A stretch of 64,000 nt of DNA. Origin: Eubacteriales bacterium mix99 (GTDB lineage Bacteria; Bacillota; Clostridia; Caldicoprobacterales; DTU083). The notes under the pieces were generated by a model. It was not told the origin of the DNA, did no database searches, and was given only the letters and a program-made list of their open reading frames with translations. Positions within the stretch are counted from its first letter, which is position 1. Each line of letters starts with the position of its first letter. The stretch is taken from NCBI GenBank assembly GCA_038396605.1, contig CP121690.1, forward strand, positions 2,264,500 through 2,328,499. Reading direction: 5' to 3'. The position numbers and the translations under genes are program-made. Positions 1 to 64,000 of the stretch are shown in pieces.

Positions 1-81
1 TTCCTTGTTTTCCTTTGTGATGAACCAGTTGAATCTTCCATGATGAGAGGATATCGATTCCGATTTCTGAATCTAAAACGC

Positions 82-1431
82 TTACTTCAAATAACCCATG
101 GGATTGACAGGAGTCCCGTTTACCCGAACCTCGAAGTGAAGGTGCGGCCCGGTAGAACCTCCAGTGCTGCCGACGAGAATGACAGTATCACCCGCCTTCA
201 CCTTCTGTCCCACAGAAACCTTTATAGCGGATCCATGAGCATAGGTGGTTGTAATCCCGCCGCCATGATCCACCGTTACCATGTTTCCATAACCTTTTTT
301 ACGACCATTATCGTGTTGGATAAGAATTACCGTACCATCCGCTGCGGCTTTGGCAGGGTGTCCGGCAATGCCGCCTCCGGATATATCCATCCCTTTATGT
401 AGTTTTTCTACTCCTTCAATAGGATGATTGCGCCATCCATATGGGGAAGTAATGGTGTAAAAACCAGGTGCCGGCCAAGCCAATCTGCCTCCCGTGTATT
501 TGGATCCAACGTTGTTGACACCACTCCCTGGTCTTTTCACGGAACCCCGGCTGGCTTGCCGCTGTTGCTGCTGCTGCTGCTGTCTGGCCAGGACCAACCT
601 TCGGATCTCTTTCTCCAGGTTTTTGGACTCTGCTTCCATTGCATCCAGGTCTTCACTGATCTTGGCCTTTTCGGCGTCGAGCTGAGTGATCAGCCTTTGC
701 TTTTCGTTCTGCGTCGCTTCGATATCCTGCTTTTGCTTTGCAATCTGCGCTTTCGTGTTCTGGATTTCCCTTTCCTTTTGCTCCAGAGCAGCTTTCTGAC
801 TCTCTATGCCACGCTTGCATTGCTCAATGTTGGCTTTTTGATCTTCACAAGCCTCTTTCTTCTTTTTCACTTCATCCCGGTACTGAGTCAGTTCATCAAA
901 TACGCCCTGATCATAGGAGAACATTTTGGTGATCATATCCACCCGATCCATCAGATCGTTCAGGCCTTTGGATTCAAACAGCAGTTCCAGGTAGGAAGAG
1001 TTGCTGTTCATATACATGGCTCTCATTCGATCTGCATTGAGTTGCTCCTGTTCCTCGGCTTTTTTAATGGCCTGATTCAATTCTGTCTGAAGCTTGTCCA
1101 GATTTTTCCTGGTGTTCGCCAGGTTGTTCTCTGTGACTGCCAGCTCCTGCTTTTTGGCGGAGAGCTCGCTCTGTGTCTGGTTCAACTGGTTTTCCACTGC
1201 GGACAGTTCCTTCTGTTTTTCCTGCAGGCTCTGATCAACTTGCTTCAGCTGATTTTGCACGCTGTTTTGCTGATCCCTGACCTGATTCAGATTCTTTTTG
1301 CTATCTGTAATGTTCTTATGTACATCATTCAGCTTTCCCTGCTTTTCGGTTATACCGGAAGCAAAGGCCGACGCTGCCATGGTCATTACAAGAATAGCAG
1401 CCAGAAATGGAATAAGGAATTTTTTTCTCAC
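82..1431 (-). CDS. Murein hydrolase activator-like M23 peptidase with coiled coil
   Basis: Predicted exported peptidoglycan hydrolase or hydrolase activator of the EnvC/LytM type, 449 aa. Residues 1-25 form a Sec signal peptide ending in ASAFASG. Residues about 28-285 are a long Gln/Lys/Glu-rich coiled coil, followed by a short polyglutamine run and a basic Gly-rich linker. The C-terminal LytM (peptidase M23) domain has HxxxD (H345, D349) and the HxH motif GPHLHFEV (H430, H432), so all zinc ligands are present and the domain may be catalytic, unlike E. coli EnvC. The start is GTG, with a GGGGTGATT ribosome binding site just upstream. In Firmicutes such proteins are often encoded beside ftsEX and ctp genes; the left neighbour lies outside the window, so partners are unknown. 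Confidence 0.88.
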   Translation of the reverse strand: MRKKFLIPFLAAILVMTMAASAFASGITEKQGKLNDVHKNITDSKKNLNQVRDQQNSVQNQLKQVDQSLQEKQKELSAVENQLNQTQSELSAKKQELAVTENNLANTRKNLDKLQTELNQAIKKAEEQEQLNADRMRAMYMNSNSSYLELLFESKGLNDLMDRVDMITKMFSYDQGVFDELTQYRDEVKKKKEACEDQKANIEQCKRGIESQKAALEQKEREIQNTKAQIAKQKQDIEATQNEKQRLITQLDAEKAKISEDLDAMEAESKNLEKEIRRLVLARQQQQQQQRQASRGSVKRPGSGVNNVGSKYTGGRLAWPAPGFYTITSPYGWRNHPIEGVEKLHKGMDISGGGIAGHPAKAAADGTVILIQHDNGRKKGYGNMVTVDHGGGITTTYAHGSAIKVSVGQKVKAGDTVILVGSTGGSTGPHLHFEVRVNGTPVNPMGYLK

Positions 1432-1672
1432 AGAATCACCCCGTCATGGATTTTAAGCAAATGTGACAAAAGTATTAAAATTCATTTGCTTTCTTGTCAT
1501 TATACTATATCTTAAATAATTTGTATAGTATAAAATGAGCTGAATATGACGGAATTTGTTGATTCCACATGCTGTTTTCCCTATAATATGAAGTAAGGGT
1601 CGAAAGGTATAAGATATGAAGCGTATTTTATTTTACCTGTCATAAATTAACGGAAAAGGAGAGAACAGAATT

Positions 1673-2038
1673 TTGGGTACCTATCGCAGGGAATTGGGGA
1701 AATGGGGGGAGGAGCAGGCTTGTCAGTATCTCATCCGGCAGGGCTATCGGATTGTATATCGGAATTATCGATGCCCCTTTGGCGAGGTGGATATTATTGC
1801 ATCCGGGGAAGGTCAACTGGTATTTGCTGAGGTGAAGACCCGGACATCCACGGCTTTTGGTACTCCTGCCCAGGCGGTAAACCGGAAAAAGCAGTCCAGG
1901 TATCGAAAAGCCGCGTTATGCTTTCTTCAGGACAGGCACTGGAAGGATACGTCCTGTCGTTTTGACGTCCTGGAGGTCTTTGCCCGGCCGGATTCCTCTT
2001 TTCAGATCCATCATATCCCCAATGCATACGGGGTATAA
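1673..2038 (+). CDS. yraN: YraN/UPF0102 family endonuclease-like protein
   Basis: Small 121-aa protein of the UPF0102 (YraN) family, which has a restriction-endonuclease-like fold. The family signature is clear: RELGKWGEEQACQYLIRQGY at the N-terminus, then FGEVDIIA and LVFAEVKTR, which supply the E-D-ExK active-site pattern. The cellular role of the family is poorly defined; it is presumed to act on DNA. The start is TTG at 1673, preceded by AAAAGGAGAG at good spacing. It stands alone, convergent with the pantothenate kinase gene, with only about 20 bases between the two stops. Confidence 0.9.
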   Translation: MGTYRRELGKWGEEQACQYLIRQGYRIVYRNYRCPFGEVDIIASGEGQLVFAEVKTRTSTAFGTPAQAVNRKKQSRYRKAALCFLQDRHWKDTSCRFDVLEVFARPDSSFQIHHIPNAYGV

Positions 2039-2057
2039 ACTGCTTCCTTTTTCCATA

Positions 2058-2897
2058 TCATAAAGACAAATCTGTAAGGTCCTCTGCAGGAAACAGGGCT
2101 GCTCCGGCAGCCGTGGCATACTCCGCATGATCGGGCATGTGAAACCGTACCTGGTACAAGCCCTGCAGGGAGTCAAAAATAGTCCGGGACTGGGGGACAT
2201 TGGTCAGATTCCCCGTTAATACAATATCCTTTGTATTGTGTATGCGGGAAGCAAACGCGGCAATGGTTCCGATGGTCTGGAACACGAGGTTGATAATTCC
2301 AAGAGCGGTATCCGACTTGGTGGCCAGATCGCTGATTTTCCCGAAATTGGATGCCGTGCTTTCCTGCGTCAGGCTTCCTACCGGATCCTTCGTGATATCC
2401 CGGATCAAAAGATCGATATGCGACAGATCTCCGCCCTGAGCCATTTCGATCAAATCATCAAAATGCCGTATATTGAGCATTTTATTGGAGAGGCCCAGAA
2501 GGGTTCCTCCGCCGACGCCGGTACCGCCGATATGTTTTTCCCCGTTTTTATCGGCAATGACATAAGCCGTGCCGGTACCCATGCTGACAATGATGGCCCG
2601 CTTCAGGCTGGTCAGAAACAGTCCGCCCTTTCCGATAGCCTGGAACTCATTCACCTTGCCGGTGGGAATCCCGTATATATTATCGGACAGATATCCGGAA
2701 CCTGCCCCGGTTACCAGGATCCGGCTGATATCCTTCAGGCCCAGCTTGTTTTTGCTCATGAATTTGCCGAAAGCGCCATATACGGATGCAATGGCATCGT
2801 TGGCCTTGACCAGCATGGGGCTGATAATCCTGTTTTCATGCAATCCGACAATTTTTGTTGTACTTCCGCCGACATCGATTCCAATAATTCTTGACAT
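2058..2897 (-). CDS. coaW: Type II pantothenate kinase
   Basis: 279-aa protein of the type II pantothenate kinase family (ASKHA fold), predicted to phosphorylate pantothenate in the first step of coenzyme A synthesis. The N-terminal phosphate-binding motif GIDVGGSTTK (residues about 6-15) and the glycine-rich segments VTGAGSGYL, VSMGTGTA and GGTGVGGGT are typical of this family and distinguish it from CoaA and CoaX. It lies 4 bases downstream of an ECF substrate-binding membrane protein on the same strand, so uptake and phosphorylation of the vitamin are probably made together. Type II kinases of bacteria usually resist feedback by acetyl-CoA; whether this one does cannot be read from sequence. 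Confidence 0.88.
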   Translation of the reverse strand: MSRIIGIDVGGSTTKIVGLHENRIISPMLVKANDAIASVYGAFGKFMSKNKLGLKDISRILVTGAGSGYLSDNIYGIPTGKVNEFQAIGKGGLFLTSLKRAIIVSMGTGTAYVIADKNGEKHIGGTGVGGGTLLGLSNKMLNIRHFDDLIEMAQGGDLSHIDLLIRDITKDPVGSLTQESTASNFGKISDLATKSDTALGIINLVFQTIGTIAAFASRIHNTKDIVLTGNLTNVPQSRTIFDSLQGLYQVRFHMPDHAEYATAAGAALFPAEDLTDLSL

Positions 2898-2901
2898 ATG
2901 A

Positions 2902-3483
2902 TTACTCCCTGATTATTTTCCTGTATTTGTTGTAAGCCATCGTAATGGCCATGGTCAATATACCGGCAAGAACGGCTTCTGCGATGGCATTTGTCGTCAG
3001 CACGGAGAGCAGCATTGTCTTGAAGGCAACCCCCAGCCTTTTTGTCACTTCCCGGGCATATATCAGATAAAGCATCAGGAATACCAGTCCGGTATTCACT
3101 GCACTGCCTGCAACGCCTGCGACAAAGGCAGACGCCGGTGCTTTCAGAGCCTTACAGAGCATCCGGTAAACATAGCAGGCCACCACTCCGACCAGCATCC
3201 GCGGAAGTACGGAGACGAGCGGGTTGATAAACAGGGGATCGATAACGCTTACCGGCCTCGTCACCGCATGAATCAAAGAGATAATACCCATCATCGTTCC
3301 AAGAATCCATCCGGCAACCGGGCCCAGCAGGACCCCTGTAATAATGGTGGGGATATGGACGACTGTTGCACTGATCGAACCCAATGGCAATGCACCCAAT
3401 GGCGTCAGGTCCAATACAATGGTAATGGCCAGCATTAAAGCAAGGAAGGTGAGATTTTTAGTATCCTTTAGTGATCGGCTCAT
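2902..3483 (-). CDS. ECF transporter S component, probable pantothenate
   Basis: 193-aa hydrophobic protein with about five to six membrane helices and the topology of ECF-type vitamin transporter S components. The loop HIPTIITGVLLGPVAGWILG is characteristic of the family. The S component binds the vitamin and docks with a shared energising module (EcfT, EcfA, EcfA'), which is not in this window. Pantothenate is inferred as substrate because the next gene, 4 bases downstream, is pantothenate kinase. The start ATG is preceded by GGAGAATGGTTT, a good ribosome binding site. The substrate assignment rests on context and is less certain than the family. Confidence 0.8.
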   Translation of the reverse strand: MSRSLKDTKNLTFLALMLAITIVLDLTPLGALPLGSISATVVHIPTIITGVLLGPVAGWILGTMMGIISLIHAVTRPVSVIDPLFINPLVSVLPRMLVGVVACYVYRMLCKALKAPASAFVAGVAGSAVNTGLVFLMLYLIYAREVTKRLGVAFKTMLLSVLTTNAIAEAVLAGILTMAITMAYNKYRKIIRE

Positions 3484-3594
3484 AAACCATTCTCCTTTTA
3501 AAATGATATATTTATGATATTCATATTATCATATCATAGTTTGGATTCCCGGTAAATTCTATTTTTTCTTCCCGGTAAATAAGGATCAAACCGA

Positions 3595-4788
3595 TCAGGC
3601 TTTGGAGACTTTAAACAGGGATCGGAAAAAGTCTGCAATTCCCCGGACCAACTTTGTTATGAAACCGATCTTCTCCACTTTTTTGGTTGTACTGATATCT
3701 GCCGTTGCCAGGACATCCCTGCCCAATCGGACTTCTGCCTTTCCCACCGTTTTACCGGCTGCAACAGGAGCCAATATCGGCTGATCCGACGGTACCGCAG
3801 AGATTTTGATATCTGCCTTGCGGGACTTCGGAACAGCTGCTGTTATGGATTCATTGACCTTTACCGGCACCGTGGTTTCCCTGCCGTCCCGTATCGGGAT
3901 TTTCCCGATTGTTTTCCCTTCTTTTACAACTTCAGTCAGTTCAAAATTCCGATATCCAAAATCCAGCAGTTCTTTCGAAGCCGCAAGCCGTTCCTTTTCA
4001 TCCCTGGTTTTCAGCACAACGGAGATCAGCCGCATATCGTCCTTTTTTGCTGTACCTACCAGACAGAAGCCGGCTTCCTCGGTCCAGCCGGTTTTCAGGC
4101 CATCTGCGCCGGGATAATTTTCGAGAAGGGGATTGCGGTTCTTCTGATAGATCCCGTTGAAGGTAAATTCCTTTGTGGACTCCAACTCCAGCACTTTCGG
4201 ATAGTTTGTGATCAGATATCCGGCCAATATTGCAATGTCATGGGCACTCATGTGATGCCCTGCTGCCGGCAGACCATTGCAGTTTTTGAACTCGGTATGG
4301 GTCATGCCCAGTTCCTTTGCGCGTTTGTTCATCTGCCCGACAAAGACTTCCTCGGATCCGTAAAGATGTTCTGCAAGGGCAACACAGCCATCATTGGCGG
4401 ATACGACGGAGATTCCGGTCAGGATGTCCCGCAGCGGTACTTTGGATCCGACATCGAGGAACATTTCCGATCCTTCCATTCCGGTTCGCCATGCTTTTTC
4501 GGAAACCGTCACCGGATCCTCCAAGTGGGCGCTTCCATTATCCAAAGCCTCAAAACCCAGCAATAAGGTCATGATTTTGGTGATGCTGGCCGGGGGAAGA
4601 GGGGTATCCGCATTTTTTTCGTACAATATTTGCCCGGTGGAGGCTTCCATTAATATGGCAGACTCTGCGGCACTGTTGAATGTGTCCTGGGCGGAGGCGG
4701 GTGAGGTAACGCTCAGGAACAAAAGCAGGACTGCCATTCCAACCCAGCCTGCCTTTTTCTGTTTCTTCCCTTGTTCCTTCATTTTCAT
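3595..4788 (-). CDS. dacF: D-alanyl-D-alanine carboxypeptidase (DacF-like)
   Basis: Serine-type D,D-carboxypeptidase (peptidase S11, low-molecular-weight PBP) that trims the terminal D-alanine from peptidoglycan stem peptides outside the membrane. Numbered from the chosen start, the three active-site motifs are SITK (S68 to K71), SAN (130-132) and KTG (232-234). A lysine-rich N-terminus and a signal peptide ending SPASA precede the domain, and the basic, hydrophobic C-terminus (FITKLVRGIADFFRSLFK) looks like the amphipathic membrane anchor of this family. I chose the ATG at 4788 because GGAGG sits six bases upstream; an open frame extends further but lacks such a site. DacF versus DacA/DacB cannot be settled here. 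Confidence 0.88.
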   Translation of the reverse strand: MKMKEQGKKQKKAGWVGMAVLLLFLSVTSPASAQDTFNSAAESAILMEASTGQILYEKNADTPLPPASITKIMTLLLGFEALDNGSAHLEDPVTVSEKAWRTGMEGSEMFLDVGSKVPLRDILTGISVVSANDGCVALAEHLYGSEEVFVGQMNKRAKELGMTHTEFKNCNGLPAAGHHMSAHDIAILAGYLITNYPKVLELESTKEFTFNGIYQKNRNPLLENYPGADGLKTGWTEEAGFCLVGTAKKDDMRLISVVLKTRDEKERLAASKELLDFGYRNFELTEVVKEGKTIGKIPIRDGRETTVPVKVNESITAAVPKSRKADIKISAVPSDQPILAPVAAGKTVGKAEVRLGRDVLATADISTTKKVEKIGFITKLVRGIADFFRSLFKVSKA

Positions 4789-4830
4789 ATAATCCTCCAT
4801 TCTATATGGTTCATTTGAGTTTTGTTTCAT

Positions 4831-4855
4831 GATAATGATATTATACGACATTATC
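4831..4855. promoter_or_regulatory. Inverted repeat spanning the putative dacF -10
   Basis: GATAATG (4831-4837) and CATTATC (4849-4855) form a perfect 7-bp inverted repeat with an 11-base spacer. Inside it, 4840-4845 reads TATAAT on the minus strand, a good -10 element for dacF. No canonical -35 lies 16-18 bases upstream of it, so activation or an alternative sigma factor is possible. This is an operator candidate only. Confidence 0.35.
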
Positions 4856-5017
4856 GTTTTCCACGCGAGGTACAAATTATTGCGGATATGGTTTTTTACG
4901 TGCCGGGAAACACATCCACAGGCAAATATCGAAAATCAAAAATTTATTAAATGGAATAAAGAGGAAATATAGTGAAGGATTTAAAATATAATCATGCAAA
5001 AACAGGGATAAACCTTA

Positions 5018-5046
5018 TTGACTTTTCTGCCCGGATATGATAAAAT
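5018..5046 (+). promoter_or_regulatory. gltB promoter
   Basis: TTGACT (5018-5023), a 17-base spacer and TAAAAT (5041-5046) form a sigma-A type promoter. Transcription would begin near 5053, immediately before the leader hairpins. The rest of the 395 bases between dacF and gltB (4789-5183) holds only the dacF upstream region and this leader. Confidence 0.6.
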
Positions 5047-5053
5047 ATTTATC

Positions 5054-5105
5054 ACAATGGCGTACTCAATGGAGAGTATTCTTCTCTTCTGATGCGCCTT
5101 TTTTT
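5054..5105 (+). promoter_or_regulatory. gltB leader: hexaloop hairpin within a terminator
   Basis: A hairpin TACTC-AATGGA-GAGTA (5063-5078) has a six-base loop with A at position 1 and G at position 4, the signature bound by ANTAR proteins. Its 5' arm is also part of a longer structure in which GGCG (5059-5062) pairs with CGCC (5095-5098) around an inner GAGAG/CTCTT stem, followed by seven T (5099-5105), an intrinsic terminator. The two folds exclude each other. The first hairpin of the usual pair is not clear: only a 2-bp stem closes an AATGGC loop (5056-5061) at the predicted 5' end. The sequence closely matches the asnA leader. Confidence 0.6.
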
Positions 5106-5222
5106 ATTGCTCATAAGCTGCATAAACTGAATGAATGAAAAGGTAAAGATGCAGAATGGAATGGAAGCCAAATAAATGGAAACATGGATTTCATGCAGAT
5201 GGCAGGGGCCGGGGGGATGGAC

Positions 5223-8200
5223 ATGAAAAATATGGCAGATACAAATTGCAAAGGACTGTATGATGCCACGCAGGAGCACGATGCCTGCGGGATCGGATTG
5301 ATTGCAGACAGTAAGGGAAGAAAAACCTGCGGGATTGTAAAAAACGCCTTGAACATTCTCGTAAACCTGGGTCACAGGGGCGGAACCGGAAGTGAGCCCG
5401 ATACCGGAGATGGAGCAGGCATTCTGATTCAAATTTCCGATGTGTTTTTTCGGAATGTCTGTGAGGCAGAGGGTATCCGGCTGCCTCAGGCCGGGGATTA
5501 TGGGACGGGCATGGCTTTTCTCCCTGTCCGTTTCCGTCAGAATTATGAAACGGGGCTGGAATCCATTGTAAAGCAGGAAGGGCAGAATTTTCTGGGATGG
5601 CGTACGGTGCCGGTGAATCATGCAGTTCCGGGGAAAACGGCCAAAGCCTGTCAACCTTGTATCCGTCAGGCCTTTATTGCCAAAGGTGCCAGGACAAACC
5701 GGGGGATGGATTTTGAACGCCGGCTTTACATTATAAGGAAAAGGGTGGAAAAGGAAGTTACGGGCCCCGGCAGCGCTGCCGGGGATGGGATTTATCTGGC
5801 CAGTCTGTCCTCCAGGACCATTGTCTATAAAGGGATGCTTCAGCCTGCCCAGCTGCCGCGGTTTTATCAGGATTTATCAGATGAGCGCATGGTTTCCGCC
5901 ATTGCCCTGGTGCATTCCCGATTCAGCACCAATACGTTTCCCAGCTGGGAAAAGGCTCACCCCAACCGCTATACGGTGCACAATGGAGAGATCAATTGGA
6001 TGCGGGCCAGGCAGGCCATGTTCTCTTCCGGTATCTTTCGGGGGGAGCTGGAAAAGGTGATTCCCGTTCTGGATGAAAGAGGAAGTGACTCCTCCATGCT
6101 GGATAACTGTCTGGAGTTCCTGTATCACTGCGGATATTCCCTTCCGCATGCCCTCATGATGATGATCCCTGAGCCGCGGTCCGGACAGGAGAGAAGGACT
6201 CCGGAGAGAGAGGCATTTTACCAATACCACAGTTGTCTGTCCGAACCCTGGGACGGTCCGGCTGCCATCTGCTTTACCGACGGAAGGCTGGCCGGAGCGG
6301 TTGTGGACCGAAACGGGCTGAGACCGGCGCGCTATACCATTACCACAGACGGAATGGTGGTACTGGCTTCTGAAGCCGGTGTCCCGGATATCGGGTCCCG
6401 GGACATTCTAAAGAAGGGAAGGCTTGCGCCCGGCGGGATGCTTTTGGTGGATACCGTGAACGGCCGAATCATTGAAGATGGGGAAATCAAGGAAACGATT
6501 GCCTGCCGGCATCCTTACGGGAAATGGCTCCGGGAATCCATGACGGAACTGGAGAACGGAAAGGCCGATTCCGCAAACCGCCGGTCCGGGAAGACGATGG
6601 AAGGCAATTTGCCGGTCCTGCACAGAACATTTGGCTACACCAGAGAGGACCTGACCGTCCTGCTGGATCCAATGGCAGTTGCCGGAGCCGAGCCGGTGGG
6701 ATCCATGGGGGATGACACGCCGCTGGCAGTGCTGTCTTCCCGCCCGCATCTGTTATATGATTACTTCAGGCAGCATTTTGCGCAGGTTACCAATCCGCCG
6801 ATGGATTCCATCCGGGAATCCATCGTGATGTCCGAAGAGACGCTGCTTGGTTCGGAGGGAAATCTCCTGGAGCCGGGTCCTGCGGCTTGCCATCGGATCC
6901 GGCTGAAAAGTCCGATCCTGGTTCCGGATCAACTGGAAAAGCTGAAGCGCATGGAGAGGGAAGGGTTCCCTTCACGGGAATTTTCCATCCGGTACCCGGT
7001 CCGGGAAGGCGGAAGCGGTCTGGAAAAGGCCATGGAGCAACTCTGTCGTGCAGCGGAAGAAGCGATCCGGGAAGGCATAAGCATCCTGATATTGAGCGAC
7101 AGGCATACGACAGCGGAGGAGGCTCCCATTCCCGCCCTGCTGGCGGTTTCCGGTCTGCATCATGATCTGATTGAAAAAGGGCTGCGTACCCGGGCCAGCA
7201 TCATACTGTCTTCCGCAGAGCCCAGGGAGGTGCATCATTTTGCGCTTTTGCTGGGGTACGGTGTGGATGCCGTTTGCCCCTGGCTGGCATTGGAGACCAT
7301 TCAGGACAGGGCTGTGCGGGGCCTTCTGAAGGGAATGGAATACCCGGAGACGAAGCGGAATTATATCCATGCCCTGCGGAAAGGGATCCTGAAAACCATC
7401 TCCAAGATGGGAATTTCCACGGTACAAGGCTACCGGGGAGCCCAGATATTTGAGGCAGTGGGGATCAGCAGCAATGTGATTGCAAAGTATTTCGCCGGGA
7501 CCCCGTCCAAAGTGGAGGGCCTTACCCTGGATGAGATTGCTGCAGAAATCCGCATGCGGCATTCGGCGGCTTATTCTGTTTCCGATTCCGGAGAGGAAGC
7601 CCTGGATCCGGGCGGCATTTATAAATTCCGATCCGGCGGGGAGGATCATCTGTATCGTCCGGAAACGGTGCGTATGCTTCAGAAATCGGTCCGAACCGGG
7701 GATTACGGCCTTTACAAAAAGTATGCGGCATGTGTCAGCGATTCTTCAGAAAAAGCCAGCACCCTCAGGGGGCTTCTGGAATTCCGGACGGACAGGGAAC
7801 CGGTCCCCATAGAGGAAGTGGAACCGGTGGAATCCATTGTAAAAAGATTCCGGACCGGAGCGATGTCCTATGGATCCATCAGCCGGGAAGCCCATGAAGC
7901 CCTGGCGGTTGCCATGAACCATATCGGCGGAAAGAGCAACACGGGGGAAGGAGGGGAAGATCCAGGCCGTTTCCGTCCCGATGCCAACGGTGATTTACGC
8001 TGCAGTGCCATCAAGCAGGTTGCTTCCGGGCGTTTTGGAGTAACCGGCGGGTATCTGCTTCACGCCAGGGAACTGCAGATTAAAATAGCCCAGGGGGCAA
8101 AGCCGGGAGAAGGAGGGCAGCTGCCCGGATCCAAGGTTTATCCCTGGATTGCGGAGGTACGGCATTCCATTCCAGGCGTGGGATTGATTTCCCCGCCGCC

Positions 8201-9701
8201 CCATCATGATATTTATTCCATTGAAGATCTTGCCGAACTGATCTATGACCTGAAAAATGCAAACCGGGATGCCCGGATCAGTGTCAAGCTGGCATCCGAG
8301 GCGGGAGTCGGGACCATTGCCGCCGGTGTCGCCAAGGGCGGCGCCGATGCTGTGGTGATAAGCGGTCATGACGGAGGAACCGGTTCTGCTTCGAGAAGCA
8401 GCATTCTGCATGCCGGGCTGCCCTGGGAACTTGGGGTATCGGAGACCCATCAGACACTGATCCGAAACAACCTGAGAAGCCGGATTGCGGTGGAAACTGA
8501 CGGCAAGCTGATGACCGGAAGGGATGTGGCGGTGGCAGCTCTTCTTGGTGCGGAGGAGTATGCCTTTGCCACGGCTCCGCTGGTTGCTCTTGGCTGTGTG
8601 ATGATGCGTATCTGTCATACGGACACCTGCCCGGTGGGAATTGCCACACAAAACCCGGAACTGCGCAGGCGGTTTTCCGGGGAATCGCGGTATGTTGTGA
8701 ACCTTATGCGGTTTATTGCGCAGGATCTGCGGGGAATTATGGCAGGACTGGGATTCCGTAAGGTTCATGAAATGATTGGCAGGACCGATTTCCTGACGGA
8801 AAGGAAAGACAAAGGTATCCGGAAGACCAAAGGGATGGATCTAAGCGCCATTCTGTATTCACCAAAGGTTTCTTCGCATCAGGAAAGGTACTGCAGCAGC
8901 CCCCGGAAAACGGATTTTTCTGATACACTGGACTGCCAGATGCTGCTGCCGGCCTGCCGGCCGGCACTGGAGGGAAAAAGGAAAATATGTCTTTCTCTTT
9001 CCATCCGGAATACGGATCGGGCTGTGGGCACCATTCTGGGCAGCGAGGCAGTCCGGAGATACGGTGCGGAGGGACTGCCGGACGGTACAGTGGAGCTTCA
9101 TTTCCACGGCTGCGCAGGACAGAGTTTCGGAGCTTTCCTTCCCCGGGGAATCACGATGATTCTGGAGGGAGATGCCAACGATTATGTCGGCAAGGGCCTT
9201 TCCGGGGGAATCATCGCCATCCGTCCTCCCAAAGAGGTGTCCTTTTGTCCTGAAGAAAATACCATTCTGGGGAATGTTGCATTCTATGGCGCCACCTCCG
9301 GGGAAGCCTATATCCGGGGCGGCGCGGGAGAACGATTCTGTGTACGGAACAGTGGCATGAAAGCCGTTGTGGAAAATGTGGGGGATCATGGCTGTGAATA
9401 TATGACCGGCGGAAGGGTGGTTGTCCTGGGCAGGACCGGGCGCAACTTTGCTGCCGGTATGTCCGGCGGGATTGCCTATGTACTGGATGAGGAGGGAGAC
9501 TTCAGGAACCGCTGCAATCCTGGGATGGTGGATCCGGAAAGCATGACGGAGGAAGAGATCCCTGAAGTCCGTGAAATGATCGAAAAGCATGCCAGGTATA
9601 CCGGCAGCGGAACCGCATGGAAGGTCCTGTCCCAATGGGACAGGTATCTGACCTGCCTTGTAAAAGTCCTGCCGCGGGCTTCCTACAGGATGCGAACCTG
9701 A
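5223..9701 (+). CDS. gltB: Glutamate synthase large subunit
   Basis: Large glutamate synthase (GOGAT) of about 1490 aa, converting glutamine plus 2-oxoglutarate to two glutamate. The order is a class II glutaminase domain with nucleophile Cys in HDACGIG (exposed after removal of a short propeptide), the central domain, the FMN-binding synthase domain with GEGGEDPGRF, the 3Fe-4S ligands CVMMRICHTDTC (C-x5-C-x4-C) and the C-terminal GXGXG beta-helix. I prefer the ATG at 5223, with GGGGGG just upstream, over the in-frame ATG at 5184, which lacks a ribosome binding site. No small subunit gene (gltD) is nearby, so the electron donor partner is encoded elsewhere or is ferredoxin. The 3' end overlaps convergent asnB. 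An attenuator-type leader precedes it. Confidence 0.93.
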   Translation: MKNMADTNCKGLYDATQEHDACGIGLIADSKGRKTCGIVKNALNILVNLGHRGGTGSEPDTGDGAGILIQISDVFFRNVCEAEGIRLPQAGDYGTGMAFLPVRFRQNYETGLESIVKQEGQNFLGWRTVPVNHAVPGKTAKACQPCIRQAFIAKGARTNRGMDFERRLYIIRKRVEKEVTGPGSAAGDGIYLASLSSRTIVYKGMLQPAQLPRFYQDLSDERMVSAIALVHSRFSTNTFPSWEKAHPNRYTVHNGEINWMRARQAMFSSGIFRGELEKVIPVLDERGSDSSMLDNCLEFLYHCGYSLPHALMMMIPEPRSGQERRTPEREAFYQYHSCLSEPWDGPAAICFTDGRLAGAVVDRNGLRPARYTITTDGMVVLASEAGVPDIGSRDILKKGRLAPGGMLLVDTVNGRIIEDGEIKETIACRHPYGKWLRESMTELENGKADSANRRSGKTMEGNLPVLHRTFGYTREDLTVLLDPMAVAGAEPVGSMGDDTPLAVLSSRPHLLYDYFRQHFAQVTNPPMDSIRESIVMSEETLLGSEGNLLEPGPAACHRIRLKSPILVPDQLEKLKRMEREGFPSREFSIRYPVREGGSGLEKAMEQLCRAAEEAIREGISILILSDRHTTAEEAPIPALLAVSGLHHDLIEKGLRTRASIILSSAEPREVHHFALLLGYGVDAVCPWLALETIQDRAVRGLLKGMEYPETKRNYIHALRKGILKTISKMGISTVQGYRGAQIFEAVGISSNVIAKYFAGTPSKVEGLTLDEIAAEIRMRHSAAYSVSDSGEEALDPGGIYKFRSGGEDHLYRPETVRMLQKSVRTGDYGLYKKYAACVSDSSEKASTLRGLLEFRTDREPVPIEEVEPVESIVKRFRTGAMSYGSISREAHEALAVAMNHIGGKSNTGEGGEDPGRFRPDANGDLRCSAIKQVASGRFGVTGGYLLHARELQIKIAQGAKPGEGGQLPGSKVYPWIAEVRHSIPGVGLISPPPHHDIYSIEDLAELIYDLKNANRDARISVKLASEAGVGTIAAGVAKGGADAVVISGHDGGTGSASRSSILHAGLPWELGVSETHQTLIRNNLRSRIAVETDGKLMTGRDVAVAALLGAEEYAFATAPLVALGCVMMRICHTDTCPVGIATQNPELRRRFSGESRYVVNLMRFIAQDLRGIMAGLGFRKVHEMIGRTDFLTERKDKGIRKTKGMDLSAILYSPKVSSHQERYCSSPRKTDFSDTLDCQMLLPACRPALEGKRKICLSLSIRNTDRAVGTILGSEAVRRYGAEGLPDGTVELHFHGCAGQSFGAFLPRGITMILEGDANDYVGKGLSGGIIAIRPPKEVSFCPEENTILGNVAFYGATSGEAYIRGGAGERFCVRNSGMKAVVENVGDHGCEYMTGGRVVVLGRTGRNFAAGMSGGIAYVLDEEGDFRNRCNPGMVDPESMTEEEIPEVREMIEKHARYTGSGTAWKVLSQWDRYLTCLVKVLPRASYRMRT

Positions 9702-11521
9702 TATTTGCGCAGCCAGGTATCCACCTGAATCAGGTAGGCAAAAAGCTGGGGCCCCGCCATAAGCTGTCCGAACCAGGGCTTGCCGTAATCCGATTTCTTT
9801 TGGGCAAGGGACAGGACGGCATCCCGGTCAAGCAGCTGCAGAAGGGGAGAACTGCGGTCGTTCAGGATTTCCCTTGTCATGGAAAGGACCGCCTTCTCGT
9901 AGGAAGGATTATGGGTTTTGGGATACGGGCTCTTTTTCCGGTACAGGACCTCCTCCGGCAGAAGGCCCTCCATTGCCCTGCGGAGCAGGCCCTTTTCCAT
10001 GCCGCCCATATTTTTCAGTTCCCATGGAATGTTCCAGACATATTGTGCCAGCCGGTGGTCACAGTAAGGGACCCGGACTTCCAGTCCATGTGCCATGCTC
10101 ATGCGGTCCTTCCGGTCCAGCAGGGTGGACATGAACCAACGGATATTCAGATAGAAGATTTCCCTTCTGCGGGCTTCCGAAGGAATTTCGCCCGGCAAAC
10201 GCGGGGTTTCAGCCAGGGTTTCGTTGTATCTTTTTCGGACATATTCCTCCGGGCGGATAGCATCCAGGACTTCCCGCTTCAGCATCCCTGTCCGCTCCTC
10301 TACGGAAGGGATCCAGGGAAAGGAATTGCTGCTTTGCATACTTTCATTATGGAACCATGGATAGCCACCGAAGATTTCATCCGCACACTCCCCGGACAAT
10401 CCGACGGTTGCCTGTTTCCTGATTTCCCTGCAGAACAGCCATAAGGAGGAATCCACATCCGCCATTCCGGGGAGATCCCGGGCTTCGGTCGCGGAAACAA
10501 GTGCCTGAGCCAGTTCCGGCGTGTCCAGTTTGACAGGGTGATGGTTTGTGCCGAACTGTTCCGAAACAATCTTCACCCAGTGGGCATCGGAATTGGGCTG
10601 AAAACGGCTGGGCCTGAAATAAAGCTCATTGTCCACGTAGTCAATGGAATATGTGTTCAATCCCTGGTTTTTTGCCTGGAAATGTCTGGCAGCAACCGCC
10701 GTAATGATACTGGAATCCAGCCCGCCGGACAGAAAGGTACAGACCGGAACATCTGCAGTCAGCTGACGCTCGATGGAATCCAGGACCAGTTCCCGTACGG
10801 TCTCCAGCGTTTTTTTCGGGCTGTCGGTGTGTGGCATGCTCTCAAAGTTCCAGTAACGGTGCCGGCGAATCCCTGACGGATCGGCGAACAGGGTAAACCC
10901 CGGCCGGACTTCGTATACGTCCCGGTATATTCCGTTTCCCGGTGTCCGGGAAGGACCCAGTGCGAAGATTTCTGCCAACCCTTCCGAGTCGACGATAGGC
11001 TCAATCTGCGGATGTTTCAGCATCGCCTTCAGTTCGGAGGCAAAAATCAGGGAATTCCCCCGCCGGGCATAAAACAGCGGCTTTACACCAAACCGGTCCC
11101 GGCACAGGAACAGACTTTTTTCCTTTTCGTTCCATACTCCAAAGGCATAAATGCCATTGATGCGCTGCGCACAGTCCGGTCCCCATTCGATATAGGCTTC
11201 CAGCAATACTTCCGTATCGGAGTTGCTGATAAATCCATGACCAAGGGAACGAAGCTCACTGCGTAACTCGGAGGTGTTATATAATTCCCCGTTGTAGACA
11301 AGGACGAATGTCTGGTTTCCCCTGTGCCGGACCATGGGCTGTCCTCCGCCTGCCGGATCCACGACGGCCAGCCGCCTGTGCCCCAGCAGGGCATGATCCG
11401 AGCACCAGTATCCAAGATCGTCCGGTCCCCGGGGAAGAAGTTCCTCTGTCATTTTTTCAATCACATCCCGGTATCGGGAGATGGGATCGGCTGTATTGAT
11501 CCATCCGGTGATTCCGCACAT
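9683..11521 (-). CDS. asnB: Asparagine synthetase B, glutamine-hydrolysing
   Basis: 612-aa enzyme making asparagine from aspartate, ATP and glutamine. The N-terminal class II glutaminase domain begins MCGITGW, with the nucleophile Cys2 exposed after methionine removal, and contains RGPDD and YNGELYN. The C-terminal synthetase domain has the pyrophosphate loop SGGLDSS. The start at 11521 is fixed by the required Cys2 and by the AAGGAAAGGTG site upstream; the frame stays open for 30 more codons, but these would bury the nucleophile. Its stop lies 19 bases inside the end of gltB on the opposite strand. With asnA nearby, the cell has both the ammonia- and the glutamine-dependent route. Confidence 0.93.
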   Translation of the reverse strand: MCGITGWINTADPISRYRDVIEKMTEELLPRGPDDLGYWCSDHALLGHRRLAVVDPAGGGQPMVRHRGNQTFVLVYNGELYNTSELRSELRSLGHGFISNSDTEVLLEAYIEWGPDCAQRINGIYAFGVWNEKEKSLFLCRDRFGVKPLFYARRGNSLIFASELKAMLKHPQIEPIVDSEGLAEIFALGPSRTPGNGIYRDVYEVRPGFTLFADPSGIRRHRYWNFESMPHTDSPKKTLETVRELVLDSIERQLTADVPVCTFLSGGLDSSIITAVAARHFQAKNQGLNTYSIDYVDNELYFRPSRFQPNSDAHWVKIVSEQFGTNHHPVKLDTPELAQALVSATEARDLPGMADVDSSLWLFCREIRKQATVGLSGECADEIFGGYPWFHNESMQSSNSFPWIPSVEERTGMLKREVLDAIRPEEYVRKRYNETLAETPRLPGEIPSEARRREIFYLNIRWFMSTLLDRKDRMSMAHGLEVRVPYCDHRLAQYVWNIPWELKNMGGMEKGLLRRAMEGLLPEEVLYRKKSPYPKTHNPSYEKAVLSMTREILNDRSSPLLQLLDRDAVLSLAQKKSDYGKPWFGQLMAGPQLFAYLIQVDTWLRKYQVRIL

Positions 11522-11725
11522 AGTTTCACACCTTTCCTTTTGAGTTTTTCCGGCGCTGTCTTTGCATCTGCTTTTTCGGCTGGAAAGACTCGTATACAAA
11601 TGCAGTAACAATACTATTCATATGCATATTTATAAACCTTGTGAGCGTAGCAGGTTGTTATTTTTTATAAAATGCAGCATGGAAAAATAATATTGCAATT
11701 TTGTTGAATTTTTTTCAAAGAGGCA

Positions 11726-11755
11726 TTGACGGGAAAAATTGTCCCGTGCTATAAT
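11726..11755 (+). promoter_or_regulatory. asnA promoter
   Basis: TTGACG (11726-11731), an 18-base spacer and TATAAT (11750-11755). The spacer region contains GGGAAAAATTGTCCC, a short palindrome that could be an operator. The 525 bases between asnB and asnA (11522-12046) hold this promoter, the leader below and about 140 further leader bases in which I see no structure of note. Confidence 0.65.
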
Positions 11756-11830
11756 TTTTAAGGTGAAGTGAGATTCGGATTATCGGATCGGGAATTCATA
11801 ATAAAAGAATGAATTCAGAAGTTACCATAT

Positions 11831-11903
11831 TGCAAAGGCGCAGGTGGCGGATGAAATGGGCGTACTCAATGGGGAGCAGGTTTCTCCTGAGTTCGCCCTT
11901 TTT
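11831..11903 (+). promoter_or_regulatory. asnA leader: tandem hexaloop ANTAR target and terminator
   Basis: Hairpin P1 is TGC-AAAGGC-GCA (11831-11842) and hairpin P2 is CTC-AATGGG-GAG (11865-11876). Both have hexanucleotide loops with A1 and G4, the bipartite signature recognised by ANTAR domains. P2 overlaps the 5' arm of an intrinsic terminator: GGGCG-T-ACTCA (11858-11868) pairs with TGAGT-T-CGCCC (11888-11898) around an inner GGAG/CTCC stem, followed by five T. Binding of P1-P2 would block terminator formation and allow transcription of asnA and, by read-through, the glnA genes and the regulator itself. Confidence 0.75.
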
Positions 11904-12046
11904 ACTTTTCCCTGGCTCCTTTAAGGGAAGAGCTGCCTGTGAGGGAAGGGCAATCCTGTCTTTCCTTACCATGCAGGAAACGGTACAATTGGGAAAGGAT
12001 ACTTTTATTCTGCAGGAAACCTGGAAAGCGGGAATGGGAGGAGAAC

Positions 12047-13066
12047 ATGATGACAATGGAGAGATTGATGTTACCGAAGGGATACCGGACGTCCCTGAAT
12101 GTTCCGGAAACGGAAAAGGCGATCAAGTCGCTGAAGGATTTCTTTGAAAACCGTCTGGCGGAGGAGCTGAACCTGGTTCGGGTTTCCGCGCCGCTTTTTG
12201 TAACACCGGAATCCGGCTTGAACGACAACCTGAATGGGGTGGAACGGCCGGTTGCCTTTGATGTCCGGGCTCTGGGAGGGAAGCAGGTGGAAATCGTCCA
12301 CTCCCTGGCAAAGTGGAAGAGAATGGCCCTCAAACGATATGGACTTCATCATGGCGAAGGCCTGTATACGGATATGAATGCCATTCGGAGAGATGAAGAA
12401 CCGGACAATCTGCATTCCTTTTATGTGGATCAGTGGGACTGGGAGAAGATCATCCGAAAGGAGGAAAGGACGGAGGGAACCTTGCGGAATACGGTAAACA
12501 GCATTTACAGGGTTTTCAAGGATGCGGAGGAGTTTATCTGCAGCAAATATTCGCAGCTGCACCGCCTTTTGCCGGATGAAATCACCTTCCTGACCACCCA
12601 GGAGCTGGAGGACCGGTATCCCGGCCTGGACCCGCGGCATCGGGAGGACGCCATTGCGAGGGAAAGGAAAGCCGTATGTCTCATGAAAATCGGGGGCTTG
12701 CTGAAATCCGGCATCCGCCATGACGGAAGGGCACCGGATTACGATGACTGGGAGAGGAACTGCGATATCCTTTTCTGGTATCCGTTGCTGGACTGCTCTT
12801 TTGAAGTGTCTTCCATGGGAATCCGGGTTGATGAGGAAACATTGCTGAGGCAGCTGAAACTGGCCGGCTGTGAGGAGAGAAAGGATTTGCCGTTCCATCG
12901 GGAGCTTTTGAACGGGGATTTGCCCTGTAGCATAGGCGGAGGCATCGGTCAGTCCAGGATCTGCATGTACCTTCTGAACAAAGCCCATATCGGAGAAGTA
13001 CAGGCCTCCGTATGGCCGGAAGAAATGTTGAAAGCCTGTGAGCGTGCAAATATCACTTTACTGTAA
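12047..13066 (+). CDS. asnA: Aspartate-ammonia ligase (asparagine synthetase A)
   Basis: 339-aa cytoplasmic enzyme making asparagine from aspartate, ammonia and ATP, with a class II tRNA synthetase-like fold. The family is recognised from [19 protein letters not shown], the stretch [19 protein letters not shown] and [10 protein letters not shown] near the C-terminus. Its length is close to that of E. coli AsnA. The start at 12047 is chosen for the GGGAGGAG site eight bases before it; the frame is open upstream to 11939 but without such a site. It is the first gene of a run asnA-glnA-glnA-ANTAR regulator with gaps of about 30, 90 and 100 bases, and it lies behind the regulated terminator. Confidence 0.94.
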
Positions 13067-13098
13067 AAAGACAAAAAACAGGGGAAAGGGGATAGAAT

Positions 13099-14433
13099 AT
13101 GCCCGATCATAGCAAGGAAGATATTTTAAGAATGGTAAAGGAACAAAATGTGCAGTTTATCCGGCTGCAGTTTACTGATATACCGGGGACACTGAAGAAT
13201 GTTGCCATTACCTCAGATCAGCTGGAGAAAGCACTGGATAATCAGCATATGTTTGACGGATCCTCCATAGAAGGTTTTGTACGGATTGAGGAATCCGATA
13301 TGTATTTGCGTCCGGACCGGAACTCTTTTGTTATTTTTCCCTGGAGACCGGACAGCGGGAAGGTGGCCCGGCTGATTTGTGATGTCTATCGTCCGGACAG
13401 TATTCCTTTTGAGGGCGATCCAAGGTATGTCCTGCGAAGAGCGGTAAAGAAAGCCAGGGAGCTGGGATACGAAACGCTCAATGTGGGTCCGGAATGTGAA
13501 TTTTTTCTTTTTCTTACGGATAAAGAGGGAAATCCCACCACGATTACCCAGGACAAAGGAGGGTACTTTGATCTGGGGCCGGTGGATCATGGTGAGGATG
13601 CACGAAGGGAAATGGTGCTGATGCTGGAGAAGATGGGATTTGAAATTGAAGCTTCTCATCATGAGGTGGCACCCGGACAGCATGAAATCGACTTCAAATA
13701 CGGAGACGCCCTGACGGCGGCGGATAATATCATGACATTCAAGATGGTGGTCAAGGTGATTGCACAAAAAAACGGTCTGCATGCGACCTTTATGCCAAAA
13801 CCAATTTCGGATATCAACGGCTCCGGTATGCATACCAATGTTTCCCTCTTCCGGGATGGGAAAAATGCTTTTTACGAGGAATCCGACCCCATCCAGCTGA
13901 GCCGGGAAGCCCGTTGGTTTATCGGCGGTATCTTCCGGCATATGAAATCTATTACGGCGATCACCAATCCCATTGTCAATTCCTATAAGAGACTGACTCC
14001 GGGATACGAGGCTCCGGTGTATATCGCATGGTCAACTCAGAACAGAAGTCCGCTGATCCGTATTCCGGCTGCCCGGGGAGATGCCACCCGTATTGAGCTG
14101 CGCTGTCCGGATCCGTCCTGTAACCCGTATCTGGCTCTTGCAGCCATACTGAATGCCGGTCTGGACGGCATCGTTCACAAAATGGATCCGCCTCCTGCCA
14201 TGGACCGGAATATTTTTAAAATGACGGAAGAGCAAAGACTGGAAGCGGGGATTGACTCTCTTCCCGGCGATTTGATGGAGGCGATCGGGGAAATGGAAAA
14301 GAGTGATTTCGTACGGGAGACTCTTGGAGATCATGTATTCCGCAAATATATCAAGGCGAAGAAGAAGGAATGGAATCAATACCGGACAAGTGTTTCCAAA
14401 TGGGAAATTGACAACTATCTGACGAAGTATTGA
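13099..14433 (+). CDS. glnA: Glutamine synthetase type I
   Basis: 444-aa glutamine synthetase of the GSI-alpha type common in Firmicutes; same length as the B. subtilis enzyme. It makes glutamine from glutamate, ammonia and ATP in a dodecamer. Visible motifs are FDGSSIEGF, the metal-binding [11 protein letters not shown] and [20 protein letters not shown], and [26 protein letters not shown]. The adenylylation-site tyrosine context of proteobacterial GSI-beta is absent, as expected. It lies 32 bases after asnA and precedes a second glnA. Control probably comes from the asnA leader, since no separate promoter is obvious in the short gap. Confidence 0.95.
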
Positions 14434-14520
14434 AGTATTAAGGAAACACAACAAGTATTAAGGAAATGAAGCAGGGTATCTTAACGGTATCCGGGCGATA
14501 TCATAAGGGAGGCAGGAAAG

Positions 14521-15828
14521 ATGACGGATACGATGAGGGAAGTCCTTCAGTTTATACAGGAGAATGACGTAAAGTTTGTCCGGCTGGCGTTTTGTGATAT
14601 ATTTGGTATGCAGAAAAATATTTCCATCCTGCCGGATGAATTGGAAAGAGCATTTCAATATGGAATATCCTTCGATGCTTCCGCAGTACCCGGATTTATG
14701 AATGTGGAACAATCCGATTTGTTTCTTTATCCGGATCCGGCGACGCTTCATATTCTGCCATGGAGACCGCAACAGGGGCGGGTCATCCGTTTCTTCTGCG
14801 CGATACGTCATCCGGACGGAAAAGTATTCGAAGGGGATATGCGCAGTCTTCTGAAACATGCGGAGGATCGTGCCCTCCGCATGGGATATCTTTGCAGGAT
14901 TGGAGCGGAATGTGAATTTTACCTCTTTCATTCTGATGAAGATGGAAGTCCAACGGAGCTCCCGTATGACAACGGCGGATATCTGGATATTTCGCCGCTG
15001 GACCGCTGTGAAAATGTGAGAAGGGAGATTTGCCTGACACTGGAGCAGATGGGGATCCAGCCGGAGAGTTCCCACCACGAACAGGGCCCGGGACAAAATG
15101 AAATTGATTTCCGATACAGCGGCGCCCTGTCTGCCGCGGATAATCTGATTACCTTCAAATCCGTTGTAAAGGCAATTGCGGAGAAGAACGGACTCTTCGC
15201 ATCTTTTCTGCCCAAGCCGATTATCAACCGGAGCGGAAGCGGACTTCATGTGAATATTTCCCTTGCCAAAGCCGGGGATCGGAACGGTAGCTCCATGCCG
15301 GGCAGCGATGGCTTTCTTTCCGGTATTCTGGAAAGAGCCGTTGAGATTACGGCGTTTGCCAACCCTATCCCGAACTCCTATGCCCGACTGGGTGGTTTCG
15401 AAGCCCCCGGATATGTTTCCTGGTCCCGTGAAAACCGTTCCCAGCTGGTCCGGATTCCGGCTACCACCTGTGAGGAACGCAGAAGAATTGAGATTCGGTC
15501 TCCGGATCCATCCTGCAACCCGTATCTGGTTTTTGCCCTGCTGATCCACGCCGGTCTGGATGGAATGGAAAAGAAACTGGTTCCGCCGAAACCGTTGGAT
15601 TTGAATCTTTATAAAGCGGATGCGGATATTTTGGAGGGATTGCCGGCCCTTCCGGCTAATTTAAAGGAAGCACTGGATTTTGCCGGGCAAAGTGAATTTA
15701 TACGCAGAATTCTTCCGGGGAAGACCCTGGAAAAATATCAGGATATCAAGTTGACGGAATGGGATGCTTATCGAAAGATACCGGATAGGGAAAAAGCGGA
15801 CAAGCAAATCTATTTTGGATCGGTCTGA
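14521..15828 (+). CDS. Second glutamine synthetase (GSI paralogue)
   Basis: 435-aa second type I glutamine synthetase directly after the first. Core motifs are kept: [54 protein letters not shown]. It differs at places the first enzyme keeps: FDASAVPGF instead of FDGSSIEGF, a shortened segment after SGSGLHVN, and TCEERRRIEIRS in the active-site arginine region. The essential residues seem present, so it is probably active, but a regulatory or altered-substrate role (for example a gamma-glutamyl-amine ligase) cannot be excluded. Its position next to the ANTAR regulator suggests a link in sensing nitrogen status. A GGGAGGCAGG site precedes the ATG. Confidence 0.85.
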   Translation: MTDTMREVLQFIQENDVKFVRLAFCDIFGMQKNISILPDELERAFQYGISFDASAVPGFMNVEQSDLFLYPDPATLHILPWRPQQGRVIRFFCAIRHPDGKVFEGDMRSLLKHAEDRALRMGYLCRIGAECEFYLFHSDEDGSPTELPYDNGGYLDISPLDRCENVRREICLTLEQMGIQPESSHHEQGPGQNEIDFRYSGALSAADNLITFKSVVKAIAEKNGLFASFLPKPIINRSGSGLHVNISLAKAGDRNGSSMPGSDGFLSGILERAVEITAFANPIPNSYARLGGFEAPGYVSWSRENRSQLVRIPATTCEERRRIEIRSPDPSCNPYLVFALLIHAGLDGMEKKLVPPKPLDLNLYKADADILEGLPALPANLKEALDFAGQSEFIRRILPGKTLEKYQDIKLTEWDAYRKIPDREKADKQIYFGSV

Positions 15829-15926
15829 TCCGCAACGGATCCGGCTGCCGGTGGCAGGATCATTATGACGTGGCCGGGCGGTGAGTTCGTATATTGGAAA
15901 GAGTAAGGCGGAAAGGCGGTGATGGT

Positions 15927-16499
15927 TTGGATTGCATCCTCATTGTTTCCGGTTCGGAAAAAGGCAGGGCAAAACTTCAGGAACTTCTGGCCATGGATCC
16001 TTCCAGCGGGGAAACGATCTTCGTCCGCAACGGAAAGCAAGCCCGACTTTTTCTGATTGAAAGGGATTGCGATCTGTGCGTCATCAATGCACCGCTCAGC
16101 GATGAGTTTGGAACGGATCTGGCGGTTCACATTGCCGGAAAGGGCATTTCCCAGGTTCTTCTTATTGTACGGAATGAGCTGGCAGATGAAATCTCGGAAA
16201 AGGTTGAAAAATTTGGCGTTTTTGTGATTCCCAGGCCAGTCAGTCCGCCTTTTTTCTGGAGTGCCTACAAGCTGATCACTGCAGCGCACAACCGGATGCT
16301 TACCTTACAAAGCGAAAACCAGCAGCTGCAGAACAGGATTGAGGATATGAAGCGGATTGACCGGGCCAAATGTCTGCTCGTTCAGTTTCTAAATATCACG
16401 GAGCCGGAAGCGCATCGGTTCATCGAGAAACAGGCAATGGACCGGCGGGTCACAAAAAAGGAGATCGCCGGGGCCATCCTGAAAAAGTATGAAGGCTGA
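15927..16499 (+). CDS. ANTAR antitermination regulator with degenerate receiver
   Basis: 190-aa RNA-binding regulator. Residues about 1-118 have a response-regulator fold, but the phosphoacceptor position after beta-3 (DLCVIN) is Asn54 rather than Asp, the acidic pair after beta-1 is replaced (IVSGSE), and the conserved Lys after beta-5 is Arg103 (IPRP). A short coiled coil (QSENQQLQNRIED) leads into an ANTAR domain (about 131-189) with IDRAKCLLVQFLNITEPEAH, RRVTKKEIA and a final helix. It should bind paired hexaloop hairpins and prevent termination; such sites precede asnA and gltB. I prefer the TTG at 15927 (AAGGCGGTGATGG upstream) over the TTG at 15894. The input is probably not phosphorylation. 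Confidence 0.85.
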   Translation: MDCILIVSGSEKGRAKLQELLAMDPSSGETIFVRNGKQARLFLIERDCDLCVINAPLSDEFGTDLAVHIAGKGISQVLLIVRNELADEISEKVEKFGVFVIPRPVSPPFFWSAYKLITAAHNRMLTLQSENQQLQNRIEDMKRIDRAKCLLVQFLNITEPEAHRFIEKQAMDRRVTKKEIAGAILKKYEG

Positions 16500-16539
16500 G
16501 AACGCAGGAAGTTGATAGTATGGCGGAGGAGAACAGGAT

Positions 16540-17379
16540 ATGAAGCGAAAGTTTACAAAAATGCAGGGCCTGGGCAATGATTATATCTATTTCAATTGTC
16601 TGACCGAAGATATTTCTCATCCGGAGGCCCTGGCCATCCGGCTGTCTGACCGTCATTTCGGGATAGGAGGGGATGGCATCATCCTCCTCTGTTCTTCGGA
16701 CCGGGCAGATGTGAAAATGCGGATGTTCAACGCGGACGGCAGTGAAGGAAAGATGTGCGGAAACGGCATACGCTGTGTCGGAAAATACCTTTATGACAAC
16801 GGGATCGTAACGAAAACAAACCTGGACGTTGAAACACGCAGCGGAATCAAGAAGCTGGAGCTTCATGTACAGGACCAGGTGGTCCGGTCCGTCCGGGTGG
16901 ATATGGGCAAGGCGGACTTTTCTCCGGAAAGTATCCCTGTCCTGCTGGATGGGAACCATATCATTCACCGGGAATTACTCCTTGCCGGAAGGAAATATTT
17001 CATTACCTGCGTATCCATGGGAAATCCCCATTGCGTTGTTTTTGTGGAGGACGTGGATTCCGTTCCCATTGCAACGGAAGGGCCGATGTTTGAAAACGCT
17101 TCTGTTTTCCCGGACCGTACCAATACGGAATTTGTCCAGGTCCAAAGCGGCAAGGTGCTGAAAATGCGGGTCTGGGAACGCGGCAGCGGAGAGACTCTTG
17201 CCTGCGGTACCGGGGCCTGTGCTTCCGTTGCTGCTGCTGTGGCAAATGGAATCTGCAGCCGGGATGAGGAAATCCGGGTTTGCCTGAAAGGCGGGGATCT
17301 TTTCGTCCGATACACAGAGGAAACCGTTCTTATGACCGGCAATGCGGAAAAAGTTTTTGAAGGAGTTGTAAACATATGA
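16540..17379 (+). CDS. dapF: Diaminopimelate epimerase
   Basis: 279-aa cofactor-free epimerase converting LL- to meso-diaminopimelate for peptidoglycan and lysine synthesis. The two catalytic cysteines are visible: Cys73 in KMCGNGIRC and Cys222 in [10 protein letters not shown]. The N-terminal [11 protein letters not shown] and internal [10 protein letters not shown] motifs are typical. A GGAGGAGAACAGG site precedes the ATG. The last four bases overlap pyrG (ATGA), and pyrG overlaps dapL in the same way, so dapF-pyrG-dapL are translationally coupled. It follows the ANTAR gene by about 40 bases and may belong to the same transcript. Confidence 0.95.
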
Positions 17380-19007
17380 CGAAGTACATTTTTGTAACAG
17401 GCGGCGTGGTTTCCGGCCTGGGCAAGGGGATCCTGGCGGCCTCCCTGGGCAGGCTGCTCAAGTCGAGGGGACTGAAAGTATTTGCACAGAAGCTGGATCC
17501 CTACATCAATGTGGATCCGGGGACCATGAGTCCTTATCAGCACGGAGAAGTGTTTGTCACGGAGGACGGTGCAGAGACCGATCTGGATCTGGGACATTAT
17601 GAACGGTTTATCGATGAGGATCTCAACCGGTTTTCCAATCTGACTTCCGGAAAGGTTTACTGGAACGTGCTGAACAAGGAGCGGAAGGGAGAATATCTTG
17701 GCGAGACGGTTCAGGTGATTCCACATATTACAAATGAAATCAAGCATTTCATTTATACTGTATCACGGGGGGACGATATTGATGTGGTCATCACAGAAGT
17801 GGGCGGGACCATCGGAGACATCGAAGGACAGCCTTTTCTGGAGGCGATCCGGCAGATTCCCCTGGAAATCGGAAGGGAAAACTGCCTGTTTATTCATGTA
17901 ACACTTGTTCCCTATGTCAGCGGTTCCAATGAATACAAATCCAAGCCGACCCAGCACTCTGTCAAACAACTTCAGTCCCAGGGCATCATGCCCGATATCA
18001 TCATCTGCCGGTGTGACCGGAAACTGGAGCAGAGCATGAAACAAAAGATATCCCTGTTCTGCAATGTAAAGCCGGACTGCGTTCTGGATAACACTACCGT
18101 GCCGGTTCTGTATGAAGTGCCCATCATGCTGCACAACCAGGGCCTTGATGATATTGTGTGCCGGGAATTGAAGATTCCGGCACCGCCCTGCGACCTTTCC
18201 GACTGGACCGGCATGCTGGATCGGATCCGCTGCAGAAGCAGGGAGGTGACCATAGCCATTGTGGGGAAATATGTAAAACTCCATGATGCTTACCTGTCCA
18301 TTGTGGAAGCCCTGCATCATGCGGGCTATGAAACCGGAACGAAAATCCGGTTTTGTTGGGTGAATGCAGAGGAGCTTGTCACGGAAAACGATGCGGAGGA
18401 AAATCTGGCAGGCTGTGACGGGATATTGGTTCCCGGAGGATTTGGCGACCGGGGCATGGAAGGAAAGATTCAGGCGGCAAAATATGCGCGAACCCGTAAT
18501 GTCCCTTATTTTGGAATATGCCTGGGGATGCAGACGGCAGTGATTGAGTTTTCACGGGATGTGGCAGGGTTGGAAGATGCCAATTCCAGTGAATTCAACC
18601 CGGAAGCCCGGGACTGTGTCATCGATCTGCTGCCGGATCAGCAGGGAAATATTCCAAAAGGCGGCACCATGCGGCTGGGAAGTTATCCCTGCCGGATTCT
18701 GCCGGACACGATCATGGCCCGGGCCTATCAGTCCGGCAGAATCGCGGAACGTCACCGTCACCGGTATGAATTCAACAATCGGTACCGGAAGATTCTGCAG
18801 CAGGCGGGTCTGGTGATCAGCGGTACCTCTCCGGACGGATATATTGTGGAAACTGTTGAAATCCCGCAAAATGATTTTTTTCTGGGCGTCCAGTTTCATC
18901 CGGAGTTCAAAAGCCGGCCCAACCGGGCACATCCCCTGTTCCGTGAATTCGTGAAGGCAGCCCTGGAAAGATCGGACAAAGCCCGGAATGCGGGGGAAAA
19001 CGGATGA
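17376..19007 (+). CDS. pyrG: CTP synthase
   Basis: 543-aa CTP synthase, aminating UTP with glutamine-derived ammonia at the expense of ATP. The N-terminal synthetase domain starts [16 protein letters not shown] with its P-loop, followed by [15 protein letters not shown] and GETVQVIPH. The C-terminal class I glutaminase domain has nucleophile Cys382 in FGICLGMQ and the His-Glu pair in FHPEFKSRP. The length is normal for bacteria. Its start overlaps the dapF stop by four bases and its stop overlaps the dapL start. Placing a glutamine-consuming enzyme next to the nitrogen block is metabolically coherent. Confidence 0.96.
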
Positions 19008-20182
19008 GAATCAATGCAAATTATCTTCGGCTGGAAGACAGCTACCTGTTCTCCTCCATTGCGAAAAAGGTGGCGGCATATCAGAAGGAACATCCGGAAA
19101 GGGAGATCCTGCGGCTGGGAATCGGGGACGTTACCCTTCCCCTTTGCGATGCCTCGGTTGCGGCAATGGCTTCTGCCGTAAGGGAGATGGGAACGGAGCA
19201 AGGGTTTCACGGTTATGGGCCGGAGCAGGGCTATGGGTTTCTCCGAATGGCCATTGCACAGTACTATCAGAGCCGGGGTGTATTGCTGACACCCGATGAA
19301 ATCTTTGTCAGTGACGGTGCTAAAAGCGATCTGGGCAATTTTCCGGATATTCTGTCTTTGGATAATACCGTATGGATTCCGGATCCAGTGTATCCCGCCT
19401 ATGTGGACTCCAATATCATGTCCGGCAGAAAGATTCAATACCTGGATGCCAATCCGGAGAATCATTTTCTTCCGATGCCGGTCAGGAACCGCAAAATGGA
19501 CATCATCTATCTCTGTTCGCCCAATAATCCCACCGGTGCAGTTTATGACAGGGAGCAGCTGAGGCAATGGGTGGATTATGCCCTGGCAAACGGCGCAATT
19601 CTGCTGTTTGACGCGGCCTATGAAGCATTTATCCGGGAACCGGATTTGCCGGGAAGCATCTATGAGATCGAAGGTGCCAAAAAGTGTGCGGTGGAATTTT
19701 GCTCCATGTCCAAAACAGCCGGATTTACCGGAACACGATGTGGGTATACGGTGGTACCCCGGGAGCTGATTTATGAAGGAGCGAGTCTGAATGCTCTCTG
19801 GCTGCGCAGGCAGACAACGAAATTCAACGGGGTTGCCTATATCGTGCAGCGGGGAGCAGAGGCTGCCTTCTCCCCGGAAGGGAGAAGGCAGTGCAAAAGA
19901 AAGATTGACTATTATATGGAAAACGCCCGGATTATTTCCAATGATCTGGATGAGATGGGGATCCGGTACACCGGCGGCAGGAACTCTCCCTATATCTGGA
20001 TGACATGTCCCTGTGGACGGTCTTCCTGGGAGTATTTTGACCTGCTTCTGAACCGTGCCGGTATCGTCGGGACTCCTGGATCCGGATTCGGGGCAAACGG
20101 AGAAGGGTTTTTCCGCCTGTCCGCCTTTGGCAGGCGGGAAAACGTGGAAAAAGCGATGGAATGGATGAAAACCCGGATGTGA
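19004..20182 (+). CDS. dapL: LL-diaminopimelate aminotransferase
   Basis: 392-aa PLP-dependent class I/II aminotransferase that converts tetrahydrodipicolinate directly to LL-diaminopimelate with glutamate as amino donor, bypassing the acyl-intermediate route. The N-terminal [44 protein letters not shown] and the PLP-lysine motif [14 protein letters not shown] (K237) identify DapL rather than a general aspartate aminotransferase. It supplies the substrate of dapF in the same operon. DapL is found in various anaerobic Firmicutes, plants and Chlamydiae. Its end faces the convergent FAD-Rieske gene across a shared hairpin. Confidence 0.93.
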
Positions 20183-20183
20183 T

Positions 20184-20212
20184 AAAAACGGGATGTTCCG
20201 TCAGGGAGCATC
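20184..20212 (-). terminator. Intrinsic terminator after the FAD-Rieske gene
   Basis: GATGTTCC (20192-20199) pairs over eight positions (one wobble) with GGAGCATC (20205-20212), with a five-base loop. On the minus strand the hairpin is followed closely by five T (complement of 20184-20188). It lies between the convergent dapL and oxidoreductase genes. Confidence 0.55.
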
Positions 20213-21781
20213 TCAGGCCTGTTTTTCCCCCTGCTTCGCGTCATCCGGTTTAGGCAGGGGCTTCCGGGCAGGCCCGTTGATCACTTCTCCGTCGCAGGTA
20301 AACCGGGAGCCGTGACAGGGACAGTCCCAGGAATGTTCTGCGGAGTTCCACTGGACTTCGCACCCCAAATGGGTGCAGGTGGTATCCACCACATGGAGGT
20401 TTCCCTGAAAATCCCGGTAAGCCCCGCACTTTTTTCCGTCCGCCTCCACCACTCTGGCTTCTCCCTGCCGGATGTCCGCATTGTCTTCCTTGCCGGCCAG
20501 CTTGCTCTGGACCAGCTCCTTTACAACATTTGCATTTTCGGAAACGAACTTTCCCGCCGATGCGGAGGGAGTAAAACGGGACGGCGCAAAAACCGGCGCC
20601 CATTCGTTGTCTTTTCCGAGAATGGCGTCCTGCAGCATCACAGCTGCCGCCGTGCCGTTTGTCATGCCCCATTTTCGAAAGCCGGTGGCCACATAGATGC
20701 CGGGTGTTTTGGAAGTCAGGGTGCCCACGTAGGGAACCTGGTCCATGGAGGTGTAGTCCTGGGCGGACCACCGGGTAACGACTTCCCGGACCCGGAACAT
20801 GCGGTCTGCCGTTTCCTTCAGATTCTTATAGTGTACGCCGGTGTCCCCGCCCTGGCCGGTTTTATGGTGTTCGCCGCCAACCAGGATGAGTTCGTTTCCC
20901 CCGTCCATGGGCTGTGCCCGGAAGGAACGCCCGGGTTCCTCCGACGAGATGAACATGCCGCCCGGAAAGGAATCCTCCGCCGTAATTCCAAGGATGTAGG
21001 AACGAGCCGGGTAAATCCGGCTGAAATACATCCCGTTGCCGTCATAAAAAGGATAATGGGTTGCGATGATAATGTTGGGCGCGGTTACCCGGCAGCCGGT
21101 GTCGGTGAGGACGACAGGAGTTCCCTCCGTAAGGAGATCCACAGCTTTGGTGTGTTCCAGCAGGAAGCTTCCGTTTCCCGGGATTTGGTTTGCCAGAGCC
21201 AACAGATATTTCAGCGGATGAAACTGTGCCTGGTTGTCAAACCGGAGCGCTGCCTTCACCCTGATGGGAAGAGGGATTTCCTCCAGATATGTTGCGGCAA
21301 GGCCCAGTTTCATGGCGACTCCCGCTTCCTCCTGGATTTTTTCGACTTCCTTTTCCTCCTGGGTATAGACGTAGGCAGGCTGCCAGGAAAAATCACATTC
21401 AATATTGTTCTGCCGTATGATGGAATCGATGATTCCAATTGCCGCCTGGTTGGCATCCGCATATTGCTGCGCATTTTCCTGACCCATTTTTGCCAGAATC
21501 GTCTGATAGATCAGGTCATGCTGGGCAGTTATCTTTGCAGTGGTATGGCCCGTGGTACCGTGCAGGATCCGCTCTGCCTCCAGGACAGCGACTTTCAGTC
21601 CGCTTTGTTTCAATAAATAGGCGGAAGTAATGCCAACGATGCCTCCGCCGACGATTGCCACATCCACTTTCAGATCGGTTTTCAACTGTTCAAAATCCGG
21701 AAACGGGACGGACGCCATCCAATAGGATTGCGGCGGTTCATTGAACCCGTTTCCCCATTTATGGGAACTCATTTTTATCAT
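20213..21781 (-). CDS. FAD-dependent oxidoreductase with C-terminal Rieske domain
   Basis: 522-aa two-domain redox protein. The N-terminal D-amino-acid-oxidase-type FAD domain shows the dinucleotide motif [17 protein letters not shown] (about residues 39-55), followed by [17 protein letters not shown]. The C-terminal Rieske domain has CTHLGC and CPCHGS, giving 2Fe-2S ligands C469, H471, C487 and H490. The substrate is not known; the family is widespread but uncharacterised in most bacteria, so I give no specific reaction. No signal peptide is evident, implying a cytoplasmic location. It lies 38 bases downstream of the L,D-transpeptidase on the same strand, though a functional link is doubtful. 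Confidence 0.85.
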
Positions 21782-21819
21782 CCTCCATTTTTATTTGGTA
21801 TTATCATGATTTGACCGGA

Positions 21820-23259
21820 TTACTCTATGACCAGAACGGCACCGCTTGCGGGATCCATCCAGTGATAGAGAAATTCCGCGTGGCTGGAGTAATTCCGGAC
21901 ACACATATGGGAACGCGGGAAAGTGCCGATGGTCTGGAGATATTCCTGAATGCCGGGATCCACCTGCCATCCGTTCTTCTCCATGTAATTGACAGGAACG
22001 CCGTGGATATAGGCGCCGCCGCAAAAACGGATTGCAAAAGGCGCGTAACCGGCTATTTCATCGGATCCGTCCTTTAAATATTCAAATCGGTCCTTTTTTT
22101 CAATGGCCCGATAGGAACCAAGGGGAGTCTCATAGGAAGTGGGACTTTTCAAACCGGTGGTGGCCAGAGTATAGGAAACCATTCGAATTTCCCCGCCGGA
22201 CAATTCAAATGCCGCCTGATTCTGCTGATCCCGGTCCACAATTATCACATGGGTCACCTGACTCAGGGCATGATCGGGATTGATGTACTTTTTGGGAACA
22301 TAAAGTTCCTTTCCAAAGGTATTTACGAAAACCCGGTAGAAGTCCCCCGATTCCCCCAGTATCCGGACCAGCATGCCGTCCGGCACATAACGGAAACCGG
22401 AATGGGTGTCCGCCCGGTCATATCCGGGAGCACTCTGATAAATACGTATTCCGAATTCATCTGTAGCGGCTTCCTCCTTCTTCGGGGGCGCGCCGTTGGC
22501 ATTCTTGTAATTGCTGATATGGCTCAGCTTTCCCTGGGATGCCTGCTGCTGCAGGCTGTGCAGGGCGGAAAGCATCTTGTCAAATTGAAATCTCCTTACT
22601 ATTCCGGCAGAGGAAGGAAGGTATCCGGTACGGATCGACCCGTTTTCCCGGCAGGAAACGGCGTACCAGATATCGGAGTCTTCCGTGGTCTTTCCCCGGA
22701 CTTTTCGCAGAAGCGCCGGCTTTTCTCCGTCGGAGGCCATGCTTACCACGGCAGCAGCGGGATCCGGACTCTGGCGGATGGGGACTTCCTGTCCATTGGT
22801 AATCAGAAAATAATCATAGGTCAGATTATAATTGGTATACCGGAGGCCTTCCCTGATTTCATCCGGCAGTTGGGTATGGTATTCCTGCAGTACCTCCGGA
22901 CTTTCCACATCGTTTACCCGGCCGGACTTTTCATTTGCCATCTGTTTGATTTCCTTCTGGCTGACTCCGGTATCCTTCTGGGTTGTCTTCATGGATTCGG
23001 CCTGATCGGTGATCTGTTCGTCTTCGCTGACGTCCCGGCCATTTACATTTTCCTCCACCGCCTGTTGATCCGATTTTGTCAGACGATCCGATTTCTTCGG
23101 TCCGGTGGGGTTCGGACTGCGCCCGGGAGTATTTTGTTCTGGCTGGGTCGTGCTGTTCGGAACAGGCCTTTTTTCCGGCGGCGTGGAGCGCCGATAGGAG
23201 CAGGATCCGGCAGCAAGCAAAAAGACGGACAGAAGCAGAGCCGGGAGCTTTTTTTTCAT
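21820..23259 (-). CDS. L,D-transpeptidase (YkuD) lipoprotein
   Basis: 479-aa predicted surface lipoprotein: a signal peptide with lipobox LLAAGSC is followed by a Pro/Thr-rich, then charged linker. The middle holds two SH3-like segments (around LITNGQEVPIRQSPDP and EFGIRIYQSAPGYD). The C-terminal YkuD domain has IHGVPVNY and the catalytic SHMCVRN (C453; the usual SHGC with Met for Gly). Such enzymes form 3-3 peptidoglycan cross-links or modify wall peptides. I chose the ATG at 23259, giving the typical MKKK signal start; an upstream in-frame ATG exists at 23298. The Met in place of Gly next to the nucleophile is slightly unusual. Confidence 0.87.
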   Translation of the reverse strand: MKKKLPALLLSVFLLAAGSCSYRRSTPPEKRPVPNSTTQPEQNTPGRSPNPTGPKKSDRLTKSDQQAVEENVNGRDVSEDEQITDQAESMKTTQKDTGVSQKEIKQMANEKSGRVNDVESPEVLQEYHTQLPDEIREGLRYTNYNLTYDYFLITNGQEVPIRQSPDPAAAVVSMASDGEKPALLRKVRGKTTEDSDIWYAVSCRENGSIRTGYLPSSAGIVRRFQFDKMLSALHSLQQQASQGKLSHISNYKNANGAPPKKEEAATDEFGIRIYQSAPGYDRADTHSGFRYVPDGMLVRILGESGDFYRVFVNTFGKELYVPKKYINPDHALSQVTHVIIVDRDQQNQAAFELSGGEIRMVSYTLATTGLKSPTSYETPLGSYRAIEKKDRFEYLKDGSDEIAGYAPFAIRFCGGAYIHGVPVNYMEKNGWQVDPGIQEYLQTIGTFPRSHMCVRNYSSHAEFLYHWMDPASGAVLVIE

Positions 23260-23465
23260 AGCGGTTTCTTCACCAACTTTCCTGTGATTTCCTGTCATCC
23301 AAACCGTTCTTTTATCATTTTTCCAAAGGCAAATTTAAATATACATTTCAAAAATCCGGGGAATATGAGATAATGGGGATCAGCAGGAGCATGGAGGTAT
23401 CATCAGGATTCGCTGAAATATTGCTGTCCGTGCGGAAGTTACAGAAAGCAGGGAGGGAGTTCTTT

Positions 23466-24197
23466 ATGAACCCGAACAGGAAGGTTCTGATTCATTACCT
23501 GTATCACAGTGGTTTTACGGTGGAGTACGGGGATTATTTTCTGGTATTTGATTATTACCGGCAGTTTTCCGCTGCACCGGATATCCGGCATGAAATCGCG
23601 GCGCATAAGCGGCCGCTGGTCTTTGTCAGTCACAGCCATCCGGATCATTACAATCCGATTATATTTGAATGGAAGGACGAAAGCCCCGATCTGCGATACA
23701 TTTTGAGCGGGGAGATCAGCAGGCGGGGCGGAGAAGACCGGAAGCGGTGCATCTTCATGAATCCCTGCGAAAGCACCGAAGTGGGTGGAGTTACCATATC
23801 CACTTATGGCTCCACGGATCTCGGCGTTTCATTTTTGGTGGAGGTCAACGGCCTTCGGATCTTTCATGCAGGGGACTTGAACTGGTGGTGCTGGGCGGAG
23901 GAGTCCACGGCGGAGGAGCTCCGGGAAGAGGAAGAGGCGTTCAAGAGGGAAGTTTCCCGGCTGGAAGGGGGAAAAATGGATATCCTGTTTTTTCCGGTGG
24001 ATCCCAGACTGGGAGAGTACTATTGGCTGGGCGGGAGCTATATGATGGAGAAATTTCATCCCGGTCTGTTTGTTCCCATGCATTTTGCGGACCATCCGGA
24101 GATTACCCGCCGGTTTGCGGAAAAAATGAAGGGAACCGGGGGAAGGATAGCAGAAATCACCCATCCCGGGCAGACCTTTGAATACCGGATTCCCTGA
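23466..24197 (+). CDS. Metallo-beta-lactamase-fold hydrolase (UlaG-like)
   Basis: 243-aa metal-dependent hydrolase of the metallo-beta-lactamase superfamily. The metal-binding motif HSHPDH is at residues 56-61, an early HSGFTVEYGDYFLVFDYY gives the usual first beta strands, FHAGDLNWWCW carries the next His and Asp, and VPMHFADHPE the last. This arrangement is like UlaG and related small proteins of unknown substrate. GGGAGG precedes the ATG at 23466, so I use it and not the open frame starting at 23373. It is divergent from the L,D-transpeptidase gene. No operon partner is evident; the substrate is unknown. Confidence 0.83.
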   Translation: MNPNRKVLIHYLYHSGFTVEYGDYFLVFDYYRQFSAAPDIRHEIAAHKRPLVFVSHSHPDHYNPIIFEWKDESPDLRYILSGEISRRGGEDRKRCIFMNPCESTEVGGVTISTYGSTDLGVSFLVEVNGLRIFHAGDLNWWCWAEESTAEELREEEEAFKREVSRLEGGKMDILFFPVDPRLGEYYWLGGSYMMEKFHPGLFVPMHFADHPEITRRFAEKMKGTGGRIAEITHPGQTFEYRIP

Positions 24198-24259
24198 GGG
24201 GATGAACAGCTGCCGTAAAGTACAATGGGGGAATTGAAGTTATCAGGAAAAAAATTCAT

Positions 24260-24287
24260 TTGACTCCTGTTGAAAAATCAGTATAAT
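24260..24287 (+). promoter_or_regulatory. Promoter of the structured RNA
   Basis: TTGACT (24260-24265), a 16-base spacer and TATAAT (24282-24287) form a strong sigma-A promoter. It points into a stretch with no convincing coding sequence. Transcription is expected to start near 24294. Confidence 0.65.
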
Positions 24288-24293
24288 GGAATC

Positions 24294-24570
24294 GTAAGGC
24301 AAAGGAACTTCTGGGATATTCGCATGGTTTCTATTTTGAACCTACGCATTGTGAAAGGGAGTTCAATATGGATATTTGGATATCAGGCCCACAATCTGAT
24401 TGATCCGGTTTGATTGAGCCGGTATGGGAAGATAAAAGGTATCCTGCGGACACCCACCTATCAGGAGATAGGTGTCAAAATTGAAACGACGGTATCTCGG
24501 ATATCTTATACGCCAAACTTGTTTCTTGTAATATCAAATCAGGGGATGCCTGGAGGCATTCCCCCTTTTT
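24294..24570 (+). ncRNA. Structured noncoding RNA, about 280 nt, family not certain
   Basis: A promoter and an intrinsic terminator bound a transcript without a supported reading frame. CTGGGATA (24311-24318) can pair fully, with two G-U pairs, with TATCTCGG (24493-24500), closing a multi-branched domain of about 190 nt. Inside are TTGAAC/GTTCAA (24336-24341 with 24361-24366), a CCGG-centred hairpin near 24401-24423 enclosed by CCCA/TGGG, and CACCTATC-AGGA-GATAGGTG near 24455-24474. This multi-stem shape in a clostridial genome suggests a known class such as the raiA-motif RNA, or less likely 6S RNA, but I cannot verify either from memory. No downstream gene is obviously controlled; the terminator argues for an independent RNA. 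Confidence 0.6.
24542..24570 (+). terminator. Terminator of the structured RNA
   Basis: GGGGATGCC and GGCATTCCCC pair around a TGGA loop with one bulged base, directly followed by five T (24566-24570). Confidence 0.75.
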
Positions 24571-24964
24571 GTACCACAGGTTCTCAGTTCATTTTACGAT
24601 TCTCTATCCTAGTCATTCTGCCTGTCATCGAATGGAATCTGATAATTGGAAGCATTTTCTCCCAGCTGGTCATTGTCGAAGGCAGGACGCGGGTACGTGT
24701 TGTCTGCCCTGTCTTTATTCTCTTTGTTTTTTTCTCTTTTATCCTTTGGCATACGGAATCTCCTTTTTTTACTGTAGTGGATTTATATTATCCATAATTC
24801 TCACAGTTATCCATTCACGAAAACTTTTCTTTTCCAATTTGCCTGATTTTCTTCTTTTATAGCGGATGATACCGCTATTTCCATTAAGAAAAACGCCAAT
24901 GACAACCTATATCTAGCCAAAATTATATGCTGGATACACATGTCGTAAAGCGACGTAAAGTGGA
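24571..24964. other. AT-rich stretch without recognised features
   Basis: Between the RNA terminator and the glycosidase promoter the sequence is pyrimidine-rich and then AT-rich. Open frames here are short, low-complexity and lack ribosome binding sites. I see no RNA gene, repeat or mobile element remnant. Confidence 0.4.
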
Positions 24965-24993
24965 TTGACAGTCTGAATCGTGCATGATAGTAT
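24965..24993 (+). promoter_or_regulatory. Promoter of the GH38-like glycosidase gene
   Basis: TTGACA (24965-24970), 17 bases and TAGTAT (24988-24993). About 95 bases of AT-rich leader follow, with a run of TATTAT/TATATTA elements before the AAAGGAGAG ribosome binding site. Confidence 0.5.
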
Positions 24994-25092
24994 TTTCATC
25001 GTAAAATGGTATCGATTTTTAATTATTATATCACGGTAATATATTATTATATCAAAATATAATATTGTTATATTAAAGGAGAGTGAAAAATT

Positions 25093-28000
25093 TTGAAAAA
25101 GTCTTCGTCTGTTTGTGAACCGAATCCGGTGGAGATCATCCGGGTCAAACCAACCCCGGTGATATGGAAGACGGGAATGCAGGCAACCAAAATGACGGTC
25201 CGGAACAGCGGGTCGCCATTTTCCGCATGGGTGCGGGTTTCCCTGAAGAATCAGCCGTCCTGTATTGTGCCGGCTGGAAGGATTGCTTCGGGCAGCAGCG
25301 TGGTAACGGTGCCGGTAACCGATACCCATGAAATGTTGAATCCCGGAGAAACGATCTCCCTGAGGCTGGAACTGTTCGATGAGGAATCCTGCAGCGGCGG
25401 TGCAAAGGCGGTCTATGGGACAGACAAATGGGAGCGCAGCCGCCACTGGGAGTTTTATCTGTCACAGGAAATGCATACGGATCTTGGGTACACCATGTAT
25501 CCGGAGGATCTGAAAGATACCTATGCCAAATATCTGGATACGGTAAAGGAATACATGAAAAACTCCGATGAGCGTGCGGAGGATGTACAGAAATACAAAT
25601 ATGCCATAGAATCCGGCTATATGATGGGCGAAGCCTATATGATAAAACGAAATGCGGATCAGATCCGGGAGATTACGGATTGGATCCGGGACGGCCGTAT
25701 GGTCGTAGGCGCCGGGCAGTTCAATTTTACCCTGGAGAATATGTCCACAGAAGGTACGGCGCGGGCGGCTTATTATACCAATCGATTCCTGGTGGATAAA
25801 CTTGGAATTCAGCCGGGAACCACCCAGAGGATGTTTGATAATCCAGCTTTCAGCAAAAGCTATGTGGATGCTGCAGTGCAGGCAGGCATCCTGTATGGGA
25901 TTCATTCCATGAACCCCGACCGTTCCCCGTATCACAAGAAAAAGCTGTATGATCTCTTTTATATGGAAGGAATGGATCCTGCCCATAAATTTCTGGTTTT
26001 CAATGGCAAATCCTACAGTGATAATCGCGGCTTCGGCGGATCCCACTGGGATATCCGCGGCAGCGTCCGGGATGCTGAAAGAAATCTGCAGCAAATAATG
26101 GATACCCTGGAAAGCCGCACCGGAAGGATGCGGTATCCCTATGACAAGTTTCCGTTGCCGCTGGTACCCTATGCTGACAACAGGGAACCCATGGAAGAAC
26201 AGATCCTCCTCGCCAATCAGCTCAATAAAAAATGGGATGACGCCGGATATGCCTATCCAAAAATAACCGTGGCTTTCCCGGAGCAGTTCTTTAAGGATGT
26301 TGTGGCCGAGTACGGGGATTTCATTCCCACGGAATCGGGAACCGAGGAGAACTGGTGGAATGATGGCTGGGCAACAACGGCTTTCGAGTCCGGCATCAGC
26401 AAGACCGCGGGAAATCGGATTCCGGTTGCGGAGACTGCGGCATCCTTTGCATCCATGTACACAGGCAGGAAGTATCCCTACATGAAGATATATGAAGCCG
26501 TGGAGCGGAATCTGATCTATAACGAACATACCTGGGGCTGTCAGGAATACAACAAGAGCAATCCGCAGTATGACAGGCAGTTCGAATGGAAGCGCGGCCA
26601 TGCGTTCAGCGCAAAGGTTTTGGCTGAAGAGATATTGGGGGCTTCCCTCAAGGCCCTGGCATCGGACGTGGCCACAGAGGGCAAGGCGATTTATGTCTAT
26701 AACCCGCTTAACTGGACAAGAAATGATGTTGTTGCCCTTTCCGATCTGTCGGATCTGCCTCCCCGATTTGAGATCAAAGATGGGGACACATCCGTGTCCT
26801 ACCGGATACAGGATGGTGTCCTGACCTTTGTTGCCGCCGGTGTTCCGGCCATGGGATACAAAATCTTTCGGGTTGTGGAGACGGCGGCAGCACCGGATTT
26901 CAAACAAAAAGCAATAACCGGAAGCAATTTTCTGGAGAATGATGCGTTCAGGGTGACCTTTGCGGAGGACGGGACTGTTTCAAGTATTCTTGACAAAAGG
27001 AATGGAAACCGGGAAATGGTGGAGAATACTCCTTCTGTCCGGTTTAACCAGTATCAATATTATGATGATTTTGGGATTCCTTTCTCCAATATGGGAGCGG
27101 ATTTCGGCCCGGATAAATGGAAACGCCATTCGCCCGGGAAAGAATCCGGTCATCTTGAGGTGACTGCATCCGCAATCGGTGTTGCAGCCCGGCTGAAAAC
27201 TTCCACCTTCCGTGCAGGATCAATTGTTCAGACGGTTACTCTGTACAATGATATTCCAAGAATCGACATTGTGAACGAGGTGGAAAAGGAATCCCTGCCC
27301 GATCTCAAATCAAAAGAGGAAGCTTTTTATACCTTCCCCTTCCAGACGGGAAAGGACTATGAGATCCGCTATGACCTTCCTGTCGGAAATGCGGCGGAGG
27401 GGGAACAGATTTACGGCACCTGCACGGACTGGTATACCGCCAATAAATGGGTCAGCGTAAAGGACAAAAAGGATCATTACACTATGGTCCTGGCAATTCC
27501 GAACACCTCCCTTCTGCAGTTCGGCGAAAGAAGAACCGGAAAATGGTCCTTTGATTACAAATCGTCCGGACCGATTCTCTACAGTTATGTCATGAACAAT
27601 ATGTGGCAGACAAACTTTCAGGGCGATCAGCCCGGCTATACCAGATTCTGTTACTCCGTTTCTGCCAATGAGGACTCCGGAACAGGGGAGAGCGCACGGT
27701 TTGGCTGGGAGATCAGCAATCCGCTGCAGGCGACTGTGATTGCAGAGGCACAGACAGGAAAAAGCGCTGATTCGGGCAGCCTGATTTCGATTGACAAGAG
27801 GAATATTCAGGTCAGTACGATAAAAGCGTCGGAAGCCAATTCGGACGGAATGATTCTTCGCTTTGCCGAAATAGAGGGAAAGCATTCCGAAAATGTCTCC
27901 GTTTCGTTTCCATTCCGCGTATCCTCCGTGACGGAAACGGATATTATTGAAAACGACAAACAGCTGGTTTCAACGGATCGCACCTTTTCCTTCGGACTTC

Positions 28001-28698
28001 CGGCATACGGCATGAAAACTTTTCGGATCCGCTACGGAGAGATCCCCGCTATGGTGGAGGGAGTCCATGCCGTTTCCACTGCAGCAGGCTCGCCGGGGAT
28101 GACCGGGAACCGCAGTCTTTCCGCTCCGGAAGGATCTGATACCCCGGATCAGGGAAAGATTCAGGGAACAGAGATCACATGGAAGGCGGCAGACGGCGCG
28201 CTGTATTACGAGCTGTTTCGCAGTACGGATCCCAACTTTGTTCCGGGAAGCGGCAACTATCTTTCCACTGCCGGCGATACCGCATATTTTGATGCCCAGG
28301 TAACCGGCAGCATGAAGCGACCCTATTATTATCGGGTCCGGGCCGTTGCTGCCGGGGCCAAAGGGTCACCTTCGCCGGCCGCACGACAGACCGTCGGGGA
28401 GATTACGGATACGGTTCCTCCGTCGGCTCCGATATTGGGAGCTCAGCCGAGGGAAAGCACACGGATTGATTTGTACTGGACCCCTTCGGCCGACAATATT
28501 CTGCTCCATCACTATGAAATTTATCGAAACGGTGAAAAAATTGGGCAGACGGAGAATTCCTACCTTACCAGCTACCGGGACAGGGACGTGAGGCCGGATG
28601 CAACCTATCGCTATATGGTGAAGGCAGTGGATACCAGTGGGAATGCAGCGGAGAGCAATAAGGTCTGCGTTACAACAGGAATTTTCACCCATTCTTGA
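25093..28698 (+). CDS. GH38-like glycosidase with C-terminal fibronectin III domains
   Basis: 1201-aa protein resembling glycoside hydrolase family 38 (alpha-mannosidase superfamily). An N-terminal beta domain is followed by EMHTDLGYT, matching the HxDxG zinc motif of that superfamily, and by RMFDNPAFSKSY in the region of the catalytic Asp. A further His lies in YNEHTWG. After a beta-rich middle domain come two fibronectin type III repeats (about 1010-1110 and 1110-1195). No signal peptide is visible, so it is probably cytoplasmic despite the FN3 domains. The start is TTG with AAAGGAGAG upstream. A LacI-type regulator follows 62 bases later and probably controls it. The exact sugar specificity is unknown. 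Confidence 0.75.
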   Translation: MKKSSSVCEPNPVEIIRVKPTPVIWKTGMQATKMTVRNSGSPFSAWVRVSLKNQPSCIVPAGRIASGSSVVTVPVTDTHEMLNPGETISLRLELFDEESCSGGAKAVYGTDKWERSRHWEFYLSQEMHTDLGYTMYPEDLKDTYAKYLDTVKEYMKNSDERAEDVQKYKYAIESGYMMGEAYMIKRNADQIREITDWIRDGRMVVGAGQFNFTLENMSTEGTARAAYYTNRFLVDKLGIQPGTTQRMFDNPAFSKSYVDAAVQAGILYGIHSMNPDRSPYHKKKLYDLFYMEGMDPAHKFLVFNGKSYSDNRGFGGSHWDIRGSVRDAERNLQQIMDTLESRTGRMRYPYDKFPLPLVPYADNREPMEEQILLANQLNKKWDDAGYAYPKITVAFPEQFFKDVVAEYGDFIPTESGTEENWWNDGWATTAFESGISKTAGNRIPVAETAASFASMYTGRKYPYMKIYEAVERNLIYNEHTWGCQEYNKSNPQYDRQFEWKRGHAFSAKVLAEEILGASLKALASDVATEGKAIYVYNPLNWTRNDVVALSDLSDLPPRFEIKDGDTSVSYRIQDGVLTFVAAGVPAMGYKIFRVVETAAAPDFKQKAITGSNFLENDAFRVTFAEDGTVSSILDKRNGNREMVENTPSVRFNQYQYYDDFGIPFSNMGADFGPDKWKRHSPGKESGHLEVTASAIGVAARLKTSTFRAGSIVQTVTLYNDIPRIDIVNEVEKESLPDLKSKEEAFYTFPFQTGKDYEIRYDLPVGNAAEGEQIYGTCTDWYTANKWVSVKDKKDHYTMVLAIPNTSLLQFGERRTGKWSFDYKSSGPILYSYVMNNMWQTNFQGDQPGYTRFCYSVSANEDSGTGESARFGWEISNPLQATVIAEAQTGKSADSGSLISIDKRNIQVSTIKASEANSDGMILRFAEIEGKHSENVSVSFPFRVSSVTETDIIENDKQLVSTDRTFSFGLPAYGMKTFRIRYGEIPAMVEGVHAVSTAAGSPGMTGNRSLSAPEGSDTPDQGKIQGTEITWKAADGALYYELFRSTDPNFVPGSGNYLSTAGDTAYFDAQVTGSMKRPYYYRVRAVAAGAKGSPSPAARQTVGEITDTVPPSAPILGAQPRESTRIDLYWTPSADNILLHHYEIYRNGEKIGQTENSYLTSYRDRDVRPDATYRYMVKAVDTSGNAAESNKVCVTTGIFTHS

Positions 28699-28760
28699 CA
28701 GCCTTCCTGAAAAAGAGTAGTATAAATATGATTTTATGCGGAAATGGGAGGTGGTTCAGA

Positions 28761-29759
28761 ATGCAGAGGAAAAGAGCCTCCAGCAAGGATGTTGCAAGGG
28801 AAGCAGGCGTTTCCCAGGCGACGGTGTCCTATGTCCTGAACGATGTGAAAAATGTAAAAATCCGGCCGGAAACCAGACAGGCCGTACTGGATGCCGTAAA
28901 AAAGCTGAATTATCACCCAAGTCATATTGCCAGGGGAATGAAGTGGAACCGATCCATGTCGGTAGGGGTCATCACGGACCGCAGAATTACCAATTATAAT
29001 TTTATGGAGACGCTGGAGGGGATCCGGGATGGCCTTTCCCAGTCCAATTATTCCATTACCCTGCTTTTTAACAAGTCGGACGACAGCTTCAATATGGAAA
29101 TACTGGACTATTACAATACCAACCGATTGGATGGGGTGATTTTTGCCTTTGCCACGGTGGATGAACTGTCGAGGGAAGAACTGAATCAAAATGGTGTTCC
29201 TTATGTGATTGTGGATTCCCATGTTTCCCATGCCCGGTTTCACGAGATCGGTACAGATCATCTTTGCCATCTCACGGACCTGACGGCCCTGTTCCGGAAA
29301 AGAGGGGCGAGCCGGCTGGCCTATACCGGTCCCCGGTGGAAATGCGGGACCGATTTCCGGCTGAAAGCGTTTGAGCAGGCTGTACAGGAAAGCGGGCTTC
29401 ATAACTTGGGCTGTTTTCTCTGCCCTTTTCGGGATGACCAGATCCGGGATACAGTAGGGGAAATGCTGCGTTCTCCGGAGCGCCCGGACGGGATTATTAC
29501 CGGCAGCCCGCGTTTTGGCTTTTCCGTGCTGAAGGCAGCGGCGGAAATGGGCAAAAGGGTACCGGAAGACTTGATGGTTGCTTCTCTGGGTGCATCTGCC
29601 TTTTATCATTTATGTCATCCGGCCATGACGGCAGTGGAGCTCCCTTTGTATGAGATGGGGCGGCGCAGTGCGGCTTATCTGATGGATCTCCTGAATGACA
29701 GACCGGTGGAGGATACTATTATCCTTCCTTCGGAGATCGTCATGCGGGCTTCCTTATAA
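28761..29759 (+). CDS. LacI family transcriptional regulator
   Basis: 332-aa repressor-type regulator. An N-terminal LacI helix-turn-helix (SSKDVAREAGVSQATVSYVLN, about residues 7-27, here given in part) and hinge (YHPSHIARGMK) precede a periplasmic-binding-protein-like sensor domain that should bind a sugar. The start at 28761 follows GGGAGGTGG. It lies directly downstream of the GH38-like gene in the same direction, so it probably responds to a sugar released by that enzyme, whose operator is expected near 24965-25090. The C-terminus ends PSEIVMRASL, normal for the family. Confidence 0.9.
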   Translation: MQRKRASSKDVAREAGVSQATVSYVLNDVKNVKIRPETRQAVLDAVKKLNYHPSHIARGMKWNRSMSVGVITDRRITNYNFMETLEGIRDGLSQSNYSITLLFNKSDDSFNMEILDYYNTNRLDGVIFAFATVDELSREELNQNGVPYVIVDSHVSHARFHEIGTDHLCHLTDLTALFRKRGASRLAYTGPRWKCGTDFRLKAFEQAVQESGLHNLGCFLCPFRDDQIRDTVGEMLRSPERPDGIITGSPRFGFSVLKAAAEMGKRVPEDLMVASLGASAFYHLCHPAMTAVELPLYEMGRRSAAYLMDLLNDRPVEDTIILPSEIVMRASL

Positions 29760-29851
29760 TTTCTTCCAAAAATAATTTTAAAAAACATATACCGGATATT
29801 CCATATTCCGCTGGGGATCCGGACGATCCATTGAAAGGAGTTCCAGGAAAC

Positions 29852-31084
29852 ATGAAAGCACTCATTATAGGTGCCGGCATTGCAGCCGTATCGGCGATGA
29901 AGGCCATCCGGAAGCAGGATCCGGATATGGAAATCACAGTCTACGGAGATGAGGGGTATTTTCCTTACCGGCGGCTTCGGCTGACCAAAGATATAAGCCA
30001 GGGGCTTTTGTCCGATGCCCTTTTGATTCAGAAGGAATCCTGGTATTCGGAAAATCACATACGATTTTGCAAAGGAACCGGAGCAACGGGGCTGGATCCC
30101 GCTGGGCACCGTGTTATTTTGTCCGACGGAACCGCAGACGAATATTCCGTCCTCCTGTTGGCAAACGGCGCAAGGAGCAACGTCCTTCCCATAAAGGGAA
30201 TCGGCAGACAGGGGGTATATTCCCTGAGGACGCTTCCGGATGCCTCAGTCATTCTGAAGCAGGCAAAACGATCCCGCCGGATTCTGATCATCGGCGGCGG
30301 TGTGCTGGGCCTGGAACTGGCATGGAGCCTGAATCAAATGGGGAAGGAAGTTGTCGTGGCGGAAGCACAGCCCAGGCTTATGCCGAAGCAGCTGGACGAA
30401 AAGGCATCCCGGATCCTCCTGAATGTGGTGCAGTCCTGCGGGGTTTCCATACATACGGACACCCGGATAAAGGAGATCACGGGAGATTCCTTCGCAACAG
30501 GATTCCGGACGGACAACGATCTGCAGGAACCTTGTGATATGGTGATTCACTCCACGGGCATCCGTCCGAATATTGAGCTGGTGAAGGGAACCGGGATCCG
30601 GACCAACCGGGGAATTCTGGTAAACAGTAAAATGGAAACCAACCTTGCGGATATCTATGCAGCCGGGGATATTGCAGAATTCGAAAACCGCGTTGCCGGC
30701 TTATGGAACTGTGCTTCCCTGCAGGGAGAAGTGGCGGGCAGCAATATGGCGGGAGCAGAGAGGATCTATCAGGCGCCGGCGGCCGCCACAATCATGAATG
30801 CTTTCCGCACCTCTCTGTTTTCCATCGGGCAGGTGGAAAAGAGCAGCTATGATGCAGCCATTACGGATTTTGACTGCGAAAGCAATCGATATCGGAAGAT
30901 CTGTTTTCGTGGAAATAGAATTTCCGGAGTGGTCATCATCGGGAGCCGAAAGGAACTTCCCGCTCTGAAAAAGGCCATGGAGGAACAGGCCGGGTTCCGT
31001 TCCGATGAGCAGAACAGGACCGTATCCGAATTTATGCAGTTTCTTCAGGAACAGCAGCAGGCAAACAAGCCGATGCCGCAATGA
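29852..31084 (+). CDS. NAD(P)H-dependent FAD oxidoreductase (rubredoxin/nitrite reductase type)
   Basis: 410-aa flavoprotein of the pyridine nucleotide-disulfide oxidoreductase class. The FAD motif IIGAGIAAVSAMKAI is at residues about 4-18, the NAD(P) motif ILIIGGGVLGLELAW near 150, and the second FAD motif IYAAGDIAEF near 270. It lacks a redox-active CxxxxC pair, pointing to ferredoxin, rubredoxin or nitrite reductase-like electron transfer and not to a disulfide reductase. I chose the ATG at 29852. Its stop overlaps the start of the RNase M5-like gene by four bases, an odd pairing of functions. The electron acceptor is not encoded nearby. Confidence 0.85.
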   Translation: MKALIIGAGIAAVSAMKAIRKQDPDMEITVYGDEGYFPYRRLRLTKDISQGLLSDALLIQKESWYSENHIRFCKGTGATGLDPAGHRVILSDGTADEYSVLLLANGARSNVLPIKGIGRQGVYSLRTLPDASVILKQAKRSRRILIIGGGVLGLELAWSLNQMGKEVVVAEAQPRLMPKQLDEKASRILLNVVQSCGVSIHTDTRIKEITGDSFATGFRTDNDLQEPCDMVIHSTGIRPNIELVKGTGIRTNRGILVNSKMETNLADIYAAGDIAEFENRVAGLWNCASLQGEVAGSNMAGAERIYQAPAAATIMNAFRTSLFSIGQVEKSSYDAAITDFDCESNRYRKICFRGNRISGVVIIGSRKELPALKKAMEEQAGFRSDEQNRTVSEFMQFLQEQQQANKPMPQ

Positions 31085-31680
31085 AACGTATCAGGGTTCC
31101 GATTCGGGAAGCAATTATTGTGGAAGGCATTTACGATAAAATGAAACTGGAGCAGTTGGTGGATACGGTCATTCTTCCAACCAATGGGTTTGCCATATTT
31201 CAGGATAAGGAAAGGATGGATGTTATCCGGAAGCTGGCAGAAAAGAGAGGAATCATCCTCCTGACGGATTCCGACCGTGCCGGCTTCCGGATACGCAGTT
31301 ACATTCAGTCCTGCCTTCCGAAAGAACAGGTCCGGCATGCCTATATTCCGGAAATTGCGGGCAGGGAAAAGCGAAAAATCACTCCCGGCAAGGAAGGATT
31401 GCTGGGAGTGGAGGGGGTTCCGGATGAGGTTCTCCTGCAGGCCCTGCAGAATGCCGGATATCGGGCAGCGGGAAAGAAGGGCGGAAGGCTCATCACAAAA
31501 CAGGATCTCTATCGGGATGGATTCACCGGAAAGCAGGACAGCCATTTGCTGCGGTCCCGCCTCCTGAAGGAACTGGGCCTGCCTTCCCGGTTGTCCACCA
31601 ATGCCATGCTGGATATGCTGAACGCCTTGTTCGGTTATGAAGAATACCGGACCTTTCTGACGGCTTTCTTTCCCGGCTGA
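31081..31680 (+). CDS. rnmV: RNase M5-like Toprim protein
   Basis: 199-aa protein with an N-terminal Toprim domain: catalytic Glu15 in AIIVEGIYDK and the acidic pair Asp63/Asp65 in LLTDSDRAG. The C-terminal half matches the DUF4093 region of ribonuclease M5 (KEGLLGVEGV, then SRLLKELGLPS). RNase M5 performs the final maturation of 5S rRNA in Gram-positive bacteria. In many Firmicutes the gene lies beside ksgA, which is not the case here; it is coupled instead to a flavoprotein gene by an ATGA overlap. The function is inferred from the family; no rRNA is in the window. Confidence 0.85.
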   Translation: MKRIRVPIREAIIVEGIYDKMKLEQLVDTVILPTNGFAIFQDKERMDVIRKLAEKRGIILLTDSDRAGFRIRSYIQSCLPKEQVRHAYIPEIAGREKRKITPGKEGLLGVEGVPDEVLLQALQNAGYRAAGKKGGRLITKQDLYRDGFTGKQDSHLLRSRLLKELGLPSRLSTNAMLDMLNALFGYEEYRTFLTAFFPG

Positions 31681-31724
31681 ATTCCTCTCTGGATTCTTTT
31701 GTCTGACTGGGTCAGCCGACCGGG

Positions 31725-33230
31725 TCAGCCGATGTAAAGATTCTCCGAAGGGAAGTTGGCGTCGCATGTGATATGGATTCCAAGCTTATGCAAAACGGAA
31801 TTGTCCGTGGAGGACAGAATATGAGTGGAATGCATTTCGCAGCCGTGAAGCTCTTTCAGACTGGTCAATGCCAGCTGGGCCGTCGGATTGGTGGTAGCGC
31901 TGATGGTCAGAGCAATCAGGGTTTCCTCCAGGTTCAGCCTGGTATTTTTTTCGTTGAGAACGTCTTTCCTCAGATTTTGAATGGATTCAATAATGTTTGG
32001 GGACAGCAGATGAATGTTATCCGGTATTCCGGAGATCACTTTGATGGCATTTAAAATGACACTGGATGTTGCGTTCATCAGAACGGACTGCTTTCCGGTG
32101 ATCTGTTCGCCGGTTGCCAGTTCAACGGCAGCGCCGCTCAATACTTTTTTGCCTGTTTTGGAACGCCGGTTCAGGACTTCCCTGGCAGGGACCACGACCC
32201 TGCGGTCTTCCGGGACCAGTTTGAAATCCTCCATCAGGACCTCCACTCTGGAGAAGGTTTCCTGATCGGTAAGTCCTTTGGCATATTCCGCCTTGTACCA
32301 GAAATAACGGCGGATAATTTCCTGTTTGGCGGCTTCCCGTACAATATTGTCATCGGTAATGCTGAACCCTGCACGGTTTACCCCCATGTCGGTAGGAGAC
32401 TGGTAGATGGCTTCCCGGGAGGAAACCCTTTCCAGGATCCGTTTCAGTACCGGAAAAATCTCTACATCCCGGTTGTAGTTGACGGAAGTTTTTCCGTAGG
32501 CTTCCAGATGGAAGGGATCAATGATGTTGAAGTCCCTCAGATCTGCTGTGGCCGCTTCATAAGCCACGTTGAGCGGATGCTTGAGAGGGAGGTTCCAGAT
32601 CGGAAAGGTTTCGAATTTGGCATAGCCGCTTTGGATTCCCCTCAGGCTGTCATGATACAGTTGGGACAGACAGGTGGCCAGTTTGCCGCTTCCCGGCCCG
32701 GGGGCTGTGACGATGACCAGAGGTTTTTTGGTTTCGATGTATTCATTGGCACCAAAGCCTTCTTCACTCAATATCGCATTGATATCGGAAGGATATCCAT
32801 GGGTTGGCCGATGCACATATACTTTGATATTCCGGAGTTCCAGCGTGTTTTTGAAAAGTCTGGCTGCCGGCTGATCCTTGTAGCGCGTTATGACGACACC
32901 TGCAATATCCAGATCCCATGCCCGCAGGTTGTCAATCAGCTTTAGGACATCCATCTCGTATGTGATTCCAAAATCCGCACGGATCTTGCGCCGCTCAATA
33001 TCGCCGGCATAAATGCACAATATGATTTCCGCCTTATCCCTGAGATTATGAAGCAATCGGACCTTGTCATTGGGATCATAACCCGGAAGGACTCTGGCAG
33101 CGTGATAATCAAAAAAAAGCTTTCCCCCGAATTCAAGATATAGCTTGTGATTGAAATGATCCACCCGTTTCAGTATTTCTGTTGTTTGTTCCTCAAGGTA
33201 TTTCGTGTTGTCAAAACCTGGTTGAAGCAA
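31725..33230 (-). CDS. DUF1846 family protein, putative nucleotide-binding
   Basis: About 501-aa protein of the DUF1846 family, whose function is not established. The family N-terminus GFDNTKYLEEQ and the segments FGGKLFFDYHAARVLPGY and SPTDMGVNRAGF are clear. VTAPGPGSGKLATCLSQ resembles a P-loop and suggests nucleotide binding. I set the start at the TTG at 33230 because ACAGGAGGTT lies eight bases before it and family members begin near this point. The frame continues open upstream for 51 codons encoding a hydrophobic segment (see findings). It is the only gene of its transcription unit, with a sigma-A promoter about 210 bases upstream. Confidence 0.85.
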   Translation of the reverse strand: MLQPGFDNTKYLEEQTTEILKRVDHFNHKLYLEFGGKLFFDYHAARVLPGYDPNDKVRLLHNLRDKAEIILCIYAGDIERRKIRADFGITYEMDVLKLIDNLRAWDLDIAGVVITRYKDQPAARLFKNTLELRNIKVYVHRPTHGYPSDINAILSEEGFGANEYIETKKPLVIVTAPGPGSGKLATCLSQLYHDSLRGIQSGYAKFETFPIWNLPLKHPLNVAYEAATADLRDFNIIDPFHLEAYGKTSVNYNRDVEIFPVLKRILERVSSREAIYQSPTDMGVNRAGFSITDDNIVREAAKQEIIRRYFWYKAEYAKGLTDQETFSRVEVLMEDFKLVPEDRRVVVPAREVLNRRSKTGKKVLSGAAVELATGEQITGKQSVLMNATSSVILNAIKVISGIPDNIHLLSPNIIESIQNLRKDVLNEKNTRLNLEETLIALTISATTNPTAQLALTSLKELHGCEMHSTHILSSTDNSVLHKLGIHITCDANFPSENLYIG

Positions 33231-33438
33231 AGCATTTAACCTCCTGTAATAAAAGTGAAAAGTAAGAATAATAAAACAAATAAAGCAGCAAACCGATAAA
33301 ACGCTCAAAAAAATCCGGACATCCTCATCCGACATCCGTTCGTTCCGGACTGCATAACAGCATGCACCATACGGACACAGCAAAATACAAATCCGGACAA
33401 TGGGAATCCATTGAGAATATCCTGATATACAATATCAC

Positions 33439-33466
33439 ATTATACAATGTTTTTCAGACTTTTCAA
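33439..33466 (-). promoter_or_regulatory. Minus-strand promoter for the DUF1846 gene
   Basis: On the minus strand TTGAAA (33466-33461), 16 bases and TATAAT (33444-33439). The transcript would carry a leader of about 200 nt before the TTG start. Within the 312 bases between the DUF1846 start and the next gene I see this promoter, an in-frame open leader and the hairpin at 33514-33541. Confidence 0.55.
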
Positions 33467-33513
33467 AAGGAATTATTTTGAATCCTGCATGGAAGGGGAC
33501 GGCGGAATTATGT

Positions 33514-33541
33514 AAGGCAAGGCAATACAGCCCTGCCTTTT
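33514..33541 (+). terminator. Terminator-like hairpin
   Basis: AAGGCAAGGC (33514-33523) pairs over ten positions with GCCCTGCCTT (33530-33539) around a six-base loop, followed by TTTTG on the plus strand. It lies just past the stop of the small hydrophobic protein gene on the minus strand, where the T-run is lacking. Direction and function are uncertain. Confidence 0.35.
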
Positions 33542-33542
33542 G

Positions 33543-33749
33543 CTATTCTTCCGTATTGCAGACACCACCGAAACCCGGGAACAAAATAATCAGCAGCAGG
33601 AAGAAAAACAGTAGTTCATTCTGCACTCCGAATCCGCCGCATCCGCATCCGTTTCCCCATCCACCATAGCTGAAAAGCAGAATGAGAAGCAGAAAAAAGA
33701 ACAGCCAGGAATTAAAACCGGAACCTCTTCCTCCATATCCGTATCCCAT
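33543..33749 (-). CDS. Small Gly-rich hydrophobic protein with two membrane segments
   Basis: 68-aa protein with a Gly/Tyr-rich N-terminus (MGYGYGGRGSGF), a hydrophobic helix (residues 16-26, LFFFLLLILLF), a GNGCGCGGFG linker and a second almost identical hydrophobic helix (47-57, LFFFLLLIILF). The ATG is preceded by GAGGTGATTCC, a good ribosome binding site, which supports translation. Similar composition is found in small YjcZ-type sporulation proteins of Firmicutes, but homology cannot be shown at this length. The internal duplication suggests a membrane hairpin or an oligomer-forming structural protein. Confidence 0.6.
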   Translation of the reverse strand: MGYGYGGRGSGFNSWLFFFLLLILLFSYGGWGNGCGCGGFGVQNELLFFFLLLIILFPGFGGVCNTEE

Positions 33750-33925
33750 GGAATCACCTCATTTCACGAATTGGAGTATGCTGCTGTCTGTTATATAGAT
33801 ATGAAAAATTCCCGCGAAAAGTGAACCCCTGATTTTTTTCAACAAAAGGGAAGCCTTTGCATATGCTGATATCCGGGAATAAAAAAAGTGAAAAACAGAG
33901 GCGACCGCAGTAAGGAGTGTGGAAA

Positions 33926-34369
33926 ATGATGGGAGATCGGGAACGGAAAATCCAGGAACTGCTGAAACGTTATCAGGGAGTTCCTTTTGTTCATAACGGA
34001 CGCACCCTGGAGGGACTGGACTGTCTGGGGTTTGTCATTCATTTTTACAGGAATCTGGGCATCTATCTGCCCAACGGCGATGGAAAGGTGATTGGAGAAG
34101 ACTGGTATGTAACAGACCCTCAAAGATACATCCGCGGCCTGGGAAGACTGGATGCCATACAGGTTTCCGCCGATGATCTTCAGCCATTGGACCTGGTGTA
34201 TTTTGCCATTGCCAGGGATATCATCACGCATACTGGGATTATGATCAACCGGCATGAGTTCGCACATATGTCCCCAAAGACGAACTTTCGGATCAGTAAA
34301 ATGGAACGGCACTGGAAAGCCCGATTTCGGGGAGGCCTTCGCTTCCCGGAGCTGATGACCGATTTTTAG
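33926..34369 (+). CDS. NlpC/P60-like protein
   Basis: 147-aa protein with the core of the NlpC/P60 papain-like fold: LDCLGFVIHFYRNLGI holds the nucleophile Cys and ITHTGIMIN the expected His. Such enzymes usually cut gamma-D-Glu-meso-DAP bonds in cell-wall peptides. Here there is no signal peptide, so it may be cytoplasmic and act on recycled muropeptides, or belong to another branch of the fold. The start at 33926 is chosen because AAGGAG ends eight bases before it. It lies about 130 bases upstream of the AlaRS gene, which has its own promoter. Confidence 0.75.
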   Translation: MMGDRERKIQELLKRYQGVPFVHNGRTLEGLDCLGFVIHFYRNLGIYLPNGDGKVIGEDWYVTDPQRYIRGLGRLDAIQVSADDLQPLDLVYFAIARDIITHTGIMINRHEFAHMSPKTNFRISKMERHWKARFRGGLRFPELMTDF

Positions 34370-34415
34370 GCAGGTTGGTCCCGGCTTCTGTGAATTTTGG
34401 GAAAAAGGGCCTGGA

Positions 34416-34444
34416 TTGACACAGCCCTGCTCACTGGGTATAAT
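34416..34444 (+). promoter_or_regulatory. Promoter of the short alanyl-tRNA synthetase gene
   Basis: Near-consensus TTGACA (34416-34421), 17 bases and TATAAT (34439-34444). The leader is only about 65 nt, too short for a T-box element. Confidence 0.8.
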
Positions 34445-34513
34445 ATTATCTGTTATGAAATGCGTTGTAAAAAGCCTCAGACAAAGGATGAAACGGAGTA
34501 AGGAGTGTTATAT

Positions 34514-36298
34514 TTGCAAACCGATGAATTGAGAGAGAAATTCCTTTCTTTTTTCCGGGAAAGGGGACATGCCGTGATTCCCAGTGCGTCCGTAATACCG
34601 GAAAATGACCCGACGGTATTATTCACCACAGCGGGAATGCATCCGCTGGTTCCCTATCTTCTTGGGGAAAAGCATCCCGAAGGAACCCGCCTGACCGATG
34701 TCCAGAAGTGTATCCGTACCGTGGATATCGATGAAGTGGGAGACAACAGCCACTGCACATTTTTTGAAATGCTGGGCAGCTGGTCCCTGGGAGATTATTT
34801 CAGGAAAGAGGCCATTGCATGGAGCTGGGAGTTCCTGACCTCTCCCAAATGGCTGGGGATCCCAAAGGAAAAGCTGTATGTTACCGTATTTGCCGGAGAC
34901 GGGCATGCGCCGCGGGATGTGGAATCCTATGAGCTGTGGAAATCCATGGGAGTTGCGGAGGATCATATCTGTTTTCTGCCTGCGAAAAACAACTGGTGGG
35001 GGCCGGCAGGCATTACCGGGCCATGTGGTCCGGATACGGAAATGTTCATCGATACCGGCAGGGAAAAATGCAGTCCCGATTGCAGTCCGGCCTGTGACTG
35101 CGGGAAATACGTGGAAATCTGGAATGACGTGTTCATGGAATACAACAAAACGGCAGAGGGAACGTTTGAGCCGCTGCTCCAGAAAAATGTGGATACCGGC
35201 ATGGGGCTGGATCGGACCACAGCGATTTTACAGGGTGCAGAGTCCGTCTATGATACCGATCTGTACCGGGATATCATTGCCCGGATCAGTCAGCTTTCCA
35301 ACAAAGAGTACGGGCAGGATGCAGAAACCACCAGAGCGTTCCGGATTGTGGCGGATCATATCCGGACAGCAACGTTTATATTGGGAGACGAAAAGGCTGT
35401 TACGCCGTCCAATGTGGATCAGGGGTATATCCTTCGGCGTCTGATCCGACGGGCCGTTCGATTTGGACTGAAGATCGGGATTCCGGAGGGCAGCACGCCG
35501 GAAATCGCCGATGTGGTGATTCAGCAATACCGTCCTGTATACGGTGAGCTTGGCCGAAATGAAGAGTTCATCAAAAGGGAGCTGGCCCTTGAGGAAAAGC
35601 GGTTTCAGCGAACCATTCGTCAGGGCATGAAGGAATTTGAAAAAGTGCTTTTCCAATTGGGCGATTCCTCCAGGATGATTGATGGGCTTCATGCATTCCA
35701 TCTGTATGATACTTATGGATTCCCCATTGAATTTACGCAGGAACTGGCGGCGGAAAAGGGATATGCAGTGGATATCGAAGGCTTCCGGAAGAGTTTTCAG
35801 CACCATCAGGAGATTTCCCACGCAGGGGCGTCCCGGAAGTTCCGGGGAGGACTGGCGGATCATACGGAGGAGACCGCAAAGCTGCATACGGCAACCCATC
35901 TGCTCCATGCGGCACTTCGGAAGGTGCTGGGAAAAGAAGTGGAGCAGAGAGGAAGCAATATCACGGCGGAGAGGCTGCGTTTTGATTTCTCCTTCCCCAG
36001 GAAGCTGACGAAGGAAGAGCTGTCCGAAGTGGAGCAGCTGGTCAATGAAGCCATTGACAGCAACGTGGAGATTGTCTGTGAGGAAATGCCCCTGGAGGAA
36101 GCCAGGAAGTCCGGTGCCATCGGACTGTTTGAATCCAAATATGGGAATATGGTCAAAGTCTACACGATAGGACCGTATTCCAGGGAAATCTGCGGAGGTC
36201 CCCATGCGAGCCGAACCGGCGAACTGGGCAAATTCAAAATCAGGAAAGAAGGAAGTTCTTCTGCCGGAGTCCGGAGGATCAAGGCAGTTCTGCAATAA
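34514..36298 (+). CDS. Short alanyl-tRNA synthetase lacking the C-Ala domain
   Basis: 594-aa class II alanyl-tRNA synthetase. The catalytic core is complete (ASVIPENDPTVLFTTAGM, then FFEMLGSWSLGDYF and TGMGLDRTT). The tRNA-recognition region and an intact editing domain follow, with zinc-site motifs HTATH and CGGPH. The protein stops right after the editing domain (GVRRIKAVLQ), so the DHHA1/C-Ala region of a typical 870-880-aa AlaRS is missing. A Cys-rich insert (EKCSPDCSPACDCGK) is notable. The stop codon is followed by a terminator and not by a continuing frame, so this looks like a genuine short form. The start is TTG at 34514, with AAGGAG eight bases upstream. Confidence 0.88.
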   Translation: MQTDELREKFLSFFRERGHAVIPSASVIPENDPTVLFTTAGMHPLVPYLLGEKHPEGTRLTDVQKCIRTVDIDEVGDNSHCTFFEMLGSWSLGDYFRKEAIAWSWEFLTSPKWLGIPKEKLYVTVFAGDGHAPRDVESYELWKSMGVAEDHICFLPAKNNWWGPAGITGPCGPDTEMFIDTGREKCSPDCSPACDCGKYVEIWNDVFMEYNKTAEGTFEPLLQKNVDTGMGLDRTTAILQGAESVYDTDLYRDIIARISQLSNKEYGQDAETTRAFRIVADHIRTATFILGDEKAVTPSNVDQGYILRRLIRRAVRFGLKIGIPEGSTPEIADVVIQQYRPVYGELGRNEEFIKRELALEEKRFQRTIRQGMKEFEKVLFQLGDSSRMIDGLHAFHLYDTYGFPIEFTQELAAEKGYAVDIEGFRKSFQHHQEISHAGASRKFRGGLADHTEETAKLHTATHLLHAALRKVLGKEVEQRGSNITAERLRFDFSFPRKLTKEELSEVEQLVNEAIDSNVEIVCEEMPLEEARKSGAIGLFESKYGNMVKVYTIGPYSREICGGPHASRTGELGKFKIRKEGSSSAGVRRIKAVLQ

Positions 36299-36327
36299 CT
36301 TCCTGTCCGTTTACTTATCAAATGTTT

Positions 36328-36369
36328 CCGGATCTTCAATGGCCAATGGCCTGCGGGGATCCGGGTTTT
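36328..36369 (+). terminator. Terminator after the short AlaRS gene
   Basis: CCGGATC (36328-36334) pairs with GATCCGG (36358-36364), enclosing a second GGCC/GGCC stem, followed by GTTTTG. It separates the convergent AlaRS and AraC-type genes. Confidence 0.5.
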
Positions 36370-36373
36370 GCTG

Positions 36374-38644
36374 TTACGAACCGGCGCTTTTCAGGGAATC
36401 ACGCATGGCTTTTGCAGAGACCCCGTACGCTTTTTTAAAGGCGCGGCGGAAACTGTTGGAATTGTTGTAGCCGACTTCTCTGTAAAGCTCGGAAAGGGGC
36501 AGGGAAGACCCCGTAACCAGCTTATGTGCCTTTCGCATGCGGATCTGCTTCAGATAGACCGAAAAATTGCAGCCGGTGCTTTCCTTGAACAAATAGGAGA
36601 TATAGCTTTCGGACAGGTTGAATTGGTCGGACAGCTTTGTCAGGCAAAGGGAGGAATCCCTGTAGTTTTCCATAATATAGGCTTTCATGCTGAGAATCGT
36701 CTGATTCTGGGTGGTGATCCCTTCAAAATAGGTACACAAACTGAGGGCAGTGTTTTCAAGCTGCTTCAGGGACAGATATTCCGCCAGGTGGATATCAACG
36801 GTCTGGACCTGTTCCGCACCATCGGGGATCATACAGCGTACACGGAACAGGGTGCTGTGGACAGACAGGAGAAGGCCCTGCATTTTCTGATAGGAAAGCG
36901 AACGCTTTTCCAGATTTTCATAGTAGAGGAACTGAAAGATCTCCCGGACCTGGCCTTTATTTCCCGCCGTGATAAATTCCGTCAGGGATTCCGACAGCTG
37001 GGACGGGTAGTAATAGATATCCGAGCTTAAATCCAGGGAATTGTAGTCCCGGAAGGAAAGATCTCCGGAGGTATAGCTGGCGGATTCCATGGCTTGCTGG
37101 TATGATTTCCATATATTTTCCAGTATGTGGTCCCGGGTCCCCATGCCTGCCATGGTCCAGGTTTCATGTTCTGCAAGCATTTCTTCATGAAAGGCGGCAA
37201 ATGTTCCGGAGATGGACGCCATCCGTTCTTCGTGTGCCCGGTTCTCTTCTTCACGGAGAAGAATTGCATAATTGTGCTTCTTGGGATGATAGAGGTAAAG
37301 AGGCTCGCCGAAATATTTTTTCATGCAGGAAAGCACCCGGGCATCGTATGCGGAGTCCGGAGGGAAGGAGGATTCCCCTGCAGCCGGGTTCCCGTTCTCA
37401 TTGGTATTTTCCGCTTCCGGCTCCGGATTGTTGGGATAAGCGACAATATACAGGACAAAGTAGGCAATATCCGTTCGGGTCAGGTTCAGGTATCTTTTGA
37501 TATAGTCCATTTCGTCCGGTGAAGAGATACGATTCAGCATGATATTGCGGATGTAGGAATTCCGTATCACCGGTTCCTGCCTTTCCAGTGTGGACTCCAG
37601 CTGCCGGGATCGGGAAAGACTGCTGTCCAGTTCGTCTCCCATCCGGATATAGGGTCGGGTATTGCGTATGCTGAGAAAATAAATCAGCAAAAAACAGACC
37701 AGCAGGGTCACTCCGGTAATCAGCAGATACATGTTCTGGTAAGGGCGAAGGGAGTTCTGCATATGAGAGACCGGAATCACATAATAATATTCCCATTTGT
37801 TGTTCTTTGAGATACAGCGGACCACAGTCTGTTTTGCGCCGGGCAGGCTCAGGGAGGAAACGGCATTTTGATAGGAGAGGGTTGTCAGTTTTTTCGGATT
37901 GAAATTTTTGGAAGGCAATTTCCCCTTTTGATATTGCAGGACATGGTCGGAGTCCAGGACAGCGAGGAAACCATCTTCCTGTGAGAACAGCACGGAAAAA
38001 TTCTGATCCATTTTATTTTTGTCTATTAGAAAGCCAAGCCTTGCGGGGGTGCGGTAAAAAAGGTAGTTATCCAGGGAGAGCAGGTACAGATAATCCCGAT
38101 TAAAGGGATTGTAATCGGATAAAGGAAGCAGGGAAGCGTAATTTTCCTCATTGAGGATCATATCATGCCATTTGCCATAATGGCCTTTGCGCAGGCCTTT
38201 TCGGATATAGAACAGATTCATTTCGGAGAAACTGCCGGCGGTCAGGACCGAATCACTTTCCGGAAGATAAATAAAATAGGAGCGGATGGGCAGCTGGCGT
38301 TCCACAGGTACATAGGAAATGAGCTTCTGCTGCATTTTATAGGACTTTACAAAGAAATCGTCCGAACGGTCCGGGTTTGCCCGGGCCAGGGAACCGAGCT
38401 CCATGTCATGGGCAAAGGACAGGGCAAAACCCTGCATTGCGGAAAGATCCCGATCTGTCACATCAACGGCATTGAAAAGCTGGGCTTTGGTACGGCTTTC
38501 CTCTGTCTGCTGCAAATCGTTTTTGCTGACTTGATAAAAATAAGTGCTGATAAACAGGATCAGAAGGAGAAGGAAACTGTAGGAAACGGTTAGCTGAAGG
38601 GCCAGGCTGTGATGTGACCGCAATCGTTTCCCAAGATCAATCAT
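36374..38644 (-). CDS. Membrane-anchored AraC family regulator
   Basis: 756-aa one-component regulator. A first membrane helix (about 18-38, in SYSFLLLLILFISTYFY), an extracellular sensor region of about 270 residues and a second helix (about 305-325, LLITGVTLLVCFLLIYFL) lead into a cytoplasmic part ending in an AraC-type double helix-turn-helix (CLTKLSDQFNLSESYISYLF and SELYREVGYNNSNSFRRAFKK). This layout is common next to LplABC-type sugar importers in Firmicutes. The start at 38644 follows AGGGGGACG. It is divergent from the solute-binding protein gene 280 bases away and is the likely activator of that operon, sensing the sugar or its bound protein outside the cell. Confidence 0.9.
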   Translation of the reverse strand: MIDLGKRLRSHHSLALQLTVSYSFLLLLILFISTYFYQVSKNDLQQTEESRTKAQLFNAVDVTDRDLSAMQGFALSFAHDMELGSLARANPDRSDDFFVKSYKMQQKLISYVPVERQLPIRSYFIYLPESDSVLTAGSFSEMNLFYIRKGLRKGHYGKWHDMILNEENYASLLPLSDYNPFNRDYLYLLSLDNYLFYRTPARLGFLIDKNKMDQNFSVLFSQEDGFLAVLDSDHVLQYQKGKLPSKNFNPKKLTTLSYQNAVSSLSLPGAKQTVVRCISKNNKWEYYYVIPVSHMQNSLRPYQNMYLLITGVTLLVCFLLIYFLSIRNTRPYIRMGDELDSSLSRSRQLESTLERQEPVIRNSYIRNIMLNRISSPDEMDYIKRYLNLTRTDIAYFVLYIVAYPNNPEPEAENTNENGNPAAGESSFPPDSAYDARVLSCMKKYFGEPLYLYHPKKHNYAILLREEENRAHEERMASISGTFAAFHEEMLAEHETWTMAGMGTRDHILENIWKSYQQAMESASYTSGDLSFRDYNSLDLSSDIYYYPSQLSESLTEFITAGNKGQVREIFQFLYYENLEKRSLSYQKMQGLLLSVHSTLFRVRCMIPDGAEQVQTVDIHLAEYLSLKQLENTALSLCTYFEGITTQNQTILSMKAYIMENYRDSSLCLTKLSDQFNLSESYISYLFKESTGCNFSVYLKQIRMRKAHKLVTGSSLPLSELYREVGYNNSNSFRRAFKKAYGVSAKAMRDSLKSAGS

Positions 38645-38710
38645 TGAAATCGTCCCCCTGCGCCATATATTATATAGTGAGACTATCACAATTTCGTAAT
38701 ATTTGCAAGA

Positions 38711-38724
38711 TGAAAGCGCTTGCA
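38711..38724. promoter_or_regulatory. Catabolite-repression (cre)-like site
   Basis: TGAAAGCGCTTGCA matches the cre consensus TGWAANCGNTNWCA at all but one fixed position. It lies in the intergenic region between the AraC-type regulator and the sugar ABC operon. CcpA binding there would tie both to carbon status. A related LacI-family protein could bind instead. Confidence 0.55.
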
Positions 38725-38921
38725 TCATGGCATTTTCTGCTGCATTTTACAGCTCTCCCAGAAATTCAGGAAAAGATGGGCAAGGTGCAATCCCAAAAAC
38801 TGCACGCTGATTTTGGCACAGCAGATAAAAAGATTCCCGGCTTTTCAAATAATGTTTCTTGTGAACCTATGGGATGTATGCTACGTTATTCGTATCATAA
38901 TAATTTGGGAGGGAAAAGTTT

Positions 38922-40505
38922 ATGAAAAGGGTATGGGGTATGTTACTGGCACTGATTCTTTGCATTTCGGCAGTTTCCGGCTGCGGATCCGAAAAAAAGG
39001 CAGAGGCGCCGGGCCCGTCGGCAGACGCCGCTTCCAATCCGTCTGATAAGGAGACGGAAAAGGAAACAAAGGGAAAAGCGGTGGAAAAGCCGGAGAAGAT
39101 CACCATGATGGTGGACGGCACCGTTTTTACAAAGGAAAATGCACAGGATAAGTTCGTTGAGAGCTGGGAAAAGGAAACGGGAATCAAGCTGGAAGTCATT
39201 CAGCCGGATCACGATGCCTATTATGATGTACTGGGGCAGACATTTGCCAGCGGTGCCAAGAACTGGCCGGATGTGGTGATTCTTGCTCCCGATTATTATT
39301 CCGGCTATGCGCAGGAAGGTGCCCTGTGGGATATGACGGATGCCTGGGAGTCCTCTGAATTGAAAGCTTCGGGGCGAATCAATAATGAGGAATTGATGGA
39401 TCAACTATATCTGAACGGCAAGCTTTACGGATTTGCTCCGGCACGCGGAAACGGATGCCTTACCTATATCAAGAAAAAATGGCTGGACAACTGTGATCTG
39501 TCCGCTCCCACCAATTACGAGGAATATCTGAATATGCTGAAAGCATTCACGGAAGGGGATCCGGATGGAAACGGGACCAAAGGGGATACCTATGGTGTTT
39601 CGGCAGCGGGCCTGATCGGAGAGGAACCTCCGTACGTGAATTATTTGCCGGAATTCTATCAGGATGCGTACCCTTCGTTCTATCAGAAAGAAGATGGGAA
39701 ATGGGTGGACGGATTCACGGAAGATGCCATGAAGCCGGCGATTACCCGCTTGCAGGAAGCATACAAGGCGGGGTACATAGACAAGGAGACGCTTACCAAC
39801 GGGACAAAGGACTGCCGCAATAAATTCTACGAGGAAAAATTCGGCGCATTTACCTATTGGGCGGGGACCTGGGCGACCAATATGAAATCCAATCTGATCA
39901 CCAACGAGCATGACGGCGAACTGATCCCCCTTCCTCCCATCAAAGAGGTGGGCAAATATCTGGAACGTCGTCCGCCGGTGTGGTCCATCACCACATCCTG
40001 CGAGAATCCGGAAGGTGTATTTCATTATTTCATGGAAACTATGCTGGACGGCGGCCCGGTGCAGAAGCTGTGGACTTACGGTGTGGAAGGGACCCATTGG
40101 TCGACAAAAGCGGAAACAGTCTGTGAGAACACATATGAAGACGGACAGTTTCATATGCTGGAAAGTCTCGAGATTCCGGGAACCCAATATACCAAGAATC
40201 ACGTTGATCCCATGCTGTCCAACGGTGAATTCATCGACGGGGATCCGGGAAAGGACCAGATTGCGGAGGAAGCGCGGGAAGCCCAGGAAATCTTCAACAG
40301 CAATTCCAGGCTGGCTCCCATGATGTATTCCACTGAGGAAATGAGCCAGTACAACGGGGATCTCGTGAAGCTGAAGGCTTCCATTGTCGCAGATGCTGTC
40401 ACACAGGGGGTTTCTGTGGAGGAAGGTTATCAGCGCTTTGAAAAAGAAGGCGGATCCGAATGGTCCGAAAAAATTGTGGATTCCCTGAATAAAGTAAATC
40501 AATAG
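38922..40505 (+). CDS. Sugar ABC transporter substrate-binding lipoprotein
   Basis: 527-aa extracellular solute-binding protein of family 1 (LplA/LipO type). A signal peptide with lipobox AVSGCGS is followed by a Glu/Lys-rich linker and the binding domain starting EKITMMVDGTVFTK. Features such as WPDVVILAPDYYSGYAQEGALWDM match carbohydrate-binding members that capture oligosaccharides or glycosides. GGGAGGG precedes the ATG. It is followed by two permease genes and no ATPase gene, as usual for this transporter type, which shares an MsmX-like ATPase encoded elsewhere. The substrate cannot be named from sequence. Confidence 0.92.
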   Translation: MKRVWGMLLALILCISAVSGCGSEKKAEAPGPSADAASNPSDKETEKETKGKAVEKPEKITMMVDGTVFTKENAQDKFVESWEKETGIKLEVIQPDHDAYYDVLGQTFASGAKNWPDVVILAPDYYSGYAQEGALWDMTDAWESSELKASGRINNEELMDQLYLNGKLYGFAPARGNGCLTYIKKKWLDNCDLSAPTNYEEYLNMLKAFTEGDPDGNGTKGDTYGVSAAGLIGEEPPYVNYLPEFYQDAYPSFYQKEDGKWVDGFTEDAMKPAITRLQEAYKAGYIDKETLTNGTKDCRNKFYEEKFGAFTYWAGTWATNMKSNLITNEHDGELIPLPPIKEVGKYLERRPPVWSITTSCENPEGVFHYFMETMLDGGPVQKLWTYGVEGTHWSTKAETVCENTYEDGQFHMLESLEIPGTQYTKNHVDPMLSNGEFIDGDPGKDQIAEEAREAQEIFNSNSRLAPMMYSTEEMSQYNGDLVKLKASIVADAVTQGVSVEEGYQRFEKEGGSEWSEKIVDSLNKVNQ

Positions 40506-40571
40506 CACGGCATCACGGGAAACGGGATGGAAGAAATTCCATCCCTGTTTCTCAAAATTGGGGGTTTGAAA

Positions 40572-41528
40572 ATGAGGCGGAATCGTTTTACCCGGGCAGA
40601 GGCGCTGCCTGCGGGGCATCTTGCTCGGAGAATGCACAAGTACAGGGGATTTTATCTTTTGTTTCTGCCAGTGCTTGCCTTTACTTTTGTGTTTCACTAT
40701 CTGCCCATGTTTGGTCTCGGGTATGCCTTTACGGATTATCGTGGGATCCATGCACCGCAGTTTGCAGGAATGGAAAATTTCAGCAAGATGTTTTCCTCAC
40801 CCGGTTTCTGGTCGGCTTTCTGGAATACTTTGTATTTAAGCATTGGAAAGCTGCTGCTCACTACATTTCTTGGTGTTTTGATTTCCCTGCTGCTGAACGA
40901 AATCCGGAATGCAGCGTTTAAAAAGACCGCACAAACGATTATTTATCTTCCGCACTTCATGTCCTGGGTAGTGGCTGCTTCTGTTTTTGCCCTGATTCTC
41001 TCTCCGTCCCGGGAGGGACTGGTCAATTCCCTGCTGGTTCATATGGGCGTTCTGAAAAGTGGGGAGGAAATATATTTTCTTGGAAACAGGAAGTGGTGGA
41101 CACCGGTTTATTTTATGGTAAACGTCTGGAAGGATACTGGTTGGGGGACCATCATCTTCCTGGCAACCCTGTCAGGGATCGGGCCGGAGCTCTACGAGGC
41201 CGCTACGATTGACGGCGCCGGCCGGTGGAATAAAATGCGGTATGTCACGCTGCCCGCTCTTTCCAGCACGATTGTTACCGTATTGATTCTGAATCTCGCC
41301 AAGGTGATGAATCTGTTTGAATCCGTGTTTGTCATGCAGAATGACGCAGTGATCCGGCAGTCGGACGTCCTGCAGACCTATATTTATTCGCAGACCTTCA
41401 ACAGCGGAGCATTGCCAAATTATGGATACACTACGGCGGTGGGCATTGTCAAATCCCTGGTCGGATGTGTCCTGGTACTTGCCTGCAATCAGGCAAGCAA
41501 GAAAGTCCGCGGGCGTGGAATCATATAA
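40572..41528 (+). CDS. Sugar ABC transporter permease (LplB-like)
   Basis: 318-aa inner-membrane permease with about six helices, of the binding-protein-dependent transport family. The ATPase-contact loop EAATIDGAGRWNKMRYVTLPAL is complete. The N-terminus HKYRGFYLLFLPVLAFTFVF is typical of LplB/YteP-type permeases. I chose the ATG at 40572, with GGGGG upstream, over the open frame from 40527. It lies between the binding protein and the second permease gene (13-base gap), forming one importer. Confidence 0.92.
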   Translation: MRRNRFTRAEALPAGHLARRMHKYRGFYLLFLPVLAFTFVFHYLPMFGLGYAFTDYRGIHAPQFAGMENFSKMFSSPGFWSAFWNTLYLSIGKLLLTTFLGVLISLLLNEIRNAAFKKTAQTIIYLPHFMSWVVAASVFALILSPSREGLVNSLLVHMGVLKSGEEIYFLGNRKWWTPVYFMVNVWKDTGWGTIIFLATLSGIGPELYEAATIDGAGRWNKMRYVTLPALSSTIVTVLILNLAKVMNLFESVFVMQNDAVIRQSDVLQTYIYSQTFNSGALPNYGYTTAVGIVKSLVGCVLVLACNQASKKVRGRGII

Positions 41529-41541
41529 GGAGGAGAAGAGG

Positions 41542-42435
41542 ATGAACCGGAATACCACCGAAGCAGGCAAGGTAACACTCGTTCGTCCGGGAAACCGAAG
41601 GAAAAAAAAGATTTCCGTTTTCCCGGTCATCAATACGATTTTTTTTATTTTGATCTGTTCGTTTATTATTGTTCCGATCTGGAAAGTACTGACCGACTCG
41701 TTTGATATGCAGACCAGCTATGGCATGCGGCTCTGGCCAAAGAGATTCGGATGGGCCGGATATCTTTCCGTGTTTACGAATCCCACACTTTCCAGGCCGC
41801 TGATCATCTCGGCTGTGACGACCATTGTGGGAACTTTTCTCAGCCTTACGCTCTGCACGCTGGGCGGATATGTGCTGATTCAGTGGAAAATGCCGGGAAG
41901 AGGCGTTCTTTCAGGGATTCTACTGTTCACAATGATTTTTGAAGGGGGCATGATTCCCACCTATCTGGTTGTGGATGCACTGCACATGACAAATTCGCTT
42001 TTTTCGGTTATACTGTTACCGGCGATCAATATTTATAATCTGGTATTGATGCGCAACTTCTTTGAAGGGATCCCCCAGGCCATTTCAGAGGCGGCGGAAA
42101 TCGACGGCTGCACACCGTTGCAGACGTTTTTCAAAATTGTACTTCCGCTTTCGAAAGCGGCTCTGGCATCCATCGGATTGATGATTGCGGTAGGATATTG
42201 GAATGATTATACGACGTTCAAGATTTATATCACTAATTCCGACCTGTATAATTTTCAAATGAAGCTGCGCAGTCTGGTTATGGGAAGCGATCTGCCCACG
42301 GCATTGGGCGGAGCGACGGATAATGCTGTAAAGAGCGCCTCCGTCATGGTTGCAATCCTTCCATTTATGATTATTTATCCGTTTTGCCAGAAATATTTCA
42401 TCGCCGGAATCAACATGGGTTCCGTCAAGGAGTGA
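41542..42435 (+). CDS. Sugar ABC transporter permease (YtcP-like)
   Basis: 297-aa second permease of the sugar importer with about six membrane helices and the contact loop SEAAEIDGCTPLQTFFKIVLPL. The C-terminus KYFIAGINMGSVKE is typical of the YtcP/LplC group. Start ATG at 41542 with AAGGAGGAG upstream. Only nine bases separate its stop from ispH, so isoprenoid synthesis could be co-transcribed with this importer. Confidence 0.92.
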   Translation: MNRNTTEAGKVTLVRPGNRRKKKISVFPVINTIFFILICSFIIVPIWKVLTDSFDMQTSYGMRLWPKRFGWAGYLSVFTNPTLSRPLIISAVTTIVGTFLSLTLCTLGGYVLIQWKMPGRGVLSGILLFTMIFEGGMIPTYLVVDALHMTNSLFSVILLPAINIYNLVLMRNFFEGIPQAISEAAEIDGCTPLQTFFKIVLPLSKAALASIGLMIAVGYWNDYTTFKIYITNSDLYNFQMKLRSLVMGSDLPTALGGATDNAVKSASVMVAILPFMIIYPFCQKYFIAGINMGSVKE

Positions 42436-42444
42436 AAATATTTT

Positions 42445-43302
42445 ATGCCAAGGCAGATTATTGTGGCGGAAAATTCCGGATTTTGTTTTGGGGTAAAGCG
42501 GGCGGTGGATATGACTGTTCGCTGCCAAAGCGGCAGCAAAACGTCCCATACCTATACCCTCGGCCCCCTCATTCATAATGGGAATGTCGTCCGGAGTCTG
42601 AGGGAGCAAGGTGTCCGGGAGATCGGAGAGGAAGAGATTGGCCGGCTGCGTCCCGGGGATACCCTTGTGATCCGTTCCCATGGAGTGACACCGGATGTTC
42701 TGGATCGGATCCAAAAAGGCGGAGTTGACTGCATTGACGCGACGTGCCCTTATGTATCCAGTATTCAGAAGAAAGCAAGGAAATATCATGAGGAAGGCTA
42801 TCGGATTGTCATCGTGGGGGACCGGAATCATCCCGAAGTCATTGGGATCAACGGCTGGTGCGGCAATACGGCACAGATCACCAGGGACGGGAGCGATTTG
42901 AAGGACCTTCCCGACAAAGTCTGTGTGCTGTGTCAGACCACGGAGAAACCGTCCAACTATGAGAAAGCGCTGGAAGTCATTGCAAGGCGAAGCAATGAGG
43001 TGCTGGCATTCAATACCATATGCAGTGCAACGAAGAAGAGGCAGGACAGTGCCGATCAGATTTCCCGATCCGTGGATCGGATGGTGGTTGTCGGAGGAAG
43101 GCACAGTTCCAACACCAAAAAGCTGTTTGAGATCTGCAGTGCCAACTGTAGGGAGACCGTACTGGTGGAAAACAGTGCGGAACTCCCGGACTGGCCCATC
43201 CCCGGGCAAAAGACGGAGAAAGTCGGGGTGGCAGCCGGAGCCTCTACGCCGGATTGGGTGATTCAGGATGTATTGGGCAGGTTAAGGGAACCGGAAACAT
43301 GA
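42445..43302 (+). CDS. ispH: 4-Hydroxy-3-methylbut-2-enyl diphosphate reductase
   Basis: 285-aa iron-sulfur enzyme of the last step of the MEP pathway, reducing HMBPP to IPP and DMAPP. The three conserved 4Fe-4S cysteines are C14 (GFCFGVKRA), C101 (DATCPYV) and C193 (NTICSATKKRQ). VVVGGRHSSNTKKL and GASTPDWVI are also typical. The length is normal and there is no fused S1 domain, unlike some clostridial IspH proteins. It starts nine bases after an ABC permease and is followed about 100 bases later by ispG, so both iron-sulfur enzymes of the pathway are adjacent. Confidence 0.95.
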   Translation: MPRQIIVAENSGFCFGVKRAVDMTVRCQSGSKTSHTYTLGPLIHNGNVVRSLREQGVREIGEEEIGRLRPGDTLVIRSHGVTPDVLDRIQKGGVDCIDATCPYVSSIQKKARKYHEEGYRIVIVGDRNHPEVIGINGWCGNTAQITRDGSDLKDLPDKVCVLCQTTEKPSNYEKALEVIARRSNEVLAFNTICSATKKRQDSADQISRSVDRMVVVGGRHSSNTKKLFEICSANCRETVLVENSAELPDWPIPGQKTEKVGVAAGASTPDWVIQDVLGRLREPET

Positions 43303-43402
43303 TATTGAAGCATAATATTAATTAATATTATGGAAAAAGGATGCAGCTGAAATGATTTCGGTGCAATCCTGCGCTTTTGCAGGCAGGAAGTGAGGGGTAA
43401 AA

Positions 43403-44452
43403 ATGGAAAGGGCGCAAACAAGAAAAGTAAGGGTCGGGGATATTTTCATTGGCGGAAATTTTCCCATATCGGTTCAGTCCATGACCAACACGGACACACG
43501 GGACGTTCCGTCCACTGTTTCCCAGATATTAAAGCTGGAGGAAGCAGGTTGCGATATTGTCCGCTGTGCAGTGCCGGATGAGGAAGCGGGGGAGGCTCTC
43601 CGGAAGATCATTCCGCAGATTCATATTCCCCTGGTCGCAGATATCCATTTTGATTCCGCCCTGGCGTTGCTGTCCATTCGCAGTGGCGTGTCCAAGCTGC
43701 GTATCAATCCCGGGAATATCGGAAACAGGGAAAAGATAAGGGCTGTTGCGGAGGCTGCGAAGGGCCGGGGCATTCCCATCCGCATCGGTGTCAACTCCGG
43801 ATCCCTGCAGAAGGATATTCTGGCAAAATACGGACGGGTCTGCCCGGAAGCCATGGTGGAAAGCGCAATGCGCCATGTGGAGATGCTGGAGGAATTCGAT
43901 TTTCATGATATTGTTCTTTCCGTAAAGTCGTCGGATGTCCGGGAAATGATCGAATGCTACCGGCTGATTTCCGGGAAGGTGGATTATCCCCTTCATGTCG
44001 GTGTGACGGAGTCCGGGACCGTACGGAAGGGAACCATCCGGTCCAGTGTTGGAATCGGTACCCTGCTGGCGGAGGGGATAGGGGATACCATCCGGGTGTC
44101 CCTGACCGGAGATCCGGTGGAGGAAGTGCGGGTCGGCAGGGAGATTTTGGCGTCCCTGGGGGGGGTTCGGGAAGGGGCGGAGATGATCTCCTGCCCCACC
44201 TGCGGAAGGACCCGGCTGGATCTGGTCCGAATCGCCGGAGAGGTGGAGAAGCGTCTGCAGTCTGTCCATAAGCCCATTAAAGTGGCGGTCATGGGCTGTG
44301 CGGTCAACGGTCCGGGGGAAGCGAAACGAGCGGATATCGGAATCGCCGGAGGGAACGGAGAGGGCCTGATCTTCCGGAAAGGGGAGATCCTGCGCAAGGT
44401 GAAGGAAGAAGACCTGGTGGAGGAATTGATGAAGGAAATCGAAAAGATGTAG
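43403..44452 (+). CDS. ispG: 4-Hydroxy-3-methylbut-2-en-1-yl diphosphate synthase
   Basis: 349-aa enzyme of the MEP pathway forming HMBPP from the cyclic diphosphate MEcPP. It has an N-terminal TIM barrel (VQSMTNTDTRDVPSTV) and a C-terminal iron-sulfur domain with ligands C264, C267 and C299 plus E306 (SCPTCGRT, MGCAVNGPGE). Reduction needs ferredoxin or flavodoxin. In many Clostridia ispG lies directly before polC; here polC is two genes further on, so the order is broken by an RsmC-like gene and a TIM-barrel gene. A GAAGTGAGGGG site precedes the ATG. Confidence 0.95.
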   Translation: MERAQTRKVRVGDIFIGGNFPISVQSMTNTDTRDVPSTVSQILKLEEAGCDIVRCAVPDEEAGEALRKIIPQIHIPLVADIHFDSALALLSIRSGVSKLRINPGNIGNREKIRAVAEAAKGRGIPIRIGVNSGSLQKDILAKYGRVCPEAMVESAMRHVEMLEEFDFHDIVLSVKSSDVREMIECYRLISGKVDYPLHVGVTESGTVRKGTIRSSVGIGTLLAEGIGDTIRVSLTGDPVEEVRVGREILASLGGVREGAEMISCPTCGRTRLDLVRIAGEVEKRLQSVHKPIKVAVMGCAVNGPGEAKRADIGIAGGNGEGLIFRKGEILRKVKEEDLVEELMKEIEKM

Positions 44453-44457
44453 GGCTT

Positions 44458-45051
44458 TCAATCTTCTTTTTTGCTTTCCAGGATCCAGTAACCGCCCTGT
44501 TTGTTGCGGACTTCACAGTTTCCGAAGACAGAACGCAGCTTGTCGGCGGCGGATTTTGCCCCCTGCTTTTTCCGGATGACCAGATAAAGGGCTCCTCCCG
44601 GCAGCAGATAATCCATACTTTGCTCCAGCAGGGGATAGACGACCTTTTTCCCGGCCCGGATGGGCGGATTGCTGACGATGGCCTGAAACCTGTCGTCGAT
44701 CTGGCGGAATCCGTCGCTTATCTGAGCAGAGGCATTGGGTATATGGTTCCTTTCCACGTTTTTCAATGCAAGATCCACGGCACGGTGATTGAGATCCGCC
44801 ATCGTCACAAAGGTTTCCGGATTGGCGAGTGCAATGCTCAGACCGATCACACCGTATCCACAGCCGAGATCCAGTATGTCTCCGGATAGCCCGGGAAGGG
44901 ATCGGATGAGCAGTTCACTCCCATAATCCACCTTGTTTTTGGAAAACACTCCGGCATCCGTATACAGTTTCAATGAAACATTGCCGGTGGAAAAGACAAT
45001 CTCCCGGATATCGTGGGGCGTCTGCGGATTTGACGTATAATAATGCTCCAT
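44458..45051 (-). CDS. RsmC-like class I methyltransferase
   Basis: 197-aa SAM-dependent methyltransferase of the RsmC/RlmG small-domain type, probably acting on a guanine of rRNA. Motif I is DILDLGCGYGVIGL, the acidic strand end MADLNHRAVDLA, and the catalytic NPPI motif occurs as VSNPPIRAG. It consists of the catalytic half only, as in Firmicute members, compared with the two-domain E. coli RsmC. The modified base is not deducible. It is convergent with ispG, with five bases between the stops. Confidence 0.85.
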   Translation of the reverse strand: MEHYYTSNPQTPHDIREIVFSTGNVSLKLYTDAGVFSKNKVDYGSELLIRSLPGLSGDILDLGCGYGVIGLSIALANPETFVTMADLNHRAVDLALKNVERNHIPNASAQISDGFRQIDDRFQAIVSNPPIRAGKKVVYPLLEQSMDYLLPGGALYLVIRKKQGAKSAADKLRSVFGNCEVRNKQGGYWILESKKED

Positions 45052-45079
45052 GGGCTTTCATCTCTCTTTCTTTTACTGA

Positions 45080-45101
45080 TTTTCAAACGCTTTTCAAACG
45101 C
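45080..45101. repeat. Tandem 11-bp repeat upstream of the RsmC-like gene
   Basis: TTTTCAAACGC occurs twice in tandem (45080-45090, 45091-45101), with a third degenerate copy starting TTTTCAGCCG. It lies between the RsmC-like start and its likely -10 (TATAAT on the minus strand near 45130). Meaning unknown. Confidence 0.5.
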
Positions 45102-45238
45102 TTTTCAGCCGTTTGCTGTTTCCGTGTTATTATAGCACAGGGTTGAAGAACAACATAGGGCTTCAGGGTGGATGGAGTTCCCGCCTGTAGCCCGTTCCTC
45201 CTTTTCCTGTTTATTCTGTGCGAAGAGCGGGGAAATCA

Positions 45239-45267
45239 TTGACTTTTTTGCCCTGCTCGTGTAGTGT
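45239..45267 (+). promoter_or_regulatory. Promoter of the TIM-barrel isomerase gene
   Basis: TTGACT (45239-45244), 17 bases and TAGTGT (45262-45267), about 55 bases before the ATG. The rest of the 269-base gap holds the upstream region of the divergent methyltransferase gene. Confidence 0.45.
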
Positions 45268-45320
45268 AAACAGTGAGGTCCTGTAATCATTCAAAATAAT
45301 CAGCGGGGGTGTAAACGATT

Positions 45321-46193
45321 ATGAAGCAAATCGAAATTGGTACCTGTGTACCGGGCGGTCAGGCGGAAAAATGGCTGCCGCATATTGTAAAGTCCGGCTT
45401 TGAATGCGTTTCCATCAATTTTCATATGACGCTCGGTGGGGCAAACCTGAAGGAACTGGCTGGCAAAGTCAAGGAGATTCTGGGAGATTCCGGAGTGAAA
45501 GTGGCTTCCCTGGGATATTACTGCAATCCCTTAAGCAATCCGGACCAGAGAAAGACGCTGGAACACTGCATTGACCTGGCAGATGATTTTGGCGCACCCA
45601 TGGTCAGTACCTTTGCCGGGGCACTGGAGGGCCAATCCGTGGAGGACGCCATGCCGCAGTATAAAAAGGTGTTCCGGGAGCTGGGCAAACGGGCTGCGGA
45701 CCGGGGGAAGAAGATTGCCATTGAGAACTGTCCCATGGGAGGTACCTGGAAGAAAAATACCTGTAATATCGGATTTCATCCCAAAGCCTGGGAAATGATG
45801 TTTGAAGAGGTACCGGATGAGAATATCGGACTGGAATGGGAACCTGCCCATCAGATGTATCAGCTGATTGATCCGGTTTCCCAGCTTCGGCAATGGGTGA
45901 AGAAAGTGGTCCATATTCACGGGAAAGACGCAACCGTGGACTGGGATGGCATCCGTCGCCTGGGAATCCTGGGTGCAGATGATTTCGTCACGTTCCGTGC
46001 ACCTGGATTCGGCGATACCAACTGGACGGACATTATTACGATTTTACATACCGGCGGATACGAAGGGGATATCTGTATTGAAGGATATCATGACCCCATC
46101 TATGGGGGAGAATGGGAAATGACCAGCCAGCTCCATGCAATGAAATATCTGAAATGGTGTCGCGGCGGGGATTTTGTACCCAATCCCTGGTAA
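45321..46193 (+). CDS. Sugar phosphate isomerase/epimerase-like TIM barrel protein
   Basis: 290-aa member of the xylose isomerase-like/AP endonuclease 2 TIM barrel family. Metal-binding positions are suggested by KIAIENCP (Glu), IGLEWEPAHQ, VVHIHGKDA (His) and DICIEGYHDP (Glu near the end). Such proteins isomerise or epimerise keto sugars or inositol derivatives, but the family is broad and the substrate cannot be named. GCGGGGGTG precedes the ATG. A single gene with its own promoter and a strong terminator. Confidence 0.82.
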   Translation: MKQIEIGTCVPGGQAEKWLPHIVKSGFECVSINFHMTLGGANLKELAGKVKEILGDSGVKVASLGYYCNPLSNPDQRKTLEHCIDLADDFGAPMVSTFAGALEGQSVEDAMPQYKKVFRELGKRAADRGKKIAIENCPMGGTWKKNTCNIGFHPKAWEMMFEEVPDENIGLEWEPAHQMYQLIDPVSQLRQWVKKVVHIHGKDATVDWDGIRRLGILGADDFVTFRAPGFGDTNWTDIITILHTGGYEGDICIEGYHDPIYGGEWEMTSQLHAMKYLKWCRGGDFVPNPW

Positions 46194-46242
46194 AACAGCA
46201 AAGCAGGAAAATGAAATCCATGGCTTTCTGAAATGGGGTATC

Positions 46243-46286
46243 ACTCCCGCCAGACCGCAGATTACGCGGATGGCGGGAGTTTTTTT
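46243..46286 (+). terminator. Strong intrinsic terminator
   Basis: ACTCCCGCCA (46243-46252) pairs perfectly with TGGCGGGAGT (46271-46280), with an inner CCGC/GCGG stem, followed by seven T. It ends the isomerase transcript. Confidence 0.9.
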
Positions 46287-46341
46287 GCTGGAGTTTTTTA
46301 TGGAAGAACAGCTGTCTGCCATTTTTTCTCTTTGGTTTCAC

Positions 46342-46370
46342 ATGACAATTCCGGTGGAATCCGATATAAT
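46342..46370 (+). promoter_or_regulatory. polC promoter
   Basis: ATGACA (46342-46347), 17 bases and TATAAT (46365-46370); transcription would begin near 46377. This position rules out the upstream in-frame ATG codons as polC starts, because their possible ribosome binding sites would not be transcribed. Confidence 0.65.
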
Positions 46371-46407
46371 GGAGGCAGCAATGATTTGGGGGGAAGGCCA
46401 AAGCATC

Positions 46408-49400
46408 ATGAAACGAATCAGTGAGATATTTGACGATTACAACGCAGCAGGCAGCATAGGGGATGCAGTGGTACAAGCAGTTCTCATCCGAAGAAAGGCA
46501 AGAGCATTCGAATTGAAGGTCCAATCGGATCAGGAGATCGGATCCGATGAAAGGGAAACTTTGAGCGAATGGATCCGACAGAAATTTGCACTGAATCAGG
46601 TTCAAATCCACATTGAATACACCGGAGACGAGGCTGCCCGGATACAGAAAAGGCAGCAGGTACAAAAACAGCGGGCACAGGAGGAACCACCCCAAAAGGC
46701 TGAGGCATCGGTTCCGTATGAGACCGTCCGGGTTAAGCCGGCAAAGGTTGCGGAATACCAACAGGGACCGGTGGGACAACCCTATCAGACAGAAAGCAAA
46801 TCGGCTCTGATTTACGGCAGGAAGACCAAAAAAGCCGCGCCGGTAATCCGAATTGTCGATATTACACCGGAAGAAGGGAAAGTGACCATTGAAGGGGAAC
46901 CTTCCAATCTGCAGTCCAGGGAGCTGAAAAGCGGGAAAACACTGGTCATTTTTGATTTATACGACGGGTCCAGTTCCATGACATGCAAAGCCTTCCTGAA
47001 ACCGGGGGAGGACAGCAAGGTGTTGCCCAGACTTCAGAAGGCAAAGGGTGTCCGGGTTTCCGGAAATGCCGGATACAGCAAATTTTCCGGTGAAATTGAG
47101 CTGATAGCCTTTGCCATTCTGGAAACGGAAGGCAGGAAAAAGACGGTCCGGCAGGACCATGCGAAGGAAAAAAGAGTGGAGCTGCACTTACATACGCAGA
47201 TGAGCCAGATGGATGCCGTGTCCAGTGCAACGGATCTGATCCGGAGGGCAATGAGCTGGGGCATGAAGTCGATTGCCATTACGGATCATGGGGTTGTGCA
47301 GTCTTTTCCGGAAGCCCATAAGCTTTTGGGGAGGGACAACAAGGATATGAAGATCCTGTATGGTATGGAAGCCTATCTGGTACCGGACAGAAAACCGTCC
47401 GTGACGCATCCGGAGGGGCAAAGCCTGGATACGGCCTATTGCGTCCTGGATCTGGAGACGACGGGCTTTTCCCCGATCACGGAGAGGATCACGGAAATTG
47501 GGATCATGAAGGTAAAGGACGGCAAAACGGTGGGAGAATTCAACTGTTTTGTCAACCCGGAAAAGCCAATACCGGAAAGGGTTGTGGAGCTCACCCATAT
47601 CAACGATGACATGGTCCGGGACGCGGAAACCATCGGACAGGTCTTTCCAAAGATGCTGGATTTCATTCAGGGCAGTGTGCTGGTTGCCCACAATGCGGAG
47701 TTCGATATCGGATTCCTGAAGCATAATGCCAAAGCTCTGGGACACGAATTTCACTTTACCTATGTGGACACCCTGTCCCTGGCAAAAGCCCTGTTTCCTG
47801 ATTTTAAAACCTATAAACTGGGAAGGATCGCAAAGAAGCTGGGAATCCGGGTGGAGACCGCCCACAGGGCCCTGGATGATGTGGACACCACCGTTCAGGT
47901 CTTTCGGGTGATGCTGGACAAGCTGAAGAAAAGGGGAGCCAAAACACTGGAGGACATCGACCGGTATGCTTCGGATGAGGAGTCCAGAAACGAAGCCTAT
48001 AAGAAGCAAAGCACCTATCATGCCATTATTCTGGCAAAGAATAACACTGGTTTGAGGAACCTTTATCGGCTGGTATCCTGTTCCCATCTGGATTATTTTT
48101 ATAAAAAGCCGCGCATTTTGAAGAGCCTTTACCGAAAATATTCCGAAGGCCTCATTCTGGGCACAGCCTGCAGCGAAGGCGAGCTGTACCAGGCCATTCT
48201 CCTGGGGAAATCCGATGAGGAGATTGAGGCCATCGCGGAGGATTATGATTACCTGGAAGTCCAGCCGCTGGGGAACAACGATTACCTGGTCCGGACGGGA
48301 CAGGTGCCGGACCGGGAGTATTTAAAGAAAATCAACCGGAAGATCGTCGCTCTGGGGGAAAAGCTGGGAAAACCTGTGGCAGCAACCGGAGATGTCCATT
48401 TTATGGACCCGGAGGATGAGATATACCGACGGATACTGGAGGCAGGCCAGGGATACAAGGATGCGGACAATCAGCCGCCGCTGTATTTCAGGACGACGGA
48501 GGAGATGCTGGAGGAGTTTTCCTATCTGGGAGAGGAAAAGGCCTATGAAGTGGTTGTGACCAACACAAACCGGATCGCGGATCTGTGTGAACCGATCAGC
48601 CCGATTTCCCCGGAAAAATGTCCGCCTCATATTGAGGGCTGCGAAAAGACCATAAAGGACAGTGCTTTCCGCAGGGCTCATGAACTGTATGGCGACTCTC
48701 TGCCGGAAATCGTTCAGTCCCGGCTGGACAAAGAGCTGGATTCCATCATCAAGAACGGATTTTCCGTTATGTATCTGATCGCCCAGAAGCTGGTGGCAAA
48801 GTCCAATGAAGATGGATATCTGGTTGGTTCCCGGGGTTCCGTAGGTTCTTCCCTGGTGGCGTTTATGACCGGCATAACCGAAGTAAATGCCCTTCCGCCT
48901 CATTATCGATGTTCCAAATGTCAGTATTCCGATTTTGAGGACTATGGGGTGCGGAACGGCTTTGATCTGCCGGACAAGCGCTGTCCCGTATGCGGGGAGC
49001 CGTTGGCCAAGGACGGCATGAATATCCCGTTTGAAACCTTCCTGGGCTTCAACGGCGACAAGGAGCCGGATATTGATCTGAACTTTTCCGGGGAATATCA
49101 GGCAAAAGCACATAAATATACAGAGGTGATCTTTGGAAAGGGTACCACCTTCAAGGCAGGAACAATCGGTACCATCGCCGAGAAAACCGCTTTTGGCTAT
49201 GTGAGAAAGTATTTTGAGGAACGGAATATCCATGTGAACAAAGCGGAAATTGCCAGAATCGCCAGGGGCTGTACCGGGGTGAAGCGGACCACCGGCCAGC
49301 ATCCGGGAGGAATTATCGTTGTTCCGAAGGGGCGGGAGATTTACGAATTCTGTCCGGTGCAGCATCCGGCGGATGACTCGGGTTCCGATATCATCACAAC

Positions 49401-50508
49401 GCATTTTGACTATCATTCCATTGATCAGAATCTGCTGAAACTGGATATATTGGGCCATGATGACCCGACGGTGATCAAAATGCTTCAGGACATTACCGGA
49501 GTGGATCCCAGGAAAATCCCCATGGATGACAAGGAAACCATGTCCCTGTTCTCCTCCACCGATGCGCTGGGGGTGACCCCGGAGCAAATCCATTCCCAAG
49601 TGGGAACTCTGGGGGTTCCGGAGTTTGGGACCCGGTTTGTCCGGGGAATGCTTGTGGATACCAAGCCCAGGACCTTTGCGGATCTGCTCTGCATATCGGG
49701 CCTTTCCCATGGCACCGATGTCTGGCTGGGCAATGCCAAGGATCTGATTGACAAAAGAACGGTTTCCCTGAGTGAAGCCATATGTACCCGGGATGATATC
49801 ATGATGTATCTGATCCGAAAAGGCCTGCCGTCCAATACAGCCTTTCGGATTATGGAGACCGTACGCAAGGGCAAGGCCCTGAAAGAGCCGAAATGGGAGG
49901 AATACGAAGACCTGATGAGGGAGCATGAGGTACCGGATTGGTACATTGATTCCTGCAGGAAAATTAAATACATGTTCCCCAAGGCCCATGCTGCGGCTTA
50001 TGTCATGATGGCCTTCCGGATTGCCTGGTTCAAGGTCCATATGCCCATGGCTTATTATGCGGCATACTTTTCCATCCGTGCAAAGGCGTTTGATGCGCAA
50101 TACATGATCTATGGGAGGGAAAAGGCACAGGCAAAAAGAAAGGAAATTGAAATGATGGGGAATGACGCCGGCCCAAAGGATAAGGATATGTATGAAGATC
50201 TGGAAATCGTTCTGGAAATGTACGAAAGAGGTTTTCGGTTTCTGCCGATTGATCTGTACAAATCCCATGCAACAAAATTTATAGTGGAGAAAGATGGTTT
50301 GCGGCCGCCCTTCAACAGCATGCCCGGCACGGGGACCATTGCGGCGGAAAGCCTGTACCATGCTGCCAGGGAAATGCCGTTTTCCTCAGTGGAGGATGTT
50401 TCAAGACGGGCCAGGGCGGGCAATTCCATCATCGATATCCTCCGTCGGTTTGATTGCCTGAAAGGCCTTCCGGAAAGCGACCAATTGAGCCTGTTTGATG
50501 TGATGTGA
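46408..50508 (+). CDS. polC: DNA polymerase III PolC-type alpha subunit
   Basis: 1366-aa replicative polymerase of Gram-positive bacteria. After an N-terminal region and an OB-type domain (VRIVDITPEEGKVTIEGE without the first residues) comes the PHP domain (VELHLHTQMSQMDAVSS, ITDHGVVQ). It is interrupted by a DnaQ-like 3'-5' exonuclease with D348-L-E350 in VLDLETTGF. The polymerase core has a zinc-binding region with CSKC and CPVC pairs and the catalytic aspartates D888 and D890 in PDIDLNFSG. The protein is somewhat shorter at the N-terminus than B. subtilis PolC. The start ATG at 46408 is chosen from the promoter position. Downstream rimP-nusA, common neighbours, are absent. Confidence 0.96.
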   Translation: MKRISEIFDDYNAAGSIGDAVVQAVLIRRKARAFELKVQSDQEIGSDERETLSEWIRQKFALNQVQIHIEYTGDEAARIQKRQQVQKQRAQEEPPQKAEASVPYETVRVKPAKVAEYQQGPVGQPYQTESKSALIYGRKTKKAAPVIRIVDITPEEGKVTIEGEPSNLQSRELKSGKTLVIFDLYDGSSSMTCKAFLKPGEDSKVLPRLQKAKGVRVSGNAGYSKFSGEIELIAFAILETEGRKKTVRQDHAKEKRVELHLHTQMSQMDAVSSATDLIRRAMSWGMKSIAITDHGVVQSFPEAHKLLGRDNKDMKILYGMEAYLVPDRKPSVTHPEGQSLDTAYCVLDLETTGFSPITERITEIGIMKVKDGKTVGEFNCFVNPEKPIPERVVELTHINDDMVRDAETIGQVFPKMLDFIQGSVLVAHNAEFDIGFLKHNAKALGHEFHFTYVDTLSLAKALFPDFKTYKLGRIAKKLGIRVETAHRALDDVDTTVQVFRVMLDKLKKRGAKTLEDIDRYASDEESRNEAYKKQSTYHAIILAKNNTGLRNLYRLVSCSHLDYFYKKPRILKSLYRKYSEGLILGTACSEGELYQAILLGKSDEEIEAIAEDYDYLEVQPLGNNDYLVRTGQVPDREYLKKINRKIVALGEKLGKPVAATGDVHFMDPEDEIYRRILEAGQGYKDADNQPPLYFRTTEEMLEEFSYLGEEKAYEVVVTNTNRIADLCEPISPISPEKCPPHIEGCEKTIKDSAFRRAHELYGDSLPEIVQSRLDKELDSIIKNGFSVMYLIAQKLVAKSNEDGYLVGSRGSVGSSLVAFMTGITEVNALPPHYRCSKCQYSDFEDYGVRNGFDLPDKRCPVCGEPLAKDGMNIPFETFLGFNGDKEPDIDLNFSGEYQAKAHKYTEVIFGKGTTFKAGTIGTIAEKTAFGYVRKYFEERNIHVNKAEIARIARGCTGVKRTTGQHPGGIIVVPKGREIYEFCPVQHPADDSGSDIITTHFDYHSIDQNLLKLDILGHDDPTVIKMLQDITGVDPRKIPMDDKETMSLFSSTDALGVTPEQIHSQVGTLGVPEFGTRFVRGMLVDTKPRTFADLLCISGLSHGTDVWLGNAKDLIDKRTVSLSEAICTRDDIMMYLIRKGLPSNTAFRIMETVRKGKALKEPKWEEYEDLMREHEVPDWYIDSCRKIKYMFPKAHAAAYVMMAFRIAWFKVHMPMAYYAAYFSIRAKAFDAQYMIYGREKAQAKRKEIEMMGNDAGPKDKDMYEDLEIVLEMYERGFRFLPIDLYKSHATKFIVEKDGLRPPFNSMPGTGTIAAESLYHAAREMPFSSVEDVSRRARAGNSIIDILRRFDCLKGLPESDQLSLFDVM

Positions 50509-50629
50509 CGGCTTCCTGTGCTTTGTAAACAAAGGATGAACATTTCCGGAATAAATAGATTGCAGGGGGGGGCCATGGTATAATAAAAGGGTCGGACAAG
50601 ATCATGGTTGAAAAGGGGAAGGTAATGGT

Positions 50630-51010
50630 ATGGATGTTCCAAGGGTTATGGTATGCGTTACCCGTCAGAAGACCTGTGAGCGGCTGATCAAAGTCGGACA
50701 GAAGCTGGTAAACGGTACCGGCGGAAAACTGACTGTGGTACATGTAACAAAAATCGGGGTTCATGTTCTGGGCAATCCGGATGAGGGAGAAGCGCTGGAT
50801 TATCTGTTTCAGATATCCAAACAGGCAGGGGCGGACATGACGGTTCTTCGTTCTGAGAATGTTCTGAATACTCTTTTGGACTATGCCAGGAAAAACGACA
50901 TTACCGAGATTGTAATGGGGGAGTCTCCGGATCCGGGAAGCGGCAATTCGATGATCCAGAACATGGAGTATATGCTGCCGGGCACCAAGTTTGACGTGGT
51001 TCCCTCCTGA
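50630..51010 (+). CDS. Universal stress protein-like (KdpD USP-type) protein
   Basis: 126-aa cytoplasmic protein resembling the USP domain of KdpD-type proteins: RVMVCVTRQKTCERLIKVGQ, then GGKLTVVHVTKIG, and IVMGESPDPGSG in the place of the nucleotide-binding loop. The function is unknown; USP proteins often bind ATP or act as stress-related adaptors. GGGGAAGGT precedes the ATG. A strong terminator follows, so it is a single-gene unit after polC. Confidence 0.7.
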   Translation: MDVPRVMVCVTRQKTCERLIKVGQKLVNGTGGKLTVVHVTKIGVHVLGNPDEGEALDYLFQISKQAGADMTVLRSENVLNTLLDYARKNDITEIVMGESPDPGSGNSMIQNMEYMLPGTKFDVVPS

Positions 51011-51081
51011 TACCGTTCCTGTCTTGCATTCCGGAGAACTACGGGATTCTGTACCTGTATTTTTATAGATGAAATGGTAAA

Positions 51082-51124
51082 AGCTCTCTGAGCATCGGAT
51101 ACCGGTGCTTTGGAGAGCTTTTTT
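51082..51124 (+). terminator. Intrinsic terminator after the USP-like gene
   Basis: AGCTCTC (51082-51088) pairs with GAGAGCT (51113-51119), with an inner AGCATCGG/CCGGTGCT stem, followed by six T. Confidence 0.9.
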
Positions 51125-51255
51125 CGTTATTTTTCCTTGCTTTTCCTTTGAAGATTTTTGGGAAAGCCGTCTTTTTCTGCTTCTCCTTTGTTTGAATGAA
51201 TCATCCCATCCTGGGCAAAATGTAGAAAAGAGTGAAAAATGAGGGAGCAGCTTAT

Positions 51256-53607
51256 ATGAAGAGAAGACGGATGAAATCGCCAGGGCTTTCCACAGTCCTT
51301 GCTCTTGTGTTCTGCGCAGTGATTGTGGCAGGCCTTGCGGCAGCATTGCACCTTCCGGACCGGAAGTCGGGCAGGGCAGACCCACCTGGCCTGAAAGCCT
51401 GTTCGTCCATGCCATCTTTCGATGCGGATCGGTCGCCGCGGGCCGGTGGAAAGGCAGTTGTGGTTTTTCTGGATCGGGTTGGACTATCGGATTTAAACCA
51501 GGCAAACACCCCCCATATCGATCATTTGATACAGAACGGCGGAATCGGACTGATGACCACCAATACCGGCGGGAACCGATCCCAAAGGGACACCTATATC
51601 ACCATGGGTGCAGGAACCAGGATCATCGGTTCGGCCAAATCCTCCCTTGCCTTTGATGCAGGGGAGGATTATCAGGGTGTATCTGTCGGATCCCTTTATC
51701 AGCAGATATCGGGGAGGAATCCGCCTGCGGAAGCTGTGGTTGATCTGGGCTATGCACAGTCGGTCCGCAACAATTCGAAGAAACCCTATACCGTAACCAT
51801 TGGTGCTCTCGGTACCGCATTGCGGGACGCCGGTTATCATGCCGCTGCCGTCGGAAACTGTGATACTCCCAATGAATATCATCGCTATCTGGCACCTTTT
51901 CTCATGGACGATCAGGGAATCATTCCAGGAGGATCGGTGGACAGAAGCTTTCTCGTGGAAGACAACAAAAGGCCCTTTGGGATCCGTACAGATTATCAGC
52001 TTCTGTATGACAAGGTTCAGAAGATATGGGGCGATTCCGACGTCATTGCCATACAGCTGGGGGATACCTCCCGGGCGGAGGACTTCCGGCAGGAAGCAAC
52101 CGATGCGATGAATGAACAATACAAGAAAACAGCGATTGAAGAAAGCGATGCCTTTATCGGCCGTCTCGCGGACCGTCTGGATCTTTCCCGGGATCTGGTC
52201 CTGCTCGTGACCCCTTTGGGACCTGCCCGCGATCTGGCGGAGAACAACCGCCTGACGCCGGTGGTCGCAGCGGGGCCCGGCCTGTCTGCGGGACTGCTGT
52301 CCTCTGCTTCCACACGGAGGTCCGGAGTGATTACAAATCTGGATGTCGGAGCAACGGTACTGGATTATTTCAATATTCCCCGTCAGCCGGGGCAGCTGGG
52401 ATCCGGAATTTTTACCACGTACCCTCCGAAAGGGCCGGCGGACCTGGAAGCATTCAATACGCGTCTGACGGAAATCTATAATCAACGCGGATTTTTACTG
52501 CGGAGCTATGTGGTTGTACTTGTGATTCTGCTGATCCTGTCTCTTCTGGTGGTTCTGTTTGCCAGAAGGTTTCTTCCCTATGTGAAAGTCTGTCTGGTCT
52601 TTCTGATGGTAATTCCTGTTTCCTATCTGCTGCTGACCTTGTTTCATCAGTCCACCGCTGCCGGCAGCTTTCTGCTGTCCTGGCTTCTGGCGGCGGGAAT
52701 TACCGCACTTTTCTTTCTGAAAAAGCAGAATACCCTGAATCGGATTGCTGTCCTGTGTTTTGCCATGGCAGGACTGCTGCTGGGAGATCAGCTGACCGGT
52801 GCACATCTGATCCAGGGCTCTCCCCTTGGCTATGATGTCATAAGTGGTGCAAGGTTTTACGGAATTGGCAATGAGTATATGGGAATCCTGATTGGATCGG
52901 TATGCAGCGGCGCAGGGGTGTTCTGTGAAATTAGGGACAAAAAGGGCGGCAGGCCCATGCGATGGGTTGTACCGGCGCTGTTTGCCCTGACGCTGTTTAT
53001 TCTGGCGGATCCGGGTCTGGGCGCCAAAGTGGGGGGCATCATTACGGCGACGACGGCCTTTGCCTGTTTCTTTCTTTTGATGCGAAAAGGCCGCATACGG
53101 CTCCGGCATTTCATCCCCATTGCCCTTCTGGTTGTCGCACTCCTTACGGGTATTTTTATGTTTGACAGCATGCGGACAGCGGACAGTCAGACGCACATGG
53201 GGCTGACGGTGCGTTTGATCCGGCAGAATGGCCTGACGGAACTTCTGTATATTATGAAACGAAAGATTCAGATGAATGTCAAGCTGATCCGCTATACCAT
53301 CTGGACCCGTGTTTTCCTGCTCTCTCTTCTGGCCATGACCGTACTTATTTTTCGCCCGGTGGGGATCTTCCGGGACATGACCAAAAAGTATCCCAAAGCC
53401 ATCAAAGGCTTTGCTGCTGCCATTCTGGGCTGTATCACGGCTCTGCTTGTCAATGATTCCGGTATTGTGGCAGCCGGGACAGGGATGATCTACACTGCCC
53501 TGCCTGTGCTGCTGCTGGTAATGGATCAGCTTTCCCAGGGAGAAGGAACAGAGGAAGAGAAGGCTGCAGTGGGTAACGGAAGCAGCAGAGGAAGGAACCC
53601 GTTATGA
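51256..53607 (+). CDS. Membrane protein with extracellular phosphatase-fold domain
   Basis: 783-aa polytopic membrane protein. After one N-terminal helix, residues about 50-400 resemble the alkaline phosphatase/sulfatase fold: VVVFLDRVGLSDL, ANTPHIDHLIQNG, TGGNRSQRDTYITMGAG and a late DLVLLVTPLGP strand. The usual HG metal ligand after the last strand is replaced by LGP, so catalysis is doubtful. The C-terminal half has about ten membrane helices, ending in a Glu-rich tail. Its stop overlaps the start of a glycosyltransferase gene by four bases, so a role in cell-surface polymer or glycolipid handling is likely. I do not recognise a named family. The ATG at 51256 follows GAGGGAG. Confidence 0.75.
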   Translation: MKRRRMKSPGLSTVLALVFCAVIVAGLAAALHLPDRKSGRADPPGLKACSSMPSFDADRSPRAGGKAVVVFLDRVGLSDLNQANTPHIDHLIQNGGIGLMTTNTGGNRSQRDTYITMGAGTRIIGSAKSSLAFDAGEDYQGVSVGSLYQQISGRNPPAEAVVDLGYAQSVRNNSKKPYTVTIGALGTALRDAGYHAAAVGNCDTPNEYHRYLAPFLMDDQGIIPGGSVDRSFLVEDNKRPFGIRTDYQLLYDKVQKIWGDSDVIAIQLGDTSRAEDFRQEATDAMNEQYKKTAIEESDAFIGRLADRLDLSRDLVLLVTPLGPARDLAENNRLTPVVAAGPGLSAGLLSSASTRRSGVITNLDVGATVLDYFNIPRQPGQLGSGIFTTYPPKGPADLEAFNTRLTEIYNQRGFLLRSYVVVLVILLILSLLVVLFARRFLPYVKVCLVFLMVIPVSYLLLTLFHQSTAAGSFLLSWLLAAGITALFFLKKQNTLNRIAVLCFAMAGLLLGDQLTGAHLIQGSPLGYDVISGARFYGIGNEYMGILIGSVCSGAGVFCEIRDKKGGRPMRWVVPALFALTLFILADPGLGAKVGGIITATTAFACFFLLMRKGRIRLRHFIPIALLVVALLTGIFMFDSMRTADSQTHMGLTVRLIRQNGLTELLYIMKRKIQMNVKLIRYTIWTRVFLLSLLAMTVLIFRPVGIFRDMTKKYPKAIKGFAAAILGCITALLVNDSGIVAAGTGMIYTALPVLLLVMDQLSQGEGTEEEKAAVGNGSSRGRNPL

Positions 53608-54731
53608 AAATCATGGAGCTGGTCCGGAAAGCGGAAGGGGGAATGAAGGAACATGCCGTTCTCCTGATCAGGGGCCTGCTTCAGAGTGGACACCAGGTCA
53701 TTGTGCTGTGTGATTTTCCCCGGAGTGATCTGGCCAGTCTGGAAAAGGCTGGGGCACAGGTAATTGCATTTCGCTTTCCCGGTACAATACAGCCGTTACA
53801 GGATGCCCGGAAGATTGCGGAGCTGTATTCCCTTCTCCGCAGGGTAAAGCCGGATCTGTTGCACTGTCATGGCTTTAAGGCCGGCTTGATTGGCAGAATG
53901 GCAGGCTGGATGTCCGGATGTCCCCTTGTTTATACCGTACATAATATGGTATTGCATGGCAGGGGGAAAACCGGCCGCTTTCTTATATGCCGGTTTGAAA
54001 AATGGATGGAACAAAGAACCGATGCCATTATTTGTGTTTCCCGGGCACTGAAGGACAGTATGACCGGGGAAATGGGACTGCATCCCGAACCGATCCGGGT
54101 AATCCGCAATCCCAGACCGGAGTGGGATACCGGTGATGGAGAGAAGGTAAGAAGGCAGTACGGTATCAGGGGAGACAACATTCTGATCGGGACAGTGGCC
54201 CGACTGATCCCATCCAAGGGAATTCATTTTCTGTTGGAAGCGGTTCCCTCTGTACTGGATCGGTATCCCTGTGCCGTTTTGATGATCACCGGTTCCGGGC
54301 CGGAGGAAACCAGCCTGAAGAATCTGGCCGAACGTCCTGGAATTGCCGGGCGGGTGATTTTTACGGGTCAGGTTCACAACATATGGGATTATTATGCTGC
54401 CTTTGATCTCTTTGTCCTGCCGACACTGTCCGAAGGTCTTGCCATGACTCTGCTGGAAGCCATGTCGTTTGGACTGCCCATCATTGCTTCTGCCGTGGGA
54501 GGAACCCCGGAGCTTATCACCCATGGTAAAAACGGTTATCTGATCCAGCCGGGCAGACCGCTGGAAATAAGGGACGCCCTTCAATACTGTCTGGATCACC
54601 CTCAGATCGCCATATCGTATGGCCGGCAGGCAAGGGAAGATGTGAGGCATGGCTACAGCCGGGAGAAAATGATAAAAGAAACAATTGCTGTATTGGAATC
54701 CGTCCTGGAGAAAAAAAGGCCCAATGCGTAA
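53604..54731 (+). CDS. Glycosyltransferase family 4
   Basis: 375-aa cytoplasmic or membrane-associated glycosyltransferase with the GT-B fold. The N-terminal acceptor domain carries LLHCHGFKAGLIGRM. The C-terminal nucleotide-sugar domain carries TVARLIPSKGIHFLLEA, TGSGPEETSL and the family motif DLFVLPTLSEGLAMTLLEAMS with its two glutamates. It probably adds a sugar to a lipid- or polymer-linked acceptor during surface polysaccharide synthesis. The start overlaps the stop of the membrane phosphatase-fold gene (ATGA), so the two are translationally coupled. Confidence 0.9.
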   Translation: MKIMELVRKAEGGMKEHAVLLIRGLLQSGHQVIVLCDFPRSDLASLEKAGAQVIAFRFPGTIQPLQDARKIAELYSLLRRVKPDLLHCHGFKAGLIGRMAGWMSGCPLVYTVHNMVLHGRGKTGRFLICRFEKWMEQRTDAIICVSRALKDSMTGEMGLHPEPIRVIRNPRPEWDTGDGEKVRRQYGIRGDNILIGTVARLIPSKGIHFLLEAVPSVLDRYPCAVLMITGSGPEETSLKNLAERPGIAGRVIFTGQVHNIWDYYAAFDLFVLPTLSEGLAMTLLEAMSFGLPIIASAVGGTPELITHGKNGYLIQPGRPLEIRDALQYCLDHPQIAISYGRQAREDVRHGYSREKMIKETIAVLESVLEKKRPNA

Positions 54732-54913
54732 GAACCAGCAATACAAGATAGTATACCAATGTAAGCTTCGTAAGCTTATTTTTTTCGCTTCTTTTTGCTT
54801 TATCTGCCTGTTGCTTTTTCAGAGTTCCATTCCAGGCCTGATTAAGTCCAGCGTAGCAATATAAAAATATTGTGGCAATACAGAAACAAGTAAAGTATCA
54901 TAAAAAATGTATT

Positions 54914-54976
54914 GTGCTTATAGTAAAATATATTAAAATGATATTGACATATAAATAAGTATGGTATATTATAAAC
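54914..54976. repeat. 63-bp direct repeat, left copy (IS target duplication)
   Basis: Identical over all 63 bases to 56991-57053. It flanks the left side of the transposable element and contains a full promoter (TTGACA 54944-54949, TATTAT 54967-54972) and the palindrome ATGGTATATTAT (54961-54972). The copy nearest the ABC operon lies at 56991-57053. The 286-base gap between the glycosyltransferase and transposase genes otherwise holds AT-rich sequence. Confidence 0.9.
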
Positions 54977-55006
54977 TCAAGTTTGACAGTAAAAAAGAGA
55001 AAAAGG

Positions 55007-55045
55007 AGCCGTAAGCCTTAGGTATGAGCAAGGTTGCGGCTTTTA
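55007..55045 (+). terminator. Inward terminator at the left end of the IS
   Basis: AGCCG (55007-55011) pairs with CGGCT (55037-55041), with an inner CCTT/AAGG stem, followed by TTTTA. It overlaps the transposase stop codon and would stop transcripts entering from the left, including those from the duplicated promoter. Confidence 0.55.
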
Positions 55046-56829
55046 TCATATGAGAAGAAGTTGTAGTGAAAATTATCTTTTTTTGCTTGTCCTAAACTTT
55101 TTTTAATTTCGGATCGGGTAAGTCTCTTCTTTGTAAAATCGAAGCCCATTGCCTTACCGATTGCATCCGTTACATCTGACCTGTAATCAAAAAGATAGAT
55201 ATTTTGGGATTCAGGTGAGCAGGTAATGTTCTTCAGGGCATTGATGATAGCTTCGGGGGAGTACGCGCCACCAAGACGTTTTTGGATCAGTCTGAGGATT
55301 ACCAGCGATATATAACAAATGAGGAAGTGCGCATGAATCCTGTCTTTACGGGAAACGTACACAGGCCGCGTTTCAAGATCACTTTTTGTAACACGGAAAT
55401 TATCCTCAATTCGCCAGAGCCCGCGGTACATATCGATGATCCTGTCATCAGAGAATGTGTCGGATCCATCTTCATCGAACAGGTTTGTCACGATGCAGTA
55501 ATAACCGTCATACTTTTCATCTTCCCTGAATTTCTCCATGTCGATACATGGCCGGCCTTTGGGAGCTTTTTTGATTTCACCTGTTTTCTTATCCACCTTG
55601 ATATTCTTAACATATCTGAGAGCCCCATAGGACGTGGCCCTTGTGTATGCAGACGGTGTTGAGGCGATACACTGGGCCTTTTTGAGCACAGCTTCCCGTT
55701 TCGCTTTGGAGCGGTCCGCATACTTCTTGTTATAGAAAACGATTTGCCGCTGATCCACAAGTACCTTCTTTTTATATGTTCTTCCGCCTTCCTTTAACAT
55801 ATCGACTTCTATCTCCCGCCTGATTACCCGGGACTTGCGCTTGTACTGATCACTGAACTGCTTGTAACCGGATTGATTATTAACATAATCCTTGAATTCT
55901 TTGCTTCCTCCCCGGATCGTCTGGCTGAATACGTAGGAGCATTTGCCGCTTTCCAGGTAATAGATGTTGTTCCCGGTATTTTGGGCCGCATCAGCCACTG
56001 CGACAACTCTGCCGGATTCATAGGCTCGTACAAGCTCTCCAATCATAGGCCTCAGGTGCAGCTTTTCCGAATTGTTACCAGGGAACAATTCGTAAGAAAT
56101 CGGAATGCCATCCGCATCCATGGCAAGGCCCAGCTGTACAATGGGATCGGGCCGGTGTTCCTTGGAAGGACCTTTTGCCCTCAGTTCGTCTTCCATATCA
56201 ATCTCAAAGTAGTAATTCGTCGCATCATAATATACCAGGCTGGTGTCCCGGCTGTATTGCTCTGTAATCCGCTTATGGATTTGAAGCTGTATGGCAGAAT
56301 CGATCCCTGCATAAAAGCTCAGTGACCGGTATATGTCAATAAGGGAGAAATCATCTTTCTTCTCGAAATCAAAATAGGTGCTCCGATGCTCAAAGGTGCG
56401 TTTCTTTGATGCAGGTTCAAGAATCCGCGATATGACAAGCAGTTTCAATATGGTGCTTGTGTTGTAGTCGAAATTCCTGCCTCTCTGCCTGTTGAGAAGG
56501 AGCCGGTCCAATCCCAGCTCATAGTAGATCTTTAGAATGGCAATATATCCAAAATTTTTACGGCCGGCTGTATTTTCAGGGAGAACAGTGTCCTTACGTT
56601 CTTTTACGATATATTCCGCATCGTTTAAAGCCTTTTCTTTGTTCTTCTCCTCTACATAGGCCTTAAAGTGGGCAATGGGATCATCGTAAACTTTTTGAAG
56701 ATCATCCAGATACCCGAAGGACTCGACAGTAGTACTGCCTGGATATTTCTTTCCTTTTTTCCGATAGCTTTGCGCCATGCTTAAGTATGTACGTCCAGTT
56801 TTTTTGTTTGTTACAGTTTTTAGATACAT
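55018..56829 (-). CDS. IS1634-family DDE transposase
   Basis: 603-aa transposase with an uninterrupted frame. The N-terminus MYLKTVTNKKTGRTYLSM and the downstream layout match the IS1634 group of IS4-like DDE enzymes. Probable catalytic residues are Asp in LVYYDATNYYFE, Asp in VVAVADAAQNTG and Glu in YRGLWRIEDNFR. No frameshift or stop is visible, so the element could still be mobile. It is transcribed towards the glycosyltransferase gene. The upstream AT-rich region contains the likely weak promoter; no typical -35 is seen. Confidence 0.92.
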   Translation of the reverse strand: MYLKTVTNKKTGRTYLSMAQSYRKKGKKYPGSTTVESFGYLDDLQKVYDDPIAHFKAYVEEKNKEKALNDAEYIVKERKDTVLPENTAGRKNFGYIAILKIYYELGLDRLLLNRQRGRNFDYNTSTILKLLVISRILEPASKKRTFEHRSTYFDFEKKDDFSLIDIYRSLSFYAGIDSAIQLQIHKRITEQYSRDTSLVYYDATNYYFEIDMEDELRAKGPSKEHRPDPIVQLGLAMDADGIPISYELFPGNNSEKLHLRPMIGELVRAYESGRVVAVADAAQNTGNNIYYLESGKCSYVFSQTIRGGSKEFKDYVNNQSGYKQFSDQYKRKSRVIRREIEVDMLKEGGRTYKKKVLVDQRQIVFYNKKYADRSKAKREAVLKKAQCIASTPSAYTRATSYGALRYVKNIKVDKKTGEIKKAPKGRPCIDMEKFREDEKYDGYYCIVTNLFDEDGSDTFSDDRIIDMYRGLWRIEDNFRVTKSDLETRPVYVSRKDRIHAHFLICYISLVILRLIQKRLGGAYSPEAIINALKNITCSPESQNIYLFDYRSDVTDAIGKAMGFDFTKKRLTRSEIKKSLGQAKKDNFHYNFFSYDKSRNLAHT

Positions 56830-56917
56830 GACAAAACCTCTCCAAACGGTGTAATATATATCTATTATACCATATATCTCTACGATTGTCTACTATTATT
56901 TATCATAATTTTGGTTT

Positions 56918-56950
56918 AAAAAAAGCCCTGTAGCCTATCGGCTGCAAGGG
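56918..56950 (-). terminator. Inward terminator at the right end of the IS
   Basis: CCCTGTAGCC (56926-56935) and GGCTGCAAGGG (56940-56950) pair with one bulge. On the minus strand the hairpin is followed by seven T (56918-56924). It lies upstream of the transposase and shields it from outside transcription. Confidence 0.7.
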
Positions 56951-56990
56951 GTTCAGGAATCGTTGTTCTGTTTTCTACTGTCAAAGAAGC

Positions 56991-57053
56991 GTGCTTATAG
57001 TAAAATATATTAAAATGATATTGACATATAAATAAGTATGGTATATTATAAAC
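56991..57053. repeat. 63-bp direct repeat, right copy, with ABC operon promoter
   Basis: Second identical copy of the target duplication. It carries TTGACA (57021-57026), a 17-base spacer and TATTAT (57044-57049), and the operator-like ATGGTATATTAT (57038-57049). The 250 bases from here to the binding-protein gene hold a palindrome (57075-57086), a weak hairpin near 57110-57150 and a second TTGACATATAAATA element at 57209. Confidence 0.9.
57021..57049 (+). promoter_or_regulatory. Promoter of the oligopeptide-type ABC operon
   Basis: TTGACA-17-TATTAT as described for the right repeat copy. The -10 is embedded in ATGGTATATTAT, so a protein bound there would block RNA polymerase. The same arrangement occurs before the GntR-type gene at 63531. 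Confidence 0.6.
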
Positions 57054-57074
57054 ATGTTATATATGCAAAGCGGT

Positions 57075-57086
57075 ATGATATATCAT
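57075..57086. promoter_or_regulatory. Perfect 12-bp palindrome, candidate GntR operator
   Basis: ATGATATATCAT is a perfect palindrome 26 bases downstream of the ABC operon -10. It matches the sequences overlapping the -10 elements at 57038-57049 (10 of 12 positions) and 63549-63560 (11 of 12). Confidence 0.55.
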
Positions 57087-57305
57087 TATTAATGCTGAAC
57101 ACAAAAATTGAATGGTGGAGGTGATGGCATAAAATCCATTCCGTCTTTTTATAAAGTATTAAAGAAGGATGTACTGCTGCCAAAGACACCTATACTAATT
57201 TAGCATCATTGACATATAAATATAACGACTGTCTGATTTCATGCATCCGGAAACCAATTTATGTGGAGAGGATATAGGATGAATCTTAGAAGGAGGTATT
57301 ATACC

Positions 57306-59252
57306 ATGAAAAAGAGACTCATTTCCATTTTAATGACGATCTGTCTGTCCATCAGCCTTGCAGCGTGCGGGGGCCCACCTCCGGGAGAAGAGACGGCGGA
57401 AACGGCACCTGCAAAGGCAGAGATCAAAAAGGGCGAGAAGGTCTATATCACAGAGGGAGGAATTCCTGATCCGGCTACATTTATCGCGAATCAGCATTCA
57501 GAGGCAGGTACCGGAAACTTTGGGGATCTTGCCTACGAGGGCCTGATGAGGTATCAGCGCGGAACCGATGATATCCAGATGCAGCTGGCGGAGAGCTATA
57601 CGAATGAGGGGAACAAAACGATTTTTAAACTCCGCCCCAATGTGAAATATAACGACGGCGAGCCATTTACAAGTAAGGATATCTGGGCATTTTACGCGAT
57701 CAACCCGAACACCCCGGTAGAATATCTCAAGAGCGTGGAGACGCCGGACGACTTAACGGTTGAATTTGTCTGGAGAGAACCTGCTCCATCTGAGCAGCTT
57801 CGGATCATGCTGATCACGAGGGAGATTCATCATGCGAGATGCCCTTACCATATTTATGGGAAATATGCAGATGAGTTGAGCAAACTTTGGGCAGAGCTTC
57901 CGGATCTGACTCAGCAGCAGATCGAGGAAGGCGTGAAGGCTCCATGGGGCAAAGACCGGACGGCGGATCCGAAGACTGCCGCCAAAATCGACGATGTGTA
58001 TAAACAGTACACGCACCACGAAGAAAAAAAGCACTATGTAATCGGAACCGGTCCTTATGTAAATGTACTGGGACATACCATGAACGAAGCGATCATGATT
58101 CCGAATAAATATTACTGGAATAAGGATATAAAGCTCTTTGACAAGATTATCATCCGAAAGACAACGGGCGAGACCAAGGCCAATATGATGATGAACGAAG
58201 ACATTTATGCGATGGACGGAACGCTGCCGAAGGATATGACGGAGAAAGTTCTCTCTTCCAACAAAAATGTGATTTATTATCCAATGAAGGATCCGGCATG
58301 TATGGGTGTTTACTTTAACACAAAGTCCGAGAGAGTTCCGATGGACAAAAAGGAGTTTCGTCAGGCACTCAACTATATTGCAGACCGGGAGGCAATCCGT
58401 GATATCGGATCCTACCAGTCGGATACCAATCCATATTCCACTACAGTCATTCCGCCCTCGATGCTTGAGAAATATCTGAATCCGGAAGTCATTGACAGGA
58501 TGAGAAAGTATTCCACGGATCACGACAAAGCGGCAGAGCTGCTCGAAAGTATCGGCTGTACCAGGAAAGGGGATGAGTGGCTCAGCCCGGAAGGAAAACC
58601 AATGAAGATGGTGATCGGAATTGATAAGGGATGGTATGTTGCCACACTGATTGCACCTGCACTGGCAAACCAGTTTAAGAAATTTGGCATTGACTGTGAG
58701 GTGAAGGCAATGGACGGCAGTATGTATGGTAAAGCCGCCGACGAAGAGCACCAGTTTGACATGAGCTTTGACTGGATGAATATCGCCTGGACATTCAGCT
58801 ATCCGTTTTTCAGCCTGTCCGAGTTCTTTGATGCAGGAAATGGAATGTTCAAGAAGATGAATTTTCCATTTGATGAAAACCGTAAACTTTCCACTCTGGA
58901 GCTGGAAGACTGGGATGGGAACAAGTTTAATCCATGGGCATGGACACAGGGCATGCTGCGTGAGAGCGATGAAAATGTCAACAAGGACCATTATGAGAGA
59001 ATGATCTGGGCAACAAATGAAAATGCTTTCGGCATCAACTTCTTCCAGAACACAACCGGGTACTGGGAAAATATGAAATACGTCTCCGGACTTCCCATGC
59101 TGGACCGTCTGACCGACGACCGCTGGATGCCGATCCCTGAAACAGAAGAGGACGATATTCAGGTTCGTAATCTGAACGTCGGTCAATCCGGATATATTCG
59201 TAAAATGTGGATGCTGCAGCCGCCGGAAGATAAGGAGAAGGATGGAAAATGA
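57306..59252 (+). CDS. ABC transporter substrate-binding lipoprotein, family 5
   Basis: 648-aa extracellular binding protein of the oligopeptide/nickel/sugar family 5. The signal peptide ends in the lipobox SLAACGG. The mature domain has the family pattern NVKYNDGEPFTSKDIWAFYAI, VIGTGPYV and, later, FRQALNYIADREAI. Members bind peptides, opines or, in some anaerobes, oligosaccharides, so the ligand is open. The start at 57306 follows AGAAGGAGG. First gene of a five-gene importer with overlapping ends. Its upstream region carries the promoter duplicated by the IS. Confidence 0.92.
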   Translation: MKKRLISILMTICLSISLAACGGPPPGEETAETAPAKAEIKKGEKVYITEGGIPDPATFIANQHSEAGTGNFGDLAYEGLMRYQRGTDDIQMQLAESYTNEGNKTIFKLRPNVKYNDGEPFTSKDIWAFYAINPNTPVEYLKSVETPDDLTVEFVWREPAPSEQLRIMLITREIHHARCPYHIYGKYADELSKLWAELPDLTQQQIEEGVKAPWGKDRTADPKTAAKIDDVYKQYTHHEEKKHYVIGTGPYVNVLGHTMNEAIMIPNKYYWNKDIKLFDKIIIRKTTGETKANMMMNEDIYAMDGTLPKDMTEKVLSSNKNVIYYPMKDPACMGVYFNTKSERVPMDKKEFRQALNYIADREAIRDIGSYQSDTNPYSTTVIPPSMLEKYLNPEVIDRMRKYSTDHDKAAELLESIGCTRKGDEWLSPEGKPMKMVIGIDKGWYVATLIAPALANQFKKFGIDCEVKAMDGSMYGKAADEEHQFDMSFDWMNIAWTFSYPFFSLSEFFDAGNGMFKKMNFPFDENRKLSTLELEDWDGNKFNPWAWTQGMLRESDENVNKDHYERMIWATNENAFGINFFQNTTGYWENMKYVSGLPMLDRLTDDRWMPIPETEEDDIQVRNLNVGQSGYIRKMWMLQPPEDKEKDGK

Positions 59253-60247
59253 AATCCCGATACTACATCAACAAGGTCGGCATGGCAATACTTACCATAG
59301 CACTTTGCTCCATTCTTACTTTTGTACTGTTTCGCCTGATGCCGGGTGATATCTTTACCGCGAAGGCAAGGGATATGGCAGTTGAGAGGGGAATTCCCCT
59401 GGAGGAGGCCAGAAAACTTGTCGTCAGCAGATATAACTATGACCCGAAGGAACCGATCCCTTCGCAGATGAAGCGCTATTACGGCGCTCTTCTGCGGGGT
59501 GATATGGGAAATTCCATGTCGAACTATACGGTAAAAGTTACTTCCATTATAGGCTATTACATGCCGTGGACGTTATTTCTGGTCTCTATTGCCCTCATCC
59601 TGAGCTATCTTCTTGGTACGTGGCTGGGAAGTATTATGGCCTGGAAGCGAAAATCCGTGGTGAGTGCACTGATTGCCGCTTATACAACCATTGTAAATGC
59701 GATTCCGCCGGCTCTTGTGCCGACACTCGTCCTTGCAATCTTTGCATTTGGATTGAGATGGTTCCCGATACAGGGGGCTTATTCTTCGAATCTGACCCCG
59801 GGCTTCAACTTTGCATTTATTAAAGATATGTTCTGGCATGCGGTGCTTCCGGTGTTTGCCTATACCTGCACGCAGATCAATACGTGGGTGATGAATATGA
59901 AGGGCAGCTGTGTCAGCGTTATGGCCGAGGATTATGTCTCGGCTGCCTATTCCCGCGGAATATCCAGCAAAAGGATACGAGAGAAATATGTAAAAAAGAA
60001 TGCTTCCCTGCCCCTTTACACATCACTTGCCATCAGCTTTGGATCCATGCTGGGAGGTGCGACCTATATGGAGGGACCATTTGCCTATCCGGGCATCGGA
60101 TCACAGCTTGGTGCGGCCCTCGGAAACAGAGATTTTACCGTCTGTCAGGGAATTCTTCTGATTACGACGACTGCGACAGTAGCAGCAAGTCTTGTGGTGG
60201 ATCTGCTTTTACCGAAACTGGATCCGCGTGTAAAAGCTGAGGACTGA
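59249..60247 (+). CDS. Oligopeptide-type ABC transporter permease (DppB-like)
   Basis: 332-aa permease with about six membrane helices and the DppB/OppB N-terminus (LTFVLFRLMPGDIF). The cytoplasmic contact loop appears as EDYVSAAYSRGISSKRIREK. It overlaps the binding-protein gene by four bases. With the next gene it forms the membrane pore of the importer. Confidence 0.92.
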   Translation: MKSRYYINKVGMAILTIALCSILTFVLFRLMPGDIFTAKARDMAVERGIPLEEARKLVVSRYNYDPKEPIPSQMKRYYGALLRGDMGNSMSNYTVKVTSIIGYYMPWTLFLVSIALILSYLLGTWLGSIMAWKRKSVVSALIAAYTTIVNAIPPALVPTLVLAIFAFGLRWFPIQGAYSSNLTPGFNFAFIKDMFWHAVLPVFAYTCTQINTWVMNMKGSCVSVMAEDYVSAAYSRGISSKRIREKYVKKNASLPLYTSLAISFGSMLGGATYMEGPFAYPGIGSQLGAALGNRDFTVCQGILLITTTATVAASLVVDLLLPKLDPRVKAED

Positions 60248-60258
60248 TAAGGAGGGGA

Positions 60259-61179
60259 ATGATGAGCGCAGTCAGATCGTTTTTCAAGACGATGTATCAA
60301 AACAAACAGGCTTTTATTGGAATGATTATCCTTATAGCCTTTCTGCTGATCGCTACGATTGGGACAAAGGTTGTACCGCTGGATCTCGGAACGGATTTCG
60401 AGCATCGGTATCAGATGCCCTCTCCCGCTCATCCGCTCGGGACGGACTATGTGGGAAATGATTTGCTCCAGCAGATTGTGCATGGCACGAAATCGGTGCT
60501 GTACATCGGTCTTCTGGCATCGCTGTTCACTGTGGCGCTGGGCTTCTTTCTGGGAGCCCTCGCCGGTTTTGCGGGTGGCATTACAGACCGGATCATCTCG
60601 CTTGTGGCGCAGGTTCTGATCAGTGTGCCAATTTTCCCGATTCAGCTGATCATAGCGGTTGTATTTCCAATCAAGAGCACCGTCATGCTGGCAGTCGTTC
60701 TCGCGGTACTCAGCTGGGCACAGCTCGCCAGAAATGTCAGGTCAACAATTCTTTCCCTGAAGCAGAGAGAATTCGTCCTCATTGACAGAATTATGGGAAT
60801 GCCACAGTGGTATATCATATTGAAAGAAATTCTGCCAAACGTGACTTCTTATCTTGCCTCGACGTTCGTGCTGAACACGAATGCTGCCATTGCATCCAGT
60901 GTGGCGCTGATGATGCTGGGGATGGCGCCGTATGATGTCACACACTGGTCGATCATCCTCTCCAATGCCACCGCACAGGCGGCAAGCGGCATGAATACGG
61001 CAGGAATCTTCAACATGCTGGTTCCGACCTTTGCATTTGTGCTCCTGCAGATGTCTCTGATCTTCTTTGCAAATGGATTGGATGAGGCGCTGAATCCGAG
61101 ACTGCGCTCTGCCGCGAGTGCCAAAAAAAGCAAAAGGAGGGGTCGTCCGGATGTCAGTCAAAGAACCGTCAACAAGTAA
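60259..61179 (+). CDS. Oligopeptide-type ABC transporter permease (DppC-like)
   Basis: 306-aa second permease, with about six helices and the DppC/OppC features HPLGTDYVGNDLLQQIVHGTK (in part) and the contact loop REFVLIDRIMGMPQWYIILKEILP. AAGGAGGGG precedes the start. Its end overlaps the first ATPase gene by 29 bases in another frame, indicating tight translational coupling. Confidence 0.92.
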   Translation: MMSAVRSFFKTMYQNKQAFIGMIILIAFLLIATIGTKVVPLDLGTDFEHRYQMPSPAHPLGTDYVGNDLLQQIVHGTKSVLYIGLLASLFTVALGFFLGALAGFAGGITDRIISLVAQVLISVPIFPIQLIIAVVFPIKSTVMLAVVLAVLSWAQLARNVRSTILSLKQREFVLIDRIMGMPQWYIILKEILPNVTSYLASTFVLNTNAAIASSVALMMLGMAPYDVTHWSIILSNATAQAASGMNTAGIFNMLVPTFAFVLLQMSLIFFANGLDEALNPRLRSAASAKKSKRRGRPDVSQRTVNK

Positions 61180-62179
61180 TATGAAATCCGATATTTTTGG
61201 GGACATCATTCTGAAGATCGAAGATCTGTGCGTCGACTTTCTGCTGCCGGACGGGGATCTTCACGCAGTCTGTCATCTGGATTTTGAACTGCCTGCACAT
61301 AAAATCACGGGGCTTGTCGGTGAAAGCGGGAGCGGTAAGACAACGCTCACCAGTGCGATTCTTCGTACAGTATCCGCACCAGGCGAGATTACACAGGGGA
61401 AAATTCTCTTCGGGAATCAGGATATACGGAAGCTTTCCGAGGAGACACTGCGCAGATTTCGCTGGAATGAGATTTCCATGGTTTTTCAGGCGGCCCAGAA
61501 CTCTTTGAATCCTTCGATGACCATCCAGGAACAGTTTGTGGAGACAATTATGGCTCACCACAGGAATAGGAGCAACAAAGAGATGATGGAGATATCGAGA
61601 AAGCTTTTAAAGCAGGTGAAGCTGGAACCGGAGCGGATCCTGAGATCTTATCCCCATGAGCTTTCCGGCGGGATGAAGCAAAGAGTGATGATTGCATTTG
61701 CACAGCTGCTCGATCCGCCGGTCCTTCTGCTTGATGAACCTACCACGGCACTTGACGTGATTACACAGGATTACATCTTTACGCTTCTTGTGCAAATGCA
61801 TGAGAACATGCATAATACGATGCTGCTCTCCACCCATGATATCGCAATCGTGGCGAGAGTCTGCGATTATATGGCGGTGATGTATGGCGGACGAATTGTT
61901 GAGATGGGAGATATTTTCACGATGTTTGAAAACCCGCTGCATCCCTATACACAGATGCTGATCAAGGCAGCGCCTTCCCTTGTTGGAGAATTGAAGGAAC
62001 GGGTTGCCATACCGGGCTCTGCTCCGGACCTCATGAAGCCACACAAAGGTTGCATTTTCGCTGACAGATGTCCTTACTGTGAGGACCGGTGCCTTACGGA
62101 GGAGCCAGGACTTGAAGTGGCCGGAGAAGAGCATCTGGCTGCCTGCCACAGAATTTCCGGAAAGGAGGGGCAACCGTAA
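61151..62179 (+). CDS. Oligopeptide-type ABC transporter ATPase (DppD-like)
   Basis: 342-aa ATPase with Walker A GESGSGKTT, signature LSGGMKQRV, Walker B VLLLDEPT and the switch His in STHDIAIV. The C-terminal oligopeptide-transporter extension contains a cysteine cluster (CIFADRCPYCEDRC), which in this group is often an iron-sulfur or structural site. Start at 61151, eight bases after AAAGGAGGGG. Pairs with the next gene as a heterodimer. Confidence 0.93.
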   Translation: MSVKEPSTSNMKSDIFGDIILKIEDLCVDFLLPDGDLHAVCHLDFELPAHKITGLVGESGSGKTTLTSAILRTVSAPGEITQGKILFGNQDIRKLSEETLRRFRWNEISMVFQAAQNSLNPSMTIQEQFVETIMAHHRNRSNKEMMEISRKLLKQVKLEPERILRSYPHELSGGMKQRVMIAFAQLLDPPVLLLDEPTTALDVITQDYIFTLLVQMHENMHNTMLLSTHDIAIVARVCDYMAVMYGGRIVEMGDIFTMFENPLHPYTQMLIKAAPSLVGELKERVAIPGSAPDLMKPHKGCIFADRCPYCEDRCLTEEPGLEVAGEEHLAACHRISGKEGQP

Positions 62180-63222
62180 TGGAAAAGACAACTCCGATTG
62201 TGAAGCTATCCCATGTAGAGGTCAACTTTAACAAAAAGACGGGGCTGTTCCGAAAAGCAGATTATGTGAATGCACTGCACGATATTAATTTGTCCATATA
62301 TCCCGGAGAAGTAGTTGTTCTCGTGGGAGAGAGCGGAAGCGGAAAGACAACGATGGCAAATGTAATCGCCGGCATCGTACATCCAACCTCGGGAAAAGTG
62401 TTTTTTAAGGGCACGGAAGTGCCGGAGATGAATCAGGAACAAAAGGAAGAATACCGGAACAACATTCAAATGGTGCAACAGGATTCCTATGCTTCCCTGA
62501 ACCCGATGCGGAGGATGATTAAAATTCTTGGTGATCCGCTTGTGATCAAGAAGTATTCCGACAAGAAAAATGTGGAGGAAAAAGTCTCTCATTTTCTGAA
62601 TACCGTGGAACTGACCCCTGCGGAAAACTTTCTGCAGAAATATCCGCATCAGCTTTCCGGAGGACAGAGACAGCGTATGTTGATCGCACGTGCAATCTCC
62701 ATGAATCCGAAGCTGCTTCTTGCGGATGAACCGGTTTCCATGATTGACGTATCTCTTCGTGTATCCGTGCTGAATCTCCTTGCAAAGCTGAATCAGGAGG
62801 ACAATATTGCCATCGCCTATATCACGCATGATCTGGCGACGGCACGTTATGTGGGGCAAAATGGAAGAATCGAGGTGATGTACATGGGAGAGATCGTCGA
62901 ATCCGGACGCCTGCAGGAGGTTCTTTCGCATCCAAAACATCCTTATCTGCGTGCCCTTTTAAATGCTGTGCCGATACCGGATCCGAAGATTGCGAGACAG
63001 CCACGGGAGACCAGTATCAAGACGATGGAAGAAATCGAAGGTACTATTCCGTCTGGCTGTCGCTTTCATAACAGATGCCGGTACTGCAAAGAAATATGCA
63101 AAGAAAAGAAACCAGCTATGGAGCAGCATGGATCATCCATGGTGGCATGCCATCGCACAGCGGAACTTCCTCCATTTACACTGTATCAGAATGCAAGGGA
63201 GGATGCCAATCTTGAAAAATAA
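62179..63222 (+). CDS. Oligopeptide-type ABC transporter ATPase (DppF-like)
   Basis: 347-aa second ATPase: Walker A GESGSGKTT, signature LSGGQRQRM, Walker B LLLADEPVS (with Val where the first ATPase has Thr) and switch YITHDLATARY. The C-terminal extension again has cysteines (CRFHNRCRYCKEIC). Its ATG shares one base with the TAA of the preceding gene. A small membrane protein gene begins inside its last codons. Confidence 0.93.
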   Translation: MEKTTPIVKLSHVEVNFNKKTGLFRKADYVNALHDINLSIYPGEVVVLVGESGSGKTTMANVIAGIVHPTSGKVFFKGTEVPEMNQEQKEEYRNNIQMVQQDSYASLNPMRRMIKILGDPLVIKKYSDKKNVEEKVSHFLNTVELTPAENFLQKYPHQLSGGQRQRMLIARAISMNPKLLLADEPVSMIDVSLRVSVLNLLAKLNQEDNIAIAYITHDLATARYVGQNGRIEVMYMGEIVESGRLQEVLSHPKHPYLRALLNAVPIPDPKIARQPRETSIKTMEEIEGTIPSGCRFHNRCRYCKEICKEKKPAMEQHGSSMVACHRTAELPPFTLYQNAREDANLEK

Positions 63223-63451
63223 AGAAAATAATCACAAAGGCCTGACAGAACAGGATGAGCTCGTGATCCGTCAGACAAAACCGTATCTGTCCGGTTCGAT
63301 TCTTTGTTGCGTACTTTCCATATGCTGCCTCATTATAACGGGAATACAGCCGAAAGAGCCAGGTTTCTGGCTATGCGTCGCTACGCTGCTGCTGAACTTC
63401 CTGTTTATAACAGGAGTTTATAGAAAGACCCGGAAAATAAGAAAGCCATAG
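63212..63451 (+). CDS. Small two-helix membrane protein at the end of the ABC operon
   Basis: About 79-aa protein with a charged N-terminus (NKENNHKGLTEQDELVIRQT) and two hydrophobic helices (LSGSILCCVLSICCLIITGI and FWLCVATLLLNFLFITGVY, shown in part), ending in a basic tail. GGGAGG lies nine bases before a TTG at 63212; an in-frame ATG at 63203 is too close to the same site. The gene overlaps the end of the DppF-like gene by about ten bases, so it is probably part of the operon. No function is known. Confidence 0.55.
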   Translation: MKNKENNHKGLTEQDELVIRQTKPYLSGSILCCVLSICCLIITGIQPKEPGFWLCVATLLLNFLFITGVYRKTRKIRKP

Positions 63452-63530
63452 CCATTCCACCCGCTTTGATCCCCCAAAATTTGGACGGTAAGGGATATTA
63501 CAAAACAAACAGTTTTCTTTCAAATTAATA

Positions 63531-63560
63531 TTGACATATCATTTCTATATGGTATATCAT
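63531..63560 (+). promoter_or_regulatory. Promoter and operator of the GntR-type gene
   Basis: TTGACA (63531-63536), 18 bases and TATCAT (63555-63560). The near-palindrome ATATGGTATATCATAT (63547-63562) covers the -10. The same layout at the ABC operon promoter suggests that the GntR-type protein represses both. Confidence 0.6.
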
Positions 63561-63623
63561 ATTAAGGATAGGCAATGGCAGGACGAATGTCCTGGAACGT
63601 CCAATAGAAATGGGGTGCAGCTT

Positions 63624-64000
63624 ATGAGCGAAGCGAGTTTACCATTGTATCAGAAAATTTATAATGATCTTGTTGAAAAGATCACACAGGGGGATTATCA
63701 GGAGGGGGATCGGATTCCATCCGAAAAGGAACTGGCGGAGGAATACAATGTCAGTCGCATTACCAGCAAAAAGGCGCTGGAAATGATGGCGGAACGAAGG
63801 CTGATCACCCGGGCACCTGGAAAGGGATCCTTTGTAGGGAACCGGGAATCCTCCGAACCGACCCAAACGGACGAGAATCCGGATCTTTTGGATCCGTCCC
63901 AACGAAAGCCGATTTTATTTGGCCTCCTTATGCCCGATTTCAGTGAGTCGTTCGGGACGACCCTGATATCCGGTGCCGAACAGGAGGGCGCCCGGGAAAA
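63624..64000 (+). CDS. GntR family regulator, truncated by the window edge
   Basis: First about 125 codons of a regulator. The N-terminal winged helix-turn-helix of the GntR type is complete: PLYQKIYNDLVEKITQGDY, then IPSEKELAEEYNVSRITSKK and APGKGSFVG. A linker leads to PILFGLLMPDFSESFG, the start of a LacI/periplasmic-binding-like sensor domain, as in AraR-type regulators that respond to sugars. The frame is open at the right edge, so the length is unknown. It lies downstream of the ABC operon, and its own promoter shares that operon's operator. A sugar-type sensor next to a family 5 importer hints that the importer carries a sugar or glycoside and not a peptide. Confidence 0.85.
   Translation, partial: MSEASLPLYQKIYNDLVEKITQGDYQEGDRIPSEKELAEEYNVSRITSKKALEMMAERRLITRAPGKGSFVGNRESSEPTQTDENPDLLDPSQRKPILFGLLMPDFSESFGTTLISGAEQEGARE

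Follow-up and report, generated by a model that had tools for sequence, protein, structure and literature searches.

Identification of a 6S RNA gene

The RNA encoded in the gap under study is, almost certainly, a 6S RNA gene of the Bacillus subtilis 6S-1 kind, that is, a presumed regulator of the housekeeping RNA polymerase holoenzyme with pRNA release. 6S RNA is widespread in bacteria and acts as an open-promoter mimic that sequesters RNA polymerase. When the whole window (the entire 64,000-nt stretch of DNA that was analysed) was scanned with all of the 4227 families in Rfam, a single match passed the gathering thresholds. This match is 6S/SsrS RNA (RF00013), at 24305-24507 on the plus strand; it scores 71 bits against a gathering threshold of 46.4, has an E value of 5.2e-12 for the whole window, and is full-length, covering model positions 1-187 of 187. 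The Rfam search proposed in the first-pass annotation thus placed its second guess, 6S RNA, above threshold, and not its leading guess, the raiA motif. The moderate score, together with an enlarged apical arm, was counted against the assignment to the 6S-1 type.

Other contents of the gap were also considered. In a permissive scan of the locus to E = 10, the other Rfam families, SOX2OT and P31 among them, gave only weak, sub-threshold matches that are not credible. A mechanically called open reading frame (24414-24797) covers part of the 3' half of the 6S RNA; a coding function was rejected, as the aligned orthologs show insertions and deletions and keep base pairs instead. A phage origin was likewise rejected, none of the phage records being similar. 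The content of the gap is settled as a recognised global transcription regulator above Rfam's own threshold, and no new RNA class is involved; the locus is an ordinary, well-conserved member of its family.

Conserved fold and covariation

A consensus fold was computed with RNAalifold on 13 A-type orthologs (the longer of two 6S types, described below) of the same order, and it was examined further in a class-wide alignment of 30 sequences. Besides the two helices P1 and P2, the consensus has an apical arm and a central bubble whose 3' side forms a hairpin. The elements are as follows:

24305-24507, plus strand: 6S/SsrS RNA (RF00013), long A-type copy
24310-24322, plus strand: closing stem P1, 5' strand, pairing with 24490-24501
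24327-24339, plus strand: helix P2, 5' strand, adjoining the central bubble and pairing with 24475-24487
24340-24356, plus strand: central bubble, 5' side (open -10-like region), unpaired in the consensus of the 13 orthologs
24357-24364, plus strand: base of the apical stem, 5' strand, pairing with 24448-24455 (99.0% paired)
24381-24434, plus strand: distal portion of the apical arm, comprising two more helices and a long terminal segment (consensus fold and alignment)
24456-24473, plus strand: hairpin formed by the 3' side of the central bubble, with the sequence ACCTATC...GATAGGT (consensus fold and covariation)
24475-24487, plus strand: helix P2, 3' strand, pairing with 24327-24339
24490-24501, plus strand: closing stem P1, 3' strand, pairing with 24310-24322

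The covariance analysis of homologs, which had also been proposed, supports this fold. In the 13-sequence alignment, 99.8% of the pair cells are standard and 18 cells are changed on both sides, a level reached in none of 500 shuffles. In the 30-sequence alignment, 97.6% of the pair cells are kept, a percentage that favours the structure because the structure came from 13 of these 30 sequences; the two-sided changes seen in the other 17 sequences are independent of it. Such changes occur at 23 of the 45 pairs (again 0 of 500 shuffles reach this level) and affect 107 cells, compared with 23 in the shuffles. Once the pairing partners are slid by 1-3 columns, pairing drops to 36-52%. The covariation score is 0.331, compared with 0.196 for shuffled alignments and 0.035-0.119 for the slid structures. 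Within the same 30 sequences, P1 has 98.6% of its cells paired and two-sided changes at 7 of 12 pairs, and P2 has 97.2% paired and two-sided changes at 5 of 12. The distal apical arm contains a 13-nt stretch that is missing from most orthologs.

On the other hand, the folding energy of the single window sequence is unexceptional (z = -1.55, with 13 of 200 shuffles equally stable); the evidence for a real RNA consists of the covariance-model match and the covariation across relatives. An eight-pair stem predicted earlier at 24311-24318/24493-24500 is correct and lies within the 12-pair P1 helix. The other sequence features of the first-pass annotation are also present, but a rod with two arms and a central bubble describes the molecule better than a multi-branched fold. 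In general, the RNA is a rod with a closing stem, a large central bubble and an apical stem, supported by covariation.

Gene layout and transcription signals

The coding genes leave positions 24198-25092 between them, as the claim of a gene-free gap had implied. Upstream lies the gene of an MBL-fold protein (ending at 24197), and downstream lies an open reading frame for a GH38-type glycosidase (starting at 25093). The gap carries the transcription signals of a dedicated gene:

24260-24287, plus strand: sigma-A type promoter of the 6S gene (TTGACT, 16 nt, TATAAT), with 11 of 12 consensus matches, kept in orthologs
24542-24570, plus strand: intrinsic terminator, a 9-bp stem (stem-loop 24542-24563) followed by CC and five T

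Both the strong promoter and the separate terminator of the first-pass annotation were thus recovered, and its size of about 280 nt agrees with the approximately 277 nt of a transcript that would run from about 24294 to the T tract. In all 13 A-type orthologs of the order, TATAAT lies 16 nt past a TTGACN (n = 12) or TTGAAC (n = 1) hexamer, and a downstream hairpin is found near a T run. The promoter and the 3' end thus serve the 6S gene itself and are shared by its relatives; together with the RF00013 match and the covariation, these support the view of a dedicated, independently transcribed noncoding RNA. The upstream MBL protein has related proteins, and in six family members, the source genome included, the A-type 6S gene has a homologous gene on its upstream side. 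When synteny was followed by means of this protein, no 6S RNA was within reach in the scanned loci L003, L005 and L006.

Predicted pRNA template and proposed mechanism

In B. subtilis, the 6S-1 pRNA is 5'-GUUCGGUCAAAACUA (PMC12005410); it starts at nt 40, and a hairpin forms in the 3' side of the bubble (PMC8876501). By aligning the window RNA with B. subtilis 6S-1, a pRNA template was predicted:

24331-24345, minus strand: predicted template of a pRNA 5'-GUAGGUUCAAAAUAG, with the putative +1 at C24345

The predicted start of the pRNA, C24345, is position 41 of the Rfam match, compared with nt 40 in B. subtilis, and the aligned GUAGGUUCAAAAUAG and GUUCGGUCAAAACUA are identical at 9 of 15 positions. 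Verified and predicted pRNAs carry GG at positions 4/5 or 5/6, AA at 9/10, and a conserved adenine just upstream of the start (PMC8414754). GUAGGUUCAAAAUAG has GG at 4/5 as well as AA at 9/10. The motif UUUUGAACCUAC is invariant in 30 of 30 A-type relatives. It is followed (at 24346 in the window) by G in each of the nine A-type copies from the source family and by A in the 21 from other families. Judged from the sequence, this G departs slightly from the adenine reported as conserved beside the pRNA start; with the adenine replaced, the start could lie a base or two from C24345.

By analogy with the 6S family, polymerase binding, growth-phase regulation, and pRNA synthesis and its start site may be envisaged as follows. 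The housekeeping promoter would make a primary 6S transcript of approximately 277 nt, starting at about 24294, which is probably trimmed to the rod of approximately 200 nt. The rod would mimic a melted promoter and bind the RNA polymerase holoenzyme containing the housekeeping sigma factor. When growth slows, the holoenzyme would be held by the 6S RNA, and many promoters would consequently be blocked. Once nucleotides are available again, the polymerase would read the bubble as a template from about C24345 and make a short pRNA. Finally, this synthesis would open helix P2, collapse the bubble and free the enzyme.

Two 6S paralogs in the order

A second, shorter and diverged 6S RNA is present at a separate site of the same genome (C1:2132289-2132461, corresponding to L043:4001-4173; 56.4 bits), with tRNA-Gln(CTG) and tRNA-Glu(CTC) genes about 180 nt downstream. 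The 6S sequences of the order form two groups, A and B, and the branch between them has a support of 1.000. A model of the A group, built from these same A sequences, gives 181-211 bits to A copies and at most 98 to B copies. In the B type, the bubble has diverged to UUUAACCCACAG; the upstream region differs from that of the A type and holds no uniform housekeeping promoter. The same two tRNA genes lie close downstream on the same strand in most B loci of the order, and 22 of 23 B loci share homologous genes on the upstream side. An AT-rich near-palindrome (TTATATTANTATAnA-like) is conserved upstream of many B-type 6S genes (for example, in L049, L061 and L062), at the expected -10 site.

The 6S model matches in 83 of the 99 genomes searched. 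The A type occurs in nine of 13 genomes of the source family (f1) and in four of six of the sister family f3. With the A-group model it was not found in f2 and f4, absences that are provisional because some of the genomes are drafts. It is seemingly missing also from G004, G005, G007 and G010, where assembly gaps are possible; of all these relatives, those in f2 and f4 included, most keep only B. A-like sequences with the GAACCTAC motif are widespread across the class, which identifies A as the mainstream clostridial type.

It is possible, though we hold it to be somewhat less than an even chance, that the two RNAs are an old, functionally divided pair with distinct pRNAs and conditions, and that the B-only lineages have lost the mainstream A. 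With its different bubble and pRNA, its TTATATTANTATAnA-like upstream element and its fixed tRNA-Gln/tRNA-Glu site, the B type would differ in the conditions of its expression and in its releasing pRNA. This long-kept pair is a point of modest interest: two lineages with distinct bubbles, promoters and neighbours provide natural pairs in which to study what makes some Firmicutes retain a second 6S RNA.

Alternative readings of the locus

The raiA motif had been the leading guess of the first-pass annotation, and the organism does possess a raiA RNA, of similar size. However, the raiA model (RF03072, threshold 101.3 bits) gives nothing at the locus up to E = 10, the 6S model covers the locus over its full length, and the raiA RNA of the genome sits elsewhere, at 162.6 bits. 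Since RF03072 finds a clear raiA RNA at that other site, the model works for this organism and does not fit the 6S locus; the probability that the window RNA is a raiA RNA is practically nil.

The presence of two 6S copies, and of four members of the same family with only the B type, might suggest that the window copy is a decayed or silent second gene and that the copy at C1:2132289-2132461 is the active one. This is very unlikely, as the window copy outscores the B copy in Rfam (71 versus 56.4 bits), keeps the conserved pairs, the promoter (11 of 12 matches) and the terminator, and belongs to a type found across the class. It is less likely still that a 6S-like RNA here binds the core polymerase or another holoenzyme rather than the housekeeping one. 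Binding to core polymerase is known for Ms1 of Actinobacteria (PMC9130861), and sequence alone cannot reveal binding specificity; however, Rfam assigns the window RNA to 6S, and its pRNA template region and 3'-bubble hairpin match those of B. subtilis 6S-1, whose binding partner is the sigma-A holoenzyme. The locus is thus best read as an A-type 6S RNA gene.

Comparison with known 6S systems

Like B. subtilis 6S-1 (bsrA), the window 6S RNA is a rod of approximately 200 nt with a central bubble, a 3'-bubble hairpin and a predicted pRNA start at about nt 40; unlike 6S-1, it has an enlarged apical arm. The 3'-bubble hairpin has also been described for the 6S RNA of lactic acid bacteria. The gene rarA, which lies near 6S-1 in those bacteria as well as in B. 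subtilis, is not among the tested neighbours of the window gene (MBL-fold and GH38-type). A raiA RNA (RF03072, 162.6 bits) is located at C1:1787174-1787512 (L104:1501-1839) of the same genome; it is similar in length to the 6S RNA but has no sequence or structure match at the 6S locus. Two 6S copies are known in several Firmicutes, including B. subtilis (6S-1/6S-2), Clostridium acetobutylicum, Thermoanaerobacter tengcongensis and others (PMC8414754). Similarly, the present genome holds two paralogs at separate sites, but unlike in those sets, its second copy has the diverged bubble UUUAACCCACAG and is sited before tRNA-Gln and tRNA-Glu genes.
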